NCBI GenBank assembly: GCA_027488975.1
Contig: JAIYAQ010000024.1
Coordinates: 1-64,000 of the forward strand
From: Cyanobium sp. E1_MAG_00006
GTDB taxonomy: Bacteria; Cyanobacteriota; Cyanobacteriia; PCC-6307; Cyanobiaceae
Length of the DNA stretch: 64,000 nt
Reading direction: 5' to 3'
The position numbers and the translations under genes are program-made. The notes under the pieces are model-generated. The model ran no database searches, was not told the DNA's origin, and saw nothing but the letters and a program-made list of their open reading frames with translations. Below, piece after piece: positions 1 to 64,000 of the stretch; the first letter of the stretch is position 1, and every line of letters starts with the position of its first letter.

Positions 1-169
1 CTGCCTGCTGCTGCACCCAAGCCACCGTGGCATCGGTGGAACCATCGTCGACCAGAACGATCTCGTAGCCGCTGATCGGCGCCGCCAGGTTCTGCCGTTC
101 CAGGGCCGAAAGGCACTTCTGGAGGATCGGCAACCGGTTGTAGGTGGGAATGACGACGCTGAGGAACAT
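1..169 (-). CDS. Glycosyltransferase family 2, N-terminal part (cut by window edge)
   Basis: Partial gene: only the first 56 or so residues lie in the window and the rest continues beyond base 1. The start reads MFLSVVIPTYNR followed about 25 residues on by a VDDGSTD motif, which is the nucleotide-sugar binding core of GT-A fold family 2 glycosyltransferases (the DD binds UDP and metal). Such enzymes transfer sugars to lipids or polysaccharides at the inner membrane. The acceptor cannot be told from this fragment. The gene lies just downstream of a strong terminator on the same strand, so it has its own promoter within the roughly 15 bases before it or is transcribed through the hairpin. Confidence 0.85.
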   Translation of the reverse strand, partial: MFLSVVIPTYNRLPILQKCLSALERQNLAAPISGYEIVLVDDGSTDATVAWVQQQA

Positions 170-183
170 GGTCGCTCCAGGTC

Positions 184-214
184 AAAAAAAAGGGGGTGCC
201 CAGTGGGTCACCCC
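184..214 (-). terminator. Rho-independent terminator of the 51-aa basic protein gene
   Basis: Read on the minus strand, GGGGTG-A-CCC pairs with GGG-CACCCC around an ACT loop (one bulged A), followed directly by a run of eight T. This is a textbook intrinsic terminator, one of only three in the window with a clear T-run. It lies about 37 bases after the stop codon of the 51-residue gene. Confidence 0.85.
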
Positions 215-250
215 TGCTGAATGATGGGATGGGGCGAGGCCCAGGCCACC

Positions 251-406
251 TCAGTCAGCGGCACCGCCATTGCTGGCTGTGCCGGTGACACCATTGCCGG
301 CGCCTTCACCGCGGCCGTCATTGCGCAGCTTGCGCTTCTTGAACTTGCGGGCGTAAGCCCGGTTGCGTTCCTGCTTTTCCTTCTTCAGATTTCTGCGCTT
401 GGCCAT
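251..406 (-). CDS. Small lysine/arginine-rich conserved cyanobacterial protein (51 aa)
   Basis: Encodes 51 residues starting MAKRRNLKKEKQERNRAYAR. The first 32 residues are extremely basic with the pattern of a nucleic-acid-binding or ribosome-associated helix; the remainder is a Gly/Asn/Ala-rich flexible tail. I recognise the type as a small conserved hypothetical of picocyanobacteria, but no function is known to me. An RNA- or ribosome-binding role is inference from composition only. The gene sits between devA (upstream on the same strand) and a strong terminator, so it may be the last gene of that unit or separately transcribed. Confidence 0.7.
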   Translation of the reverse strand: MAKRRNLKKEKQERNRAYARKFKKRKLRNDGRGEGAGNGVTGTASNGGAAD

Positions 407-443
407 GCGGTGAGGACAAAGGGTTGTCTTTCAAACACTCTAC

Positions 444-1169
444 TCATCGGGCCTCTGGGTCATGATCGAACAGCCGTCCGTCCTCCATGCGCAGCAGACG
501 GTCCGCCACATCAAGGATGCGCGGATCGTGGGTGACCATCAGCACCGCACAGCCCTGCTCGCGGGCGAGCCGTCGCAGCAGGTCAACCACCTCACGGCCA
601 CTGCGGCTGTCGAGGGCCGCAGTCGGCTCGTCGGCCAGTAACAGTTCAGGGCGCGCAGCCAGGGCCCGGGCGATGGCCACCCGCTGCTTCTGACCGCCTG
701 AGAGGTCGTGGGGCAACTTGCCGAGGTGGTCACCCAGACCCACCGCCCGCAGCCATTCACGGGCCTGATCGCGACGGGCCCGATAGCCCAGATCAGCCAG
801 CAGATCGGCACCCATCTGCACGTTCTGCTCTGCCGTCAAGCAGCGCAGCAGATTGTGCCCCTGAAAAATCATGCCGATGCGGCGGCGCAGCTGCTGACGC
901 TCGCGCCGACCGGCGCCCAGCAACTCGGAACCGAACAGCTGAACGGAACCGGCCTGGACCTGACGCAGTGCCCCCACCAGCGTCAACAGGGTGGTCTTGC
1001 CGCAGCCCGATGGCCCGGTCAACAGAACCACCTCACCGGGGTCGATGCTCAATTCGACATCCTGAAGGACCTGGCGACGGGCATCCCCGCGGCCATACCA
1101 GTGGCTGAGGTCGCGAACGGCGATCGCGGCACCCCCTGTTGGCTTGTCGATGGCAGTGGGTGATCGCAT
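444..1169 (-). CDS. devA: DevA-type ABC exporter ATPase
   Basis: ATP-binding subunit (about 241 aa) of a DevBCA-type exporter. Walker A is GPSGCGKTT, the signature is LSGGQKQR, and Walker B ends LLADEPTAALD, followed by the H-loop (MVTHD). This subgroup (MacB/LolD-like, DevA) energises a two-part inner-membrane permease joined to a periplasmic fusion protein and a TolC-like outer-membrane channel. The frame is open 23 codons further upstream, into devC, but the ATG at 1169 places the start just after the devC stop and gives the family's usual length. It is the third gene of the devB-devC-devA set. Confidence 0.88.
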   Translation of the reverse strand: MRSPTAIDKPTGGAAIAVRDLSHWYGRGDARRQVLQDVELSIDPGEVVLLTGPSGCGKTTLLTLVGALRQVQAGSVQLFGSELLGAGRRERQQLRRRIGMIFQGHNLLRCLTAEQNVQMGADLLADLGYRARRDQAREWLRAVGLGDHLGKLPHDLSGGQKQRVAIARALAARPELLLADEPTAALDSRSGREVVDLLRRLAREQGCAVLMVTHDPRILDVADRLLRMEDGRLFDHDPEAR

Positions 1170-1176
1170 CACAGGT

Positions 1177-2370
1177 TCAGAAGATCTCAGCGGGGTCCGC
1201 ATCTCCCAGGCGCCGCATCGCCAGTCCCGCCGATCCAAGGCACATCACCAGGATCATGGTGAACACCAACAGGGCCCGTTGGGGATCCATCACCACCGGC
1301 AATCGGGTGCCACTGCGCACCAGGGCGTAGAGCCCCTGGCCGGCCACATAGGCGGGCAGGTAGCCGAGCACCGCCAGCAACAGACCCTCGCGGGCGACCA
1401 CCCCCAGCAGGCTGGGCAGGCGGTAGCCCATGGCCATCAGGGTCGCGTATTCGGGCAGGTGATCGCTGACGTCCGAATACAGGATCTGGTAGACGATCAC
1501 ACACCCCACCACAAAGCCCATGCCTGCTCCGAGGGTGAAGATGAAACCGATTGCCGTGCTGGTCCGCCAGTAGGTCTTCTCGAGCTCTTCGAAACCAGCC
1601 TTGGTCACAACCCTGACATCGCCAGGCAGCAGCCGCTTCAAGCGGGCCACGGCTGCGTCGGGGTCAGCGCCGGGGCGCAGGCGGATCAGACCCAGTTCGA
1701 TGCTGCCCGGTGGTGAGCTGGGCATCAATCGCTGGTAGGTCTCGCGACTGGTGATCATGTTCCCGTCAGCGCCGAAGGACGGCCCCAGCGACACCAGGCC
1801 GGCGACCCGGATGCGCTCGCCCGAGACCTCGGTCTCGACCGTGCGGCCCTGCTTCAACCAGGCGGCCACCGGACCGAACTCGGGCCTGGAGCGCTCGTCA
1901 AACAGGACCCAACCGCGGTTCTGCAGAAGCCTGGCCTGGCTGCTGATCGAGGGGTCCAGAAAGATCGGATCATCAGGCTCAAACCCCAGGGTCAGGATCG
2001 AGCGCGTGGTCCTGGCTTCGGGGTTGCGCCACAACAACAGATTCCAGTTGACCGGGCTGATGCCGATGACGTCGGGATCGGCCAGGGTCTGCACCAGGCG
2101 CCGCCGGGGAAAGCTGGCCATGCCGATCGAGCTGGTGGTCCGGGGACTGAGCAGCACCACATCGGCGTCAAACAGCTTGTGGACGGTGACGCTGGCCTCG
2201 AACAGCCCATCGCGGAAGCCGAGCTGCATGAACATCAAGATGCCGGCAAAGGCGATGCCGGCGAGGGCCACGGCCAGCCGCATCGGCTGACGGGTCAGCA
2301 ACAGCCAGGCCAGGGGGATTCGCCGGCTACGCCAGATCCCCGCGATGGTCTGCAGACCCCGTGACACCAT
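1177..2370 (-). CDS. devC: DevC-type ABC exporter permease
   Basis: About 397 aa, the usual length for DevC. One N-terminal membrane segment (around residues 30-50) is followed by a large periplasmic MacB-like domain and three C-terminal membrane segments (starting near residues 270, 320 and 360), which is the FtsX/MacB permease topology. In heterocyst-forming cyanobacteria DevBCA exports envelope glycolipids. Here there are no heterocysts, so the substrate is unknown. A GTG one codon upstream of the ATG directly abuts the devB stop, so translation is probably coupled. Confidence 0.88.
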   Translation of the reverse strand: MVSRGLQTIAGIWRSRRIPLAWLLLTRQPMRLAVALAGIAFAGILMFMQLGFRDGLFEASVTVHKLFDADVVLLSPRTTSSIGMASFPRRRLVQTLADPDVIGISPVNWNLLLWRNPEARTTRSILTLGFEPDDPIFLDPSISSQARLLQNRGWVLFDERSRPEFGPVAAWLKQGRTVETEVSGERIRVAGLVSLGPSFGADGNMITSRETYQRLMPSSPPGSIELGLIRLRPGADPDAAVARLKRLLPGDVRVVTKAGFEELEKTYWRTSTAIGFIFTLGAGMGFVVGCVIVYQILYSDVSDHLPEYATLMAMGYRLPSLLGVVAREGLLLAVLGYLPAYVAGQGLYALVRSGTRLPVVMDPQRALLVFTMILVMCLGSAGLAMRRLGDADPAEIF

Positions 2371-2373
2371 CAC

Positions 2374-3318
2374 TCAGGGTTCAAAGCGGGCAATCACCTT
2401 GAGCCCGGCCAGGCTGCGCAGCCGGCTGCTCTGGGCCGGATCGAGGGCCAGACGCACCTCAACGATGCGGGCATCGGCGTCGGCACTTGGATCAGTGCTC
2501 AGCACCTGCCTCTGGCGCACCTGGGGGCTGATGCGGATCACGCGGGCCAGGACCGTGCCCTTGTAGCCACCGCTTTCGCTCTCGAGCCGAACCTGCTGAC
2601 CCAGGTGAACCCGGCTGATGTCGCTTTCGTAGACCTCGGCGACCGCTTCCATGCTCTGGTTGGCGCCGACCTCGAGAATGCCGTCGCTGCCGGGTCGCTC
2701 GCCGGGCTGCACAAACACCCGCAGCACCAGTCCGTCGATCGGTGAGCGCAACTGGGACAGGGCCAGTTCGGTGTCCAGCTTGTTGAGCTCGGCCCGAGCC
2801 TCGTTGAGCCGGGCGCGCTTGTCGGACAGCTGGATCTCCCGATCATCGAGATCGCCGGCGGGATTGGCGCCTGAACGGGTCAATCCCCTATAGCGGCGCA
2901 TCTGCCCCTCAAAGATGCGCAGCTGGGTTTCGAGTGCGGTGATGCGGGTCAGCAGCAACTGGCGCTGGGCCAGCAGACCGGGACGGTTGTCAAAGCTGGC
3001 CAGCACCTGACCACGGCGCACCTGGTCGCCTTCACGCACATAGAGATCGGACAAGCGGGGGCTGACCCCCATGCCGCCAGACGGCGCTGCGAGGGTGCGC
3101 ACATCACCCGCTGGCTCGAGCCGGCCCAGGGCCGCCACCGCATCAGACCCGGTTGTCGCCGGTGCCTGGGACCGGGCTGTCGCCGGATCGCGGGGGGCAG
3201 GCGCAACCACGACCGGTCTGCTCTGCGGCCGCAACAGGGTCCACAGCACGACCACCACGACGGCTGAACCCAGGGTCAGCCAGGCCTTGCGGGGCAAACG
3301 GCGCAGTTGCTCTTTCAC
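2374..3318 (-). CDS. devB: DevB-type membrane fusion protein of the ABC exporter
   Basis: About 314 aa. An N-terminal membrane anchor ([15 protein letters not shown] region) precedes a Pro/Ala-rich linker, a biotinyl-lipoyl-like half-motif ([18 protein letters not shown]), a coiled-coil hairpin (residues about 110-190) and the second half-motif before a beta-barrel, which is the HlyD/DevB architecture. I chose the GTG at 3318, which overlaps the pcyA stop codon as GTGA; the open frame runs 38 codons further upstream, inside pcyA, but that part is arginine-rich and not DevB-like. Forms the periplasmic adaptor linking DevC/DevA to an outer-membrane TolC-type channel. Confidence 0.86.
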
Positions 3319-4028
3319 GGCTTCGGCGGATCGTCGAACAGCAGCTCCTCGATGTAGCGGTCGGCCCAGGCCGGGTTGAAGGCCTTCTCGAGCACCCGGC
3401 GTGTCTTGTCGTTGCGCTTCTGTTGCCTGCAATAGCTGAGCTGACCCTGCCAGCGTTCAACCGTAGCGGGCGTATCAGCAGGGTCGGGCGTCCCGGCGGC
3501 GATCGCCTCGCCCAACACCTGCAGCAGGGTGTCCACCCAGGCAATGAAGCCCTGGTCCTCATCGGCCCCATCGGGGCGAATGAAACAGACATGGGGCGAG
3601 AAGATCGATCCCCAGGGGGGCAACTCGCGGCGCTGGCCAAAGTCAAAGCAGGGCCGGCTCGCCAGGGCTCGGTCGATGCCATCGGGGAGCCGGCCCCGGG
3701 TGGGGGACAGGTCGGCGATCGCGGCCGACACCCCTGCCGGCGAAGCCACCACGTCGGCACCGAACACCGGCAGATCAAAGCGCGGGTCAGGAAAGAACAC
3801 GCAGTGCAGGATCTGCAGGCCGGCTCCCAGACGGGCGGTTTCGAGGTGCAGCTTGCGCAGACCCCGTGCCGATGCCAGCTCGTTGCGGATGAACAGGGCC
3901 TCCCCATCAAGGCTGCCGCTGATCTCTTCGAGATCAGCGGCCAGGGGCAGGGGGGTCAATTCGCTGAAATCCTGCCAGCGGCTGCGGATGCAATCGGCCA
4001 GCGAAACCATCAGCGGATGAAGGCTCAT
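3315..4028 (-). CDS. pcyA: Phycocyanobilin:ferredoxin oxidoreductase
   Basis: 237 aa, the family length. PcyA performs the ferredoxin-dependent four-electron reduction of biliverdin IXalpha to phycocyanobilin, the chromophore of phycobiliproteins and cyanobacterial phytochromes. Recognised from the sequence around [16 protein letters not shown], which carries the biliverdin-proximal Asp, and the conserved [10 protein letters not shown] and C-terminal [15 protein letters not shown] stretches. The start at 4028 (MSLHPLMVS) is 33 bases from the divergent M16 protease start. First gene of the minus-strand unit; its stop overlaps the devB start by four bases. Confidence 0.95.
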
Positions 4029-4061
4029 CGGCGCGGCGCGCAGCAGAATGCAGATCCTGCC

Positions 4062-5348
4062 ATGGGTCTGCCTTTGTCCACCATCGCCCGGCCACCCCTG
4101 CTTGACGGCCTGGAGAGCGTGCACAGCCGGACGCTGCACTCCGGCGCCAGGGTGGTCAGCCTGAATCTGCCTGAGGCCCCCCTGATCTGTCTGGACCTGT
4201 GGTGCCGGGCTGGCAGCGCCTTCGAAACGGCCGCCGAAAGCGGTATGGCCCATTTTCTTGAACACATGGTGTTCAAGGGCAGCGACCAGCAGCAAGCGGG
4301 GGACTTCGACCTCCAGGTCGAGGCCCTGGGCGGTCACAGCAACGCCGCCACGGGCTTTGACGATGTGCACTACCACGTGCTCGTCCCGCCGGCGGCGGCG
4401 ACCCAGGCCTGTGAACTGCTGCTGGATCTGGTGCTCAGGCCCCGCCTGGACCAGCAGGATCTCGAGTTGGAACGGCAGGTGGTGCTGGAGGAGCTGGCCC
4501 AGAGTCAGGACCAGCCCGATGAGATGGCCCTCCAGACCCTGCTGCAGCTGGGCTGCAGCGATCATCCCTACGGCCGGGCAATCCTGGGGGAGAGGGATCT
4601 GCTGGAGGCGCACACATCGGGCTCCATGCGCCGCTTTCAGCAGCGCCTGTATGGCGCCCAGCACTGTGTGCTGGCCATGAGCGGCCCGCTCGAGCAGCCC
4701 AGGTTGGAGGCATTGTTCGAGCAGCTCGAGCAGTCGCCCCTGGCATCCTTGCCGCGCACCGCCACAACACCGGTACCGCCACCGCTGCAGCTTCACCCGG
4801 GCGAGCATCGTCGAACCTTTGCCCGGCTCGAGGCGGCCCGCCTGCTGATGGCCTGGTCGCTGCCGGGAGCAGCCGAGCGCCAGGCCGTGGCGGCGTTGGA
4901 TCTGGCCACCAGCCTGCTGGCCGAAGGGCGCCGCAGCCGAATGGTGGCCCGCCTGCGGGAGGAGCTGCGCCTGGTGGAGAGCATCGATCTCGATCTGCAG
5001 GTGCTCGAGTACGGCAGCCTGGGACTGCTGGAAGCGGTCTGCGATCCCGACGATCTGCCCGTGGTGCGCCGCCAGATTGAAGGGGTCCTGCGGGAGATCC
5101 AGGAGACGCCGCCACCCGCCGTTGAAATCGAACGGGGGCGCAAGCTCGTGGCCAACGGCTATCGGTTCGGCCTCGAGGCAGCAGCCGGCGTGGCCGGCGT
5201 GATCGGCAATGGAGCGCTCTGGCAGCGGCCGAGCGACCTCAATGACCCCCTGCGCGCGCTGCGGGCCGTCGATGCCGAACAACTGCAGCAGAGCTTCGCC
5301 CTGCTTGATCCCAGCCGGGCCTGTGTCCTGGAGGCGGTGCCGGCATGA
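4062..5348 (+). CDS. M16 family zinc protease (catalytic partner)
   Basis: 428 aa. It contains the inverted zinc motif HFLEH (residues 64-68, HxxEH) followed about 75 residues later by the Glu-rich third-ligand segment (VLEELAQ), as in pitrilysin and mitochondrial processing-peptidase-like proteases. The long open frame extends upstream, over pcyA on the other strand, but homology-like sequence begins at this ATG. Paired with the following M16 gene by an ATGA overlap. Bacterial M16B enzymes commonly work as heterodimers of one zinc-binding and one substrate-binding subunit; the substrate is not known here. Confidence 0.92.
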
Positions 5349-6640
5349 GCGAACCCTGCTGGATCAGGCGGCAGCTCAGCGGCGGGCTGCTACTCAGCTG
5401 CCGTGAACACCGCTCCCCCGGACTGCTGGCGGCGAGGCTGTGGATTGCCGGTGGCAGCAGTGTTGACCCCAGCGATCAGCGCGGCGTTCACCAACTGCTG
5501 GCCGGTCTGCTAACCCGGGGCTGCGGCGATCTCGATGCCGATGGGCTGGCCGATCTGGTCGAAAGCCGCGGGGCTGCATTACGGGCCGAGGCCGGCGAGG
5601 ACAGCCTGGTGATCAGCCTCAAATGCGCCAGCGAAGATGCCGATGTCCTGCTGCCGCTGCTGGTGCAGATGGCCAGCCGGCCGACCCTGGAGCCCGACCA
5701 GATCGCGATCGAGCGGCAGCTCAACCTTCAGGCGCTGCAACGGCAGCGGGAAGACCCATTTCAGCTCTGTCACGAGAGCCTGCGGCAGCAGCTCTATGGC
5801 GAGGGTCCCTATGGCCACGATCCCCTGGGGGTGGCCGACGAACTGGAGCAGCTGCAACGCACTGACCTGCGGGATCAGCTGAGCCTGCTCGGACAGCGCG
5901 GTGCGGCGTTGGTGCTGGCCGGTGGCGTCAGCCAGGGCGCTCTCGAGGCCCTCGAAACGGCGATCAGCCGCGATCCCTGGCCGGTGAGCCCGCCAGGACA
6001 ACCCCTGGAGCTGGGCGCAGCCAGCAGCGGTTCGCCCCTGGCGTTGATCGAAGAGGACACCGAACAGGTCGTGCTCATGCTCGGTTGCACAACGGTGCCG
6101 CTGGCCGACGCCGACAACCTGCCGCTGCGGCTGCTGCAGGCCCACCTGGGCCTGGGCATGTCAAGCCGGCTGTTCATCACCTTGCGTGAAGAGCGGGGCC
6201 TGGCCTACGACGTGGGGGTGCACATGCCGGCGCGGCGGGGGCCCACCCCGTTCGTCTGGCACCTGTCCACCAACGCCGATCGCGCCGCCGAAGCCTGTAC
6301 GGCGCTGCTGGATGAGTGGCAGCGGATGCTGGAGCAACCGTTGACCGACCCGGAACTGACCCTGGCCAGGGCCAAATACCTGGGCCAGGAGGCGATGGGA
6401 CGCCAGACCTGCGGTCAACTGGCTGACCGCGAGGCCCTGCTGCTGGGTTTCGGCCTCAGCACGACGTTCATCGACGATTGCCTGGCCCGGGCCGCCGCGT
6501 TCAGCGGCGTGGCATTGCAGCAGGCGGCCCAGCGCAGCCTTGGCTCACCGCGACTGAGCCTGTGCGGCCCCACGGATGGACTTCAGGCCGCCGCCGCCGC
6601 CTGGAACAGCCATGCCCTCAACCGGGATCGCAACGCCTGA
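5345..6640 (+). CDS. M16 family peptidase-like protein (non-catalytic partner)
   Basis: 431 aa. It has the M16 fold, but the zinc motif is replaced by HQLLA (in [10 protein letters not shown]), so the metal-binding second His and the catalytic Glu are missing. The C-terminal half keeps the conserved [11 protein letters not shown] segment that contributes the Arg/Tyr pair used by the partner subunit in M16B heterodimers. The start overlaps the preceding gene's stop (ATGA), indicating coupled translation and 1:1 assembly. The 3' end overlaps the convergent sipA gene by 23 bases. Confidence 0.92.
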
Positions 6641-6848
6641 GGGCTGAGGCCTGCAGCAGGAACGTGCCGCGGCGAAACCGCACCGCCAACTGATCACCTG
6701 CCCGCAGACCCACCACCTGGCCGACCTCGTCCAACCCGATCAGGTCGGCCGGTCTGAGCATCGGCATCGGGTCAGCGGTCTTCAGGTAGGGGGGCTGCTG
6801 CCTGAGCTGGACCCCATCGCCAACGGTGAACAGGTCCGGCACGTCCAT
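6618..6848 (-). CDS. sipA: SipA, NblS-interacting small protein (DUF3148)
   Basis: 76 aa with the family's characteristic core: FTVGDGVQL, YLKTADPMPMLRPADLIG and VRFRRGTFLL. In Synechococcus elongatus SipA binds the ATP-binding domain of the histidine kinase NblS and raises its autophosphorylation, linking it to high-light and nutrient stress responses. It is an SH3-like small barrel. The ATG at 6848 gives full length; the frame is open further upstream, but that part lies over bioY. Convergent 23-base overlap with the M16 gene and divergent from bioY. Confidence 0.88.
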   Translation of the reverse strand: MDVPDLFTVGDGVQLRQQPPYLKTADPMPMLRPADLIGLDEVGQVVGLRAGDQLAVRFRRGTFLLQASALRRCDPG

Positions 6849-7500
6849 CACTGCTCCCTGGAGGTCTGGTAGCGGGACCTTACCTGCTGCAGGATGGCCA
6901 TTAGTCCAGTCTTTGGTCCTCAGTTTGCGTGCCATCGCCACCTGGAGCGGCGCCCTCGCCGGCCTGATGCTGATCCTGGCCGGTGGGCTGGTGGGCGCTG
7001 CCCTGCCCCTGCTGGATCTCAACGGCGGCCTGCGGGTGCTGCCGCTGCCGATGACCCTGCAGGTGCCGGCCCTGCTGCTGACCGCCCTGGTCTGCGGCCC
7101 CCGCAGCGCCATGTTGGCTGCGGTGGCCTACCTGAGTTTGGGGCTGTTTCAGCTACCCGTGTTTCAGGGGGGTGGGGGCGTTGGTTATCTGCTCGATCCG
7201 GGCTTCGGCTACCTGGTGGGGTTCATCCCCGCCGGTTGGCTGACGGGACGACTGGCCCGCCAAAGCGGCATGAACGACCTGCTCAAACTGCTGGGTGCCA
7301 GCCTGGGGGGCCTGCTGGTTCTGCAGCTGTGCGGCCTGTTGAACCTGCTGCTGGGAGGTCTGTCCGGTCGCTGGCCCCTGGGATTGGCCCAGACTCTGGT
7401 CAGTTACAGCCTCTCGCCGCTGCCAGGGCAGGTCCTGCTCTGCTGTGGTGCGGCGCTGCTGGCGCTGGTGCTGCGCCGTGGCCTCAAACTGTCGCCATGA
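6826..7500 (+). CDS. bioY: BioY-type biotin transporter (ECF S component)
   Basis: Hydrophobic protein with about six membrane segments and the BioY hallmarks PMTLQVPALLLTAL and a GGGGVGYLLDPGFGYLVGF loop. BioY is the substrate-binding membrane component for biotin uptake, working alone or with an ECF energy module; no module is adjacent here. The only ATG (6826) would overlap the divergent sipA start by 23 bases. TTG codons at 6913 or 6925, right before the first membrane segment, would give 195 or 191 aa, closer to the family length, so the true start may be there. The stop overlaps lspA (ATGA). Confidence 0.88.
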   Translation: MNRSGTSITAPWRSGSGTLPAAGWPLVQSLVLSLRAIATWSGALAGLMLILAGGLVGAALPLLDLNGGLRVLPLPMTLQVPALLLTALVCGPRSAMLAAVAYLSLGLFQLPVFQGGGGVGYLLDPGFGYLVGFIPAGWLTGRLARQSGMNDLLKLLGASLGGLLVLQLCGLLNLLLGGLSGRWPLGLAQTLVSYSLSPLPGQVLLCCGAALLALVLRRGLKLSP

Positions 7501-7973
7501 ACAGGTCAAGACGTTGGCGTCTGATCAGTCTTGGGCTGGCTGCGCTGGTCCTGCTGCTCGATCAGATCAGCAAGGGCTGGGCCCAGGCGTCGCTTGCCGC
7601 CGGCCCAATCCGGGGCTGGCTGCCCGGACTGATGGATCTGCAGCTTGTTTACAACCGAGGAGCGGCATTCAGCCTGTTCACCGGCGCGACCTCGGTTCTG
7701 GCGCTGATCAGCACGGCCGTCGCCGCTGTGCTGGTGGCCTGGATACTGCGGTGCCGTCAGGGCCGGCCGCTGGCGCTGGTCGCTGCCGGCCTGCTGCTGG
7801 GAGGGACCTTGGGCAATGGCCTGGACCGCTGGCGTCTCGGTGCGGTGATCGATTTTCTGGCCCTGGTGCCGATCCGCTTCCCGGTGTTCAACCTGGCTGA
7901 TGTGGCGATCAACCTGGCAGTGCTGGTGTTTGCCCTCGATCTGTTGAGGCAGCATGGTTCCGCTGAGGATTGA
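7497..7973 (+). CDS. lspA: Lipoprotein signal peptidase (signal peptidase II)
   Basis: 158 aa, four membrane segments. It cleaves prolipoprotein signal peptides in the inner membrane. The catalytic aspartates are in VIDFL (Asp119) and FNLADV (Asp135), with the upstream NRGAAFSL and GNGLDR motifs. The ATG overlaps the bioY stop as ATGA and its 3' end overlaps the following FHA-PBP gene by 20 bases, so the three genes form one unit. Confidence 0.95.
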   Translation: MNRSRRWRLISLGLAALVLLLDQISKGWAQASLAAGPIRGWLPGLMDLQLVYNRGAAFSLFTGATSVLALISTAVAAVLVAWILRCRQGRPLALVAAGLLLGGTLGNGLDRWRLGAVIDFLALVPIRFPVFNLADVAINLAVLVFALDLLRQHGSAED

Positions 7974-10137
7974 ACGCTTAGGCCAGCGCCTGCAGTCCCG
8001 CTGGCAGCGTTGGCGCCATCCCCCCTGCCCGCAGGTGCTAATCCATTGCCCCGGGGGTGGCACCACCCGTCAGCCCCTGATCGGCGGTGCCTACCGCATC
8101 GGTCGTGACGACAGCTGCGAGATCACCATCGACCACGGCGCGGTCAGCCGGGTGCACGCGTGGCTGGAGCAGCGCGGTGGCCGCTGGCTGCTGCGCGATG
8201 CCGGCTCGACCAATGGCCTGTGGTGGCAGGGTCGACGGGTGCAGGAGCTGCTGCTCGACGACGGCGATTGCATTCGCCTGGGACCGCTGTCCCAGCCAGG
8301 CCTGCCCGAGCTGAGCTACAGCGCCGCCCCCCTGCCCGAGCTGGCAGCCCTGCGCCGGGGCCTGGGCTGGTTGATCATTGGCTTCCTGGGTCTGGGAACC
8401 GGCCTGCTGCTGCTGTCGGTGGCCCAGATGCCGATCCGGGGCAGCCTGGCCACGGTGCGGGGCCCCCTGGCCATCTACGACCGTCAGGGCAGGGCCGTCA
8501 GCAGCCTGGACACCCTCAAGCACCGGGAACAAGGGGGCCTGAGCGACTATCCCGACGTGCTGATCCAGGCCTTGCTGTCCAGCGAGGACAGCCGCTTCTG
8601 GTGGCATCCGGGGGTCGACCCGATCGGCACGGCCAGGGCTCTGGTGACCAACCTGCTGGGGGGGCGGGTGCTGCAGGGGGGAAGCACCCTCACCCAGCAG
8701 CTGGCGCGCAGCCTCTACCCCGAAGAGGTCGGTGACGGCGAAACACTGGAGCGCAAGTGGCGCGAACTGCTGGTGGCGCTTCAGCTTGAGGCCCGTTACA
8801 GCAAACGCGATCTGCTGCTCAGCTATCTCAACCGTGTCTATCTCGGGGTCGGCTGGGGCTTTGAGGACGCCGCCCAGCACTATTTCGCGATCTCGGCCAG
8901 CCGCCTCAATCTTGAGCAGGCGGCGTTGCTGGTGGGCCTGCTGCCGTCGCCCAACGGCTACGACCCGTGCCTCGATCCCCAGGCCGCCTTGGAGGCACGC
9001 AATCAGGTGCTCAACAAAATGGCCGCCACCGGACGCATCAGCGCTGACCGGGCCCGGCGGGCCCGGCGCGCACCGATCGTGATCGCCCCCCAGGCTTGCC
9101 GCAGCAACCCAGCCCTGCGCGGAGCCCCCTATTACACCGATCAGGTCCGCCGGGACCTGGAGCGTCTAGTGGGAGCGGAATCCGCCGAGCAGGGCAATTA
9201 CCTGATCGACACCCATCTGGACCTCGCCCTGCAGCAACGCGTTGAAACGCTGCTGCGGCAGCGTCTGCAGCGCAGCGCCTCGCTGGGGGTGAGCCAGGGC
9301 GCCGTGGTGGTGCTCGACAGCCGCAACGGCGGCGTTCTGGCCATCGCCGGCGGCCGTGATTACCGCACCAGCCAGTTCAATCGAGCCTCGATGGCCCTGC
9401 GGCAACCGGGCAGCGCCTTCAAGCTGGTGCCCTTTGCCCTGGCGCTGGAACGGGGCCTGGGACCTGGCGCGCCGGTCAGCTGCAGCCCCCTGGCCTGGGG
9501 TGGGGTCCTGTACGCCAGTGACTGTCGCGGCAGCCTGAGCCTGACCTCGGCCCTGGCCAGCAGCAGCAACACGGCGGCATTGCGGCTGAGTCGGCGAGTC
9601 GGGCTCGAGGCCGTGGTCCAGAAGGCAAGGGATCTGGGCATTTCCTCACCCCTTAAGTCGGTGCCCGGATTGGCACTGGGGCAGAGCGAGCTGACCCTGC
9701 TAGAGCTGACGGGGGCCTACGGGGCGATCGCCAACGGCGGCATCTGGCATGGACCCCGCACGATCCGTCGCCTCCATGACGCCGAGAGCTGCCAGGGACT
9801 GGCTGATCGCCGCTGCCGTCTGGCCGCCAGCCAGGCGCCCCCGCTGGCCAACCCGGGCCGGCGCGCCGTCAGCGAACGGGCCAGCAACCAGCTGCGCACG
9901 ATGTTGCAGGCGGTGGTCGCCAACGGCACCGGCCGTGCCGCCTACCGCGGTGGCGGCGAAGGCGGCAAGACCGGCACCACCAACGACGGCCGGGATCTAC
10001 TGTTCGTGGGCTTTGATCCCGGCCGCCACTGGGTGATCGGCATCTGGCTGGGCAACGATGACAACAGCCCGACCCAGGCCAGCAGTGCCCTTGCGGCGGG
10101 GCTGTGGAGCGAGATCATCGCCGCATCCGGGGGCTGA
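7954..10137 (+). CDS. Class A penicillin-binding protein with N-terminal FHA domain
   Basis: 727 aa. Residues about 44-100 form an FHA domain (YRIGRDD, SRVHAW and STNG motifs, which bind phosphothreonine). A membrane anchor lies at about 135-155. A family 51 glycosyltransferase domain follows with its catalytic Glu211 (SSEDSRFWWHPG) and QGGSTLTQQLARSLY. The transpeptidase domain has SxxK at Ser487-Lys490, SxN at 537-539 and KTGT at 672. It therefore polymerises and cross-links peptidoglycan in the periplasm, with a cytoplasmic phosphopeptide-binding head. It overlaps lspA by 20 bases and lies 3 bases before a GTPase gene. Confidence 0.94.
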   Translation: MVPLRIERLGQRLQSRWQRWRHPPCPQVLIHCPGGGTTRQPLIGGAYRIGRDDSCEITIDHGAVSRVHAWLEQRGGRWLLRDAGSTNGLWWQGRRVQELLLDDGDCIRLGPLSQPGLPELSYSAAPLPELAALRRGLGWLIIGFLGLGTGLLLLSVAQMPIRGSLATVRGPLAIYDRQGRAVSSLDTLKHREQGGLSDYPDVLIQALLSSEDSRFWWHPGVDPIGTARALVTNLLGGRVLQGGSTLTQQLARSLYPEEVGDGETLERKWRELLVALQLEARYSKRDLLLSYLNRVYLGVGWGFEDAAQHYFAISASRLNLEQAALLVGLLPSPNGYDPCLDPQAALEARNQVLNKMAATGRISADRARRARRAPIVIAPQACRSNPALRGAPYYTDQVRRDLERLVGAESAEQGNYLIDTHLDLALQQRVETLLRQRLQRSASLGVSQGAVVVLDSRNGGVLAIAGGRDYRTSQFNRASMALRQPGSAFKLVPFALALERGLGPGAPVSCSPLAWGGVLYASDCRGSLSLTSALASSSNTAALRLSRRVGLEAVVQKARDLGISSPLKSVPGLALGQSELTLLELTGAYGAIANGGIWHGPRTIRRLHDAESCQGLADRRCRLAASQAPPLANPGRRAVSERASNQLRTMLQAVVANGTGRAAYRGGGEGGKTGTTNDGRDLLFVGFDPGRHWVIGIWLGNDDNSPTQASSALAAGLWSEIIAASGG

Positions 10138-10140
10138 GCG

Positions 10141-11697
10141 TTGAACACCCGCAAGCGTCTCTGGCTGGGCCTGGCACTGCTGCTGGCCGCGCTGGTGGTG
10201 GTGGGCATCGTCCTGCAGACGATCAACCAGTTGATCTGGCAACTGTCGGCGGTGCTGCCCTACGGACTGGTGGGGCCGGTTGTCAGCCTGCTGATGCTGG
10301 CCGCCGCAGCCCTGTTGCTGCAACTGGCCTGGCCCTGGTTGCAGCCCTTGCTCAAGGGCGGCATCTCCCGCCGAGCCGCCGCCCCGTCGCAGCCAGCCGC
10401 CAACCGTCGCGAAGCGGCCAGGCAGAACCTGGAGGCCATTGACCAGACCCTCGAACAGGTGCGTGATCAGGTCGAACGGCAACTGCTCCAGCAGGAACGT
10501 CAGCGCATGGCCCAGGAGCTCGAACGGGGTGACCTGGTGGTGGTCATCCTGGGCGCCGGCTCGGTCGGGAAGACGTCGCTGATCCGAGCCCTGTTGGGGG
10601 AACTGGTGGGCGATGTGGGTGCGGCCATGGGGTCAACGGCGATCAGCCAGCGCTATCGCCTGCGGCTGCGCGGACTGGAGCGGGCGATCTGGCTGGTGGA
10701 CACCCCCGGCATCCTGGAAAGCGGCACTGACGGCCAGTCGCGCGAACAGTTGGCCCGCGACCAGGCCTCCAAGGCCGATCTGTTGCTTTTGGTGGTGGAC
10801 GGGGACCTGCGCCGGGCTGAACTCGAGGTGTTCCAGGCCCTGGCCGGGCTGGGCAAGCGGCTGCTACTGGTGCTCAACAAGTGCGATCTGCGCGGCGAGC
10901 AGGAGGAGGCAAGGCTGCTCGATCTGCTGCGGCAGCGCAGCCGCGGCAAGCTTGAAGGGGCTGATGTGATTCCCGTCAGCGCCTCACCGCAGAGCATCCC
11001 CAGGCCCGGAGGCCAGCCGCTGCAACCGGGACCCGAGGTCGAGTCCCTGCTGCGTCGCATCGCTGCGGTCCTGCACCAGGACGGCGAAGAGCTGATCGCC
11101 GACAACCTGCTCCTGCAGTCAAGGCAACTCAGCGACGCCAGCCGCGCGTTGTTGTCGGGGCAACGCCAGCAGGATGCCGAGGCGATCGTCGAGCGCACGA
11201 TGTGGACCTGCGCCGGGGTGCTGGCCGTGACGCCGCTGCCAGGTCTCGACCTGCTGGGAACGGCGGCGGTCAACGCCCAGATGGTGGTCGAGATCGCCCG
11301 GGTCTACGGAGTGCAGCTCAGCCGCCAGAGCGCCCAGGACCTGGCGATGTCGGTGGGCCGCACCCTGGCCGGGCTGGGTTTGGTCAAAGGGGGCGTCAGC
11401 CTGTTGAGCACCAGTCTCAGCCTGAGCCTGCCCAGCCTGCTGGTGGGTCGGGCGTTGCAGGCCGCCACCGGTGCCTGGCTGACCCGGGTGGCGGGTCTCA
11501 GCTTCATCACCTACTTCGCCCAAGACCAGACCTGGGGCGACGGCGGCATCCAGGATGTGGTGCAGCGGCAGTTCGACCTCAGCCGCCGAGACGCCGATCT
11601 GCGGCGTTTTTTACAGACAGCGTTCAGCCGGGTGGTCGAGCCGTTGCAGCGGCAGCAGGAGAAACAACTGCCACCTCGCCGCCGCCCGAACCGCTGA
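10141..11697 (+). CDS. Membrane-associated Era-like GTPase with C-terminal DUF697-type domain
   Basis: 518 aa, TTG start. Two N-terminal membrane segments (residues about 9-60) are followed by a G domain: P-loop GAGSVGKTS (about 138-146), DTPG at 187 and NKCD at 246-249. The C-terminal third is hydrophobic and Gly-rich, resembling the DUF697/YcjF region that inserts into membranes. Function is unknown in detail; a role in envelope or membrane organisation is inference. It starts 3 bases after the FHA-PBP gene, so it is almost certainly cotranscribed with it. Its 3' end overlaps a convergent small gene by 74 bases. Confidence 0.85.
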   Translation: MNTRKRLWLGLALLLAALVVVGIVLQTINQLIWQLSAVLPYGLVGPVVSLLMLAAAALLLQLAWPWLQPLLKGGISRRAAAPSQPAANRREAARQNLEAIDQTLEQVRDQVERQLLQQERQRMAQELERGDLVVVILGAGSVGKTSLIRALLGELVGDVGAAMGSTAISQRYRLRLRGLERAIWLVDTPGILESGTDGQSREQLARDQASKADLLLLVVDGDLRRAELEVFQALAGLGKRLLLVLNKCDLRGEQEEARLLDLLRQRSRGKLEGADVIPVSASPQSIPRPGGQPLQPGPEVESLLRRIAAVLHQDGEELIADNLLLQSRQLSDASRALLSGQRQQDAEAIVERTMWTCAGVLAVTPLPGLDLLGTAAVNAQMVVEIARVYGVQLSRQSAQDLAMSVGRTLAGLGLVKGGVSLLSTSLSLSLPSLLVGRALQAATGAWLTRVAGLSFITYFAQDQTWGDGGIQDVVQRQFDLSRRDADLRRFLQTAFSRVVEPLQRQQEKQLPPRRRPNR

Positions 11698-11836
11698 AGC
11701 CAAGCGCTTCCGGCGGTGGCGGCTGCAGCGGGCCGCGGCTGTCGAGCACGGTGATCAACACCAGGTAGGCCACACCGATCAACACCGACAGGGCACCGGT
11801 GATCACGGCCACCCATCGTCCACGGGATTGACTCAT
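11624..11836 (-). CDS. Small single-span membrane protein coupled to the decarboxylase
   Basis: 70 aa: a short basic N-terminus (MSQSRGRW), one membrane helix (VAVITGALSVLIGVAYLVLI) and a Pro/Gly/Ala-rich tail. The ATG overlaps the stop of the PLP decarboxylase as ATGA, so the two are translationally coupled. I know this as a conserved hypothetical of picocyanobacteria with no assigned role. The tail is encoded opposite the end of the GTPase gene. Confidence 0.7.
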   Translation of the reverse strand: MSQSRGRWVAVITGALSVLIGVAYLVLITVLDSRGPLQPPPPEALGFSGSGGGEVAVVSPAAAATARPPG

Positions 11837-13272
11837 GGCTTTGCGGTGAGGCTGGAGGCCACGATCGCAGCCAGCTGCTCGAGCTGGGCGGGGCGGGTGT
11901 GGGGATTGCCCAACACCGCCTTGAGATGGTGACGCCCCTGGTACAGGGGGCGCGACAGCATCAATTGCGCAGCCAGCAGCTGTTGGCGGGTGGCCTGACT
12001 CCAATGGTCCGCCTGCCCGGCCGACAGGCCCAGGGGCGTCATCGCCAGCAGATGCAGATCACCACCGCGCAGGGCCAGCCCCTGCAGCGGCCGCAGCAGG
12101 TCCATCACGGTGGCAGTCCGCTCAATCGCACCATCGAGCACCGCGCGGATCCCCTCCTGGCCCAGCTGGCGCAGTCCAAGCCACAGTTTCAGGGCCTCGG
12201 CCGGGCGGGTGCCCTGCAGACCGCATTCGCCGCCGTGGCTGCCACCCCAGCTGGCCTCCATGTAGGGCAGACCGGTGGCAAAGACCTCGGCCAGCAGCTG
12301 CGGCTGGGCCAACAACAGCAGCGATGAGGTCTTGGTGATGCCCAGGAGCTTCTGGGGGTTGACCGTCACCGAATCGGCCAGACCCAGCCCCTGGACCCGC
12401 TGGGCATGGCCAGGATCCAGGGCATACACCGCACCGATGGCACCATCGACATGCAGCCAGGCCCCATGGCTGCGGCACAGGCCGGCGATCGATGCCAGGG
12501 GATCGACCGCGCCGCAGACCGTGGTACCGGCCGTCGCCACCACAGCCAGCACCGGCACCCCCTGAAGCCTGCAACGGTCGAGCTCGTCGGCCAGGGCATC
12601 GGACTGCAGGCGCCCGGCCGGGTCAACCGGCAGCCGGCGCAGGGCTGTGGCAGGCAGCCCCATCACCATCAGGGCCTTGTCGAGCGAGACGTGGGCATCG
12701 CTGCTGGCCAGCACGACCGCATCGCTGCGGCCCTGCAGCCCCTGGTGCTGGCGAGCCACGACCAGGGCTGTGAGATTGGACAGGGTGCCACCGCTGGCGG
12801 GGACCCCACCGCTACCGGCCGGCAGACCGATCGCTTCGGCGAGCCAGGCGCAGAGGCTCCGTTCCAGCCGGGTCAGGCTGGGCGAAAGCTCCTCGGCGAG
12901 CAGATTGTTGTTGAGGCCGGCACAGACCATCTCGGCCGCGATCGAGGCCGGCAGGGGCGGTGGATCCAGGTGGGCGAGGGCACCGGGGTGATTGGGGTTG
13001 TAGGCCCCTTCCATCACCTGCTGCAGTTCGGCCAGCAGCACGTCGCCGCCCAGACCCTGAACTGACGGGGCCACCGCGGGTGTCAGCCCCAGGGCCGGCA
13101 GTGGAGCACGGGACGCCGCACTGCCCAGCCATTGACACAGCATGCGCGAGGCTGAATCCAGCAGCTCCTGCAGATCCGGATCCAACTGATCGGGGCTGGC
13201 AAAGGGCAGGGCGTCGCTGGCCCATGGGGCTGGGGGCGCAAGGGCCAACGGCAGACGCTGCAAAGATCCCAT
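11833..13272 (-). CDS. Group II pyridoxal-dependent decarboxylase
   Basis: 479 aa. PLP-dependent decarboxylase of the glutamate/aspartate/aromatic amino acid type (fold type I). It shows the PASGGTLSN phosphate-binding segment, the HVDGA Asp that contacts the pyridine nitrogen, and a Schiff-base lysine in VNPQKLLG (Lys308). The usual residue before this Lys is His; here it is Gln. The substrate (L-aspartate for beta-alanine, glutamate or an aromatic amino acid) cannot be fixed from sequence. A GTG two codons upstream is an alternative start. It diverges from tadA with an 11-base gap. Confidence 0.85.
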   Translation of the reverse strand: MGSLQRLPLALAPPAPWASDALPFASPDQLDPDLQELLDSASRMLCQWLGSAASRAPLPALGLTPAVAPSVQGLGGDVLLAELQQVMEGAYNPNHPGALAHLDPPPLPASIAAEMVCAGLNNNLLAEELSPSLTRLERSLCAWLAEAIGLPAGSGGVPASGGTLSNLTALVVARQHQGLQGRSDAVVLASSDAHVSLDKALMVMGLPATALRRLPVDPAGRLQSDALADELDRCRLQGVPVLAVVATAGTTVCGAVDPLASIAGLCRSHGAWLHVDGAIGAVYALDPGHAQRVQGLGLADSVTVNPQKLLGITKTSSLLLLAQPQLLAEVFATGLPYMEASWGGSHGGECGLQGTRPAEALKLWLGLRQLGQEGIRAVLDGAIERTATVMDLLRPLQGLALRGGDLHLLAMTPLGLSAGQADHWSQATRQQLLAAQLMLSRPLYQGRHHLKAVLGNPHTRPAQLEQLAAIVASSLTAKP

Positions 13273-13283
13273 TGTCACCTGCC

Positions 13284-13820
13284 ATGTTCAGGGCAACGGC
13301 ATCCATGGCCCCAGAACGCCCCCGTCTGCCCCAGGCCCATGACGCCCAGCTTGAGCTGTGGATGGCCAGACTGCTGCGGCTGGCCGAGCGCGTCGGTCGC
13401 TGTGGCGAGGTGCCCGTGGCTGCGGTGCTGCTTGACCAGCACCTGCGTTGCATCGGCTGGGGCAGCAATGGCCGTCATCGCCGTGACGATCCGCTGGGCC
13501 ACGCCGAGTTGCAGGCCCTGCAGCAGGGAGCTCGCCTGCTGGGTGACTGGCGTTTCAACCACTGCACCCTGGTGGTCACGCTCGAGCCCTGCCCCATGTG
13601 CGCCGGCGCGCTGATTCAGGCCAGGGTGGGACGGGTGGTCTTTGCCGCCTCCGACCCCAAGCGGGGTGCCCTGGGTGGATGCCTTGATCTGGCTGCCGAT
13701 CCCAGCGCGCACCACCACCTGGAGGTGCGCAGCGGGGTTCTGGGCCAGCAGGCGTCCGACCAGCTGGCCCAGTGGTTCAGACAGCGACGGGGGTCGAAGC
13801 CGAGCTGGCGGCAGACCTGA
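13284..13820 (+). CDS. tadA: tRNA-specific adenosine-34 deaminase
   Basis: 178 aa. Zinc cytidine-deaminase fold with HAEL (His73, Glu75) and PCPMC (Cys103, Cys106). It converts A34 to inosine in tRNA-Arg(ACG), an essential function. ATG at 13305 is an alternative start seven codons later. The 3' end overlaps the convergent aminotransferase gene by 44 bases. The N-terminal 20 residues are not part of the conserved core. Confidence 0.92.
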   Translation: MFRATASMAPERPRLPQAHDAQLELWMARLLRLAERVGRCGEVPVAAVLLDQHLRCIGWGSNGRHRRDDPLGHAELQALQQGARLLGDWRFNHCTLVVTLEPCPMCAGALIQARVGRVVFAASDPKRGALGGCLDLAADPSAHHHLEVRSGVLGQQASDQLAQWFRQRRGSKPSWRQT

Positions 13821-14973
13821 ACTTGGGCAGTTCTTCGGCCAGCAAATCCAGCAGGCGGTCGACGTTGGCGGCCTGGCTGTTGTATCCCATCAGGCCGATG
13901 CGCCAGACCTTGCCGGCCAGGGCACCCAGACCGCCGCCAACCTCAATTCCATAGGTATTGAGAAGGTGCAGGCTGAAGGCCTTGCCATCCACACCCTCAG
14001 GAATGCGCACCGTGGTGAGGGTGGGCAGGCGCAGCGACTCAGGAACATGCAGTTCCAGTCCCAGCCCCTCAAGACCGGCCCACAACCGTTCGGCGTTGCT
14101 GCGGTGGCGGGCCCAGGCCGCTTCGAGACCTTCGTCAGCGAGAAGGCGCAGGGCCTCGCGCATGCCGAAGTTCATGTTGACCGGCGCGGTGTGGTGATAG
14201 ACGCGGTCGCTGCCCCAGTACTGGTTCAGCAGGGTGACGTCCAGGTACCAGTTGGGAACCTTGCCGCTGCGGCCCATCATCTTGGCCTCGGCCCTGGGTC
14301 CCATCGTGAAGGGCCCAAGTCCGGGGGGACAGCTCAGACCCTTCTGGCTGCAGCTGTAGGCCAGATCGACCTTCCAGTCGTCCAGAAAAAGGGGCACTCC
14401 ACCGAGGGAGGTGACGGTGTCCAACAGCAGCAGACAGTCGTGGGCACGGCACAGATCACCGATGCCTTCCATCGGCTGGCAGACGCCGGTGGAGGTCTCG
14501 GCGTGCACCATGGCCAGGATCGCCGGCTTGTGGGTGCTCACAGCCTGCTCGAGCTCCTCGATTGAGAAGGCCTCGCCCCAGGGCTTCTCAATCGTGACCA
14601 CGTTGGCGCGGTAACGGCCGGCCATGTCGGCCAGACGCAGCCCGAAATAGCCCATGACCGCCACCAGGACGGTGTCGCCGGGCTCGATCGTGTTGGCCAG
14701 GGTCGCTTCCATGGCGGCACTGCCGGTGCCGCTCATCGGAATGGTCAGGCGGTTGTCGGTCTGCCAGGCATAACGCAACAGACCCTGCACCTCACCCATC
14801 AACTCCACGTAAAGCGGATCGAGGTGTCCAATCGGCGTGCGGCTCAGGGCTTCCAGCACCGTGGGGTGGGCATTGGAGGGCCCAGGACCGAGCAACAGAC
14901 GCGAAGGGGTGTTGATCGGGTCGAGGGAGCGGCGGTGGTGGGACTGAACAGGAGGCAGCACGGGGGAAGGCAA
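13777..14973 (-). CDS. Alanine/serine-glyoxylate aminotransferase
   Basis: 398 aa class V PLP aminotransferase. Marks are LLLGPGPSN near the N-terminus, SGTGSAAMEA (phosphate binding), LDTVTSLGG (Asp) and the Schiff-base Lys in CSQKGLSCPPG. In cyanobacteria this enzyme handles photorespiratory glyoxylate, making glycine from alanine or serine. The first codon is TTG at 14973, and a GTG at 14961 is an equally plausible start. The downstream end overlaps tadA. Confidence 0.92.
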   Translation of the reverse strand: MPSPVLPPVQSHHRRSLDPINTPSRLLLGPGPSNAHPTVLEALSRTPIGHLDPLYVELMGEVQGLLRYAWQTDNRLTIPMSGTGSAAMEATLANTIEPGDTVLVAVMGYFGLRLADMAGRYRANVVTIEKPWGEAFSIEELEQAVSTHKPAILAMVHAETSTGVCQPMEGIGDLCRAHDCLLLLDTVTSLGGVPLFLDDWKVDLAYSCSQKGLSCPPGLGPFTMGPRAEAKMMGRSGKVPNWYLDVTLLNQYWGSDRVYHHTAPVNMNFGMREALRLLADEGLEAAWARHRSNAERLWAGLEGLGLELHVPESLRLPTLTTVRIPEGVDGKAFSLHLLNTYGIEVGGGLGALAGKVWRIGLMGYNSQAANVDRLLDLLAEELPKFRSAASSASTPVAV

Positions 14974-15014
14974 GGGAACAGAGCCGGGGCGATGGGTGGA
15001 GACTAAAAGGCCGC

Positions 15015-15536
15015 TCAGCGAGCCCTCACATCATTGGCGGCCAGTCCCCGGCACAGGTGATCGAAGGGCTGCCGGATCCAGAGGTCACCGCCGTCGATGC
15101 CCGTCTCGGAAGCCTTCTCACAGACGACATCGGCAAGCAGGGCAATGCTGCGCACGGTCGGGCCAGTGGGCACACCCAAACTCTTATAGGTGTCATCTAG
15201 ACCGTTCAAGACCCGCTCGTTGAGCATGGTGACGTCATCGGCCACCAGGGCATAACTGGCGTAGCGCAAGAAGTAATCCATGTCCCGCAGGCAGGCCGAG
15301 AGCCGCCGGGTGGTGTAAGCATTGCCCCCGGGCAGGATCAGCTCGGGATCGGCCAGCCACAGGCGCTGGGCAGCTTCGCGCACGATCTCGGCTGCTTCAC
15401 GGTTGATCAGCTCGACCACCGCGAGACGGGCAGAGGCCTGGCTGTAATAGCCATTCATCCGGTCCACGGCGTCGCGATCGAGGTATCGACCGAGCTGGTC
15501 ATAGCGGCCGATCAGACCGGTGATGGCATCGCGCAT
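15015..15536 (-). CDS. apcF: Allophycocyanin beta-18 subunit
   Basis: 173 aa phycobiliprotein. MRDAITGLIGRYD, PGGNAYTTRR and ACLRDMDYFLRYASYALV place it in the allophycocyanin beta family; the Cys in ACLRDMD is the phycocyanobilin attachment site. Length and divergence from ApcB fit ApcF, which replaces one beta subunit in the phycobilisome core next to ApcE and helps pass energy to photosystem II. It diverges from glnA across 234 bases. A short imperfect hairpin (GCTC-GCT-GAGC) followed shortly by TTTT overlaps its stop codon and may end the transcript. Confidence 0.88.
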   Translation of the reverse strand: MRDAITGLIGRYDQLGRYLDRDAVDRMNGYYSQASARLAVVELINREAAEIVREAAQRLWLADPELILPGGNAYTTRRLSACLRDMDYFLRYASYALVADDVTMLNERVLNGLDDTYKSLGVPTGPTVRSIALLADVVCEKASETGIDGGDLWIRQPFDHLCRGLAANDVRAR

Positions 15537-15682
15537 GGCGGAACGAACAGGTCGCTTCAGCGCTGCGAAGGTAGCACTGCTGAATCGACAAAACCCAGGT
15601 GCGGGCGGGGATCTGGGCCAATTGACAGAAACGGTTACGCAACGGCCCCGCGCCCCTGAGACAGCCAGGCAACGGCAAAATG

Positions 15683-15725
15683 GTTACTACGGATACAAAA
15701 GGGTGTCGGGTCTGATCCGTACGGT
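15683..15725 (+). promoter_or_regulatory. NtcA-activated promoter of glnA
   Basis: GTT-N8-TAC at 15683-15696 matches the NtcA box (GTA-N8-TAC) at five of six fixed positions. It is followed after 23 bases by TACGGT at 15720-15725, matching the TAN3T -10 box. This spacing (20-24 bases) is the one described for NtcA-activated class II promoters. It predicts a leader of about 40 bases and activation under nitrogen limitation via 2-oxoglutarate. Confidence 0.75.
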
Positions 15726-15770
15726 CCCCCCCAAGCCGCCAGCGGCGCGGCAGTACCGCTTTTCCGTGTC

Positions 15771-17189
15771 ATGGCCAAAACAGCCCAGGACGTTCTCAGG
15801 CAGATCAAGGACGAGGGGATCGAGCTGGTCGATCTGAAATTCGTCGACCTGCACGGCAAGTGGCAGCACCTCACCGTCTGCCAGGACCTGATCGATGCCG
15901 AAGCCTTCACCAGCGGCGTGGCATTCGACGGCTCTTCGATCCGCGGTTGGAAGGCCATCAACGAGTCGGACATGGCGATGGTGCCGGATCCGAACACCGC
16001 CTGGATCGACCCCTTCTATAGCCACAAGACCCTGAGCCTGATCTGCTCAATCCAGGAACCCCGCAGCGGCAAGCCCTACGCCCGCTGCCCCCGGGCCCTG
16101 GCCCAGAAAGCCCTCGAGTACCTGGGCACGACCGGCATTGCCGACACCGCCTACTTCGGACCGGAGCCGGAATTTTTTGTCTTTGACGATGTCCGCTACA
16201 CCTCGGGTTCGGGGAGCAGCTTCTACAGCGTTGATTCCATCGAGGCTCCCTGGAACGCCGACCGCCACGAAGAGGGCGGCAACCTGGCCTACAAGATCCA
16301 GCTGAAGGAGGGTTACTTCCCGGTCGCGCCCAACGACACCCTTCAGGACATGCGCACCGAAATGCTGCTCACCATGGGCAGCCTCGGTGTACCGATCGAG
16401 AAGCAACACCACGAAGTCGCCACGGCCCAGCACGAACTCGGGATCAAGTTCGCTGAGCTGATCAGCGCCGCCGACAACGTGATGATCTACAAGTACGTGG
16501 TGCGCAATGTGGCGCGCAAGTACGGCAAGACCGCCACGTTCATGCCCAAGCCGGTGTTCGCCGACAACGGCAGCGGCATGCACGTGCACCAGAGCCTGTG
16601 GAAAGGCGGCAACCCCCTGTTTTTTGGGGAAGGGACCTACGCCAACCTGTCGCAGACAGCCCGCTGGTACATCGGCGGCCTGCTCAAGCACGCCCCCAGC
16701 TTTTTGGCGTTCACCAACCCCACCACCAACAGCTACAAGCGACTGGTGCCGGGCTTCGAAGCACCGGTGAACCTGGTGTACAGCCAGGGCAACCGATCGG
16801 CAGCGGTCCGCATCCCGCTCACCGGCCCCAGCCCGAAGGCCAAGCGTCTCGAGTTCCGCTCGGGCGATGCCCTCTCCAACCCCTATCTGGGCTTTGCCGC
16901 CATGCTGATGGCCGGCATCGACGGCATCAAGAACCAGATCGATCCCGGCGACGGCACCGACGTTGACCTGTTCGAGCTCTCCGCTGAGGAGCTGGCCAAG
17001 ATCTCCACGGTGCCCGCCTCCCTCAACGGTGCCCTGGAGGCCCTCAAGACCGACCACGCCTACCTGCTCGAAGGCGGCGTGTTCACCGAGGACTTCATCG
17101 ACAACTGGATCGCCCTCAAGTACGAGGAAGTCCAGCAACTGCGCCAGCGGCCCCACCCCCACGAGTACACGATGTACTACGACGCCTGA
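15771..17189 (+). CDS. glnA: Glutamine synthetase type I
   Basis: 472 aa, the GSI dodecamer subunit. It makes glutamine from glutamate, ammonia and ATP. Visible motifs are [12 protein letters not shown], the [12 protein letters not shown] metal-binding Glu pair, [12 protein letters not shown] and [17 protein letters not shown]. The segment aligned with the E. coli adenylylation Tyr reads DLFELSAEE, with Phe401 instead of Tyr, so covalent adenylylation is not possible, as expected for cyanobacteria that use inactivating factors. The NtcA promoter lies upstream. The stop codon is embedded in a 10-bp hairpin and followed by a tandem repeat and terminator. Confidence 0.97.
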
Positions 17190-17217
17190 TCCCAGCAGCG
17201 TTGCGAAGCTGGGATCA
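17187..17217 (+). terminator. Perfect 10-bp hairpin over the glnA stop codon, no T-run
   Basis: TGATCCCAGC pairs exactly with GCTGGGATCA around an 11-base loop; the first three bases are the glnA stop codon. There is no following T-run, so it is not a classical terminator. It may stabilise the mRNA 3' end, act as a U-less terminator, or attenuate before the terminator 90 bases on. Confidence 0.6.
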
Positions 17218-17310
17218 GCTCAGACCAAGGGCAACGCAGATAAGGATCAACGCTCAAAAGGTTCAACGCTGACACCGCTCACCCCTCACACCGTTCAACG
17301 CTGACCAAGC
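17215..17310. repeat. Six degenerate 16-bp tandem repeats in the glnA 3' region
   Basis: Units start at 17215, 17231, 17247, 17263, 17279 and 17295, each 16 bases, with consensus near TCAACGCTGACMAMGY. Unit 4 and unit 6 share the ten-base core TCAACGCTGA exactly and the others differ by a few bases. The array fills the whole space between the stop-codon hairpin and the terminator, and its last unit runs into the terminator stem. No coding capacity is evident. Confidence 0.75.
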
Positions 17311-17333
17311 CCCGGCTCACGCCGGGGCTTTTT
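17307..17333 (+). terminator. Rho-independent terminator shared by glnA and the 75-aa gene
   Basis: AAGCCCCGGC pairs with GCCGGGGCTT around TCAC, followed by TTT (five T in total counting the stem end). The AA at the other side makes it usable in both directions, so it also serves the convergent gene that ends at 17373. Confidence 0.85.
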
Positions 17334-17372
17334 GCTGGACATCTGAGAACAGACCTTCAGAGGAGCGAGAGC

Positions 17373-17600
17373 TCAACCATGCCGCAGGTGGGCCATGGCG
17401 CTGTCGTGCAGGCGGCGCTCATGGGCATGGCGCTCAACCCAGGCGACCTCCTGGCCATGCACCTCGGGACCTTCGCTGCCATCGGCCTGGGCATGACGCT
17501 GAGCGATCACGGGCTGGTGACGCCGGGCGTCCTGGGCACGGGCGCGCATCCAGGCCACGTAGCTGGGCTCGGACTGACGGGAAACGCTGGACTCATCCAT
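17373..17600 (-). CDS. Small hypothetical protein with a strong ribosome binding site (75 aa)
   Basis: 75 aa starting MDESSVSRQSEPSYVAWMRA, rich in Arg, His, Ala and Glu, predicted helical and soluble with no signal peptide. I do not recognise the family. The start is fixed by AGGAGG five bases before the ATG at 17600, an unusually good Shine-Dalgarno for this genome; ATG codons further upstream lack one. A reading frame on the opposite strand is an antisense shadow. It converges on glnA and shares its terminator. Confidence 0.6.
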   Translation of the reverse strand: MDESSVSRQSEPSYVAWMRARAQDARRHQPVIAQRHAQADGSEGPEVHGQEVAWVERHAHERRLHDSAMAHLRHG

Positions 17601-17766
17601 TGGGGCCTCCTGAATTCCTCTGCTCATTCTGTAGCGGTTGCTACCAGACACAGGCACGCGCCATAAAAGTTGACGCCAATCGACGTCGGCACCGTTCGCG
17701 GCTATCCGCGGCTGAGCGCTGCAATCCGTTGAAATAGGGGCACCCTCAGACCCCCTGCAGCAGACG

Positions 17767-18822
17767 ATGGCGGATGCCGTGACCCGACTCGCCTACCAGA
17801 CCCTGCAGCAGGGCAAGAGCCTGATGGGTGTTGCCCACAAAGAGGTGAGCACACGCCTGATGGAACTGGTGGCACCACAGGCAGCCACCAAGACCCGCCC
17901 ACTGACGCCCCAACTGCTGGCGGAACTGCAGGCCTCGCAGCAACGGCTGCTGGATGTGGACTGGGAGGAAGCCGAGCAGGGCCTCTACCCCACCAGCCAT
18001 CTGTTTGATGCCCCCTGGCTGGACTGGGCCGCGCGCTACCCCCTCGTGTGGCTCGACATGCCTGGCACCTGGAGCCGCCGCAGTGAGCGCAACGTGCGTG
18101 ACCTTCCTAACGATGTGGAAGCCGGCAGCTACCCCGAGTACTACCTGCAGAACTTCCACCACCAGACCGACGGCTACCTGAGCGACCACTCGGCCTCGCT
18201 GTACGACCTGCAGGTGGAGATCCTGTTCAACGGCACCGCCGATCCGATGCGGCGGCGGGTGCTGCGGCCGCTGGTTCAGGGGCTGCGGGCCTTCGCGGAT
18301 CGTCCGGCCTCGAGCCTGCGGGTGCTGGATGTTGCCACCGGCACCGGCCGGACGCTCCGACAGATCCGCGCGGCCCTGCCACAGGCGCAGCTGGTGGGCC
18401 TCGACCTCTCGCGCTCCTACCTCAGGCAGGCCAACCGCTGGCTCAGTCAGCTGCCGGGGGAACTACCACAGCTGGTTCAGGGCAACGCCGAAGCGATGCC
18501 CTTCGCCGACAACAGCATGCAGGCGGTGAGCTGTGTGTTCCTGTTCCACGAACTGCCCGCCGAGGCGCGACAGAACGTGCTGAACGACTGCTTCCGGGTT
18601 CTGGAACCAGGCGGATCCCTGGTGCTGGCGGATTCGGTGCAACTGGCGGATTCCCCCCAGTTCGAAACGATCATGGACAACTTCCGCCGGGTGTTTCACG
18701 AGCCCTACTACCGCGACTACATCGGTGATGACATCGAGGCTCGACTAACCAGTGCCGGTTTCCGCGGCATCCGGGCGGAGTCCCATCTCATGACCCGCGT
18801 GTGGTGTGCCTCCAAGCCCTGA
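17767..18822 (+). CDS. SAM-dependent class I methyltransferase
   Basis: 351 aa. A cyanobacterial N-terminal region of about 170 residues precedes a UbiE-like Rossmann domain: motif I VLDVATGTGRTLRQ, motif II VGLDLSRSYL, motif III region GNAEAMPFADNS and post-motif LEPGGSLVLADS. The substrate is not known; a quinone, chlorophyll-related or lipid substrate is possible. It stands alone, with 166 bases upstream that hold no gene and no clear operator. Confidence 0.85.
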   Translation: MADAVTRLAYQTLQQGKSLMGVAHKEVSTRLMELVAPQAATKTRPLTPQLLAELQASQQRLLDVDWEEAEQGLYPTSHLFDAPWLDWAARYPLVWLDMPGTWSRRSERNVRDLPNDVEAGSYPEYYLQNFHHQTDGYLSDHSASLYDLQVEILFNGTADPMRRRVLRPLVQGLRAFADRPASSLRVLDVATGTGRTLRQIRAALPQAQLVGLDLSRSYLRQANRWLSQLPGELPQLVQGNAEAMPFADNSMQAVSCVFLFHELPAEARQNVLNDCFRVLEPGGSLVLADSVQLADSPQFETIMDNFRRVFHEPYYRDYIGDDIEARLTSAGFRGIRAESHLMTRVWCASKP

Positions 18823-18878
18823 CAAAGCCGCGTGCAAGCCAGCGTTGGCCATAGGGTCCGCAGGGTGACCGGACTGGA

Positions 18879-19202
18879 ATGACAAATCCGTTCAGCGTGA
18901 GGTGGTTGGCAGGCTGGACGTTCCAGACGGTCCTGATGGAAGGCCATGTGCAGGTGGAAGCCCATGGCTTCGGGATCTGCCTGCGCACTCCGGTTCTGAC
19001 CGGCGAGAGTCCGATCACGGCAGCCGATCGCCTGGTTCTGGCTGAGGACCGCCGGCGGCGTGCCCTCCACAACGCCTGGCTGCGCGGCCAGAGGCTCACT
19101 CCCAGCAACGACCTGCCGGAGCTCAGCGGCGCCGTGGCTGACACCGAACTGCGGCTGGTGACGGAGGCCGATCTCCAACCGCTGATCCGACTGGCAGCCT
19201 GA
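18879..19202 (+). CDS. Conserved hypothetical protein (107 aa)
   Basis: Short soluble protein with an alpha/beta composition; I see no signal peptide, membrane segment or catalytic motif. The body (VQVEAHGFGICLRTPVL and DRLVLAEDRRRRALHNAWLR) reads as a folded protein and codon usage matches its neighbours. It ends three bases before the convergent small membrane gene. Function unknown. Confidence 0.65.
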   Translation: MTNPFSVRWLAGWTFQTVLMEGHVQVEAHGFGICLRTPVLTGESPITAADRLVLAEDRRRRALHNAWLRGQRLTPSNDLPELSGAVADTELRLVTEADLQPLIRLAA

Positions 19203-19205
19203 AGC

Positions 19206-19478
19206 TCAGCGGTGCAGCCAGAGGGCGAGCAGCAGGCCGGCTCCACCCCAGCGAAGGGCCGTCCAGAGGCTCTGTTCCCGCCAGCCGCGCGGCTGAAGAG
19301 GCTTTGGCAACGGATCCAGCAGACGCTGAGCCAGGGCCATGCGCTGACGCAGCCGACGGGCCTGCAGGCTTTCGTCGCCCGCCGTCAGCCGCTCGGCCCG
19401 GCTGACCTGGGCCATCAGTCCAGCCAGCTGGTGAAGCCAGCGGATTGGCGTGCGGGGAGAGCGCGGACGCTGTTGCAT
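19206..19478 (-). CDS. Small C-tail-anchored membrane protein (90 aa)
   Basis: 90 aa with a strongly basic, helical N-terminal 70 residues and a single hydrophobic segment at the extreme C-terminus (TALRWGGAGLLLALWLHR), so it is likely tail-anchored. The ATG at 19478 is 9 bases from the divergent next gene's ATG, which supports this start over a 51-codon upstream extension. Function unknown; seen as a conserved hypothetical in picocyanobacteria. Confidence 0.6.
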   Translation of the reverse strand: MQQRPRSPRTPIRWLHQLAGLMAQVSRAERLTAGDESLQARRLRQRMALAQRLLDPLPKPLQPRGWREQSLWTALRWGGAGLLLALWLHR

Positions 19479-19487
19479 GGCGTCAGG

Positions 19488-19829
19488 ATGACGTGGTGCC
19501 GAGACATCCGTCCAGTGCCCGCCTCCAGCAACGCCCACGAACCCGCCAGCCAGCGTGACTGGCCGCCGGGGAGTCAGGAGGCCGCGCGGGAGCTGCACGG
19601 GCGGCTTCGCATCGGCGACCGTGATTGGCATGCTCTGAAGAGTCAGCCCCAGCGGAGGGCGGCGGAGCAGCTGGCTGCCGCCCTCGTTCAGCTGCTCGAT
19701 CCAGCCAATGCGCCGGGTGCTGCCAATTCAGGGCCACAGCGGCAGGAGGCAGCCGCCCTTGTGGAGCATGCCCTCGGCTGGCTGAAGGGGGAGCGGCGTG
19801 ATCCCGGCTGCCCCAGTCACGGCCGCTGA
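19488..19829 (+). CDS. Conserved cyanobacterial protein (113 aa), possibly DUF6439-like
   Basis: 113 aa. The region WPPGSQEAARELHGRLRIG, the Gln/Ala-rich helix and the conserved ending LGWLKGERRDPGCPSHGR look like a small cyanobacterial family that I tentatively associate with DUF6439. No known role. The upstream extension of this frame lies over the divergent tail-anchored gene and is rejected. The last 13 bases overlap the convergent RsbW-like gene. Confidence 0.65.
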   Translation: MTWCRDIRPVPASSNAHEPASQRDWPPGSQEAARELHGRLRIGDRDWHALKSQPQRRAAEQLAAALVQLLDPANAPGAANSGPQRQEAAALVEHALGWLKGERRDPGCPSHGR

Positions 19830-20224
19830 AGCATCCCGCTGCGGCGCAGGGCTACCTGCACCCGGTTGCCACGGGCGCTCCAGCGCACATCGTCGAAGCA
19901 CTGGTGGATCAGGAACAGTCCGCGACCGCTGCTGGCATCGAGCCGTTCCGGCAGACAGGCCAGCCGTGCTTCCGGTGCGACACCACAGCCTTCATCCTGC
20001 ACCTGAAACACCACCCAACGGGGCGTGAGGATGCGGCGCACCCGCAGGCACTTGCTGGGGTCGTTGCCGTTGCCATGGCGCACGGCATTCACCAGGACTT
20101 CCTGGAGCCCGAGCTGCAACGCGGCGAGCTGCTGGGCGGAGCGAATCGGTTCCACCAGCAGCTCCACCAACGGTGCGAGGTGCAGGGTGGATGGGGTGAT
20201 GAAATCGGCCCAGCGGAGCGCCAT
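19817..20224 (-). CDS. RsbW-like anti-sigma factor ATPase
   Basis: 135 aa GHKL ATPase of the HATPase_c_2 type. N-box EVLVNAVRHGN, G1 box DEGCGV and G2 region SSGRGLFLI are present. Such proteins are serine kinases that bind and inhibit a sigma factor or another target and phosphorylate a STAS-domain antagonist (partner switching). A STAS protein is encoded in this window at 50957-51304 but not adjacent, so pairing is inference. No PP2C phosphatase or sigma factor gene is next to it. Confidence 0.85.
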   Translation of the reverse strand: MALRWADFITPSTLHLAPLVELLVEPIRSAQQLAALQLGLQEVLVNAVRHGNGNDPSKCLRVRRILTPRWVVFQVQDEGCGVAPEARLACLPERLDASSGRGLFLIHQCFDDVRWSARGNRVQVALRRSGMLQRP

Positions 20225-20274
20225 CGGCTCGTCCGGCGAGGGACTCAGCGATTGATTGAACCTACCGCTGCTGC

Positions 20275-20290
20275 GACGGCGTCAGCCGTC
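20275..20290 (-). other. 6-bp hairpin over the gun4 stop codon
   Basis: GACGGC pairs with GCCGTC around the tetraloop GTCA; two bases of the gun4 stop codon lie in the stem. No T-run. Short enough to be chance on its own, listed because it matches the recurring stop-codon hairpin pattern. Confidence 0.35.
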
Positions 20291-21011
20291 AGGCCGTCAC
20301 CCGCTGTTGCAGAGCGGGGTGCTGCAGCAGGGCATCCATCAGGCGAACACCACGCAGCTGGTTCACCAGGGGGAGGTGGCCCTCCGGGGCCTGCAGCGAC
20401 CAGGTGAAGGAGCCCGGGTAGCGGGTCCAGAGTCCGCCCTGCTTCCAGCCCAGGCGGGGCCAGAGTTGATCCCAGCGGCCGGCGAGGCTGCGCAGCAGGC
20501 GCAGCTGCACGGAAAAGCCGAAGCGCCCCTGGGAGTACACGACCCAGAGGCGATCGAGGCTCTCAAGATCGACAGCGGCGAAGACTGCCACCTCCGAGTA
20601 GTACACGTAACCACGCTTGACAGCAGCGGGACCCGCCAGCTGGCGCAGAATCTCACTGGTGATCCGATCCGCCTCCTCGAACTCCTGCCTGGCCAGAGCC
20701 CTCTGCAGGGGGGCGTAGTCGATGCCCTGGCCGCTGCTCACGGCCAGCCAGCCATCGGGATAGCGCTGCTCAAACGCCTGGCTGAGGCCATCGTCGGCGC
20801 CGAGCAGCTGCTGAATCAGGGTGCCGGCGGCCCAGTCGTCGCCAGTGGCATCCAGGCGATCGAGCTGCTCGGCCATCAGAGGCCGCAGTTCCTGGCTGCG
20901 CTGCAGCAGCTGATTCAGCAAACTGCGGCGCTGGCGGGCTGAACTGGAGAGGAACCGCTCCAGGAGTTGATCGGCGCTGGCCGCGGCGGTGACGGGAGGT
21001 CCGGAAAGCAT
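20289..21011 (-). CDS. gun4: GUN4-type regulator of Mg-chelatase
   Basis: 240 aa. An N-terminal helical bundle (residues about 15-75) is followed by the GUN4 core with DGWLAVSSGQGIDYAPLQ, LDRLWVVYSQGRFGFSVQ and GGLWTRYPGSFTWS. GUN4 binds protoporphyrin IX and Mg-protoporphyrin and stimulates Mg-chelatase, committing tetrapyrrole to chlorophyll. It diverges from mnmH across 63 bases. Confidence 0.95.
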   Translation of the reverse strand: MLSGPPVTAAASADQLLERFLSSSARQRRSLLNQLLQRSQELRPLMAEQLDRLDATGDDWAAGTLIQQLLGADDGLSQAFEQRYPDGWLAVSSGQGIDYAPLQRALARQEFEEADRITSEILRQLAGPAAVKRGYVYYSEVAVFAAVDLESLDRLWVVYSQGRFGFSVQLRLLRSLAGRWDQLWPRLGWKQGGLWTRYPGSFTWSLQAPEGHLPLVNQLRGVRLMDALLQHPALQQRVTA

Positions 21012-21074
21012 GGAGGTGAGCTGACCTGTCAGCGAGCCAGCGTTGGCCCACTATGTCAGGCATCCACAGCCGCC

Positions 21075-22181
21075 ATGGCCGAACTCGCCGCGATCAGCAG
21101 CTTCCTGCGGGCCCCGGGCCCGGTGGTGGATGTGCGCGCACCGGCGGAGTTCGCCCAGGGCCATATCCCCGGCGCCCGCAATCTGCCGCTGTTCAGCGAT
21201 GACGAGCGGGCAACCGTCGGCACGACCTACAAACAGCAAGGGCGTGCGGCTGCAGTGCAGGTGGGGCTGGAGCTGGTGGGGCCAAAGCTGGCAGCCCTCG
21301 GCCAGGCCCTGACGGCCTGGAGTGCTGAGGCCGGTGGCGCGCCGTTGCGGCTGCACTGCTGGCGCGGTGGCATGCGCTCCGGCAGCGTGGCCTGGCTGGC
21401 GGGCACCCTGGATCTGCCGGTGCTGCTGCTGCAGGGGGGCTACAAGGCCTACCGGCGCTGGGTACTGGAGCTGCTGCTGCTGCCCTGGCCCATCCATCTG
21501 CTGGGAGGCCGCACAGGCACTGGCAAGACTGATCTGCTGCTGGCCCTGGAGCTGCACGGGGTGGCGGTGCTGGATCTTGAAGGCCTCGCCAACCACCGCG
21601 GCAGCAGCTTCGGCGGCCTGGGCCTGCCGGCTCAGCCCAGCAACGAGCACTACGAGAACCGGATCGCCGCCGTGCTGGAACGCCACCGCGGCGCAGGGCA
21701 GATCTGGGTGGAGGCCGAGAGCGCCCAGGTTGGCCGTTGCCGTGTGCCAGCCGGGCTGTGGCAGCGGATGCAGCAGGCGCCGCTGCTGGAGATACGCCGC
21801 CCCCTGGAGGAACGCCTGCGCCAGCTGGTGGCAGTCTACGGGGTGCAGGATCCGCAGGATCTGGCCGAGGCCACCCGTCGCATCGGCCGCCGTCTTGGTC
21901 CGCAGCGCACGGCGGCGGCACTGGAGGCGATCGAGCGCGCCGACTGGGGCGGAGCCTGCCGGGAAATGCTGGATTACTACGACCGCTGCTACGACCATGA
22001 GCTGCAGCGCCATGGCGACACGGACCGGGCGCGGCTGCTCGGCTCGGTGGACCTGGCGGGGAGCGACCCAGCGGCGGCCGCCGAGCTCCTGCTTGCGCAG
22101 GGCCTGATCGAGCGGCAGCACGCCAATGCAGACGAAAGCTCCTCCCCCGCTGAAACAGGCCGACCGGCAGGCGCTGCCTAG
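21075..22181 (+). CDS. mnmH: tRNA 2-selenouridine synthase
   Basis: 368 aa. N-terminal rhodanese domain with catalytic Cys95 in [12 protein letters not shown], then a P-loop domain (GGRTGTGKT) that binds the geranyl or tRNA substrate. MnmH converts 2-thiouridine at wobble position 34 to the geranyl and then the 2-selenouridine form, using selenophosphate from SelD. Whether SelD exists in this genome cannot be seen here. ATG at 21075 chosen because the upstream part of the frame lies over the gun4 start region. Confidence 0.93.
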
Positions 22182-22204
22182 GATCAGATTTTCAGGGACG
22201 TTCG

Positions 22205-22579
22205 ATGGCCGCCATTCAGTTCTTCCGCGGAGTCGACGAACCGGTGGTGCCAGATATCCGCATGACCCGCTCACGCGATGGGCGCACCGGCCAAGCGATC
22301 TTCGTGTTCGATCAGCCGCAGGCCCTGGCCCCGGAAACGATGGGCGACATCGCCGGCATGTTCCTGATCGATGAGGAGGGTCAGTTGGTGACCCGCGAGG
22401 TGAACGCCAAGTTCGTGAACGGCAAACCCGCTGCCCTGGAGGCCACCTACACCTGGAAGACGCCCGAAGACTTTGATCGCTTCATGCGCTTCGCCCAGCG
22501 CTATGCCGAAGCCAACGACCTCGGCTTCGCCCAGAAGGACAAGCAGAACGACGACACCCTGAGCGACGACGACGCTTGA
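22205..22579 (+). CDS. psb28: Photosystem II assembly protein Psb28
   Basis: 124 aa with the Psb28 core [31 protein letters not shown] and MFLIDEEG. Psb28 binds the cytoplasmic side of the CP47/RC47 assembly intermediate of photosystem II and protects it during biogenesis and repair. The C-terminal tail is acidic (DDTLSDDDA). The next gene begins at a TTG overlapping its stop codon. Confidence 0.96.
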
Positions 22580-23622
22580 AATTCGGGCAGTGGCTGGGGT
22601 TGATCGCCACGGCAGCCGCCGCGCTGCTGCTGTGGAATCTGCGCGAGGTGGTGATCCATGTGTTCGCCGCCACCGTGCTGGCGATGGCCCTCTGCACCCT
22701 GGTGGGGGTGGTGCGGGAGCGTCTGGGCTGCAGTCGACCGATCGCCCTGCTGCTGACGTTGCTCGGCCTGCTGCTGCTGCTGGCGCTGGCCGTGGCGGTG
22801 GTGGTGCCTCCCTTCCTGCAACAGTTCCAGGAGCTGCTGCGACAGCTGCCCGCGGCGGCTGAACGTGCAGTGCGCCTGCTGCATCAGGGCATGGATTACA
22901 GCAGCCAGATGCTCTACGGGCGCGAAGCCCTGAACTGGTTGCAGCAGACCTGGCAGTCGCCAGCTGGCGGTGCCGGCCCCGGGCTGATGCGCCTGCTGGG
23001 TGTGGCGGGAAACCTCGGCAGCGGCCTGCTGCAGCTTCTGTTCGTGCTGGCGGTGAGCGTGATGATCGCCATCCAGCCGGTGGCCTACCGGGAGGTGGCC
23101 ATTCTGCTGGCACCCTCCTTCTACCGCCGGCGGCTACGGCAGGTGCTGCTGCAATGCGGTGAGGCCCTCAGCAGCTGGATGGGGGGTGTTCTGATCAGCT
23201 CCCTGTGTGTGGCGCTGCTGGCGGGCACGGGCCTGCTGCTACTGGGGGTAAAGCTGGTGGTGGCCAACGCGCTGCTGGCTGGGCTGCTCAACGTGATTCC
23301 CAACGTTGGCCCCACCCTGAGCACGCTGTTCCCGATGTCGGTGGCGCTGCTGGATTCCCCCTGGAAGGCCCTGGCGGTTCTGGGGCTCTACGTGGTGGTG
23401 CAGAACCTGGAGAGCTATCTGATCACGCCATCGGTGATGCACCACCAGGTGAAGTTGCTGCCGGGGCTCACCCTCATGGCCCAGTTCTTTTTCACGGTGC
23501 TGTTCGGGCCCCTTGGCCTGCTGCTCGCCTTGCCCCTGGCGGTATGCCTGCAGGTGGTCATCCGCGAGGTGCTGATTCACGACGTTCTTGATCCCTGGCG
23601 GCGCCAGCGCCTGAGCCCATGA
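22576..23622 (+). CDS. AI-2E family transporter, first copy
   Basis: 348 aa with about eight membrane segments and the family's C-terminal signature [15 protein letters not shown] and [14 protein letters not shown]. The family (PerM/TqsA-like) covers permeases for signals or ions; the substrate is unknown. The TTG start overlaps the psb28 stop (TTGA), and its stop overlaps the second copy (ATGA), so psb28 and both permeases form one unit. Confidence 0.88.
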
Positions 23623-24620
23623 GCGCGCGCAGCCTGCTGGCCCTACTGGCACTGGTGGTGCTGGCGCTGTTGGTGTGGGAGCTGCGCTGGGTGCTGCTGG
23701 TGCTGTTCGGTGCCGTGGTGCTGGCCGTGGCGCTGGATGTGCCGGTGACCTGGCTGCGGCGGGTCACGCGACTCAACCGCACCGTCGCCCTGGTGATCGT
23801 GCTTGCCCTGCTCGGGGTGGGTGGCTGGAAGCTGGCGGTCTTGCTGCTGCCGGAACTGGTGGAACAGGCCAACCAGCTCACCGAGCTGGTGCCGGCCCTG
23901 ATCGCCCGCATCAGTCAGCTGCTGGGCGGCGTCTCCCAGCTCGACAGCGTCGAGAACCAGCTGATGCAGTTCGCCACCTGGGACAAGCTGCAGCCGCTTG
24001 GCCTGCAGCTGCTGGGTGTCGCCGGCGGAGCGGCCAACGGCACGATCCAGCTGCTGTTGCTGGTGCTGCTCTCCCTGCTGCTGGTGTTGGATCCCCGCAG
24101 CCATCAGCGCCTCGTGCTGGCCGTCACACCAGCTCCCCAGCGGCCGCTGATGGGCCAGCTGCTGGGGGAATGCCGCCAGGCCCTTGGCGGCTGGCTGGCT
24201 GGCATGACCATCTCCGCCACGGCGGTGTTTCTGCTCACCTGGGCCGGGCTGGCCCTGCTGAAGGTGCCCCTGGCCCTGCTGAGCGCGCTGGTCTGCGGGG
24301 TGCTGACCTTCGTTCCCACGATTGGACCCAGCCTGGCGACCCTGTTGCCCCTTGCGGTGGCGCTGGTGATCTCCCCTGCTCTGGCACTGCAGGTGATGGT
24401 GCTGCGGCTGGTGCTTCAGAACGTCGAGGCCTTCCTGCTCACGCCGATCCTGCTCAGCCAGACCGTGAATCTGCTGCCCACCGTTGCCCTGATGGCGCAG
24501 CTGAGCCTGGGTGTTCTGCTGGGGTTGCCCGGCGTGCTGCTGGCCCTGCCCCTGGTGGTGGTGCTTCAGGTGCTCTGCCAGCGGGTGCTGGTGGAGCAGG
24601 TGATGGATCGCTGGAGCTGA
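23619..24620 (+). CDS. AI-2E family transporter, second copy
   Basis: 333 aa paralogue of the preceding permease with the matching signature FVPTIGPSLATLLP and LQNVEAFLLTPILL. Same topology of about eight membrane segments with a soluble insert after the second or third. Probably arose by tandem duplication; the two may form a hetero-oligomer. It converges with the small membrane gene at 24645. Confidence 0.88.
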   Translation: MSARSLLALLALVVLALLVWELRWVLLVLFGAVVLAVALDVPVTWLRRVTRLNRTVALVIVLALLGVGGWKLAVLLLPELVEQANQLTELVPALIARISQLLGGVSQLDSVENQLMQFATWDKLQPLGLQLLGVAGGAANGTIQLLLLVLLSLLLVLDPRSHQRLVLAVTPAPQRPLMGQLLGECRQALGGWLAGMTISATAVFLLTWAGLALLKVPLALLSALVCGVLTFVPTIGPSLATLLPLAVALVISPALALQVMVLRLVLQNVEAFLLTPILLSQTVNLLPTVALMAQLSLGVLLGLPGVLLALPLVVVLQVLCQRVLVEQVMDRWS

Positions 24621-24644
24621 TTCTCAGCGCGGCGCCAGGGAATT

Positions 24645-24875
24645 TCAGCGATAGCGGCGCAGCAGGGAAGGAAGCAGAACCAGCACCATCACGGCCAGAG
24701 GGTGATGCACCGGTATGGCGCTGAGGCTGGTCCAGGTGAAGTGATCCAGCAGCAACAGGATCTCCGTGCGCAGATCAAGCACGGCCAGCAGGGCCAGCAC
24801 CAGGGGAGCCAATGGGATGCGGTGGCGCCGTGCCTGTTGCAGGTCCTGCTGCTCCTCCAGCCCCGATGCGCTCAT
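24645..24875 (-). CDS. Small membrane protein at the end of the secDF unit (76 aa)
   Basis: 76 aa with two hydrophobic segments (IPLAPLVLALLAVLDL and HPLAVMVLVLLPSLL). Its ATG overlaps the secF stop (ATGA), so it is made together with SecDF. I do not recognise a named family; it is not YajC by sequence (wrong topology and no conserved basic tail). An accessory role in translocation is inference from coupling only. Confidence 0.7.
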   Translation of the reverse strand: MSASGLEEQQDLQQARRHRIPLAPLVLALLAVLDLRTEILLLLDHFTWTSLSAIPVHHPLAVMVLVLLPSLLRRYR

Positions 24876-25840
24876 CGGCGAGAGAACAACGGCAGCAGGG
24901 TGGGGGCAATGCCGATGCTGGACCAGCTGCCGACGGCGATCCCCACCGTGAGGGCCACGGCGAACCAGAACAGGGTGCTGCCACCGAAGAAGATCAGCGC
25001 CACCAGCGGCAACAGGGTTGTGAGTGAGGTGTAGAGGGAGCGGGTGAGGGTGGCATCCACAGCCACGTCCACCTGCTCGCTCATCGGCAGGCCGGCGAGC
25101 AGAGTCTTCTGCTCACGGATCCGGTCGAAGACCACAACCGTGTCTGTCACGGAGTAGCCGGCCACCGTGATCAACGAGACCGCAAACAACGAATCCACCT
25201 CGATGCCCGACAGCAGGCCCAACCAGGCGAACACCCCGCAGGTGATCAGCACGTCGTGAGCGAGGCAAAGCAGGGCCAGGCCGGCAAAGATCCGGTCGTA
25301 GCGGAAGGTGATGTAGAGGGCGATGGCGGCAAAGCTGACCAGCAGGGAGAGCAGGCTCCCCTTCAGCAGCTGGTCGCCGAGGGTCGGTCCGATCGTGTCA
25401 ACCGCCGTGCCGGAGGCATTCAGCGGCCCAGCAACCTCGCGAACGGCAGCCACCACCGCGGCAGCCTGCTCAGGGTTCACCGCCGGCAGGCGCAGCACCA
25501 GGGAACGGCCCTGATCAAGAACCTGAACGGCAGCACTGGCAAGGTTCGGCGCCGGGGTTCCCGGCTCGGCCGGCAACTGCAGACGCGCCACAGGCTGCTG
25601 GATCTGGGCCGAGCTGAGGGCGGAACAGGAAACCCCGCAGGCGCGCTCCAGCTGGATCTGGGTGCCACCGGTGAAATCGAGCCCGGGTCGCAACGGTGCA
25701 CCGATCGCAGGGTTGAACCAGCACATCAGCAGACCGATCAGGCTGAGCAGACAGGCCAGACCGGAACCCCACCAGGCCAGGATGCGGTGGCGGCTGATCC
25801 GGAAGCGGGGCGCAGGAGCGATCGAAGGGGTCGAACTCAT
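24872..25840 (-). CDS. secF: Protein translocase subunit SecF
   Basis: 322 aa. Six membrane segments with the first periplasmic domain after the LDFTGGTQIQLE motif and the conserved VAGYSVTDTVVVFDRIRE segment in the fourth membrane region. Uses proton motive force with SecD to pull preproteins from SecYEG into the periplasm or thylakoid lumen. The start overlaps the secD stop by one base (TGATG). Confidence 0.96.
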   Translation of the reverse strand: MSSTPSIAPAPRFRISRHRILAWWGSGLACLLSLIGLLMCWFNPAIGAPLRPGLDFTGGTQIQLERACGVSCSALSSAQIQQPVARLQLPAEPGTPAPNLASAAVQVLDQGRSLVLRLPAVNPEQAAAVVAAVREVAGPLNASGTAVDTIGPTLGDQLLKGSLLSLLVSFAAIALYITFRYDRIFAGLALLCLAHDVLITCGVFAWLGLLSGIEVDSLFAVSLITVAGYSVTDTVVVFDRIREQKTLLAGLPMSEQVDVAVDATLTRSLYTSLTTLLPLVALIFFGGSTLFWFAVALTVGIAVGSWSSIGIAPTLLPLFSRR

Positions 25841-27339
25841 CAGGAGGCGCTGGCGGGCAGCTGGGCGGCGGGCACGAAGTAGGTGCTGCGGCGGAGGCCT
25901 GGATAACTCATCAGCAGGCGCAGCAGCGTGCGTGTGCAGGTGAGGGCGGTGAACAGGCTGAGCAGCAGACCGATGGCCAGGGTCACCGCAAATCCCTTCA
26001 CCAGGCCGGTGCCGAGGGCGAACAGAGCGGCGCAGCTGATCAGACCGGTGACGTGGCCATCCAGGATCGAGGAGAAGGCCAGCGAGAAACCCGTGTCGAT
26101 CGAACGGATCAGGGTGTTGCCTGAGCGCAACTCCTCCTTGACCCGCTCAAAGATCAGCACGTTCGCATCCACGGCCATACCGATCGAGAGGATGAAGCCG
26201 GCGATGCCGGGCAGGCTCAACGTGACCGGGATTAGGGCATACACAGCCAGGTTGAACAGGGAGTAGAGGCTGAGGGCCAGCACTGAGACCACCCCGGGCA
26301 GCCGGTAGACCACCACCATGAACACTGCCACAAGGGCCAGACCCGACAGGGCGGCGATCAGGCTGGAGCGGATGTTTTCAGCGCCGAGCGAGGGGCCAAC
26401 GGTGCGCACCTCGATGAGCTTCACCGGCAGAGGCAGCGAGCCGCCACGCAGCTGAACCTCCAGATCGCGGGCCTCATCGGCCGTGAAGTTGCCGGTGATG
26501 CTGGCGGCGCCGCCACTGATGCCGGCCGGTTTGAACTCAGGGCCCACCGTGGCTTCGCTGATTGAGCGGCCATCGAGCACGATGCCCAGCAACCGGCCGG
26601 TGCCGGCGATGCCCTTGGTGAGCTCGGCGAATTTTTTGCCGCCCTCGCTATTGAAGGCGAGGGTCACCTCCCAACCGGTGCCGGTCTGCTGCTGCTGACG
26701 GCCCGCACTGGTGAGATCTTTGCCGGTGAGTTCTGCAGGGTCGTAGAGAGCAACGATCTTGGTGTTGACCGTGCTGAGCAACAGCCCCAGCTGCTCGGTC
26801 TCACTGCTACCCGGCGGCACGCTGATCCCCAGCTGCGTGAGCGCCTCGGCGAGCTCCTCGGCCTTGATCGACACAGCGGGTGGCACCGGCTGGCCATTGG
26901 CGATCGCCGCCGCCTTCACCTGACTCTGATTCAGAACGGCCTGCGCCTGGCGTTTGAGTTTGAGCAGCCCGGTCATCTCCTGTTCGGTGCCGGGGCGCTG
27001 GGCGCGGAACTCAAGCAGGGCTGTGGTGCCCAGCACCTTGGCGGCACGGCTTGGATCCTGTTCGCCGGGGAGTTGGAGAACCAGCTGATCATCACCAACA
27101 GTCTGGAGAGTGGATTCGGCCACGCCCAGGCCATTGATGCGCCGCTCGAGCACATCTTTGACAGCTTCCAGCTGCTCTTTCTGCACGCTGCGGATGCTGC
27201 CGGCCGGCAACACCTGCAGGGTGAGCTGGCTGCCACCGCGCAGGTCGAGGCCGAGCTGCAGGGGGAAGGAAACAAGCAGGGCCCCAGCGGCAATCGCCAG
27301 GGCCAGGATCAGGGCGAACCACCCCTGTTGGCGTGCCAT
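25840..27339 (-). CDS. secD: Protein translocase subunit SecD
   Basis: 499 aa. N-terminal membrane helix, GLDLRGGSQLTLQV motif, a periplasmic P1 domain with a Gln/Ser-rich insertion, then the five-helix RND region with GMAVDANVLIFERVKEEL. Upstream is pdhB, ending 43 bases before it on the same strand, so secD may have a promoter inside that short gap or be cotranscribed. Confidence 0.96.
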   Translation of the reverse strand: MARQQGWFALILALAIAAGALLVSFPLQLGLDLRGGSQLTLQVLPAGSIRSVQKEQLEAVKDVLERRINGLGVAESTLQTVGDDQLVLQLPGEQDPSRAAKVLGTTALLEFRAQRPGTEQEMTGLLKLKRQAQAVLNQSQVKAAAIANGQPVPPAVSIKAEELAEALTQLGISVPPGSSETEQLGLLLSTVNTKIVALYDPAELTGKDLTSAGRQQQQTGTGWEVTLAFNSEGGKKFAELTKGIAGTGRLLGIVLDGRSISEATVGPEFKPAGISGGAASITGNFTADEARDLEVQLRGGSLPLPVKLIEVRTVGPSLGAENIRSSLIAALSGLALVAVFMVVVYRLPGVVSVLALSLYSLFNLAVYALIPVTLSLPGIAGFILSIGMAVDANVLIFERVKEELRSGNTLIRSIDTGFSLAFSSILDGHVTGLISCAALFALGTGLVKGFAVTLAIGLLLSLFTALTCTRTLLRLLMSYPGLRRSTYFVPAAQLPASAS

Positions 27340-27382
27340 CGGGCTGTGTGTCTTGGCGAAGGGAATCCGGACTGGGCGTGAC

Positions 27383-28366
27383 TCAGACCTGGCCGGCCTT
27401 GAGGGCCTTGGCGGCCTCGACGATCTGATGAGGCTGAATGATCGTCAGGTTCTCCAGGGTGCCGTTGTAGGGCGTCGGGATGTCCTGAGAGGAGAGGCGC
27501 AGCGGCCGGGCGTCGAGGTCATCGAAGCACTGTTCGGTGATCAGGGCCATCAATTCGGCACCGATGCCACCGGTCTTCATGCACTCCTCCACGATCAACA
27601 CCTTGTGGGTCTTGCGGATCGAGCGTGTGATGGTGGCCATATCGAACGGCTTGAGGCTGATCAGATCGATCAGCTCCACACTCACACCATCCGACTCCAG
27701 CTGTTGCACCGCTTTGATGCAGTGGTGGCGCATGCGGGAGTAGGTGAGGATGGTCACGTCCGTGCCCTCCTGCACGACATCGGCCTGATCGAGGGCGCAG
27801 GTGTACTCGCCGTCGGGAATGTTCTCGGAGAGGTTGTAGAGCAGCACGTGCTCGAAGAAGAGCACCGGATTATTATCGCGGATGGCGGCCTTCATCAGGC
27901 CCTTGGCATTGGTGGGTGTGCTCACCGCCACGATCTTGATACCGGGCACGGCGTGAAAGTAGGCCTCAAGGCGCTGGCTGTGCTCAGCACCGAGCTGACG
28001 GCCAACACCGCCGGGACCGCGGACCACCGTGGGAATTGTGAAATTGCCGCCGCTGGTGTAACGCAGCATCCCCATGTTGTTGGAGATCTGGTTGAAGGCG
28101 AGCAGCAGGAAGCCCATATTCATGCCTTCCACGATCGGGCGCAGGCCGGTCATGGCAGCACCCACGGCCATGCCGGTGAAGGCGTTCTCGGCGATCGGTG
28201 TGTCCAGCACCCGCAGTTCGCCGTATTTGTCGTAGAGGTCCTTGGTGACCTTGTAGGAACCGCCGTACTGCCCCACGTCCTCACCCATCACGCAGACGTG
28301 GGGATCGCGGGCCATCTCTTCGTCGATGGCTTCGCGCAGGGCGTTGAACAGAAGGGTTTCTGCCAC
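27383..28366 (-). CDS. pdhB: Pyruvate dehydrogenase E1 beta subunit
   Basis: 327 aa. Transketolase-like beta chain of the E1 component that decarboxylates pyruvate to feed acetyl-CoA production. Motifs include [52 protein letters not shown] and EHVLLYNL. Start is a GTG at 28366 giving the conserved beginning (M)[17 protein letters not shown]; the frame extends 21 codons upstream without homology-like sequence. Confidence 0.96.
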
Positions 28367-28435
28367 GGCGGCGGTGTAGTCCGGCTCAGGCCGGGCGCGG
28401 TTCCGGCTCAGGACCGGTGGTGCGGCCAACTTATC

Positions 28436-28531
28436 TCAGCCGCCCGCAGCGAAGGTGGCGAGCAGAAGCACGGAGAGCAGCATGCCGGGGGAGAGCAGCA
28501 GCACCAGCAGCTGCAGGTCGTGGCCGGTCAT
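28436..28531 (-). CDS. Putative 31-aa single-helix membrane microprotein
   Basis: ATG to TGA encoding MTGHDLQLLVLLLSPGMLL then SVLLLATFAAGG. A single hydrophobic helix with a short polar N-terminus resembles the small photosystem or NDH subunits of cyanobacteria, but I cannot match it to a named one. It lies 69 bases upstream of pdhB on the same strand. There is no good Shine-Dalgarno. Expression is unproven. Confidence 0.45.
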   Translation of the reverse strand: MTGHDLQLLVLLLSPGMLLSVLLLATFAAGG

Positions 28532-28579
28532 CGGAAGGGGACTGCAACATCCCGACGCTAGGGAGATTCGACGAGCTGG

Positions 28580-28999
28580 CTAGGGCGTGTCTTCGGCTTC
28601 ACGCCAACCCGGCATCAGGCTGCGGATGAAGGTGAGGAACAGGCCCAGGCCGACGAAGGCGAAGGTGAAGGTGGCCAGGAAGGTCATCCCCACGATCAGG
28701 GTCTTCATGAACACGGCGATGCTCTGAGCGAAGCGCGCCTCGTAGTGGGGCGGGTGCTCGCCGTAGTAGGCCACCACCCGGCTGGAGAGCTGCAGCGCCA
28801 GCCAGCCGAAACCGAAGCTGGTGAGGGAACCGCTCAGGAAACTGAACGGGCCCTTGCGGGGGCGGCCGGACGCTGCATCGGGGGTCGCAGCTGGGCTCGC
28901 CTCGGGGCTGGCCGTGGGGCTGGCCGGGCTGCTGACGTTGCTGAGGTTGCCGTCGCTGCTCTCACTGCTGCTCTCGCTCACCCGGGCTGGCTCCGCCAT
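28580..28999 (-). CDS. DUF3082 domain membrane protein
   Basis: 139 aa. A disordered Ser/Pro/Ala-rich N-terminus (residues 1-45) precedes GPFSFLSGSLTSFGFGWLAL, an amphipathic middle and a membrane segment (KTLIVGMTFLATFTFAFVGLG). This matches the cyanobacterial/plastid DUF3082 family of unknown function. The ATG overlaps the ispE stop by one base (TGATG), with a GTG one codon upstream. Confidence 0.85.
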   Translation of the reverse strand: MAEPARVSESSSESSDGNLSNVSSPASPTASPEASPAATPDAASGRPRKGPFSFLSGSLTSFGFGWLALQLSSRVVAYYGEHPPHYEARFAQSIAVFMKTLIVGMTFLATFTFAFVGLGLFLTFIRSLMPGWREAEDTP

Positions 29000-29949
29000 C
29001 ACGCGCTCCCCAGGCTGGCACCGCGACCGGTGCAGCGGCAGCTCCAGGCTTCGAAGCCGCCCGCGGTCAGCGATGCCACCAGCTGCTGCCGCGCCGCTTC
29101 GGCCATGGAAGGGTCGGCGAACAGAGCGAACAGGCTGGGGCCTGACCCGCTCATGGCCACCGCCAGAGCCTCTGGCGCCTGCCGCAGCAGGGCCAGCCCC
29201 TCACGCACGCTGGCCACCTCAGGCTCCACCACCGCCTGCAGGTCGTTGCGGATCGGCGGCAGGGGAGCGGTGCCGCGCAGCCCAGCCAGCAACGGGCCCT
29301 CCCGCAGGGCCTGCCGGCGCTGGGCGAACTCGACCTCATCATTCAGGTAGAAGTCACTGCGAAGCTCGCGGCAACGCCCATAGGCCCATGGGGTCGAGAC
29401 GCTCGCTTGCGGGTGCTTGATCAACAGCACCCCCAGGCCAGGCGCACCATCGGCCGCGCCAGCGAGCCCGGCCGGCTCCAGCAGCTCCCCCCGCCCGAAG
29501 CAGAGCTGGGTACCGCCATTGATGCAGAAGGGCATGTCGGAGCCGAGCTCGGCCGCCATCGCCAACAGCTGCGGAGGCGTGAAGCCGCAACCCCAGAGTT
29601 CGTTGAGCCCCACCAGCGCCGCTGCCCCGTTGCTGGAACCACCAGCCAGTCCGGCACCGATGGGAATGCGCTTACTGAGCTGGATCGAGGCGCCCAGCTC
29701 CGGCAGCCCCACCCGTGCGCGCAGCAGCTCAGCCGCCTGCACGATCAGATTGCGCCCATCCGTTGGCAGATCCGATCGATCGCAAACGAGGCTGATGGCG
29801 CCATCGGCTGTGGGTCGCAGGCTGAGCTGATCGGCCAGATCGAGGGTCTGCATGACCATCGCCAGCTCGTGGAAGCCGTCAGGCCGCAGCCCCAGCACCT
29901 CCAGGTGCAGGTTGATCTTGGCGGGGGCGCTGACCAGCAGCTCAGCCAT
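28999..29949 (-). CDS. ispE: 4-diphosphocytidyl-2-C-methyl-D-erythritol kinase
   Basis: 316 aa GHMP kinase of the MEP isoprenoid pathway. [13 protein letters not shown] at the start, [17 protein letters not shown] (phosphate-binding loop), [13 protein letters not shown] and the C-terminal [11 protein letters not shown] motif identify it. It supplies precursors for carotenoids, phytol and quinones. It lies 12 bases after rsmA in a conserved rsmA-ispE arrangement. Confidence 0.96.
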
Positions 29950-29961
29950 GCAAAGGGGGCC

Positions 29962-30774
29962 TCAGGCGGTGAGGCGATTCAAACCCGTCGCCAGAGCCAC
30001 CCAGGCCGAAGGCGCCAGTTCCTGGGGCCGCTGCTGCAGGCTCACCCCGGCGGCAGCCACGAGCGCCTCCAGCTGCTCAGGCGGCTGCAGGCCGGAGAGG
30101 CTGTTGCGCAGGATCTTGCGGCGGGCGGCGAAACAGCGCTTCAGCAGGGCCTCCACTGTGTTGGCCAGGGCTGGCTCCAGGCGCTGCTCCGGCGCCAGGG
30201 GCTCCAGGGCCACCACCTCGCTCATCACCTTCGGCGGCGGCTGAAAGCAGCGTGGCGGCACCGGGCACACCGTGCTGCAGCGGGCCAGCAGCTGCATGCG
30301 CACACTCAGGGCGGAGAAGGCGCTGCTGCCGGGGCGAGCACGAATGCGCTCCCCCACCTCCTGCTGCACCAGCAGCACCAGGCGCCGGTAGGGCACCGCC
30401 ACGGGCCGATCCAGCCGTCCCACCAGCCGCTCAAGCAATGGCCCGGTGATGTTGTACGGAATGTTGGCCACCACGGCCGTGGCGGCCGGCAGGTCGACGG
30501 CCAGCACATCGCCTTCGGTGAGGGTGAAGCGCGGATCGCCACCGAAGCGCAGGCGCAGGCCGCTCACCAGATCCCGATCCAGTTCCACCGCATGCACCGC
30601 AGCCGCCGATGAGGCCAGCAGGCGTTCGGTGAGGGCACCGCGCCCGGGGCCAACCTCCAGCACCGTGTCGGCGGCGCTGAGATCGGCCGCCGCCAGGATT
30701 CGATCCAGCACCGTTTCATCGCGCAGCCAGTGCTGACCGAAGCGTTTGCGAGCGCGGTGGGCCGCGAAGGTCAT
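29962..30774 (-). CDS. rsmA: 16S rRNA dimethyladenosine transferase
   Basis: 270 aa. Dimethylates A1518 and A1519 in 16S rRNA helix 45. RKRFGQHWLRD, VLEVGPGRGALTERLL (SAM motif I), NIPYNITGPLLERL (catalytic motif IV) and the C-terminal helical domain are all present. The frame extends 50 codons upstream, but the ATG at 30774 is the family start. A short hairpin (GCCTCA-N5-TGAGGC) spans its stop codon. Confidence 0.96.
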   Translation of the reverse strand: MTFAAHRARKRFGQHWLRDETVLDRILAAADLSAADTVLEVGPGRGALTERLLASSAAAVHAVELDRDLVSGLRLRFGGDPRFTLTEGDVLAVDLPAATAVVANIPYNITGPLLERLVGRLDRPVAVPYRRLVLLVQQEVGERIRARPGSSAFSALSVRMQLLARCSTVCPVPPRCFQPPPKVMSEVVALEPLAPEQRLEPALANTVEALLKRCFAARRKILRNSLSGLQPPEQLEALVAAAGVSLQQRPQELAPSAWVALATGLNRLTA

Positions 30775-30900
30775 CGGCACGGGAGGCGGAGCCAGATCCC
30801 AGATTGCCGCGCGCCCAGCCCCTGCCGGCACGAGCGGATGCCTGCCAAATCCGCATGCGAGCGTCAGGCTTGGGGCACTCCCCGCCCTGGCAGCACTGCC

Positions 30901-31221
30901 ATGACAGCTCTTCCGCGACGCCACACCTGCCGCAGCCGCCTGCTGCTGGGGCTGGCAGCGGCGCTGGCGCTGGGACCGGCCAATGCGGCCCGAGCCGGCT
31001 CGGTGACGGCCGAATCGATCTGGGACCGGAGCAACGCGATCCAGCGGGCCCAGTCGCAGCTGCCGGCCGGTGCCACCGTCAGCCGCACCGAATGCACGGT
31101 GGTGAACGTGCGCACCGGCAATTACCGCTACATCTGCACGCTCTTCTACGCCGATGCTGCGCCGCCGTCCGCGCCCCAGCCGTCGACTAGCCCCAGCGCA
31201 CCCAGCGCACCGGCCCCTTAG
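30901..31221 (+). CDS. Exported protein of unknown function (106 aa)
   Basis: Signal peptide: basic SRLLL preceded by RRHTC, hydrophobic LLLGLAAALALG, then ANAARA cleavage-like site near residue 33. The mature part is about 73 residues with two Cys (RTECTVV and YICTLFY) that could form a disulfide, and a Pro/Ser/Ala-rich C-terminus. The Cys pair is typical of a small periplasmic or lumenal domain. The 3' end overlaps the convergent yraN-like gene by 35 bases. Confidence 0.7.
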   Translation: MTALPRRHTCRSRLLLGLAAALALGPANAARAGSVTAESIWDRSNAIQRAQSQLPAGATVSRTECTVVNVRTGNYRYICTLFYADAAPPSAPQPSTSPSAPSAPAP

Positions 31222-31582
31222 CGGGCGGCAGCGGCACCAGGGCGCATACCAATTCGAGGCTGCTGTGCCGGTGGGATGGATGCTCCGCCAGCCACAGGCC
31301 GTAGGTCACCTCGAGGCGCCGCCACTTGCGGCGATCCAGGGCCGCCACCCCCCAGCCATCGGCGCCGCAGCGACGCCGCCCCTTCACCTCCACCAGCAGC
31401 AGACGTTCTGGCTTGGCGAGCAGCAGATCGATCTCACCCCAGCGGCAGCGCCACTGACGCGCGACAACCCGCCACCCCGCAGCACGCAGCAACCGCTGGG
31501 CCCGCTGTTCGGCCCAGTTGCCCCAGCGCCGTTGATCCGATCCACCCATCCGCCGCTCGATGCCGCTGCGCCCCTTGAGCAT
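31187..31582 (-). CDS. YraN family (UPF0102) nuclease-like protein
   Basis: 131 aa from the ATG at 31582 (120 aa from the ATG at 31549). WGNWAEQRAQRLLRAAGW, RWGEIDLLL and LLLVEVKGR give the PD-(D/E)xK layout of the YraN family, a Holliday-junction-resolvase-like fold whose cellular role is not settled. It follows the small zinc-ribbon gene by 19 bases. Confidence 0.87.
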   Translation of the reverse strand: MLKGRSGIERRMGGSDQRRWGNWAEQRAQRLLRAAGWRVVARQWRCRWGEIDLLLAKPERLLLVEVKGRRRCGADGWGVAALDRRKWRRLEVTYGLWLAEHPSHRHSSLELVCALVPLPPAKGPVRWVRWG

Positions 31583-31601
31583 TCCCGCAACGCGCCTGAG
31601 T

Positions 31602-31829
31602 TCAACCCGGCAGCTGCCCCCGCAGTTCCCGCAGGCAGTACCGGCAGCCACCGGTGGTCACCAGGTGGCGCTCCGGCGTGATCGCGATCAAGCGCACCGG
31701 ATGCTCACGGCAGCGGATCTTGATCGGGGTCTTGTAGCTCTTGTAAACGATGCCGCTGTAGTCGTAGCGATCGCCGAATCGCGAGCGGGCCCGAGCCAGA
31801 AATGTGTCCCTGTCGATCGGGTTGCCCAT
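31602..31829 (-). CDS. Stand-alone zinc treble-clef-like module (75 aa)
   Basis: 75 aa comprising one copy of the module seen in phage and homing-endonuclease-associated proteins: FLARARSRFGDRYDYSGIVY, KTPIKIRCREH, then GCRYCLREL. Cys-x2-His and Cys-x2-Cys pairs would bind one zinc. Normally such modules occur in tandem or fused to a nuclease; here it is alone, upstream of the yraN-like nuclease. DNA binding is inference. Confidence 0.7.
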   Translation of the reverse strand: MGNPIDRDTFLARARSRFGDRYDYSGIVYKSYKTPIKIRCREHPVRLIAITPERHLVTTGGCRYCLRELRGQLPG

Positions 31830-31955
31830 GGCTGGGATCGCCTGCCCCTCGGCTCAACCTGCGGATCCAGACACTAGGTGAGGCCTTGGGGCCGATCGGT
31901 TTGCAACGATGCAGCGGGGCTGGCTGCCTAGGGTTGCGATTGCTGCCTTGCGCCG

Positions 31956-32468
31956 ATGCCGCACCATCGCTCGCCCGCACCGCTGCCGACCGTGGTGGCC
32001 TGGCTGGTTTCACTGCTGCTGCCGCTGATGGTGCTGTTCGGCCCGCTGCAGCCTGCCCTGGCGGCGATGGACTACGCCAAGCAGGTGCTGATCGGGCACG
32101 ACTTCGCCGGTGCCGATCTGCGCGGGGTGACCTTCAACCTCACCAACCTGCGCGATGCCGATTTCAGCGGCGCCGATCTGCGCGGCGCCAGCCTGTTCGG
32201 CGCGAAGCTACAGGATGCCGACCTCAGCGGCGCTGACCTCAGCGATGCCACCCTCGATGCCGCGGTGCTCGACGGCACCGACCTGCGCAATGCGGTGCTG
32301 GAGAACGCGTTCGCCTTCAACACCAAGTTCAACAACGTGCAGATCGCCGGAGCGGACTTCACCAACGTGCCGTTCCGCGGTGATGTGCTGAAGACCCTCT
32401 GCGCCAGCGCCAGCGGCAGCAACCCCGTCACCGGCCGCGACACCCGCGACACACTCGAGTGCGGCTGA
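31956..32468 (+). CDS. Exported pentapeptide-repeat protein
   Basis: 170 aa. Signal peptide (VVAWLVSLLLPLMVLFGPLQPALAA, cleavage near residue 37), then about 15 pentapeptides of the A(D/N)LxG type (FAGADLRGVTF and so on, residues 48-130), forming a right-handed beta-helix. The C-terminal part has two Cys flanking SASGSNPVTGRDTRDT, matching thylakoid-lumen pentapeptide proteins. Function unknown. Leads a two-gene unit with the next gene, 12 bases downstream. Confidence 0.85.
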   Translation: MPHHRSPAPLPTVVAWLVSLLLPLMVLFGPLQPALAAMDYAKQVLIGHDFAGADLRGVTFNLTNLRDADFSGADLRGASLFGAKLQDADLSGADLSDATLDAAVLDGTDLRNAVLENAFAFNTKFNNVQIAGADFTNVPFRGDVLKTLCASASGSNPVTGRDTRDTLECG

Positions 32469-32480
32469 CGCCCCCACGCC

Positions 32481-32882
32481 ATGAGTTTTGACGCCCGCAG
32501 CCTCGAGCGCCTGCAGCAGCTGGGCCGCAGCCTGCCCCAGCCCCTGCCCAAACCCACCCCCAAGGCCTCGCCAGACGCACCGCCTGGCCAGCGGCTGCAC
32601 CCCGTGGAAACGGAGGAGAACCCCGAGGCCCTGTTCCGCGAACTGATGACAGTGAGCCCGGATGGCAGCGTGCCACCGCACCTGCTCGAGCGCCTGCGCG
32701 ATCTGGAGGCGAGCCGCCGCGACGCTGCCGCCGCGTTGAACAACACCGCAAAGCCACGCGCTTCTGCCGCTCAGCCCCCGAGCCCTGCCGCGATCCGGGC
32801 GCGGAGCGGTGCACAGAACTCCGACGAGGACAATCTCTACGTGGCCTTTCAGCAGCTGCTGCTGGAGGACGAGGACAGCTGA
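32481..32882 (+). CDS. Hypothetical Pro/Ala-rich protein (133 aa)
   Basis: 133 aa, soluble, low complexity with a Pro-rich segment (about 18-40) and an acidic ending (DEDNLYVAFQQLLLEDEDS). The middle (ENPEALFRELMTVSPDGSVPPHLLERLRDLE) looks like a conserved helical motif. I do not recognise it. The stop codon lies inside a perfect 9-bp hairpin. Confidence 0.65.
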   Translation: MSFDARSLERLQQLGRSLPQPLPKPTPKASPDAPPGQRLHPVETEENPEALFRELMTVSPDGSVPPHLLERLRDLEASRRDAAAALNNTAKPRASAAQPPSPAAIRARSGAQNSDEDNLYVAFQQLLLEDEDS

Positions 32883-32896
32883 GCTCCGCTCAGCTG
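32876..32896 (+). terminator. Perfect 9-bp hairpin over a stop codon, no T-run
   Basis: CAGCTGAGC pairs with GCTCAGCTG around TCC; the TGA in the left arm is the stop codon at 32880-32882. A second smaller inverted repeat (CTGTCC-N4-GGACAG) follows 16 bases on. No T-run. Probably a transcription or RNA 3'-end signal. Confidence 0.5.
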
Positions 32897-32972
32897 GTGT
32901 GGCTGAAATCCTCTGTCCACGAGGACAGCGGCATCAGAACGTTCACAGACTCCTGACTTGGTGCAATGGTCC

Positions 32973-33734
32973 TCAAATCTTGAAACTAGTCCGCGGAGTC
33001 CCCTCTCCTGCAACCCGCCTTGACTCCCCCAAAGGAAGTTGCACTGGCGGATTCATTGGACGGACTGTTGATGGTCCCCCGAGAGAATCGCCCGGTCTGC
33101 GTGCTGCTACCGCAGCGAAGCAGGCCAGGCCTGGATCGTGGTAGCCATAGCAGAGCACGCGTTTCCCATGCTTGACGATGCCCTGCAGTGAATAGAGATA
33201 CGGCCTGTAGAGACGGCGCTGCGCCAGGCGTTGATACACGGACGGTCCCATCAGCAACTGAAAGGGCGCCGCCAGCGACATCAGACGCTGAGCGTTATTG
33301 ACACCCAAGCCAACAAAATTACGCCGTCTGCCGCCGATATCCACTACCACGTTGTCTTGGTTTTCATTCAGACCGACTCGAATCGAATAGCGCAATTCTT
33401 CCTCAACAGCTGCCATGCTCAGCGCATAGACGCTCTCAAGCAGCATCACGGCGACCCTGACGTCCAAGTCATAGGGCTCAGACTGATCAATCAGGCAAAT
33501 ACATACACCATCACCGGTTGGCAGATAGACCACCCGATCCGCCTCCAACTCAAACGCCGCCATCGACTGCCTCACACAGCGAGACAGCGACTCCATGATC
33601 GCAACCTGCGCCTCTACATTGCGGTCAAGGGTGAACTTGACGATGTCGACGTAGATGTATCGCACAAGTGCGATGCGACCTGCGGTGATGGCAGCAACGA
33701 ACCAGCTCCTACGCAAGTGCGCAACGTGCGCCAT
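32973..33734 (-). CDS. Class III nucleotidyl cyclase-like domain protein, atypical
   Basis: 253 aa. The core resembles class III adenylyl/guanylyl cyclases: metal-binding Asp30 (VDIVKFT) and Asp75 (PTGDGVCI), and the transition-state Asn146/Arg150 pair in VNNAQRL. The purine-selecting Lys is not evident (VVYLPTGDG), and the Asp equivalent is Asn139. Only about 25 residues precede the domain, and the last 45 residues are unlike it, so it may be truncated. The sequence is lower in GC than its neighbours and has different codon use, suggesting transfer. Activity is uncertain. Confidence 0.65.
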   Translation of the reverse strand: MAHVAHLRRSWFVAAITAGRIALVRYIYVDIVKFTLDRNVEAQVAIMESLSRCVRQSMAAFELEADRVVYLPTGDGVCICLIDQSEPYDLDVRVAVMLLESVYALSMAAVEEELRYSIRVGLNENQDNVVVDIGGRRRNFVGLGVNNAQRLMSLAAPFQLLMGPSVYQRLAQRRLYRPYLYSLQGIVKHGKRVLCYGYHDPGLACFAAVAARRPGDSLGGPSTVRPMNPPVQLPLGESRRVAGEGTPRTSFKI

Positions 33735-33912
33735 GACACCAACTCGATCCAGGTATCACACGCCTCCAGGTCGCACGACCCAAGACGCCCGCGCGAATTG
33801 CCAAACCGTGCGTCGATCGGCCCTCCATTTCTAAAGCAATTCCACAACAATCAGGACCCCACCCCCAAGGGCCGACGCGCAGACAGAGCCCCAATCAGAA
33901 CCACCCTCAGAA

Positions 33913-33926
33913 GTTCATCTGTACTA
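33913..33926 (+). promoter_or_regulatory. Candidate LexA (SOS) box upstream of umuDC
   Basis: AGTTCATCTGTACT matches the cyanobacterial LexA motif RGTACNNNDGTWCB with one mismatch (GTTC for GTAC in the left half) and is nearly palindromic. It ends 19 bases before the umuD ATG, a sensible operator position. Its regulatory role is inferred from position and the target genes. Confidence 0.6.
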
Positions 33927-33945
33927 ACCTGATGGTCTGTTCCGG

Positions 33946-34443
33946 ATGGCCGGCGTGTCCCGCTCTGCAGCACCCCTGCCCCCTGTGCTCGCGGCCCCTG
34001 CGCTGACCCTGCTGGGCCCCGCGCAGGGGCCGCTGCCATGGCCACAGCTGCCGCTTCCCCTGGCGGGTGAGAGCGTGGCGGCCGGCTTTCCCAGCCCCGC
34101 CGACGACTACATCGACGTTGGCATCGACCTCAACGACACGCTGATCCGCCACCCCAGCAGCACCTTCTTCCTGCGGGTGAGCGGCGACTCGATGACCGGC
34201 GCCGGCATCCAGCACGGCGATCTGCTGGTGGTGGACCGCAGCCTCGAGGCCCGGCCCGGCCAGATCGTGGTGGCGGTGCTGGATGGGGCCTTCACCCTCA
34301 AGCGGCTGGTGCACCACCGCGGCCGGCTGCGGCTGGAGGCCGCCAACAGCGCCTACCCGCCCCTGGAACTGCACCAATGCGGCGACGTGCAGATCTGGGG
34401 TGTGGCGATCCACGTGATCCACAGCTTCAGCCGCCATGGCTGA
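33946..34443 (+). CDS. umuD: UmuD-like autoproteolytic subunit of DNA polymerase V
   Basis: 165 aa, LexA/UmuD S24 family. Predicted cleavage at the Ala-Gly of AAGFPSP (near residue 45), nucleophile Ser82 in GDSM and catalytic Lys119 in FTLKRL. After RecA-assisted self-cleavage UmuD' pairs with UmuC for translesion synthesis. The N-terminal 40 residues are Pro/Ala-rich. It overlaps umuC by eight bases. Confidence 0.93.
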   Translation: MAGVSRSAAPLPPVLAAPALTLLGPAQGPLPWPQLPLPLAGESVAAGFPSPADDYIDVGIDLNDTLIRHPSSTFFLRVSGDSMTGAGIQHGDLLVVDRSLEARPGQIVVAVLDGAFTLKRLVHHRGRLRLEAANSAYPPLELHQCGDVQIWGVAIHVIHSFSRHG

Positions 34444-35713
34444 TGCCCTGGTGCTGATCGATGCCAACAACTTCTATGCCAGCTGCGAGCAGGCCCTCGA
34501 TCCGGCGCTGCTGGGGCGGCCGGTGGTGGTGCTCTCCAACAACGACGGCTGCGTGGTGTCGCGCAGCAGCGAGGCACGCCAGCTGGGCATCGCCATGGGT
34601 CGCCCCTACTTCCAGATCGCCGAGCAGCTGGCCCACCACGGCGTGGTGGTGCGCAGCTCCAACTACGCCCTCTACGGCGACATGAGCCAGCGGCTGATGA
34701 GCAGCCTCGAACCCTGGGTGGCCGAGCTGGAGGTGTACTCGATCGATGAGGCTTTCGCCCGGCTGCCGCGCCCCCGCGGCGGCGACCTCAGCCCCTGGGC
34801 ACGCGAGCTGCGCAGCCGCATCCGCCAGAACCTGGGGCTGCCGATCGCCATCGGCATCGCCCCCAGCAAGGTGCTGGCCAAGCTGGCCAACCGCATCGCC
34901 AAGGCCGATAGCCGCCACGCCGGCCTGTTCGACCTCAGCCGCCAGGCGGACCCCGACCCCTGGCTGGAGGGCACACCGGTGGAGGAGCTCTGGGGGGTGG
35001 GCCGGCGCCTGGGCCGCTGGTGCCGCCTGCGCAGCATCGCCAACGCCCGCCAGCTGCGCGACATGGCCAGCGGCGAGCTGCGGGCCAAGGCCGGCGTGGT
35101 GGGGGTGCGGCTGCAGCTGGAGCTGCGCGGGGTGAGCTGCCTGCCGCTGGAGGAGGCCCCCGCCGCCAAACGGGAAACCTGCGTCAGCCGCAGCTTCAGC
35201 CGACCGATCAGCGAGCTGGAGGACCTGCGCCAGGCGGTGGCCAGCTACGTGGTGCGGGCGGCGGAGAAGCTGCGGCGGCAGCGGCAGCGGGCCGGCCGGC
35301 TCACGGTGTTCGCCCGCACCAGCCCCTTCGCACCGAACTTCTTCAGCCGCGCCGCCGGCGTGGAGCTGCCCCTGGCCAGCCACGACACCGCCGTGCTGCT
35401 GCAGGCCGCCCTGCAGCTGGTGCCAGCCCTGCACCGCCCCCACCGGCGCTTCGTCAAAGCCGGCGTACTGCTGCAGGATCTGCAGCCGGAAACCCAGCTG
35501 CAGCAGCACCTGCTGGCACCTCTGCCTCCGGAGCAGCAGCAGCGGCGCGAAGCGCTGATGGCCTGCATCGATGGCCTCAACCGCCGCTACGGCACCGGCA
35601 CCGTGCAGTGGGCCGCCTGCGGCCTCCAGCCGGATTGGGCGATGCGGCGGCAACAGCTGTCGCGCGCCGCCACCACACGCCTGGATGATCTGCCCACGGT
35701 GTGGGCGCGCTGA
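34436..35713 (+). CDS. umuC: UmuC-like Y-family DNA polymerase V catalytic subunit
   Basis: 425 aa. VLIDANNFYASCEQ and YSIDEAF carry the catalytic carboxylates of Y-family polymerases; SNYALYGDMSQR, GIGIAPSKVLAKLANRIAK and the little-finger region follow, ending with the UmuC C-terminal domain. It gives error-prone bypass of lesions. The gene is very GC-rich, unlike the upstream cyclase-like gene. A 12-bp hairpin covers its stop codon. Confidence 0.95.
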   Translation: MADALVLIDANNFYASCEQALDPALLGRPVVVLSNNDGCVVSRSSEARQLGIAMGRPYFQIAEQLAHHGVVVRSSNYALYGDMSQRLMSSLEPWVAELEVYSIDEAFARLPRPRGGDLSPWARELRSRIRQNLGLPIAIGIAPSKVLAKLANRIAKADSRHAGLFDLSRQADPDPWLEGTPVEELWGVGRRLGRWCRLRSIANARQLRDMASGELRAKAGVVGVRLQLELRGVSCLPLEEAPAAKRETCVSRSFSRPISELEDLRQAVASYVVRAAEKLRRQRQRAGRLTVFARTSPFAPNFFSRAAGVELPLASHDTAVLLQAALQLVPALHRPHRRFVKAGVLLQDLQPETQLQQHLLAPLPPEQQQRREALMACIDGLNRRYGTGTVQWAACGLQPDWAMRRQQLSRAATTRLDDLPTVWAR

Positions 35714-35738
35714 TGCGAGGCGAACCCATCAGCGCGCC
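35704..35738. terminator. Perfect 12-bp hairpin over the umuC stop codon, no T-run
   Basis: GGCGCGCTGATG pairs exactly with CATCAGCGCGCC around an 11-base loop; the stop TGA is at 35711-35713 in the left arm. It separates umuC from the convergent exported-protein gene ending at 35761. No T-run on either side, so if a terminator it is of the U-less type. Confidence 0.6.
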
Positions 35739-35760
35739 ATCCCGGCGATTCACAGGGGGC

Positions 35761-36048
35761 TCAGATGGTGCCGAACTTCTGGGTGGCCTGCTTCACGCAG
35801 ACATCTTTAGCCTGATCCAGGCTCTGGCGCCGGTTGAGCATGCCGTCGGAGACGCAGCTGCAGGTGAAATCCACCATGCCGGCAGGCGGTGTCTTGCTGG
35901 CCTTCTTGAAATCGGCCTGCATCGCTGATGCGCACTTGCCGGTGATGATCTGGCGCATCATGTTGGCCTGCGCCGGTGCAGCGGCGAGCAGGGCAGCGCC
36001 GCCCAGGAACAGCAGCGCGGCGAATCCGGTGCGGGAGGAGGTGCGCAT
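35761..36048 (-). CDS. Small exported cysteine-containing protein (95 aa)
   Basis: 95 aa. Signal peptide (TGFAALLFLGGAALLAAAPAQA, cleavage near residue 28). The mature part has four Cys (GKCASAM, FTCSC and DVCVKQ), so one or two disulfides are likely in the periplasm. ATG at 36048 preferred over a GTG four codons upstream because it directly precedes the basic n-region. Function unknown. Confidence 0.75.
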   Translation of the reverse strand: MRTSSRTGFAALLFLGGAALLAAAPAQANMMRQIITGKCASAMQADFKKASKTPPAGMVDFTCSCVSDGMLNRRQSLDQAKDVCVKQATQKFGTI

Positions 36049-36110
36049 CAGACGGAGCACGGGGGAGATGGGGTGATGGGATGTGTCCTACCAGAAGCGC
36101 AGCGACGAAT

Positions 36111-36144
36111 CCGCTCCGGTAGGGCGGGAATCAGGCCGGAGCGG
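36111..36144 (-). terminator. Perfect 9-bp hairpin bracketing the dnaG stop codon, no T-run
   Basis: CCGCTCCGG pairs with CCGGAGCGG around a 16-base loop that contains the dnaG stop codon (36131-36133). No T-run. It lies between dnaG and the next minus-strand gene starting at 36048, as expected for a transcript-end signal. Confidence 0.55.
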
Positions 36145-38251
36145 GCTCGGAGCGCGTTGCCACCACCTCCTCGTGGGCAGCGCAGCGCTGGGAATCGAGG
36201 TGAGCGATGTGCTTGCGCTCGTTGTAGTAGAGCTCCTGGAAGCGCAGGGCATCGCTGTTGAGAGCAGCGAACATGGCATCGATCCGGCTCTCCATATCGA
36301 GAGCGGCGGAATCAATGGGGGGATCGCCGGCCTTGTCCTCCAGCAAGCGGGCGATGCAGCGCTCCAGGGTCTCCAGCCGCTGGCTGCTCCAGGCGCTGAG
36401 CAGGTGGCGGCAGCGCTTGATGCTGCGCTGACGCTCCAGAGCTGCGGTAGCTCCGCGCAACTGCAGCAGCGGGTTGGCCAGGGCCAGCCGCTGCACATCG
36501 CTGGGTTCCAGCAGGGGCGTGAGGCGGCTCAGCAGATCGGTGCCGGCGGCCGGTGGGGTGTCCTCGTCCTGGCTGACCAGCAGCTGATCAGCCAGCAGCC
36601 GCGGCAGATCGAGATCCGCCAGCTCATGGCCGGGATCACTGCCGCGGTTGATCGCCTCCAGCCGGCCAACACCAAGGTTGTCCTCCTCCAGGGAACTGAT
36701 GGCGGCCCAGAGCTGGCGGTGGTGGGCCAGAGCGAAGTCGTCGAGCTCCCGGCGACGCAATTCGGCGCGGATGGCCGCGCGACTGGCGGGGCAATGCAGG
36801 TAGAGGCGCAGCAGTTCCGCTTCAGCACGCTCGCGCAGGCCCGCCTCACCGGGCTGCTCCCAGCGCTGGGAGCGGCCGTGCCAGCGCTGACCCTTCACCT
36901 GCTGACGCAGGTCGTCCTCCAGCTGCAGCGCCAGTCGGGCCTGGCCGCCACTGAGCCGCTCAGCCACCTGCTGCAGATAGCGGGAGCGCACGGCGCTGGC
37001 CGGCAGCTTGCCCAGCAGCGCCACCAGGGCACTCACCGCCTGCTGGAACTGATCGGAGCGGGCCAGATCACGATCCGCCAGCACCTGGTCGATCTGCCAG
37101 TCGAGCCAGAGGGGCGCCTGATCCAGCAGCGAGCGGTACTCACCGGCCCCGTGCTGCTGAAGGAACTCATCCGGGTCCTTTCCGGCGGGCAGCTGCAGCA
37201 CCCGCAGCTCCAGCTGACCCTGCAGCGCCAGCTGTTCCACCTCGCCGATCGCCCGCTGGGCGGCGCGCACGCCGGCGCGGTCGGTGTCGAAGTTGAGGAT
37301 CAGCCGCTTGCCATCGCAGCAGCGGCAGATCTGGGTGATCTGCTGGCTGCTGAGAGCCGTGCCCAGGGCTGCCACGGCGTTGTTGATGCCGGCGGCATGC
37401 AGGGCGATCACATCGAAGTAGCCCTCCACCACAACCGCCCGGTCGTCCTTGCGGATGGCGTTGACCGCCTTGTCGAGTCCGTAGAGGTGCTTGCCCTTCT
37501 CGAACACCTCCGTTTCCGGGGAGTTGAGGTACTTCGGCTCGGCGCCATCGAGGCTGCGGCCACCGAAGCCGATGATGCGGCCCTGGCGGTCGCTGATCGG
37601 CACCATCACCCGGTGGCGGAACCGGTCGTAGTAGCCGCGGCTGTCGGAGGCGCTGCTGCCCTTGCGCGGCACCACCAGGCCCGCCGCCTCCAGCAGCTCG
37701 GGCGCCACGCCCTCCACCTGCTGCAGATGGCTGAGCAGGCCATCCCAGCGCTCAGGGGCATAGCCGAGACCGAAGGCCTCGAGGGTGGTTTCGCTGAGGC
37801 CGCGGCTGTCACGCAGATAGGCCAGGGCCGGGGCGCCCTCCGGCGTGCGCAGCTGATCGCGGAACCAACCCGCCGCCAGGCGCAGCACCCGGTGCAGCTG
37901 GTCGCGGCGGGAGAGCTGCTGGCGCAGGCGCTCCTGCTGCGGCCCCTCCAGCGTCTCCACCGGCAGCTGGTATTTGCGCGCCAGCTCCAGCACCACATCG
38001 CTGAAGCTCTGGCGCTGCAGCTCCATCAGGAACTTGATGGCGTTGCCACCGGCCCCGCAGGAGAAGCAGTAATAAAACTGCTTGGCCGGCGACACCGTCA
38101 TCGACGGGGATTTGTCGTCGTGGAAGGGGCAGACCCCCACGAACTCGCGCCCCTTCTTCTTGAGCACCACGTGCTCGCCCACCACATCAACGATGTCGGC
38201 CCGTTCCTTGACGGCCTCGATCGTGCGGGGGTGGAGGCGGGGGATGCTCAA
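36131..38251 (-). CDS. dnaG: DNA primase
   Basis: 706 aa. N-terminal zinc-binding domain (CPFHDDKSPS and YYCFSCGAGG), TOPRIM catalytic core (VVVEGYFDVIALHAAGI and LILNFDTDRAGVRAAQRAI) and a C-terminal helicase-binding domain from about residue 440. It makes RNA primers for replication. A long opposite-strand frame across it is a GC-driven shadow. It diverges from the MscS gene across 98 bases. Confidence 0.97.
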   Translation of the reverse strand: MSIPRLHPRTIEAVKERADIVDVVGEHVVLKKKGREFVGVCPFHDDKSPSMTVSPAKQFYYCFSCGAGGNAIKFLMELQRQSFSDVVLELARKYQLPVETLEGPQQERLRQQLSRRDQLHRVLRLAAGWFRDQLRTPEGAPALAYLRDSRGLSETTLEAFGLGYAPERWDGLLSHLQQVEGVAPELLEAAGLVVPRKGSSASDSRGYYDRFRHRVMVPISDRQGRIIGFGGRSLDGAEPKYLNSPETEVFEKGKHLYGLDKAVNAIRKDDRAVVVEGYFDVIALHAAGINNAVAALGTALSSQQITQICRCCDGKRLILNFDTDRAGVRAAQRAIGEVEQLALQGQLELRVLQLPAGKDPDEFLQQHGAGEYRSLLDQAPLWLDWQIDQVLADRDLARSDQFQQAVSALVALLGKLPASAVRSRYLQQVAERLSGGQARLALQLEDDLRQQVKGQRWHGRSQRWEQPGEAGLRERAEAELLRLYLHCPASRAAIRAELRRRELDDFALAHHRQLWAAISSLEEDNLGVGRLEAINRGSDPGHELADLDLPRLLADQLLVSQDEDTPPAAGTDLLSRLTPLLEPSDVQRLALANPLLQLRGATAALERQRSIKRCRHLLSAWSSQRLETLERCIARLLEDKAGDPPIDSAALDMESRIDAMFAALNSDALRFQELYYNERKHIAHLDSQRCAAHEEVVATRSEPAPA

Positions 38252-38349
38252 CGGTGGCGGGCTCGGCAGCTGGACGGCAATTCTGGCGGCGCTGTGTCGA
38301 TCGGGCCGGGGGCAGCTGTCAGCATGCGCGCAGCGGCAGATGGATCGGC

Positions 38350-40584
38350 GTGACAGGTAGACTGCTCCGGCGGGGAGGCAGCGCTCAGGGGCGCTGGCTC
38401 AGAGCCCTGCTGACGGGGCTGCTGGCCGCGCTGCTGACCCTCGCGCTGAGCGGACTCGGCTGGCTGGCTCCCGTGCTCGCCACTCCTGGAGCCTCAGCGT
38501 GGCCGGGAACGGCAGTGGGATCAACGCGAGGCGGCGGAACGGTAATCCCGATCAACGAGCAGCCCTTCTACGCCGAACTGATCAGAACAGCAGAGCGCTG
38601 GAACAACGCACCCCTGGGGCAGGTGGTGGGGGAGAGCCCACGGGAGACGATCCTCAACTTCTACGCCGTGATGGCGCGGGTGAATCACGAGCTGGAGGTG
38701 GCCACAGAGCGGCCCCAGCAGGACCCGGGCTGGTTCTGGAGCGGGGCCACACGGCAGCGGATCCGCAGCGCCGAGGAGCTGTTCCAGCTGGCGGTGCAGG
38801 CGCTCGATAGCAGCGAGATTCCGGAGAGCATCCGTGATGACCAGGCGGAGGAGGCCGCGATGCAGCTGAAGGAGGTGCTGGATTTCGTGTTCAGCCACAG
38901 CAGCGTGCCGATCGCCATCCCGGATTCAACCGATCTGAAAACGCTCAACAATCAGCGCAACAAGAGTCGGGACAGCTGGACCCTGCCGAATACGGCAATC
39001 ACGCTCACCAGCGAGGTGGAGCAGCGCGAAGCCAACATCGATTTCCTGTTCTCCGCAAGCACGGTGAACCAGATCGGCCGGATGTACGCGCAGATCCGGG
39101 ATGCGGCAGCGGTGGCACAACCCTTCGCCACGCCGAACTTCTATCAGAACTTCATCAACACCCCTGGCTATCTGGCTCCGCCGAAGTGGTATCTCCGGCT
39201 GCCTGCTGGGCTGCGCCAGGTGCTGGAGCTTTCCCTCGCCGATCAGACCCTGTTCCAGTTCCTGGCAGCGGCGGCCATGCTGCTGGTCTACGGCTGGGTG
39301 GTGCTCGCACTGTTCCGCCGGCTGCTGCACACCTACCGCTATTACCGCAGCCGCGAGCTGCCGGGACTGCCCACCTGGCAACAGGACAATGCCGCCTGGA
39401 CGCGCGTTCTGCTCACGCTGCCGGTGATGCCGCTGACCTGGCTCAGTGATCTGGTGATCGATGACCTGGTGAATTTCACCGGGGTGCCACTGAGGGTGGT
39501 CACCTACCTGTTCTTCATCTGCTATTTCCTCGCCGCCAGCATCTTCTTCTTCTTCCTGTTTGAAGCGCTTGGCCGCTCGCTGGCGGAATGGCTGGTGCAC
39601 CTGCGCGGTGGCAATTCCGAGCTGCAACTGCGGCGTGTGAGCAACCTGGTGATGCCGGTGTGCCGCGTGCTGGGCGGCGTGGTGGCGCTGGTGCTGATCT
39701 ACCGGCTGCTGATCACGCTGGGGCTGCCCTCCACCACGGTGCTGGCGTTCTCCGCGGTGCCGGGTCTCGCGATCGGCCTTGGCGCCTCGAAGCTGCTGGG
39801 CAACCTGTTCGCCGGTCTGTCGATTCAGACCGACCGCCCCGTGCGGGTGGGTGAGTTCTGCCGGATCGGCGACAACCTCGGCTTCGTGACCCGCATCGGC
39901 CTGCGCTCGCTGGAACTGCAGACGCTGGAAAGCCGGGTGACGATCCCGAATGCGATCGCCGACGACGAGACGATCGTGAACTATTCACGCCGGCAGCGCA
40001 GCAGCGAGACCGTGGCGCGGCAATCGCTGGCATTGCGGCTGGCGGTTCACCATCCGTTCAGCCCGGAGCAGGTGGCCGACCTGCTCCGGTTCGTGCGGCA
40101 GCACCTGGAAGGGCTGCAGAAGCTGCAGAAGCTGCAGGAACCGCTGGTGAGCCTGGAGCAGGATGGGATGGAGCAGTTCACGCTGCTCTGCCATGGCCTG
40201 GTGGAACAGAGCGACTGGCCTGGCTATCTGAGCCTGCGGGAGACACTGCTGCTGCGGCTGGAGGAGATCGTTGAACAGGTGCGGCTGTCACAGCGTCAGA
40301 TCGGCGTCAGCTACGACACACGCCCCGAGCAGCTGCAACGGATCCCCGAGTTGATTGCCGAGGTGGTGAATCGCGATCCACACCTGAGCCTGCAATCGTG
40401 CCGGCTGATGACCATCTCGGAGTTCAGCTACGACTACAGCTTCCGCTTCCACGCCCACCACGAGAGCTTCGGGCGCTTCAAGGACGCCATCCACCGCCTG
40501 AACAAGGATCTGCTGGCCTGCTTCGCCGCTGAGGCCATTGAGATTCCCTATCCAACGGCGGTGGAAATCCAGAGGGACGGCTGA
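38350..40584 (+). CDS. Large MscS-family mechanosensitive channel
   Basis: 744 aa from the GTG at 38350 (the frame is open 32 codons further, opposite dnaG's start region, without membrane-like sequence). A signal-like first helix and a periplasmic helical domain (residues about 60-280) precede five or so membrane segments. The MscS pore helix and beta domain are at VPGLAIGLGASKLLGNLFAG and GEFCRIGDNLGFV, TIPNAIADDETIVNYSRR. The C-terminus is cytoplasmic. It probably releases solutes on hypo-osmotic shock. Confidence 0.87.
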   Translation: MTGRLLRRGGSAQGRWLRALLTGLLAALLTLALSGLGWLAPVLATPGASAWPGTAVGSTRGGGTVIPINEQPFYAELIRTAERWNNAPLGQVVGESPRETILNFYAVMARVNHELEVATERPQQDPGWFWSGATRQRIRSAEELFQLAVQALDSSEIPESIRDDQAEEAAMQLKEVLDFVFSHSSVPIAIPDSTDLKTLNNQRNKSRDSWTLPNTAITLTSEVEQREANIDFLFSASTVNQIGRMYAQIRDAAAVAQPFATPNFYQNFINTPGYLAPPKWYLRLPAGLRQVLELSLADQTLFQFLAAAAMLLVYGWVVLALFRRLLHTYRYYRSRELPGLPTWQQDNAAWTRVLLTLPVMPLTWLSDLVIDDLVNFTGVPLRVVTYLFFICYFLAASIFFFFLFEALGRSLAEWLVHLRGGNSELQLRRVSNLVMPVCRVLGGVVALVLIYRLLITLGLPSTTVLAFSAVPGLAIGLGASKLLGNLFAGLSIQTDRPVRVGEFCRIGDNLGFVTRIGLRSLELQTLESRVTIPNAIADDETIVNYSRRQRSSETVARQSLALRLAVHHPFSPEQVADLLRFVRQHLEGLQKLQKLQEPLVSLEQDGMEQFTLLCHGLVEQSDWPGYLSLRETLLLRLEEIVEQVRLSQRQIGVSYDTRPEQLQRIPELIAEVVNRDPHLSLQSCRLMTISEFSYDYSFRFHAHHESFGRFKDAIHRLNKDLLACFAAEAIEIPYPTAVEIQRDG

Positions 40585-40587
40585 GCG

Positions 40588-41517
40588 GTGCTCGGAAACA
40601 GCCGCAGCAGCGAGAGCACGGCAACCCTTTGGATGATCTCCAGCGCCCTCAGCTTCAGCCTGATGGGCGTGTGTGTGAAAACGCTGGGCGGGCGAATCCC
40701 CGTGACTGAGGTGGTGCTGGCCCGCTCGCTGGTGAGCCTGCTGCTGAGTGTGGTTATGCTGCGCCAGGCTGGCTTGAACCCCTGGGGGCAGCGTCGCTGG
40801 CTGCTGGTGCTGCGCGGGGTGATCGGCACCGCGGCCCTGCTCTGCGTGTTCGCCGCGCTGGCCCGACTCCCGCTGGCGCCCGCCACGGTGCTGCAGTACC
40901 TGCAGCCCACCTTCACGGCGCTGCTGGCCTGGCTGCTGCTGCGGGAGCGGGTGGGGCCGCGGGTGCTGCTGGCCGCCGTGCTGGGCTGGCTGGCGGTGGT
41001 GCTGCTCAGCAACCCCGCCGAACTGAGTGGTCTGTTCGGCCCTGTGGCCAGCCTGCTGCTGGGGCAGCGCAGCGAACCGCTACCGCTCGCTGGTGTGCTG
41101 CTCGCCCTGGCGGGAGCGCTGCTGTCCGCCTGTGCCTACGTGAGTGTGCGCGCGTTGGGACGCAGCGAGCATCCGCTGGTGATCGTCTTCTATTTCCCCC
41201 TGGTGGGGCTGGTGCTCACCCTGCCGGCAGTGCTGATCGATCCGGTGCTGCCAACCGGTGCCGAATGGCTGGCGCTGCTGGGAGTGGGCCTGTTCACGCA
41301 GCTGGGGCAGATCGGCATCACCAAGGGGCTGCTGGGTCTGCCCGCCGCCCGGGCGACGGCGATGAGCTATGGCCAGGTGCCCCTGGCGGCCCTGTGGGGG
41401 TGGTGGTTCTTCCAGGAACCCCTCGATCCGGATACGGCGATGGCGGCCGTGCTGGTGCTGTTGGCCACGCTGCTGAGCCTCAGGCCCGCTCGCCCGGCAG
41501 CGGCAGAGGATCAATGA
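40588..41517 (+). CDS. DMT superfamily (EamA-type) exporter
   Basis: 309 aa, GTG start three bases after the MscS stop. Ten hydrophobic segments in two EamA repeats; LARLPLAPATVLQYLQPTFTA in the first and the corresponding ATAMSYGQVPLAALWGWWFF in the second are characteristic. It exports a small metabolite of unknown identity. An ATG 15 codons in (MISSALSFSLMG) is an alternative start. The 3' end overlaps the convergent lipoprotein gene by 38 bases. Confidence 0.87.
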   Translation: MLGNSRSSESTATLWMISSALSFSLMGVCVKTLGGRIPVTEVVLARSLVSLLLSVVMLRQAGLNPWGQRRWLLVLRGVIGTAALLCVFAALARLPLAPATVLQYLQPTFTALLAWLLLRERVGPRVLLAAVLGWLAVVLLSNPAELSGLFGPVASLLLGQRSEPLPLAGVLLALAGALLSACAYVSVRALGRSEHPLVIVFYFPLVGLVLTLPAVLIDPVLPTGAEWLALLGVGLFTQLGQIGITKGLLGLPAARATAMSYGQVPLAALWGWWFFQEPLDPDTAMAAVLVLLATLLSLRPARPAAAEDQ

Positions 41518-41968
41518 GCCAGTCCTGACTGGCTCCATCGGCGCTGCCCACAGGCCTCGCCAGGCGCCAGCTCTGGCCGCGCTCGCCCCGCTGCAGATAG
41601 AGATCGAAGGCGCTGTCCACCCGGATCGGATCACCGGGCAGGCGCCAGTCGAAGCGGCCACTGAGATGCAGCCCGCGGCCGCTGCCGATCGGGAGGGATT
41701 CCTGGTGTTCCACGCGCACGCGGCTCACCACCGGTTCGCCCTCGGCCGTGAGATCGAGTGCGGAGGCGATCGCCTGCTGGGTGAGATCGATCTGCAACTG
41801 CAGGGCCGAGAGCAGCACCTTCTGCGGAGGCTGCCCCACACCGCCGCAGGCGCTGATGGCCAGGCTGAGCAGCACGCTGAGCAGCAGGGCCAGGGCACGC
41901 CGCAGCCCGGTCAGGGCAGGCAGACGCAGGCCCGCGGCAGCCGTCGGGGTTGTCGGACCGGGCAGCAT
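41480..41968 (-). CDS. Predicted lipoprotein, unknown function
   Basis: 162 aa from the ATG at 41968; an ATG eight codons upstream would overlap the divergent ruvA start. Signal sequence RRALALLLSVLLSLAISACGG with a lipobox SAC, so the Cys near residue 42 is lipidated after LspA cleavage. The mature part is about 120 residues (LTAEGEPVVSRVRVEHQES and HLSGRFDWRLPGDPIRVD) of beta-rich character. Family not recognised. Confidence 0.75.
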   Translation of the reverse strand: MLPGPTTPTAAAGLRLPALTGLRRALALLLSVLLSLAISACGGVGQPPQKVLLSALQLQIDLTQQAIASALDLTAEGEPVVSRVRVEHQESLPIGSGRGLHLSGRFDWRLPGDPIRVDSAFDLYLQRGERGQSWRLARPVGSADGASQDWLIDPLPLPGERA

Positions 41969-41990
41969 GGAAAGCAACGCACGTGCCCCC

Positions 41991-42659
41991 ATGATCGGCT
42001 GGCTGCAAGGGCAACTCGCCGATCGCTGGCAGCTGGGCCAGCGCTGCGGCCTTCTGCTGGTGTGCCATGGGGTGGGCTACGAGGTGCAGATCACCCGCCG
42101 GCACTGGGATGGTCTGCCCGCTGATGGCCAGAACCTCACCCTGCATGTGCACCAGACGATCCGCGACGACGGCTGGACCCTCTATGGCTTCGGCCAGCGC
42201 CAGGAGCGGGACCTGTTCCGCGAGCTGGTGGCCGTCAGCGGGGTGGGACCTCAGATGGGCCTGGGGCTGCTGGGATGCCTGGCGGGGGAGGAGCTGGTGC
42301 GGGCGATCGTGCAGGCGGATCTGCGCCTGCTCTGTCAGGCCCCTGGCGTGGGCAAACGCACGGCCGAGCGCCTGTCGGTAGAACTGCGCAGCAAGCTGCA
42401 GGGGCGGTTCGGCGCTGGCTTCGCTGCGGGCCTTCCGGCCGACGACGACCTCAATGGCGGCAGCGACGCTGGTGCGACGGCACTGGCGGCACCGGAGCTG
42501 CGCGAGGAGCTCCAGCTCACGCTGACAGCCCTGGGCTACGAGCCGCTGGAGATCAACCGGGCCCTGCGTGCGGTGGCCGCCCAGGAGCCCGCCCTGGCAC
42601 CGGATGGGGAAGCCTGGCTGCGGGAGAGCCTCCGCTGGCTGTCACGCACGGCGGCCTGA
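41991..42659 (+). CDS. ruvA: Holliday junction branch migration subunit RuvA
   Basis: 222 aa. OB-fold N-terminus (MIGWLQGQLADRW and VCHGVGYEVQITRRH), two helix-hairpin-helix motifs (VSGVGPQMGLGLLG and APGVGKRTAERLSVELRSKL), an acidic Gly-rich linker and the RuvB-binding domain (REELQLTLTALGYEPLEINRAL). Acts with RuvB and RuvC in recombination repair. A 7-bp hairpin (CGGCGGC/GCCGCCG) spans the stop. Confidence 0.96.
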   Translation: MIGWLQGQLADRWQLGQRCGLLLVCHGVGYEVQITRRHWDGLPADGQNLTLHVHQTIRDDGWTLYGFGQRQERDLFRELVAVSGVGPQMGLGLLGCLAGEELVRAIVQADLRLLCQAPGVGKRTAERLSVELRSKLQGRFGAGFAAGLPADDDLNGGSDAGATALAAPELREELQLTLTALGYEPLEINRALRAVAAQEPALAPDGEAWLRESLRWLSRTAA

Positions 42660-42675
42660 GGCAGGGGTGCCGCCG
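42649..42675 (+). other. 7-bp hairpin over the ruvA stop codon
   Basis: CGGCGGC pairs with GCCGCCG around a 13-base loop; the stop codon at 42657-42659 is in the loop. No T-run. It is weaker than the umuC, glnA and dnaG cases and could be chance in GC-rich DNA. Confidence 0.35.
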
Positions 42676-42720
42676 GGGCGTTAAGTTGGTTGTTTGCTCC
42701 GTCAGGGCCCGACGCCGCGC

Positions 42721-42990
42721 ATGTCGCTCGACACCATCAAGAAGCAGGAACTGATCAACGCCCACCAGACCCATGGCACCGACACCGGTTCCGTGGAAGT
42801 GCAGGTGGCGATGCTGAGCGAGCGCATCAGCAAGCTGAGCGGTCACCTGCAGAACAACATCCACGACTTCTCCTCCCGCCAGGGGCTCCTCAAGATGATC
42901 GGCCGGCGCAAGCGCCTGCTGAGCTATCTGCGCGCAGGCAGCGAGCAGCGCTACACGGCCCTGATCCAGAAACTGGGCATCCGCGGCTGA
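42721..42990 (+). CDS. rpsO: 30S ribosomal protein S15
   Basis: 89 aa. [38 protein letters not shown] and the ending [10 protein letters not shown] are the S15 signature. Binds 16S rRNA helices 20-22 early in 30S assembly. An AT-rich stretch (TTAAGTTGGTTG) 30-40 bases before the ATG may belong to its promoter. The PAM68-like gene follows after one base. Confidence 0.97.
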
Positions 42991-42991
42991 C

Positions 42992-43435
42992 ATGGCGGGC
43001 AAGGGAAAGGCCAGCAGCGGCCAGCCCAAGGGCGGCGGCGGCATCAGCCCAACCCCGGCCGCCCAGTCGCCGAAACCTCCCCGCAGCGGAGCCGCCACTC
43101 AGGGGCAGAAGCGGGGTCAGCAATCGATCCCTGAGGCGGTGACCAACCGCATGGCCCGGAGGATTGCCATTGCCACGGGGATTCCCACTGTGCTGGGCAT
43201 GTCCACCTTCGTGATCAGCTACCTGCTGGTGAGCCGGTCGGTGCTGGATATCCCCCCCGTCGTCACCCTGGTGACGTCCGGTGGATTTTTCCTGCTGGGG
43301 GTGGTGGGCCTGAGCTACGGAGTGCTCTCGGCCAGCTGGGAAAACGCCCCGGGGAGCCTGCTCGGGTTTGAGCAGATCGGCTTGAACGTGAGTCGGCTGC
43401 GCAGCTCCTTCAAGCGGCCACCAGCGGCGAGCTGA
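42992..43435 (+). CDS. PAM68-like photosystem II assembly factor (DUF3464)
   Basis: 147 aa. A basic, Gly/Pro/Gln-rich disordered N-terminus (1-50) is followed by two membrane segments ([18 protein letters not shown] and [21 protein letters not shown]) and [20 protein letters not shown], the PAM68/DUF3464 signature. Homologues assist photosystem II biogenesis and chlorophyll insertion into CP47. The 3' end overlaps dnaE convergently by 26 bases. Confidence 0.88.
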
Positions 43436-46400
43436 TCCGGGCGCGGAAGGCCTGGGCGGTGAGCGTGCCGAGGGCTGCCTCGCCGTCCTTCACACAGAAC
43501 TGCTGCCCCAGCCGCACGTAACGGATCTGATCCTGGTGACGCACCAGGGCAACCACCGGGACCCGGAGACCCGCGTCATCCCGCTCGCTGCGGTGCTGGT
43601 TGAGGCATTCCCGCAGGCGATGCTGCACAGCGATGTCGCTGGCCTCATCGGCCTGCAGTTCCACCATCAGCAAGCGCAGGTCGTCGATCACGCAGCAGTC
43701 GTCGACGATCAACTGCACCTGCTCGTCACGGCGATCCACCGAAGCCCACACCAGCAGACGGGCATCCACCATCAGGTGATCGGCGAGGCGGGCGTAGGTC
43801 TTGGGAAAGACAACCCCTTCGCAGCTGCCGCTCAGATCCTCCAGCTGCAGCACTGCCATGCGGTCGCCCTTGCGGGTGGTCACCGGCCGTAGACCGGAGA
43901 CCATCGCCACCACGCTGACGCGCGCCTTGTCGGCCTGTTCCTCCAGGCTGCCCAGGGCCAGAGGCGAGAGCAGCTGCATCGGCCGGCAGAGCTGCTTGAG
44001 CGGGTGATCGGAGAGATAGAAGCCCACCAGCTCCTTCTCCAGCCGCAACTTCTCGGTGGGGGGGTAATCGGCCACCGGCGCGGCCTTGGGAGCGGTGCTC
44101 AGATCGGTGCCGGCATCTGGGGCGCCAGCAGCACCAACTCCACCGCCCAGCAGGTCGAACAGGTTGCCCTGGCCGCTGGCGCGATCGCGGGCGCGGGAGG
44201 CGGCCCAGTCGGCGATCAGATCCAGATCGGCCATCAGCTGGGCGCGGTTGGCGCTGGGCTCGAGTGCGTCGAGGGCACCGCAGTGGATCAGCGATTCGAG
44301 CGAGCGGCGGTTGAGGGTGCTGCCGGGGATGCGGTCACAGAGCTCCGCCAGCGAGCGGAACGGTCCATCGCTGCTGCGGGCTTCGATCAGGGTGCGGATG
44401 GCGCCATCACCGAGATTGCGCACGGCCGAGAGGCCGAAGAGGATGCGATCGCCCACAGGGGTGAAGTCAATGCCGGAGGCATTCACATCCGGCGGCATCA
44501 CCTCGATGCCCATGGCATTGCAGTTGGCGATGTAGCGCTGCACCTTGTCGGTGGTGCCGGCATTCACCGTCAACAATGCGGCCATGTAGGCCACAGGATA
44601 GTGGGCCTTGAGGTAAGCGGTCTGATAGGTCACCGCGCCGTAGGCGGTGGAATGGCTCTTGTTGAAGCAGTATTCGGCGAACAGCACCATCTGTTCGAAC
44701 AGTGCCTCGGCAATCTTCGGATCGACGCCACGCTGACTGGCCCCGCTCACGAACAGCGACTGATGCTTCTCCATCTCGCTCTTCTTCTTCTTACCCATGG
44801 CCCGCCGCAACAGGTCGGCCTCACCGAGCGAATACCCCGCAAGATCCTGAGCGATGCGCATGATCTGCTCCTGGTAAACCATGATCCCGTAGGTCTCCTG
44901 CAGGATCGGTTCGAGCTTGGCGTGGGCGAAATCGATCGCCTCGCGGCCGTGCTTGCGGTTGATGAACTTCGGGATCAGCCCGGCATCGAGCGGGCCCGGG
45001 CGATACAGCGCCAGGATCGAGGAGATGTCCTCCAAGGATGAGGGCTTGAGGTCGCGCACGATCTGGCGCATGCCACTGGATTCCAACTGGAAGATGCCCT
45101 CAAGATCGCCGCGGGCCAGCAGCCCGTAGGTGCCGGGGTCATCAAGAGGAAGTTTGTCGGGATCGACGGCAACACCGGTGCTCTGCTGCACCAGATCAAT
45201 CGTCTTGTCGATCATGGTGAGGTTCTTCAGGCCCAGAAAATCCATCTTCAGCAGGCCCATCGACTCCACGTCCTCCATGAAGTACTGGGTGATCACCTGG
45301 CCGTCGTTGTTGCGCTGCAGCGGCACCAGCTCATCGAGCGGTTCAGCCGCGATCACCACACCGGCCGCGTGGACGCCAAAGGTCTTGTTGGTGCCCTCGA
45401 TCCGCATCGCCATCTCAACCCAGCGCTTCACCTGCGGATCGTTCTGGTACTTCTCACGGAACTCCGGTGCCGGCGATTCCTCGCCGATCATCTCCTTCAG
45501 CTTGGCGGGTTTGCCACGCACCACCGGAATCAACTTCGCCAGGCGGTCGGCATCGCCGTAGGGAATGTCGAGCACACGCGCCACATCCTTGAGCACCGCC
45601 TTCGAGGTCATGCGGTTGAAGGTGATGATCTGGGCCACCTTGTCGTCGCCATAACGGCGAGTGACGTAGTCGATCACCTCGCCACGGCGCTCGATGCAGA
45701 AGTCGGTGTCAATATCCGGCATCGACTTGCGTTCCGGATTGAGGAAGCGTTCGAACAGCAGTCCGTTCGTGACTGGATCGATGTTGGTGATACCCAGGGC
45801 GTAGGCCACCAGCGAGCCGGCGGCCGATCCACGGCCAGGGCCCACCGGGATACCGCTGTCACGGGCAAAGCGGATGTAGTCCCACACCACCAGGAAGTAG
45901 GTGGGAAAGCCCATCTGCTCCATCACCTGCAGCTCGAAGCTGAGGCGCTCGCCGTACTCCGGCGTGAACGGCGCACCGGCCGTTAGTTCCAACCGATCGC
46001 GCAGGCCCTGCTCACTCACCTCGCGCAGGTAGCTCACCGGCGTGTGTCCCTCCGGAATCGGGAAGTTTGGCATCTGGTAGCGGCCGAGGATGTCGTAGTC
46101 CTCCACCTTCTCGGCGGCGCGGGCGGTGTTGGCCACGGCTTCGGCCACCACCTCGGGCTCGAGATGATCGGCGAACAGGCCGAGCATCTCCTGCTCGCTC
46201 TTGATGTATTCGGTGCCGGTGTAACGCAGGCGCTTCTCATCGGTGACAAGCTTGCCGGTGAGCACGCACAGCAGGGCGTCGTGAGCCTCGGCGTCGTTGG
46301 CGGTGAGGTAGTGGGCGTCGTTGGTGGCGATCAGCGGAATGCCCAGCTCGCGCGCGATGCGCACCATTTCCACGTTGACGATGCGGTCCTCAGGGGAGCC

Positions 46401-46943
46401 GTGGTCCTGGATCTCCAGGTAGTAGTCGTCGCCGAAGACACCCTGATACCAGCGGGCCACCTCACGGGCCACATCGGGGCGGTTGCGCAGGATCGCCTGG
46501 GAGATCTCACCACCGAGGCAGGCGGTGGCCACCATGAGCCCTTCGCTGTGTTTCTCGAGGGTGGGCTTATCGATGCAGGCGCGCGAGAAGATGCCGCGCC
46601 CACGCATGCCACGGAGATGGCTGATGCTGGTGAGCTTGACGAGGTTGCGGTAGCCGACGACATTCTTGGCCAGCACCACCAGGTGGTAACGGCGTTCCTT
46701 CTTGGGCGGATTGGGGTCGTCGAGGGAGCCGTTGATCACATACATCTCGTTGCCGATGATCGGCTTCACGGATGTGCCCTTGCAAAGCTTCAGCAGCTCG
46801 ATGGCGCCGTACATGACACCGTGATCAGTGAGCGCCAGGGCCGGCATGCCAAGGTCCTCGGCCCGCTTCACCATCGCCGGCAGCTGGCTGGCACCATCCA
46901 GCAGGCTGTAGTCGCTGTGGTTGTGAAGCGGAACGAAGGCCAC
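43410..46943 (-). CDS. dnaE: DNA polymerase III alpha subunit (uninterrupted)
   Basis: 1177 aa, full-length replicative polymerase. PHP domain at the start ([20 protein letters not shown]), polymerase core with [18 protein letters not shown] and the [12 protein letters not shown] carboxylates, a beta-binding region and a C-terminal OB-fold. It is continuous across the site where other cyanobacteria carry the split DnaE intein: [14 protein letters not shown] at residues 758|759. The GTG at 46943 gives the canonical N-terminus; a TTG four codons upstream is the alternative. Confidence 0.97.
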
Positions 46944-47007
46944 AGGCGCAAGCAACAGCTGGTGGTCGGCGGCCTCAGGTTAAGGGCTCAACACCAGATC
47001 TAGTGCC

Positions 47008-48468
47008 TCAGGGCACCAGGGCCGCCTCCGGCCGCTGCTCCATCACCCGCGCCGACTGCTCGTAGTGCCAGGCCACCTGCAGCAGGCGCTCCTCCTGCAA
47101 CACACCGGTGATCAGCTGTACGCCGATCGGCAGGCCGGCGCCGTCGAAGCCGCAGGGCAGGCTGATGGCCGGCAGGCCGGCCATGTTGGCGGGGATCGTC
47201 AGCAGATCCGCCAGGTACATGGCCAGGGGATCCTCGCTGTGGGCCCCGAAGCCGAAAGCGGTGGTGGGCGACGTGGGGGTGAGCAGCACATCGACCGTCT
47301 CGAAGGCGCGGTCGAAATCGCGGCGGATCAGGGTGCGCACCTGCTGGGCCTTGCGGTAGTAGGCATCCACATAGCCAGCGGAGAGGGCATACGTGCCGAT
47401 CAGGATGCGGCGCTGCACCTCGGCGCCGAAGCCCTCGGCGCGGCTGCGGGCCGTCATCTCCGCCAGGCCGGCAGCATCGGCGGCACGGTGGCCGTACTTC
47501 ACGCCGTCGTAGCGGGCCAGGTTGGCCGAGGCCTCCGAGGGGGCGATCACGTAGTAGGTGGCGATGCCGTCGTTGAAGCGGGGGCAGCTGACGTCCACCA
47601 GCTCACAGCCGAGAGCCCGCAACTGGGCCGCAGCGGCCATCACCGAGGCCTTCACCTGGGGATCGAGACCTTCAGCTTCGAAGCACTCACGCACGATGCC
47701 CACCCGCAGACCTGCCACGGGCTGGCTGAGGGCAGCGCGATAGTCCGGCACCGCGGCCTTCAGGCAGGTGGAATCGCGCGGATCGGCACCGGCGATCACC
47801 TGCAGCAGTTCGGCGGCATCGGCCACGTTGGTGGTGAACGGGCCCACCTGATCCAGGGAGCTCGCGAAGGCCACCAGCCCGTAGCGGCTCACCCGGCCGT
47901 AGGTGGGTTTGAGACCCACCACCCCACAGAAGGCAGCAGGCTGGCGGATCGAACCACCGGTGTCCGAACCGAGGGAGGCCACGCACTCACCGGCGGCCAC
48001 GGCGGCGGCACTGCCGCCGGAGCTGCCGCCCGGCACCTTCTCAGGGTTCCAGGGGTTGCGGCTGGGGCCGAAATAGGAGGTCTCGGTGGAGCTGCCCATG
48101 GCGAACTCATCGAGATTGGTCTTGCCGAGGAGCACGGCACCCGCTCCCCAGAGCCGCTCGGTGACGGTCGATTCGTAGGGAGGAATGAAACTCTCCAGCA
48201 TGCGGCTGGAGCAGGTGGTGCGGATGCCTTTGGTGCAGAGGTTGTCCTTGATGGCCAGGGGCACGCCGGCCAGGGGCGGCAGCGGTTCACCGGCGGCGCG
48301 CAGGGCGTCGATCCGGTCAGCGTCGGCACGGGCCCGCTCTGCGGTGACCTCCAGATAGGCGTGGACCGTGCCGTCGACGGCCTCGATCCGGCTGAGGTGA
48401 TGGTCGGTGAGCTCGCGGGCGGACACCTCGCCGCGACTGAGCTGATCACGCCACTCGGCGATGCCCAT
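47008..48468 (-). CDS. gatA: Asp-tRNA(Asn)/Glu-tRNA(Gln) amidotransferase subunit A
   Basis: 486 aa amidase-signature enzyme. The Ser-cisSer-Lys triad sits in [10 protein letters not shown] (Lys), [15 protein letters not shown] (cis-Ser) and [17 protein letters not shown] (Ser). It releases ammonia from glutamine and channels it to GatB for correcting misacylated tRNA. The ATG at 48468 follows a TTG one codon upstream. Confidence 0.97.
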
Positions 48469-48487
48469 CAACCTCGGTTCCGTTGCT

Positions 48488-48512
48488 GGGGTCGACGCTA
48501 TCAGTCGACCCC
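48488..48512 (-). terminator. Perfect 9-bp hairpin after the DUF1816 gene, no T-run
   Basis: GGGGTCGAC pairs with GTCGACCCC around a 7-base loop, starting 7 bases after the DUF1816 stop codon and ending 19 bases before gatA starts. It contains no T-run. Position between two same-strand genes suggests termination or RNA processing. Confidence 0.55.
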
Positions 48513-48519
48513 GGACGGC

Positions 48520-48789
48520 TCAGGACTCGCTGGCGATGGTGAAGGGCTCCGCACGGCGGGTACGCAGCACGTTGTGGTTAACATCAGCGGCGCCCTCGCT
48601 GCGCAGGTCCGCCAGGAACGGTGGGAGGGCCTCATCCAGGCTGCTGCGCCGCACGTAGGGGCCGAACCAGTAGGTCACATCAGGCTGCCGGGTCTCGACC
48701 CTTGCCCACCAGGCCAGCCCCAGCCCGTTGGCCACACTGCGGAAGGGCTGAATGAGGCTGCTCATCGGGGCGGTGAGGTGTGTGGCCAT
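48520..48789 (-). CDS. DUF1816 domain protein (89 aa)
   Basis: 89 aa. GLGLAWWARVETRQPDVTYWFGPYVRRSSLDEA matches the cyanobacterial DUF1816 family. Function is not established; the domain resembles the small CpcD-like caps of phycobilisome linkers in size, but the link is weak. An ATG eight codons in (MSSLIQPF) is an alternative start. Located between rlmB and gatA on the same strand. Confidence 0.82.
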   Translation of the reverse strand: MATHLTAPMSSLIQPFRSVANGLGLAWWARVETRQPDVTYWFGPYVRRSSLDEALPPFLADLRSEGAADVNHNVLRTRRAEPFTIASES

Positions 48790-48819
48790 TGTGGCCGGGA
48801 GGGTGGCGAATGGTCGGAC

Positions 48820-50529
48820 TCAGAGCTGAATGTCGCCGCTGAATCCCGGAGCTGGAGCGGGGCTGAGACCAAGCTCCAGGGCCGGGCTGACCTCGGGATG
48901 GCTGGTCGGAGCAGAAGCACTGTCCTCCTGGGTTGGCAGCTCGGCCGGCGCAAGCGTCTCCGCCTCGCAGAGCTCCGTGTCCGGCAGCGCTGACGCCGTC
49001 AGCTCCAGGCCGCCGGCCATGGACTCCTCGGAGGGGTCAGCCAGACGTTCGGAGCTGGTGTCGACGTGCGTCACGTCGTCCTGAAGGGCAACGGGCACGT
49101 TGGACTCCAGCGGAGCGGCGACGGGTAATGCAGCAGGAGCCGGTAGCTGCGGGCGCACGAGCCGCGGCGCCGGAGCGGAGCCGCTGATCTGCTTCATCCA
49201 TCCGCGCCGGGCCACCTCGTAGAGCACCATCGCCGTAGCCACCGAGGCGTTGAGGCTCGGGGTGGAGCCCCGCAGGGGGATGCGCACCAGCTGGTCGCAG
49301 TGCTTGCGCGTCAGCATCGACAGACCGGAGCCCTCAGAGCCGGTGACGATCACCAGAGGACCATCGAGATCGGCCTCACTCAGCGAGACACTGCCCTCGC
49401 CCGCCAGGCCGATGACGCGGTAGCCCTCCTCTTTGAGCGTCTCGAGGGAGCGGTTGAGATTCACCACCCGCGCCACCGGCAGATGCTCGAGGGCACCGGC
49501 AGCCACCTTCGCCACCGAGCCGGTGAGTCCGGCACTGCGGCGCTGGGGCAGCACCAGGCCATGGGCACCGAGAGCCTCGGCGCTGCGCACGATCGCGCCG
49601 AGATTGTGAGGATCGGTGATGCCGTCGAGGGCCATCAGCAACGCCGGTTCGCCCAGGTTGCGGCAGCCATCGATCAGGGTGCCGAGGTCGAGGGTGTCGG
49701 CTGCCGCCGCCTGCAGCACGATGCCCTGGTGGACGGCACCATCGGTCAGCTGGCCGAGGCGGGCCCAGGTGACCTCCTCCACCAGAACGCCGCCGGCCTT
49801 GGCCTCGCGCAGCAACTGCAGGAAACGAGGCTGAAAACGCAGTTCCGGTGTGCACCAGATGCGATGGATCGGCCGATCGCTCTCCAGTGCCGCCTGGGCG
49901 GCATGGCGCCCCCAGATCAGATCATCGGCCGGGCCGGCCTGGAAGCGTTCGGCTTCACCAACGGGCACCTCCACGGCGATCGGGCGAGCACCCTGACGGG
50001 CCAGATCCCTGCGTCCATCTCGGGAATCGCGGCCGTAGGAACGGCCACCATCGCGACCCCAGTCGCGACCGCCCTCACGACCACCGTCGCGCTCAGCGCG
50101 TTCGGGGCGACGGGCGGGGCCGCGGCTCTCGCCCAGCTGGGGGCGACCCAGGGGGCGACCAGCACGGAAGGGTGGGCGACCCTCAGCCTGAGCGCTGCTG
50201 AAGGGGCGACGTCCTTCACTGCGGCGTCCATCAGGACGGCGCACGTCGGGACGACGGGCATCAGGACGCCGCTCGGGCCGGCCGGAGCCGGGACGGGGAC
50301 GGTCGCCGCGGGGGCCATCGAAGCGGGCACCATCCGGGCGGGGACGATCGAAGCGCGATCCCTCCGAGCGGGGGCCATCGAAGCGGCGCTCAGGGCGCCC
50401 CTCGCGTTCAGGACCCTCCGGACGCCACTCACCACGGGGCTTGAACGGACGAGGCCCACGGAAGGGTCTGCCGGTGCCGGCTCCCGAGCCCTGGCCCTGG
50501 TCCCTTCGACGATCAAAACGGGGGCTCAT
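48820..50529 (-). CDS. rlmB: RlmB-type 23S rRNA 2'-O-methyltransferase with long disordered tails
   Basis: 569 aa, more than twice the usual length. The catalytic SPOUT core (residues about 200-445) has DDLIWGRHAAQAAL, the SAM-binding knot ITDPHNLGAIVRSAEALG, VTGSEGSGLS and the SLNASVATAMVLYE motif, as in enzymes that methylate G2251 of 23S rRNA. The first 190 residues are an RG/RP/RD-rich repeat tract, strongly basic and disordered. The last 110 residues are acidic and Pro/Ser-rich. Followed 18 bases upstream by the mini-RNase III gene. Confidence 0.9.
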   Translation of the reverse strand: MSPRFDRRRDQGQGSGAGTGRPFRGPRPFKPRGEWRPEGPEREGRPERRFDGPRSEGSRFDRPRPDGARFDGPRGDRPRPGSGRPERRPDARRPDVRRPDGRRSEGRRPFSSAQAEGRPPFRAGRPLGRPQLGESRGPARRPERAERDGGREGGRDWGRDGGRSYGRDSRDGRRDLARQGARPIAVEVPVGEAERFQAGPADDLIWGRHAAQAALESDRPIHRIWCTPELRFQPRFLQLLREAKAGGVLVEEVTWARLGQLTDGAVHQGIVLQAAAADTLDLGTLIDGCRNLGEPALLMALDGITDPHNLGAIVRSAEALGAHGLVLPQRRSAGLTGSVAKVAAGALEHLPVARVVNLNRSLETLKEEGYRVIGLAGEGSVSLSEADLDGPLVIVTGSEGSGLSMLTRKHCDQLVRIPLRGSTPSLNASVATAMVLYEVARRGWMKQISGSAPAPRLVRPQLPAPAALPVAAPLESNVPVALQDDVTHVDTSSERLADPSEESMAGGLELTASALPDTELCEAETLAPAELPTQEDSASAPTSHPEVSPALELGLSPAPAPGFSGDIQL

Positions 50530-50547
50530 GGCAGACAGGCAGATGGG

Positions 50548-51018
50548 TTATGGGTCGGCGTCCTCAAGTCGATCCAGCAGCTGAGCAAGCCGGCTGGGGT
50601 TCCGCAGAAACAGCCAGCCAACCATTGTCTCAAATCCTGTGGCTCGGCCATAGATCCCCGATTCCCCGCGACGGGGGCCCCGGCCAGCCCGGTTGCGCCC
50701 CTTCCGTACCAGCTCTAGCTCGTCGTCGGTCAGCAGGCCGCGCTGCTCGAGCCGATCGAGGGCCGCAGCCTGGGCATCGGCACGAACCTCGGCCACAACG
50801 GCACGATGCAGTTCAGCGCTGCGCCCCGGCTGTCGGCAGTGCCGCAGCCGCTGATGAAGCTCCCAGACCGCATCCCCCAGCCAGGCGAGCTGGAGGGGCC
50901 TGAGATTGTCATGCAGCTCCGGGCTTTGAAGCGTTGCCAGCCAGGCAGCGCTGGACTCAGGCGGCGATGGAGCCGAGGGCGGTGTTGAGGTCGGGCTGGA
51001 GATGGAGGAACTCCTCAA
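50548..51018 (-). CDS. mrnC: Mini-ribonuclease 3 (RNase III family)
   Basis: 156 aa. LAWLGDAVWELHQR holds the RNase III catalytic Asp/Glu, with LVRKGRNR and ATGFETMVGWLFLR completing the fold; the dsRBD is absent, which defines Mini-III, the enzyme that trims 23S rRNA precursors. The first 20 residues are Ser/Pro-rich and overlap the STAS gene by 62 bases, so a later non-ATG start is possible. It lies next to rlmB, another 23S rRNA maturation gene. Confidence 0.88.
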   Translation of the reverse strand: MRSSSISSPTSTPPSAPSPPESSAAWLATLQSPELHDNLRPLQLAWLGDAVWELHQRLRHCRQPGRSAELHRAVVAEVRADAQAAALDRLEQRGLLTDDELELVRKGRNRAGRGPRRGESGIYGRATGFETMVGWLFLRNPSRLAQLLDRLEDADP

Positions 51019-51304
51019 GCCTCACCAGTTTCACCGTCTGCACCACACGGGCATTGCCGACCACCAGGAATTGCAGGCCCTGGTCGTTGCATTGCTTGGC
51101 CAGCTGCACCAGCGCACCGAGGCCGGAGGAATCGATGAAATCGATGCGGCTGAGGTCGATCACCAGCGGCTGGGGCGTGCTGGTGAGGTGATCGGCGATG
51201 AAGCCGAGAAACTGCTTGTCGGAATAAGCGTCCAACTGGCCGGTGAAGCTGAACAGCATGCAGCCGTCATGCTGTTCAAAGCCACCCCGCAGGGAGACGG
51301 TCAA
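50957..51304 (-). CDS. STAS domain anti-sigma factor antagonist-like protein
   Basis: 115 aa, TTG start. STAS fold with the phospho-acceptor region IDFIDSSGLGALVQLAKQC, where the second Ser aligns with the serine phosphorylated in SpoIIAA/RsbV. It would bind an RsbW-like kinase; one is encoded at 19817-20224 in this window. Upstream 120 bases up to the carA gene hold no obvious operator. Confidence 0.87.
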   Translation of the reverse strand: MTVSLRGGFEQHDGCMLFSFTGQLDAYSDKQFLGFIADHLTSTPQPLVIDLSRIDFIDSSGLGALVQLAKQCNDQGLQFLVVGNARVVQTVKLVRLEEFLHLQPDLNTALGSIAA

Positions 51305-51424
51305 TCGCTGCAGTTCGGTGATGACTCCTGGCTCCGTGGCGAGCGCGACCGAAGTGTAGTGACCGTTTCCGGAATGGGAACGCCCCCGGCACGGATGCGG
51401 TGATCTGCAACAGAGGCGAACCGA

Positions 51425-52582
51425 TCAGAAGCGTCGTTCGGCCATCAGTGCCGCGAAGCGTCCGAAGTGGTGGTCAGCGTCATGCGGACCGGGGCTGGCC
51501 TCCGGGTGGTACTGCACGCCGAAGATCGGCTTGTGGCGATGGGCCAGGGCGGCCACGGTGCGGTCGTTGAGGTTGACGTGGGTCACCTCCACCTGGTCGA
51601 CCGGCAGGGAAGGGGCATCGAGGGCGAAGCCGTGGTTCTGGCTGGTGATCTCCACCAGACCGGTGCTGCCGCAGGGGTGATTGAGGCCGCGGTGGCCGTA
51701 GCCGAGCTTGTAGGTGCTGCCGCCGAGAGCCAGGCCGAGGATCTGGTGACCCAGGCAGATGCCGAACACCGGCAGATCCGCCTGCTCCACCAGGCCACGC
51801 GCCAGGGCGATGCCGGCGGTAACGGCCGCCGGGTCGCCCGGGCCGTTGGAGAGAAACACCCCCTCAGGCTCCAGGGCGAGCACCTGCTCGAGGCTGGCAT
51901 CGGCGGGCAGCACGGTGATGGTGCAGCCGTGGGCCGCCAGGCGCTCGAGGATGGCGCGTTTGATGCCGAAATCGATCGCCACCACCTTGTAGGGGCGCTG
52001 CGGCGAGGGCTGGGGCCGCTGATCAAAGCCAGCGCTGCACAGCGACGTCCAGTCGTAGGGAGTGGGGGTGCTGACCCGCTCCGCCAGATTCAGGCCGGCC
52101 ATGGAGGGGGCGGAGCGCACCCGCTCCAGCAGCTGCTGCGGCGTGCTGCCATCGCTGCTGATGGCGCCGTTGATGGCACCGCCTTCGCGCAGATGGCGCA
52201 CCAGGGCTCGGGTATCGATGCCGGCGATACCAACAACGTTGTGGCGCTGCAACCAGGACTCCAGGGTTCCCTCGCTGCGCCAGCTGCTGGGCTGGGGTAC
52301 CAGCTGACGGGCGATCACACCGCTCACCTGGGGGGCATCCGCCTCCTGATCGGCGGCGTTCACGCCGGTGTTGCCCAGCTCGGGGTAGGTGAAGGTCACC
52401 AGCTGACCGGAGTAGCTGGGATCGGTCATCACCTCCTGATACCCGGTCATGCCGGTGTTGAACACCACCTCACCGATGGCGGTGCCGCTGGCACCGAAGG
52501 CGTCTCCGCGCAGCACCAGGCCATCGGCCAGCACCAGAAGCGCAGGGGTGGAGGGGGAAGCGGTCGTCATGGTGGTCATCAT
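51425..52582 (-). CDS. carA: Carbamoyl-phosphate synthase small subunit
   Basis: 385 aa. The N-terminal CPSase domain ([18 protein letters not shown]) is followed by a class I glutamine amidotransferase with Cys nucleophile in GICLGHQ and His/Glu in [10 protein letters not shown]. Supplies ammonia for carbamoyl phosphate for arginine and pyrimidines. Lies 20 bases after trpD on the same strand. Confidence 0.97.
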
Positions 52583-52602
52583 CCCGTAGGGACCTGCACC
52601 AA

Positions 52603-53631
52603 TCAGGCCAGGGCATCCCGCAGTGCCACCAACCGCTGCCAGGCAGCGCCCGAGGCCATGGCCGCCTGGGCCAGGGGAACCGCCTCCGCCACGCTGTCGG
52701 CCCGCCCTGCGGCCCAGAGCACCAGGGCCGCGTTGAGGGCGACCACATCGCTCTGGGCCTGGGTGCCATGCCCCTGCAGCACCGCTTCAAGAATGGCGCG
52801 ATTGGCGGCCAGATCCCCGCCCACCAGGCTCTCGAGGGGAGCCGCCGTCAGCCCGAGGCTGGCGGGATCGAGGCTCTCGGCACGCACCTGCCCCGCCTCG
52901 ATCAGCCGCAGGTCACTGGGGCCGGAGAGTGAGGCCTCATCGAGGCCGCCGTGGCCATGCACCACCACCGCCCGCTCCAGCCCCAGCGCCGCCAGGGCGT
53001 CGGCCATCGGTTCGAGCAGGTGGGCAGCACCGACACCCAGCACCTGGAAATCGGGTTGCAGCGGATTCACCAGCGGTCCGAGCTGGTTGAACACCGTGCG
53101 CACCCCCAGGCTGCGGCGCAGGGGTGCCAGCCCCACCAGAGCGGGATGCCAGCCCGGTGCGAACAGGAAGGTGACACCAGCCGCAGGCAAGGCCTCAATC
53201 ACACGCTGCGCTGGAGCCTGCAGGTTGAGGCCGGCGGCCTCCAGCACGTCGGCGGAGCCGACACTGCCGCTGGCACTGCGGTTGCCGTGCTTGGCCACGT
53301 GGGCCCCGCAGGCTGCCGCCACAAACGACACCGCCGTGGAGATGTTGAAGGTGTTGGCCCCATCGCCACCGGTGCCGCAGGTGTCGACCAGCGGCAGATC
53401 GGGTCGTGGACCGGGCAGGGGGCAGGCCTGCCGCAGCACGCGAGCCATGGCGGCGAGAGCCTCGCCGCTGGGTTGCCGCGCCCGCAGAGCGGCCAGCAGG
53501 GCCCCGGTGAGCACCGGTTCGATCGCTTCGTCCAGCCAGCCACGCATCAGCTGCTCGGCCTGCTCGGCCTGCAGCGGGCTGTCCTGGAACAGCTGCTCCA
53601 GCAGGGCAGGCCAGGGGGTGGAGGGAGCCAT
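52603..53631 (-). CDS. trpD: Anthranilate phosphoribosyltransferase
   Basis: 342 aa. [17 protein letters not shown] (PRPP-binding), [19 protein letters not shown] and [10 protein letters not shown] are the TrpD signature. Transfers phosphoribose to anthranilate in tryptophan synthesis. It lies between the DUF3288 gene (51 bases upstream) and carA. Confidence 0.97.
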
Positions 53632-53682
53632 TGGCGACGAGGGAAGGGGGGCGGAGGAAGGGGCAGAGGCCAGGGGGGCGGC

Positions 53683-54021
53683 TCAGGGGCTGTCCTGATC
53701 AGCGGTGTCGAAGCCGGAGCCCACCGCCTGAGGGGCCACCTCGGCGCCGGGCCGGTAGCCGGCGGCCCAGATGGCCCGGCAGCGCTGGTTGAGCTGCTCC
53801 TGACTCAGCCCCCACAGGCGCAGGGTTTTGGCCAGATCGTCCTGCAGATCCAGGGCTCCGGGGAAACCCGCGTAGCGCAGCAGCAGCCGACCCAGATCCA
53901 CCAGCTGGCCGTCGCTGGGATCACTGGCGGCCAGCAGCTGATCCACCAAGTCGCGATCGCTTGCATAAAGAGGATGCGCCTGCGTTGCAGCGGCGGCGTG
54001 CTCACGGGTCGACTCGGCCAT
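53683..54021 (-). CDS. DUF3288 family protein (112 aa)
   Basis: 112 aa. HPLYASDRDLVDQLLAA, LGRLLLRYAGFPGA and DDLAKTLRLWGLSQEQLNQR match the cyanobacterial DUF3288 family. Soluble, all-helical, function unknown. The ATG at 54021 is the start that directly precedes the conserved part; the frame is open 12 codons more. Starts a probable unit with trpD and carA. Confidence 0.82.
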   Translation of the reverse strand: MAESTREHAAAATQAHPLYASDRDLVDQLLAASDPSDGQLVDLGRLLLRYAGFPGALDLQDDLAKTLRLWGLSQEQLNQRCRAIWAAGYRPGAEVAPQAVGSGFDTADQDSP

Positions 54022-54097
54022 GGGGCAGATCGGAAGCGGTCCGGGCGGGCCCAGCATCGCCCATGCTGCCTAGGTTGGCCGCTTCCTGAATCCGCAC

Positions 54098-55858
54098 ATG
54101 GCCGCCCTCCGCCTCGGGCTGATCCGGCGCTACCTGCGGCCACACCGCCGCACCGTTCTGATCGGCATCGGTGTGCTGGTGGTGGTGAATCTGCTGAGCG
54201 TGGCTCTGCCGCTGCTGGTGCGCGGCGTGATCGACGATCTGCAGGATGGTTTCTCCTTCAGTGATGTGCTGCGCCAGGCGGCGCTGATCGTCGGGCTGGC
54301 CACGCTGATGGGCGGCATGCGGCTCTGGTCGCGCATGCTCGTGTTCGGCGTGGGCCGGCAAGTGGAGGCCGACCTCAAGCAGCGGATCTTCGAGCACATG
54401 CTCCGCCAGGAGCCGGGTTGGGTGCAGACCACCGGCAGCGGCGAGGTGATCAGCCGCGCCACCAGTGATGTGGAGAACGTGCGGCGCCTGCTGGGCTTCG
54501 CCGTGCTCAGCCTCACCAATACCGCCCTGGCTTACGCCCTCACCCTGCCGGCAATGCTGGCGATCGACCCGTTGCTGAGCCTGGCGGCGCTGGGGCTCTA
54601 CCCGTTGATGCTGCTCACGGTGCGCCTGTTCGGCGGCCGGATGATGCGGCAGCAGCGCCAGCAGCAGCAGTCGCTCGCCAAGCTCAGCGATCTGATCCAG
54701 GAGGACCTCTCAGGAATCAGCGCCATCAAGATCTACGGCCAGGAAACAACGGAGCGGCAGGCCTTCGCCGAACGCAACCGCTCCTACCGCGACGATGCCC
54801 TGCTGCTGGCCCGCACCCGCAGCACCCTGTTCCCGCTACTGGAGGGCATCTCGTCGGTGAGCCTGCTGCTGCTGCTGGCCCTGGGCAGCGGTCAGCTGGA
54901 GAGCGGTCGCCTCTCAATCGGCGACCTCGTGGCCCTGATCCTGTTTGTGGAGCGGCTGGTGTTTCCTACCGCTCTGCTTGGCTTCACGCTGAACACCTTC
55001 CAGACCGGCCAGGTGAGCCTGGAGCGCGTGGAGGAGCTCCTGCAGCGCCAGCCCACCATTCAGTCGCCCGCACGAGCGGTGCCACCGCCGCCCCGCAGCA
55101 GCGGCTGTGGTGCCGCGGTGGAAGCGCGTGGGCTCAGCGTGCGCTACGCCGGCGCTGAACGCGACGCGCTGAACGGCGTCAGATTCCGACTGGCACCGGG
55201 CGAGCTGGTGGCGGTGGTGGGCCCGGTGGGCTGCGGCAAGACCACCCTGGCCCGAGCCCTCGGGCGGATGGTGGAGGTGCCGGCAGAGCAGCTGTTCATC
55301 GATGGTGCGGACGTCACCAGCCTGAGCCTGGCCGACCTGCGCCGCCAGGTGGCCCTGGTGCCCCAGGAAGGCTACCTGTTCACGGCCTCCCTGGCCGACA
55401 ACCTGCGCTACGGCGAACCGCAGGCGGGCCAGGAGGCGGTGGAGCGGGCAGCGATCCAGGCCAGGCTCGAGGGCGATATCCGAGGCTTTCCGGATGGATA
55501 CAGCACCCTGGTTGGAGAACGGGGCATCACCCTCAGCGGTGGCCAGCGCCAGCGCACCGCGCTCGGCCGGGCGCTGCTGATGGACGCGCCGCTGCTGGTG
55601 CTCGACGACGCCCTGGCCAGCGTGGACAACAACACCGCCGCCGAGATCCTGGCCTCGGTGCGCCGCCAGAACGACCGCACCGTGCTGATGATCAGCCACC
55701 AGCTCTCGGCTGCCGCCGCCTGCGACCGGATCCTGGTGCTGGAGAACGGGCAGCTGGTGCAGCAGGGGCACCACAGCGAGCTGGTCGGCAGCAGCGGCAC
55801 CTACCGGCGGCTGTGGGAACGGGAGCAGGCGGAACAGCAGCTGAGCCGCGCCGCCTGA
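54098..55858 (+). CDS. ABC exporter, fused permease and ATPase (MsbA-like)
   Basis: 586 aa half-transporter. Six-helix membrane domain (residues 1-320) with TSDVENVRRLL and EDLSGISAIKIYGQE, then an ATPase domain: Walker A GPVGCGKTT, signature LSGGQRQRTALGRAL, Walker B LLVLDDALASVD and the H-loop ISHQ. Works as a homo- or heterodimer to export lipids, drugs or peptides. The substrate is not inferable. Divergent from the DUF3288 gene with a 76-base gap. Confidence 0.9.
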   Translation: MAALRLGLIRRYLRPHRRTVLIGIGVLVVVNLLSVALPLLVRGVIDDLQDGFSFSDVLRQAALIVGLATLMGGMRLWSRMLVFGVGRQVEADLKQRIFEHMLRQEPGWVQTTGSGEVISRATSDVENVRRLLGFAVLSLTNTALAYALTLPAMLAIDPLLSLAALGLYPLMLLTVRLFGGRMMRQQRQQQQSLAKLSDLIQEDLSGISAIKIYGQETTERQAFAERNRSYRDDALLLARTRSTLFPLLEGISSVSLLLLLALGSGQLESGRLSIGDLVALILFVERLVFPTALLGFTLNTFQTGQVSLERVEELLQRQPTIQSPARAVPPPPRSSGCGAAVEARGLSVRYAGAERDALNGVRFRLAPGELVAVVGPVGCGKTTLARALGRMVEVPAEQLFIDGADVTSLSLADLRRQVALVPQEGYLFTASLADNLRYGEPQAGQEAVERAAIQARLEGDIRGFPDGYSTLVGERGITLSGGQRQRTALGRALLMDAPLLVLDDALASVDNNTAAEILASVRRQNDRTVLMISHQLSAAAACDRILVLENGQLVQQGHHSELVGSSGTYRRLWEREQAEQQLSRAA

Positions 55859-55982
55859 TGGCGTTCCGCCAGCCAGCGGATCAGCGGGCCATGACACGCG
55901 TCATCACACTTGATGCCGCAGGCCGGACAAGCGGCCCTGCCGTGGCTTAGCTGGAGCGATAGCCCTGATGAGGGAGCCCGCC

Positions 55983-56243
55983 ATGGACCCCGCCCAGCCC
56001 TACCGCCTGCGCTGCACCCTCACCTTCGGCGACATCTACGGCCAGATCCTGATCTGGATGCTGGTGATCATCGTGAGCCTGGCGGCCGGTCTGGCGCTGA
56101 TGGGCGCCAGCAAGCCGATCTTCGCCCTGGTGGGAGTCGGCCTGATCCTGGTGCTGTCGCTGCCGTTCCTGCTGTTCGCCTTCACCACCACCCTGCTCAA
56201 TCACATCGCCCTCGAACCCGCTTCCCGCGACGGGGCTGCCTAG
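55983..56243 (+). CDS. Small two-span membrane protein (86 aa)
   Basis: 86 aa. Two hydrophobic helices (ILIWMLVIIVSLAAGLALMG and IFALVGVGLILVLSLPFLLFAF), short polar ends. The ATG at 55983 has GGGAG 6 bases upstream, better than the earlier ATG at 55968. Conserved hypothetical type; no function known. Confidence 0.7.
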   Translation: MDPAQPYRLRCTLTFGDIYGQILIWMLVIIVSLAAGLALMGASKPIFALVGVGLILVLSLPFLLFAFTTTLLNHIALEPASRDGAA

Positions 56244-56267
56244 GCTCAACCCCTTTGTTGCAGAGCA

Positions 56268-57023
56268 GTGTTCGGACTGTTCCAGGCCATGACCGGCGAC
56301 AAGACCAGCCTGGTGAGCCGTGAAGCCGCCCTGCCGGGGCGTTCCACGCCGATCACCACGGCGGAGCGGCATGTGGTGCTGGGAACGGCGCTGAAGGCGC
56401 CACTCACCACCACCCAGGACGAGGCCCTGTTCGGCTGCGGCTGCTTCTGGGGGGCGGAGAAAGGCTTCTGGCGTCTACCCGGTGTGGTGTGCACCGCCGT
56501 GGGCTACGCCGGTGGCAACACCCCCAACCCCACCTATGAGGAGGTGTGCTCCGGCCGCACCGCGCACACCGAGGTGGTGCGCGTGGTGTGGGATCGCAAC
56601 GCCATCGACTTCAGCGATCTGCTCAAGCTGTTCTGGGAGTGCCACGACCCAACCCAGGGCATGGCCCAGGGCAACGACAGCGGCAGTCAGTACCGCTCGG
56701 CGATCTTTGTGACCACGCCTGAGCTGCTGCAACTGGCCACGGCCTCCCGGGATCGCTACCAGGCGCTTCTCAAGACTGCCGGACATGGCGCGATCACCAC
56801 CGAGATCGCCCTGGAGCAGCCCTTCTATTTCGCCGAAACCCATCACCAGCAGTACCTGGCCCGCCCCGGCAGCCGTCCCTACTGCTCGGCCCGCCCCAGC
56901 GGTGTGCTGCTGGATGGCTTCGAGGGTTCCAACTTTCAGCTGCCGGCGTCGGTGTGGAGCCATTACGACTGGTCGATCAGCCACTGCGTGCTGCGCGGCG
57001 ACAACGACCCGATCAAGTTGTGA
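56268..57023 (+). CDS. msrA: Peptide methionine (S)-S-oxide reductase
   Basis: 251 aa, GTG start. GCGCFWGAEKGFWRLPGV contains the nucleophilic Cys (GCFWG), and GNDSGSQYRSAIF, with later Cys residues in the tail, is typical. Reduces methionine-S-sulfoxide in oxidised proteins using thioredoxin. The N-terminal 45 residues are longer than usual. Its stop overlaps the next gene (GTGA). Confidence 0.95.
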   Translation: MFGLFQAMTGDKTSLVSREAALPGRSTPITTAERHVVLGTALKAPLTTTQDEALFGCGCFWGAEKGFWRLPGVVCTAVGYAGGNTPNPTYEEVCSGRTAHTEVVRVVWDRNAIDFSDLLKLFWECHDPTQGMAQGNDSGSQYRSAIFVTTPELLQLATASRDRYQALLKTAGHGAITTEIALEQPFYFAETHHQQYLARPGSRPYCSARPSGVLLDGFEGSNFQLPASVWSHYDWSISHCVLRGDNDPIKL

Positions 57024-57388
57024 GACGCCACCCTCCCCGGACACGGAGCCACTCAGGACGAGCCAGGCTCGCCAGGGCGCTGACCCTGGCCATTGCTGCT
57101 GCACCGATGGCAAGCCCAGCCGAACCGCTCCAGTCCCCCTGGTGGGAGGACTACGCCATCCGCGACCGCTACCTCTGTCGCCCCGAGGGAGTCGTCGTGC
57201 TGGAGCGCAATGACGCCCAGGCCTCGCTGATCCAGGGGCGCTACCGCAGCACCTTCTTTCGTGAGCGTTCCGATGAGCCCGGTGTGCGCTACAGCGGCGA
57301 TGGCATGCGCCTGATCCTGCAGGGCGATGAGCTCACCCTGGAGCGTCTGCCCCAGCGGATCCAGTGTGTGCGCACCGATCAGGTCTGA
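57020..57388 (+). CDS. Exported MliC-like lysozyme-inhibitor domain protein (122 aa)
   Basis: 122 aa from the GTG overlapping the msrA stop. A basic N-terminal stretch and hydrophobic LARALTLAIAAAPMA form a signal peptide. The mature part YLCRPEGVVVLERN, GVRYSGDGMRLILQGDEL and ending RIQCVR resembles the MliC/PliC domain, an inhibitor of C-type lysozyme, with Cys residues at both ends for a disulfide. Inhibition has not been shown in cyanobacteria to my knowledge; the call is by motif resemblance. Confidence 0.6.
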   Translation: MRRHPPRTRSHSGRARLARALTLAIAAAPMASPAEPLQSPWWEDYAIRDRYLCRPEGVVVLERNDAQASLIQGRYRSTFFRERSDEPGVRYSGDGMRLILQGDELTLERLPQRIQCVRTDQV

Positions 57389-57401
57389 CCGTGCCGATGC
57401 C

Positions 57402-57608
57402 ATGAATCAACTCCCCGATCGAACCGTGGTGATCGGCCTGCTGGCCACCCTCGGGGTGGTGTTCGCCCTGGTGTTCTGGTTCGTGCGCCTGGCCCCGCCG
57501 ACGGAACCGCCGATGCTCTGGCGCCAGGCGCCTGGCGAGCGCGCACCGTCAGCGCGGCCAGGCCTGAACGCACCGCGCCAGGGGGCAGGCGAGGGGTCAC
57601 TGATCTGA
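57402..57608 (+). CDS. Small single-span membrane protein (68 aa)
   Basis: 68 aa. Short polar N-terminus, one helix (VVIGLLATLGVVFALVFWFV), then a Pro/Arg-rich soluble tail. No motif recognised. The last codons and stop form the left arm of an 8-bp hairpin. Downstream of the msrA unit by 13 bases. Confidence 0.6.
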   Translation: MNQLPDRTVVIGLLATLGVVFALVFWFVRLAPPTEPPMLWRQAPGERAPSARPGLNAPRQGAGEGSLI

Positions 57609-57637
57609 TCCGGCGCCAGCCACGCTGCAGGATCAGA
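57604..57637 (+). other. 8-bp hairpin over a stop codon
   Basis: TCTGATCC pairs with GGATCAGA around an 18-base loop; the stop TGA at 57606-57608 lies in the left arm. No T-run. Another instance of the stop-codon hairpin pattern, though the larger loop makes it weaker. Confidence 0.4.
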
Positions 57638-57696
57638 GGATTGCGAGACAATGCCGTCAGCGGTGTCCGCCACCGCCGTCGCGCTGCCACCAGGCC

Positions 57697-58029
57697 TTGG
57701 ATCCGAAGCCACAACGCCAACTTCATCCCCTGCCACGGGGCCTGGTGGAGCTGTACGGCCTGCTGGCCGTGCTGTTCGTGCTGGTGCCGGAATGGATGGC
57801 CGGGGGGGCCCTTGCGGGCTTCCAGCAGGGTCGCGAAGGCAGCGACCTGCCGGTCACGGCGGGAGCCTGGCGACGGGTGCCGGAGCTGCGGCTGGCGGCG
57901 ATGACCCTGCGTGAGCTGCGGCAGCTGGCACGGGAGCTCCGGCTCGGCGGCTATGCGGGCCGCAACCGCGAGCAGCTGACCGCGCTGCTGCTGCGCCGGA
58001 TCCGGGCCGGGGCCCCAAAGACGCTGTGA
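57697..58029 (+). CDS. Hypothetical protein with membrane helix and SAP/Rho-N-like C-terminus
   Basis: Up to 110 aa from a TTG; a GTG at 57745 gives 94 aa starting at the conserved-looking VELYGLLAVLFVLVPEWMAGG. A hydrophobic N-terminal helix is followed by MTLRELRQLARELRLGGYAGRNREQL, a helix-loop-helix like SAP or Rho-N domains that bind nucleic acids. Function unknown. Ends 16 bases before the tRNA. Confidence 0.65.
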   Translation: MDPKPQRQLHPLPRGLVELYGLLAVLFVLVPEWMAGGALAGFQQGREGSDLPVTAGAWRRVPELRLAAMTLRELRQLARELRLGGYAGRNREQLTALLLRRIRAGAPKTL

Positions 58030-58044
58030 TAACTTCGTTCTTGC

Positions 58045-58118
58045 CGGGGCGTAGCGCAGCTTGGTAGCGCACCACTTTGGGGTAGTGGGGGTCGTGGGTT
58101 CAAATCCCGCCGCTCCGA
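58045..58118 (+). tRNA. tRNA-Pro (anticodon GGG)
   Basis: A 74-base cloverleaf: acceptor CGGGGCG with CGCTCCG (one G-U pair), D arm GCGC...GCGC, anticodon stem CCACT/AGTGG with loop TTGGGGT giving anticodon GGG with G37, T arm GTGGG-TTCAAAT-CCCGC and discriminator A. It reads CCC/CCU. The 3' CCA is not encoded. It is single and followed by its own terminator. Confidence 0.95.
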
Positions 58119-58149
58119 TTCAGAACAACCGGCACTCTTCCGATTCCTC

Positions 58150-58177
58150 GCCGCTCCATCCCCGGAGCGGCTTTTTT
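58150..58177 (+). terminator. Rho-independent terminator after tRNA-Pro
   Basis: GCCGCTCC pairs with GGAGCGGC around ATCCCC and is followed by six T. Lies 32 bases after the tRNA. Confidence 0.9.
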
Positions 58178-58224
58178 GTGCTCATAGTCCCGGCAGCAAA
58201 CACTGAGGTGCCGGGGCGCGCCCA

Positions 58225-58479
58225 TCAGTCGAGACGGGTGCAGACGCCGTAGCAGGCCAGCCAGCGGTTCACCCTTGGCCGCAGCCTCGGGGGCACCTCC
58301 TCCAGCAGCTGCGAGAGCTCAAGGGCACCCAGCCGGCGCAGGTCGCGCACATCCACATGCCAGAGAGCTTCGGCTTCGCGGATCAGGCGCGCCCAGGTGC
58401 GGGTGTCCTGCCAGCGCTGCACCTGGGCCTGCAGGCAGGTCCTGTAGGGCATGGCCGAGACCACTGGGAACACCTTCAC
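58225..58479 (-). CDS. Hypothetical protein (84 aa)
   Basis: 84 aa, Arg/Leu-rich, helical, no membrane segment. WQDTRTWARLIREAEALW and DLRRLGALELSQLLEEVPPRLRPRVNRWLACYGV read as a folded small protein. Not recognised. An ATG nine codons in (MPYRTCLQ) is another possible start. On the minus strand downstream of the exonuclease gene, 62 bases away. Confidence 0.55.
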   Translation of the reverse strand: MKVFPVVSAMPYRTCLQAQVQRWQDTRTWARLIREAEALWHVDVRDLRRLGALELSQLLEEVPPRLRPRVNRWLACYGVCTRLD

Positions 58480-58541
58480 AGTGGCGCCTCCGCCAGGACT
58501 GGGGCGAAACCGCCGGATCCGCTTCCTGTTGCTGAAGCAAA

Positions 58542-59510
58542 TCAGGCCGTGCGTCGTTGCAGCCCCTGATCCTCCACCGGCACCACCGGAAAGCTGAGCA
58601 GAGCCGCTTCCTGCTCCGAAAGCCGACGACTCCAGGCACCGCTGATCGGCTCGTTCCAGCGGAAGCCGGCCTCGCGGGCCTTATGGCGCTCCTCGTAGGA
58701 CAGGCGCGCGCGGTAGAGGCGGCGCGGTTCCAGGCCGGCCTGAAGCAGGCGTTCCAGCTCAGGGCAACGCTCGAACACCTGGGCCAGATAGATGCAATCG
58801 GTGAGGGCGCGGTGAGCGGCCCAGACCGGGACGCCATAGGCCAGGGCCAGATCACGCACGGATGGGGTCGCCCGCAGCTGCCGCTCAGCTGGCCAGCGCA
58901 GGTCCTCCATGCTGCACAGCCATGGCTTGTCGATCGCCGGCAGCGGTCCCTGGCCGAACCACTGGCGATCAAACGCAGCGTTGTGAGCCAGCACCACATC
59001 GGCGGCGGCCAGCATCGCCTTGAAGCACTCCAGCGCCTGGGGCCATGGCTGGGGCAGACGGCTCACCTCGGGATCAATTCCATTGACGCTCCGGGCCGGA
59101 TTCTGCTCACAAGGCAGAAGGAAGGAGATCTGGCTGAGCACGGCACGGCGCGGCACGTCGAAAAGCACAGCACCCACCTCGATGCACTGGTGCTGGCCTG
59201 GATCGAGGCCGGTGGTCTCGGTGTCGAGGATGAGCAGGCGCTGCGCGCTTGAAGGCGGGAACTGCGGTGGCCCGTCAGCCGGTGCTGCCGCCAGGGCCGG
59301 GATGCGGGCGGGCTCGAGGGAATGCACAACCGGGTCGGGCTCGACAACCGGATCTGGCTGATTGATCCCGGCGGGATCCAGCTCGCTTGCCAACGCCGGC
59401 GAGGCCTCCGGCAGGGACGCAGACGGGGCTGCAGGGGGTGTGCCGGCAAAGCTCAGGAGATCCACCTGCTCCCAGGCAGCCCTCTCGCCGGACTCGCTCT
59501 CCGATGCCAT
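58542..59510 (-). CDS. DnaQ-like 3'-5' exonuclease
   Basis: 322 aa. A disordered Pro/Ala-rich N-terminus (about 1-85) is followed by the DEDDh core: LILDTETTGLD (Exo I), AHNAAFDRQWF (Exo II) and AHRALTDCIYLAQVF (Exo III). A C-terminal extension with a KAREAGFRWNEP motif resembles those in DinG/PolC-associated exonucleases. It may act as a repair exonuclease or supply proofreading in trans. Confidence 0.9.
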   Translation of the reverse strand: MASESESGERAAWEQVDLLSFAGTPPAAPSASLPEASPALASELDPAGINQPDPVVEPDPVVHSLEPARIPALAAAPADGPPQFPPSSAQRLLILDTETTGLDPGQHQCIEVGAVLFDVPRRAVLSQISFLLPCEQNPARSVNGIDPEVSRLPQPWPQALECFKAMLAAADVVLAHNAAFDRQWFGQGPLPAIDKPWLCSMEDLRWPAERQLRATPSVRDLALAYGVPVWAAHRALTDCIYLAQVFERCPELERLLQAGLEPRRLYRARLSYEERHKAREAGFRWNEPISGAWSRRLSEQEAALLSFPVVPVEDQGLQRRTA

Positions 59511-59588
59511 GCACGCGCTGCGAATCCGGCCATGATCCCAGCCGAGGCAAGGGGCTGCCTAGGGTTTGGAATCTCGCTTTCCTGCCCC

Positions 59589-60053
59589 GTGGCCAAGGCC
59601 CTCGCCAGCGGCGATCCGGCACCGCTGATCGCTCTCCTTGATCAGGACGGCGTTGAGCGCCGCAGCGATCAGCTCGGCGGCAGATCCCTGGTGCTGTTCT
59701 TCTATCCGAAAGACGACACCCCGGGCTGCACGATGGAGGCCTGCGCCTTCCGCGACAGCCATGCCGAGCTGCAGAGCCTCGGCGCCGAGGTGTGGGGAGT
59801 GAGCGGCGATGACGCCGGCAGCCACCTGCGCTTCGTCGCCCGCCATCAGCTGCCCTACCCCCTGCTGGTGGACGCCGGCAATCAACTGCGCCAGGCCTTC
59901 GGGGTGCCGTCGGTGCTCGGGCTGCTGCCCGGACGGGTCACCTATGTGATCGATGGACAAGGGGTGATCCGGCACGTGTTCAACAACCTGCTGGATGGAG
60001 CGGCCCATCGCCGTGAGGCTCTCGAGGCGCTGCGGCGTCTGCAGGCCAGCTGA
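59589..60053 (+). CDS. bcp: Peroxiredoxin of the BCP/PrxQ type
   Basis: 154 aa, GTG start chosen because the upstream frame lies over the divergent exonuclease. Peroxidatic Cys47 in YPKDDTPGCTMEAC and resolving Cys52 five residues later define the PrxQ class. It reduces hydrogen peroxide and lipid hydroperoxides with thioredoxin. Followed 11 bases later by the DUF1350 gene. Confidence 0.94.
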   Translation: MAKALASGDPAPLIALLDQDGVERRSDQLGGRSLVLFFYPKDDTPGCTMEACAFRDSHAELQSLGAEVWGVSGDDAGSHLRFVARHQLPYPLLVDAGNQLRQAFGVPSVLGLLPGRVTYVIDGQGVIRHVFNNLLDGAAHRREALEALRRLQAS

Positions 60054-60064
60054 GGCCTGGCACG

Positions 60065-60790
60065 GTGAAGCTCCGCTGGCAGCAGCAGAACGACCTCTGG
60101 ATTCTTGAACCCGCTGGCCCGAGCCATGGACTGATCGAGTTCATCGGCGGGAGTTATCTGGCGGCCACACCGCAGCTCAGCTACCGCCGGCTGCTGGAGG
60201 CTCTGGCGGCCCGAGGGCAGAGGGTGCACGCCTGGAGCTATGTGCCGGGCTTCGATCACCAGAGCCAGGCCAACGACGCCTGGCGGCGTTTCCGCCGGGC
60301 CCGCGCCGAGCTGATCGATCGCGACGATGGCTTGCGACCACTGCGCCTGGGCCACAGCCTGGGCTGCAAATTGCACCTGCTGGCACCGGACGGCGGCCGG
60401 GGCAGCCGCGCCCTGGTGGCCCTGAGCTTCAACAACTTCTCAGCGGAGCGCTCGGTGCCGCTGCTGGCGGAGCTGGGCCAGCAGTTCAACTTCCGCAGCG
60501 AATTCAGCCCCTCGCCACGGGAAACCCTTGATCAGGTCGGGCGCACCTATCGGCAGGCCCACAACCTGCTGGTGCGGTTCCGCCGGGACAGCATCGACCA
60601 GAGCGCAGGCCTGCTGGCGGTGCTGCAGGAGCGCAACGGCGATCAGTCCGAGCTGCGGGAGCTCCTCGGCGATCACCTCACCCCCAGCAGCGCCGGCCTA
60701 CGCCGCCAGATGCTTGGAGAGTGGGCCGATGACCCCGCACGCCAACGCGGCATGGACCAACTGGCCGAGCTGATCAGCGCCTGGGCCTGA
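60065..60790 (+). CDS. DUF1350 alpha/beta-hydrolase-like protein
   Basis: 241 aa, GTG start. HGLIEFIGGSYLAATPQLSYRRLLEALAARG is the DUF1350 signature shared by cyanobacteria and plants; the nucleophile-elbow-like GHSLGCKLHLL suggests an alpha/beta-hydrolase fold. Substrate unknown. It shares a unit with the peroxiredoxin. Confidence 0.85.
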   Translation: MKLRWQQQNDLWILEPAGPSHGLIEFIGGSYLAATPQLSYRRLLEALAARGQRVHAWSYVPGFDHQSQANDAWRRFRRARAELIDRDDGLRPLRLGHSLGCKLHLLAPDGGRGSRALVALSFNNFSAERSVPLLAELGQQFNFRSEFSPSPRETLDQVGRTYRQAHNLLVRFRRDSIDQSAGLLAVLQERNGDQSELRELLGDHLTPSSAGLRRQMLGEWADDPARQRGMDQLAELISAWA

Positions 60791-60863
60791 CGGTCCGACC
60801 CAACCCTGGCACCATGAGGGAGGACGGCCATCTCCAATCCGAAGACGAGGCCTCCAAACGGCA

Positions 60864-62030
60864 ATGGATGAACCGCAGAGCTGGGTCCGGGTGGGCTCAT
60901 CCACCCTGGACGATTCCGATCGTGCCTTGGAGGAGGCCCTGGACCAGCTTCGGCTGGAACACACCCCACGGCTGCTGATCGTGCTGGCAGCCCCGCGCTA
61001 CCCGCTGGAAGGCCTGGCCGATGAATTGCAACAGCGGGTTCCCGGTTGCGAGGTGATCGGCTGCTCCACCTCCGGCGAGATTGCCCCCGCTGGCGCCCTC
61101 ACCCACGCGCTGGTGCTCTGGGCTCTGGGGGGAACGGAGGTGCGGGTGAGCACCGGCTGGGGGGAGAGCCGGGAGCAGGGCCTGCGCCAGGCCGCCGCGC
61201 AGGCAGCCAGCTGCGTGGAACGACTGGAGCGCCGCAAGCACACGGTGATGGTGCTGCTCTCCGACGGGCTGGGCGGCGACCAGATGGAGGTGGTGCGTGG
61301 TGCCTATGACGCCTCCGGCATCGATGTGCCCCTGGTGGGCGGCTGCGCCGGCGACTATCTGGCCATGCGCCAGACCCGCCAGCTGCACGGCCAGCGGGTG
61401 ATGAGCGGCGCGGTTGTGGCGGCGGCGATCAGCTCCGATCGACCGCTGGGGGTGGGAGTCAGCCACGGCTGGACCCCGGTGAGCGAGCCGATGCTGGTGA
61501 CCGACAGCCGCGACACAGTGCTGCGCTCTCTCGACGATCGACCGGCCCTGGAGGTTTACCTCGAGTTCTTCCAGCCGCCGCAGGAGGTGCGCGACAACCC
61601 CCAGGCCTTCGCCGACTTCGCCGCCACCCACCCGATCGGTCTCCGACGCCGGGACCGCATCGAGATGCGCCACATCACCGGCTTTGATGCCGACAGCGGC
61701 TCCCTGCTGATGATTGCAGAAGTTCCCCAGGGCGGCCTGGCCTTCCTCACCGAGGGCGACTTTGACTCCGTGCTCGGTGCGGCAGCACAGTCCACCGAAG
61801 CGGCCGTGGCTGCCCTGGAGGGCACGCCGCCGGTGGGGCTGCTGCTGTTCGACTGCGTCTCGCGGCGTTCGGTGTTCAGCGAGGCGCGTGTGCAGGAGGA
61901 AACGGATCTGATCGCCCAGTGCAGCGGCGGCATCCCGATGGCCGGCTTTTACACCTATGGCGAGATCGCCCGCACCCGCGGCTCCGGCGGCTTCCACAAC
62001 CAGACGCTGGTGACGCTGGCCATCGGCTGA
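60864..62030 (+). CDS. FIST-domain sensor protein
   Basis: 388 aa with FIST-N (residues about 1-205: CEVIGCSTSGEIAPAG and VPLVGGCAGDYL) and FIST-C (about 210-385: PALEVYLEFF and GGIPMAGFYTYGEI). FIST domains are proposed ligand sensors, perhaps for amino acids, and are often linked to signalling outputs. The stop overlaps the next gene's ATG (TGATG), so sensor and GGDEF-EAL protein are coupled. Confidence 0.92.
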   Translation: MDEPQSWVRVGSSTLDDSDRALEEALDQLRLEHTPRLLIVLAAPRYPLEGLADELQQRVPGCEVIGCSTSGEIAPAGALTHALVLWALGGTEVRVSTGWGESREQGLRQAAAQAASCVERLERRKHTVMVLLSDGLGGDQMEVVRGAYDASGIDVPLVGGCAGDYLAMRQTRQLHGQRVMSGAVVAAAISSDRPLGVGVSHGWTPVSEPMLVTDSRDTVLRSLDDRPALEVYLEFFQPPQEVRDNPQAFADFAATHPIGLRRRDRIEMRHITGFDADSGSLLMIAEVPQGGLAFLTEGDFDSVLGAAAQSTEAAVAALEGTPPVGLLLFDCVSRRSVFSEARVQEETDLIAQCSGGIPMAGFYTYGEIARTRGSGGFHNQTLVTLAIG

Positions 62031-63790
62031 TGGTGATGCAACCCTCCTGGTCACTCCACCTGCTGTCGGAGATCCTCGCGGCCTTCTCAACCGAAGACCC
62101 CGAGAACCTGCGCAATGTGGTGAACCGGGTGGCGGAATCCGTGGAGGCGGAGGTGGCAGCCATCCTCAGCGATGGCACGATCCGTTTCTGCATCGGCATG
62201 ACGGGGGACGAACGCCAGCAGCTCGAGAGCCTGGCCAGCAGCCGACCGCCGCAGATCACCATCGGCGCCGGACGGCTGAACAGCTACTGGGCCCCGCTTG
62301 GTGAGGGCAATCTGCTCGTGGTGGGTCGCCTCGGGGACACCTTCGACGTCGAAGAACGCTCCCTGCTGCGCGCCATGGCCCGCAGCATCGAACTCAGCCT
62401 GCGGATGCTCGAAGCCATCTCCGCTGAACGGCAGGCCCGGCTCGATGCCTCCTACCAGGCCTGCCATGACGCGCTCACCGATCTGCCGAACCGGCTACTG
62501 GTGCTGGAACGCCTCTGCCGCTGGACCCAGCAGCCTCCAGACGATGGCGCTTGCGGCACCGCCGTTCTGTTCATCGACATCGACCGCTTCAAGTGGGTGA
62601 ACGATGCCCACGGCCATGCCGCAGGCGATGAGCTGCTGGTGCATGTGAGCCGCATCCTGCAGCGCTCGGTGCGGCGGGACGATCTGGTGGGGCGACTCTC
62701 GGGCGACGAGTTCATCGTGATCACCCGCACCCGCAAACCGGAAGCGGCGTCGGAGCTGGCCCAGCGGATCATCACCGCGATCCGGCGGCCGATTCACGTG
62801 GCCGGAACCGAACTGAGCCACTCCGCCTCCGTGGGCATCTGCCTGGCCCAACCGGGCGATACCGCCTCCTTGCTGATCGAGAACGCCGACATGGCGATGT
62901 ATCGAGCCAAGGCCCTGGGGCGGGGGCGCTACGCCCTGTTCCAACCGAGCATGCGCGAGGAGGCCCGCAACCGGCTGGCTCTGGAGGAGGCCCTGCGGCA
63001 TGCCGTCGGCAACGGTGAGATCGTCTGCCACCTGCAGCCGATCGTCCGACTGGTGGACCGTCAGCTGGTGGGGTTCGAGGCCCTGGCCCGCTGGAAGCAT
63101 CCTCAGCAGGGCCTGCTGGCACCAACGGCCTTCATTGCCGCCGCCGAGGACAGCGGCCTGATCGAAGGAATCGATCTCTGGATGATGGAAGCGGCCTGTC
63201 GAGCCCTGGGGCGCTGGCAGCAGCTACCCGGCCTGGAGCATCTGCGGCTGTCGGTGAACTTGTCCGCCCGCACCCTCAGTGCAGCCGATCTGGTGCAACG
63301 GATCGAGCCGATCCTGGCGGCCAGTGGCATCGCACCATCGCAGCTCTTCCTGGAGATCACCGAAACCTCGCTGGTGGAGGACATCCAGTCGACGACGAGC
63401 ACCATTCAGGGGCTCCGCCATCTCGGGCTGAAGCTGGCGATCGACGACTTCGGCACCGGCTATTCGTCGCTGCTGTACCTCAAGCGCTTCCCGGTGGGTC
63501 TGCTCAAGATCGACCAGTCGTTTGTGGCCGATCTGGGCAGCGATCCGGAGGATGAAGCCATCGCCCAGGCGATCGTCTCCCTGGCCGGAGCCCTCGGCGT
63601 TAGCGTGGTGGCGGAGGGGGTGGAAACGGAGACCCAGGAAGCGCGGCTGCTGGAGCTGGGCAGCGACTACGCCCAGGGTCACCTCTACGGCCCTGGACTG
63701 GAGATCGAAGCCACCGAACGTCTGTTGATCGAACCGGCGCTGCCGCGCAGCGAGCCTGGCCCGAGCCTCAAAGCGATCGACCGCTCCTAA
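62030..63790 (+). CDS. GAF-GGDEF-EAL cyclic-di-GMP signalling protein
   Basis: 586 aa. A GAF-like sensor domain (residues about 10-130), a linker helix, a diguanylate cyclase domain with ALTDLPNRLLVLERL and the active-site loop SGDEF (224-228) in place of GGDEF, then an EAL domain with EALARW (Glu350), LEITETS, IDDFGTGYSSL, KIDQSF and VAEGVET. All EAL metal-binding residues seem present, so it is probably an active phosphodiesterase; the changed GGDEF may be weak or a GTP-binding regulator. It overlaps the FIST gene by one base. Confidence 0.93.
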   Translation: MVMQPSWSLHLLSEILAAFSTEDPENLRNVVNRVAESVEAEVAAILSDGTIRFCIGMTGDERQQLESLASSRPPQITIGAGRLNSYWAPLGEGNLLVVGRLGDTFDVEERSLLRAMARSIELSLRMLEAISAERQARLDASYQACHDALTDLPNRLLVLERLCRWTQQPPDDGACGTAVLFIDIDRFKWVNDAHGHAAGDELLVHVSRILQRSVRRDDLVGRLSGDEFIVITRTRKPEAASELAQRIITAIRRPIHVAGTELSHSASVGICLAQPGDTASLLIENADMAMYRAKALGRGRYALFQPSMREEARNRLALEEALRHAVGNGEIVCHLQPIVRLVDRQLVGFEALARWKHPQQGLLAPTAFIAAAEDSGLIEGIDLWMMEAACRALGRWQQLPGLEHLRLSVNLSARTLSAADLVQRIEPILAASGIAPSQLFLEITETSLVEDIQSTTSTIQGLRHLGLKLAIDDFGTGYSSLLYLKRFPVGLLKIDQSFVADLGSDPEDEAIAQAIVSLAGALGVSVVAEGVETETQEARLLELGSDYAQGHLYGPGLEIEATERLLIEPALPRSEPGPSLKAIDRS

Positions 63791-64000
63791 CCAGCGAGGG
63801 ATCAAAGCCGTAGAACTCGAGGGTGGCCGCCGGGCGGCCGCCACGCCGAACCACCACCTGGCCCAGGGGGCGTAGGGGGCCGAATCGCCAAGGCCGATCA
63901 GCCGCCGGACCTGCCAGGCTGCTGATCGGCGCGTAGTCGCCAACGACGGCGAACAGAACACCGCGGCTGGCCTGGGGGTTGAGCTGCTGACGCCAGTGAT
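63768..64000 (-). CDS. C-terminal end of an unidentified protein (cut by window edge)
   Basis: The last 76 codons of a gene continuing beyond the window. The residues SRGVLFAVVGDYAPISSLAG and LEFYGFDPSLV read as a folded alpha/beta protein, with codon usage like its neighbours. I cannot assign a family from this fragment. It overlaps the GGDEF-EAL gene convergently by 23 bases. Confidence 0.55.
   Translation of the reverse strand, partial: HWRQQLNPQASRGVLFAVVGDYAPISSLAGPAADRPWRFGPLRPLGQVVVRRGGRPAATLEFYGFDPSLVRSGRSL

Follow-up and report, generated by a model that had tools for sequence, protein, structure and literature searches.

A reading frame of 253 codons at positions 32973..33734 (minus strand) of a Cyanobium sp. 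E1_MAG_00006 contig is, at a probability of about 60%, a horizontally acquired orphan gene for a class III cyclase-homology protein of a rare subfamily, which has lost its C-terminus and whose core is constrained. The stretch of DNA analyzed here, 64,000 nucleotides in length, is referred to as the window. According to this reading the gene was probably drawn from low-GC, defence-like islands and was inserted between a gene for a 133-residue protein and umuDC, most simply before the species of the window separated from its relative G022. It would since have lost its C-terminal region and any partner, with the catalytic core kept under constraint in the window genome and the G022 copy dead.

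The frame was present as originally predicted, 253 residues on the minus strand beside umuDC, with an ATG at 33734, and gave one match in its own genome. An alternative GTG start lies at 33663-33665 (codon 24), and residues 1-23 (33666..33734, minus strand) are perhaps outside the native protein, as the relative from Cyanobium sp. FGCU6 described below begins near the position that corresponds to residue 17-18. Motif positions, an AlphaFold2 model and structure comparison delimit a core of residues 24-203 (33126..33665, minus strand), and codons 204-253 with the stop form a tail (32973..33125, minus strand). To the left lies the gene for the 133-residue protein (32481..32882, plus strand) and to the right are a umuD-like gene (Peptidase_S24, 33946..34443, plus strand, identified by Pfam and a genus search) and a umuC-like gene encoding an IMS family polymerase (34436..35713, plus strand). 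No recognised partner adjoined the frame among the four neighbouring genes scanned with Pfam, which encode a pentapeptide protein, the 133-residue protein (no match), UmuD and UmuC. A pattern search also located an SOS-box-like AGTTC-NNN-TGTACT site just upstream of umuD at 33912..33925 on the plus strand (AGTTCATCTGTACT; the G022 counterpart is AGTTCACATGTACT), which may resemble the cyanobacterial LexA box. The same pattern matched 5 of 24 umuD upstream stretches, three of the five at other distances, and the site could also face the divergent cyclase gene, the ATG of which is about 178 bases away.

Both metal-binding aspartates, D30 (33645-33647) and D75 (33510-33512), and the transition-state pair N146 (33297-33299) and R150 (33285-33287) were found where the original prediction had placed them. 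It had also claimed that the purine-selecting Lys and Asp were missing, and at these base-selecting positions the protein carries L71 and N139, which line up, without gaps, with Glu and Cys in guanylyl cyclase 3et6; alignment to 5oyh, unlike that to 3et6, has a 2-residue gap at the base-selecting loop. Since neither purine-type pair, Lys/Asp (ATP) or Glu/Cys (GTP), is present, the choice of product is left wide.

Sequence searches with the window protein gave little. It scored 15 bits against Pfam Guanylate_cyc (PF00211), for which the gathering cut-off is 21.9 bits, and this sub-threshold score counts against the reading as an acquired cyclase, although such a cut-off gauges detection rather than biochemistry; the FGCU6 relative reached 33.6 bits. 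No match was obtained in NCBIfam or PHROGs, nor in the PDB at E 0.1, and a two-sequence profile (A1) matched class III cyclases in the PDB at E 0.00013 and weaker. Residues 18-205 were modelled by AlphaFold2, with the window and FGCU6 proteins as input sequences, at a mean pLDDT of 79.1 and pTM of 0.77. Foldseek of this model gave 1wc0_A as the top solved structure (E 1.7e-09) and the VIA comparison gave 2bw7_B (Z 18.3, rmsd 3.5 over 176 residues), so that the structural check proposed with the original prediction returned class III cyclases as the closest solved folds. Single-sequence prediction of the whole 253-residue protein reached a pLDDT of 35.6, and the tail yielded no usable model. 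When the core model was compared with viral models, giant-virus and uncultured-phage cyclase-domain proteins were among the best rows. With the predicted catalytic fold, the two metal Asp and the Asn and Arg all present, residues 24-203 are, on the evidence of the model, a class III nucleotidyl cyclase homology domain. Conserved catalytic residues in such a fold would point to a cyclase that works as a dimer with two metals.

CyaC of Spirulina platensis (1wc0, 2bw7) and Cya2 (2w01) share the predicted core fold (Z 16.9-18.3 over 175-181 residues) at 14-16% identity. Both carry the class III metal Asp and the Asn/Arg pair; the window protein differs from them in its Leu71/Asn139 and in having no sensor domain. 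Alike in the pocket are CYTH-cyclase fusion proteins from two genomes of the family (loci L009 and L010, genomes G643 and G634), which have an IPTGDG loop and an Asn at the Asp position, but are only 27% identical to the window protein and carry an N-terminal CYTH domain (seen in L009; L010 is alike by eye). The L010 fusion appears to be split into two frames by a stop. The host genome has a further, more typical cyclase, which combines a 2Fe-2S and a cyclase domain (E 1.3e-19).

The GC content of the frame is 0.568 as compared to 0.674 for the whole window, and only 16 of 6324 sliding 762-base windows, the frame's own included, were as low or lower. The codon score of the core (-1.295) fell below all 36 reference frames (lowest -1.157, median -0.911), which were chosen mechanically and may include antisense frames. 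Low GC and deviant codon choice were thus borne out, but the patch is wider than the 33.15-33.9 kb first proposed: at the 762-base scale the lowest-GC patch of the window spans 32701-34072. One other patch with windows under 0.60 GC was found (44481-45792), inside a frame of 1181 residues at 43410-46955 which is presumably dnaE. By codon position, GC was 0.64/0.36/0.67 in the core, a normal coding profile, and 0.66/0.66/0.48 in codons 204-253, which lack coding composition; the C-terminal tail is therefore as odd as had been noted, and its composition suggests that the frame runs past the end of the surviving protein.

A umuD match was found in 24 of 25 genomes of the genus, the window's own counted, and the slot between the 133-residue gene and umuD (32883-33945 in the window) held the cyclase in two of them, the window genome and G022, with the same neighbours on both sides. 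At the other 22 umuD loci there was no cyclase match at E 1e-3. Depending on the genome, the slot contains the cyclase or a CBAH-type amide hydrolase, or is a short gap or another small one. In nine genomes (L014, L015, L016, L017, L018, L021, L027, L029, L031) the aligned ends of the two border genes were just 43-181 bases apart. Four genomes (L020, L026, L028, L030) had a slot frame of 397-432 residues, similar by eye; the one that was scanned, in L020, belongs to the CBAH family of amide hydrolases (PF02275, E 9.9e-52). In three of these loci just a part of the left gene could be identified, and in L028 it was recognised by eye only. Other gaps were present in L013, L022, L023 and L024; that of L013 carried a piece which by look resembles the hydrolase, and the small frame of L024 had no Pfam match. 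In L019, L025, L032, L033 and L034 no left gene was detected in the stretch examined. We conclude from these contents that the slot is variable and that the cyclase is an insertion common to two genomes. At L023, in a genome of 470 contigs, umuC aligned in two pieces with residues 140-171 missing, reflecting either a deletion or an assembly fault.

Relatives of the window protein were rare. Matches were obtained in 2 of 25 genomes of the genus (its own and G022) and in 3 of 300 genomes of a family sample, the third being Cyanobium sp. FGCU6 (G253). With the window protein as query we found no relative in the genome collection or among plasmids and phages. The FGCU6 relative as query matched FGCU6 itself alone in the genome collection and found no relative among plasmids, where a search at E up to 10 gave nine weak matches, seven of them annotated cyclases; viral contigs also held no relative. 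Across the phylum the FGCU6 query matched 1 of 386 genomes at E 1e-8, the window's own, and two of the 386 were matched by the domain profile at E 1e-10: again the window's own, and G480 with a more distant protein. Profile A1 matched 3 of 42 genomes of the FGCU6 genus at E 1e-4 and 5 of 400 genomes of the family at E 1e-6, the two CYTH-fusion genomes included in both counts. As the searches covered samples of a larger group, the rarity holds for the sample. The homologue search thus left one close intact relative, that of FGCU6, and in the same genus a broken copy. The G480 protein (L044:4475-8537, G480:C48) is 552 residues long, combines a class III cyclase domain (SPAGDGG motif) with a cyclic-nucleotide-binding domain (CNBD), and adjoins a caspase and FGE-sulfatase protein; such a protein may make a signal and receive it within a single chain, next to what is likely a death effector.

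The FGCU6 cyclase (JANWUR010000022, L007:6648-7676) is 343 residues long and 37% identical to the window protein over 187 residues, sharing LPTGDG and RRN..G.GV..AQR.M motifs. The two proteins begin at nearly the same point, the FGCU6 one two residues ahead of the aligned stretch, but this one carries an extra C-terminal region of about 156 residues after the shared domain, to which four family libraries gave no convincing match. Its gene is of low GC throughout (49-51%; core 49.5%, C-terminal part 50.7%) and sits in a 12-kb stretch of 46-63% GC, as compared to 65-73% from 12 to 30 kb of the contig, the first 30 kb of which were covered. Transposases, a DUF6602 gene, HicA/HicB and a TIR protein lie nearby, and by its gene content the stretch looks like a defence or conflict island, although with one close intact relative this genomic context comes from a single locus. 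The TIR protein has, by eye, a hydrophobic stretch after the TIR domain, and the island (L005:3924-10207) also encodes a 497-residue protein with no Pfam or PADLOC match. Two papers treat cNMP cyclase domains as building blocks of bacterial conflict systems, some of them presumed inactive (PMC7159879, PMC8195603), which is consistent with the proposed origin of the window gene in a defence gene pool without proving it.

The DUF6602 gene, which resembles NucC nucleases (PADLOC E 4.3e-08), ends 123 bases before the FGCU6 cyclase and was considered as a partner. This neighbourhood was seen once, in FGCU6, and at none of 18 further DUF6602 loci: no cyclase lay in the approximately 1.5-kb flanks of 13 cyanobacterial loci (profile A4; 13 of 386 genomes), and none was annotated within 3.5 kb of five plasmid loci, for which the gene table is incomplete. 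The window's own genome gave no DUF6602 match, and a literature search returned no mention of DUF6602, nor of PTGDG jointly with cyclase. Since the neighbourhood did not recur, no two-gene system is claimed.

Patchy presence, a variable slot, low GC and a close intact relative in the low-GC island of another genome together make transfer of the gene well supported. No clear orthologue of the same GC and length was found in sister genomes, the sole same-genus copy being broken, and the transfer idea stands. Of truncation at the two ends, that at the N-terminus found no support: the frame is open upstream for 7 codons only (260 versus 253 residues) and the relative starts at about the same place, so a remnant of a longer N-terminus in the gap 33735-33945 is unlikely. 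C-terminal truncation is likely because the relative is longer by about 156 residues at this end and the last 50 codons lack coding composition; the tail is probably run-on into non-coding DNA after loss of this region. Between 32300 and 34000 there was no recognisable remnant of the FGCU6 C-terminus or of its DUF6602 neighbour. A C-terminal remnant hidden by frameshift was also sought, and the best hit (E 0.29), on the plus strand inside the 133-residue gene, was taken as chance. The doubtful start codon and tail count against the reading as an acquired cyclase, and a gene which has lost such a region may be on its way out.

The gene could then be a decaying remnant without function, a truncated cyclase fragment which is being lost more slowly than the G022 copy. 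We consider this possible but rather unlikely. The missing C-terminal region, the tail without a coding signature and the lack of a recognised adjoining partner all fit it, as does the fate of the copy in G022, the closest genome of the genus by UmuD (91%). In that copy residues 22-162 can be aligned at 72% identity, two in-frame TAG codons interrupt the sequence, and similarity is lost after about residue 165. Against decay, all four catalytic residues are intact in the window protein and the core frame is open. The dN/dS of the pair was 0.31 (bootstrap 0.19-0.50) versus 0.07-0.27 for six neighbouring genes. When changes were polarised with FGCU6, a single outgroup at 37% identity, 13 of 15 residue changes, R150H and a stop at 26 among them, were assigned to G022 and the other 2 to the window (one-sided binomial p 0.0037; 0.0065 without counting the stop). 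The sequence was therefore preserved in the window copy and not in that of G022, and the core of the former seems still to be constrained, although this signal may date from before the truncation. For the pair, dS was 0.50, higher than in umuD, umuC, dnaG and ispE (0.22-0.30) but not higher than in the two genes to the left of the cyclase (0.43-0.56), which leaves some chance that the two copies were acquired separately.

On the reading as an acquired gene with a constrained core, the window protein belongs, from its residues, to a rare subfamily of the class III domain with the purine recognition residues replaced. A bolder proposal, which we regard as improbable, makes it the founding member of an undescribed conflict-associated cyclase subfamily in which a Leu/Asn and LPTGDG pocket would select a non-purine or unusual NTP, and which would be exchanged among picocyanobacteria on low-GC islands, here as a stand-alone signal maker beside SOS polymerase genes.

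It is more doubtful still that the protein is a Pycsar-like pyrimidine cyclase, making cUMP or cCMP in anti-phage defence, possibly with an unlinked receptor. The Pycsar enzymes (AnPycC 8jsz, BcPycC 7R65, EaPycC) are likewise small class III cyclases without the purine pair, and PADLOC returned PycC as the sole match of the window protein (PDLC02369, E 0.025, 12.1 bits) and as both matches of the FGCU6 relative (best E 0.0049), which moreover lies in a defence-like island; these model matches are, however, unconvincing. AnPycC (8jsz_A) matched the core model with Z 16.6 and rmsd 3.5 over 177 residues; this Z is 1.7 lower than that of the top row and shared by many others among the 50 best rows listed, in which BcPycC and EaPycC do not appear, a point that speaks neither way. 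Pycsar and other class III cyclases thus cannot be told apart by fold. Residues selecting UTP or CTP are given in PMC11224242 as F60/K104/F109 in AnPycC, F100/R142/Q144 in EaPycC and Y50/D94/R97 in BcPycC. Of the AnPycC and EaPycC residues, the sole one with a counterpart in the window protein is the aromatic at two positions ahead of the first metal Asp (Tyr28; F60/D62 in AnPycC and F100/D102 in EaPycC), and such an aromatic is also found in guanylyl cyclase 3et6; at -4, -2 and +3 from D75 the window protein has L71, T73 and C78, which differ from the residues of these two enzymes. No linked cyclic-pyrimidine effector (PycTIR or PycTM) was present among the four neighbouring genes scanned, and no CNBD effector gene adjoins the cyclase. 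The host genome gave nine CNBD matches, all on contigs other than that of the window. Seven of these proteins, some of them partial frames, were scanned: one is a CRP-type regulator, three have an ABC transporter region and three have a CNBD and nothing else recognised. PycTIR models match these last three within the CNBD stretch alone; no TIR domain (Pfam) and no obvious Pycsar effector was found in any of the seven.

A catalytically dead nucleotide-binding protein or dominant-negative regulator, a role proposed for some cNMP cyclase domains of bacterial conflict systems thought to be inactive (PMC7159879), would suit the absent base-selecting pair, the stand-alone gene and the lost C-terminal region, but it is very improbable given that both metal Asp and the Asn/Arg pair, needless for a mere binder, have been kept.

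The domain is known, and the window gene encodes a rare variant of it whose product is unproven. It offers a clear example of a transferred signalling gene between retention and decay, for which the dead G022 copy is a natural control. Should the core be active, then from what it makes one could judge whether a different base specificity within class III goes with the Leu/Asn pocket, and the enzyme would be a possible added nucleotide signal in picocyanobacteria.
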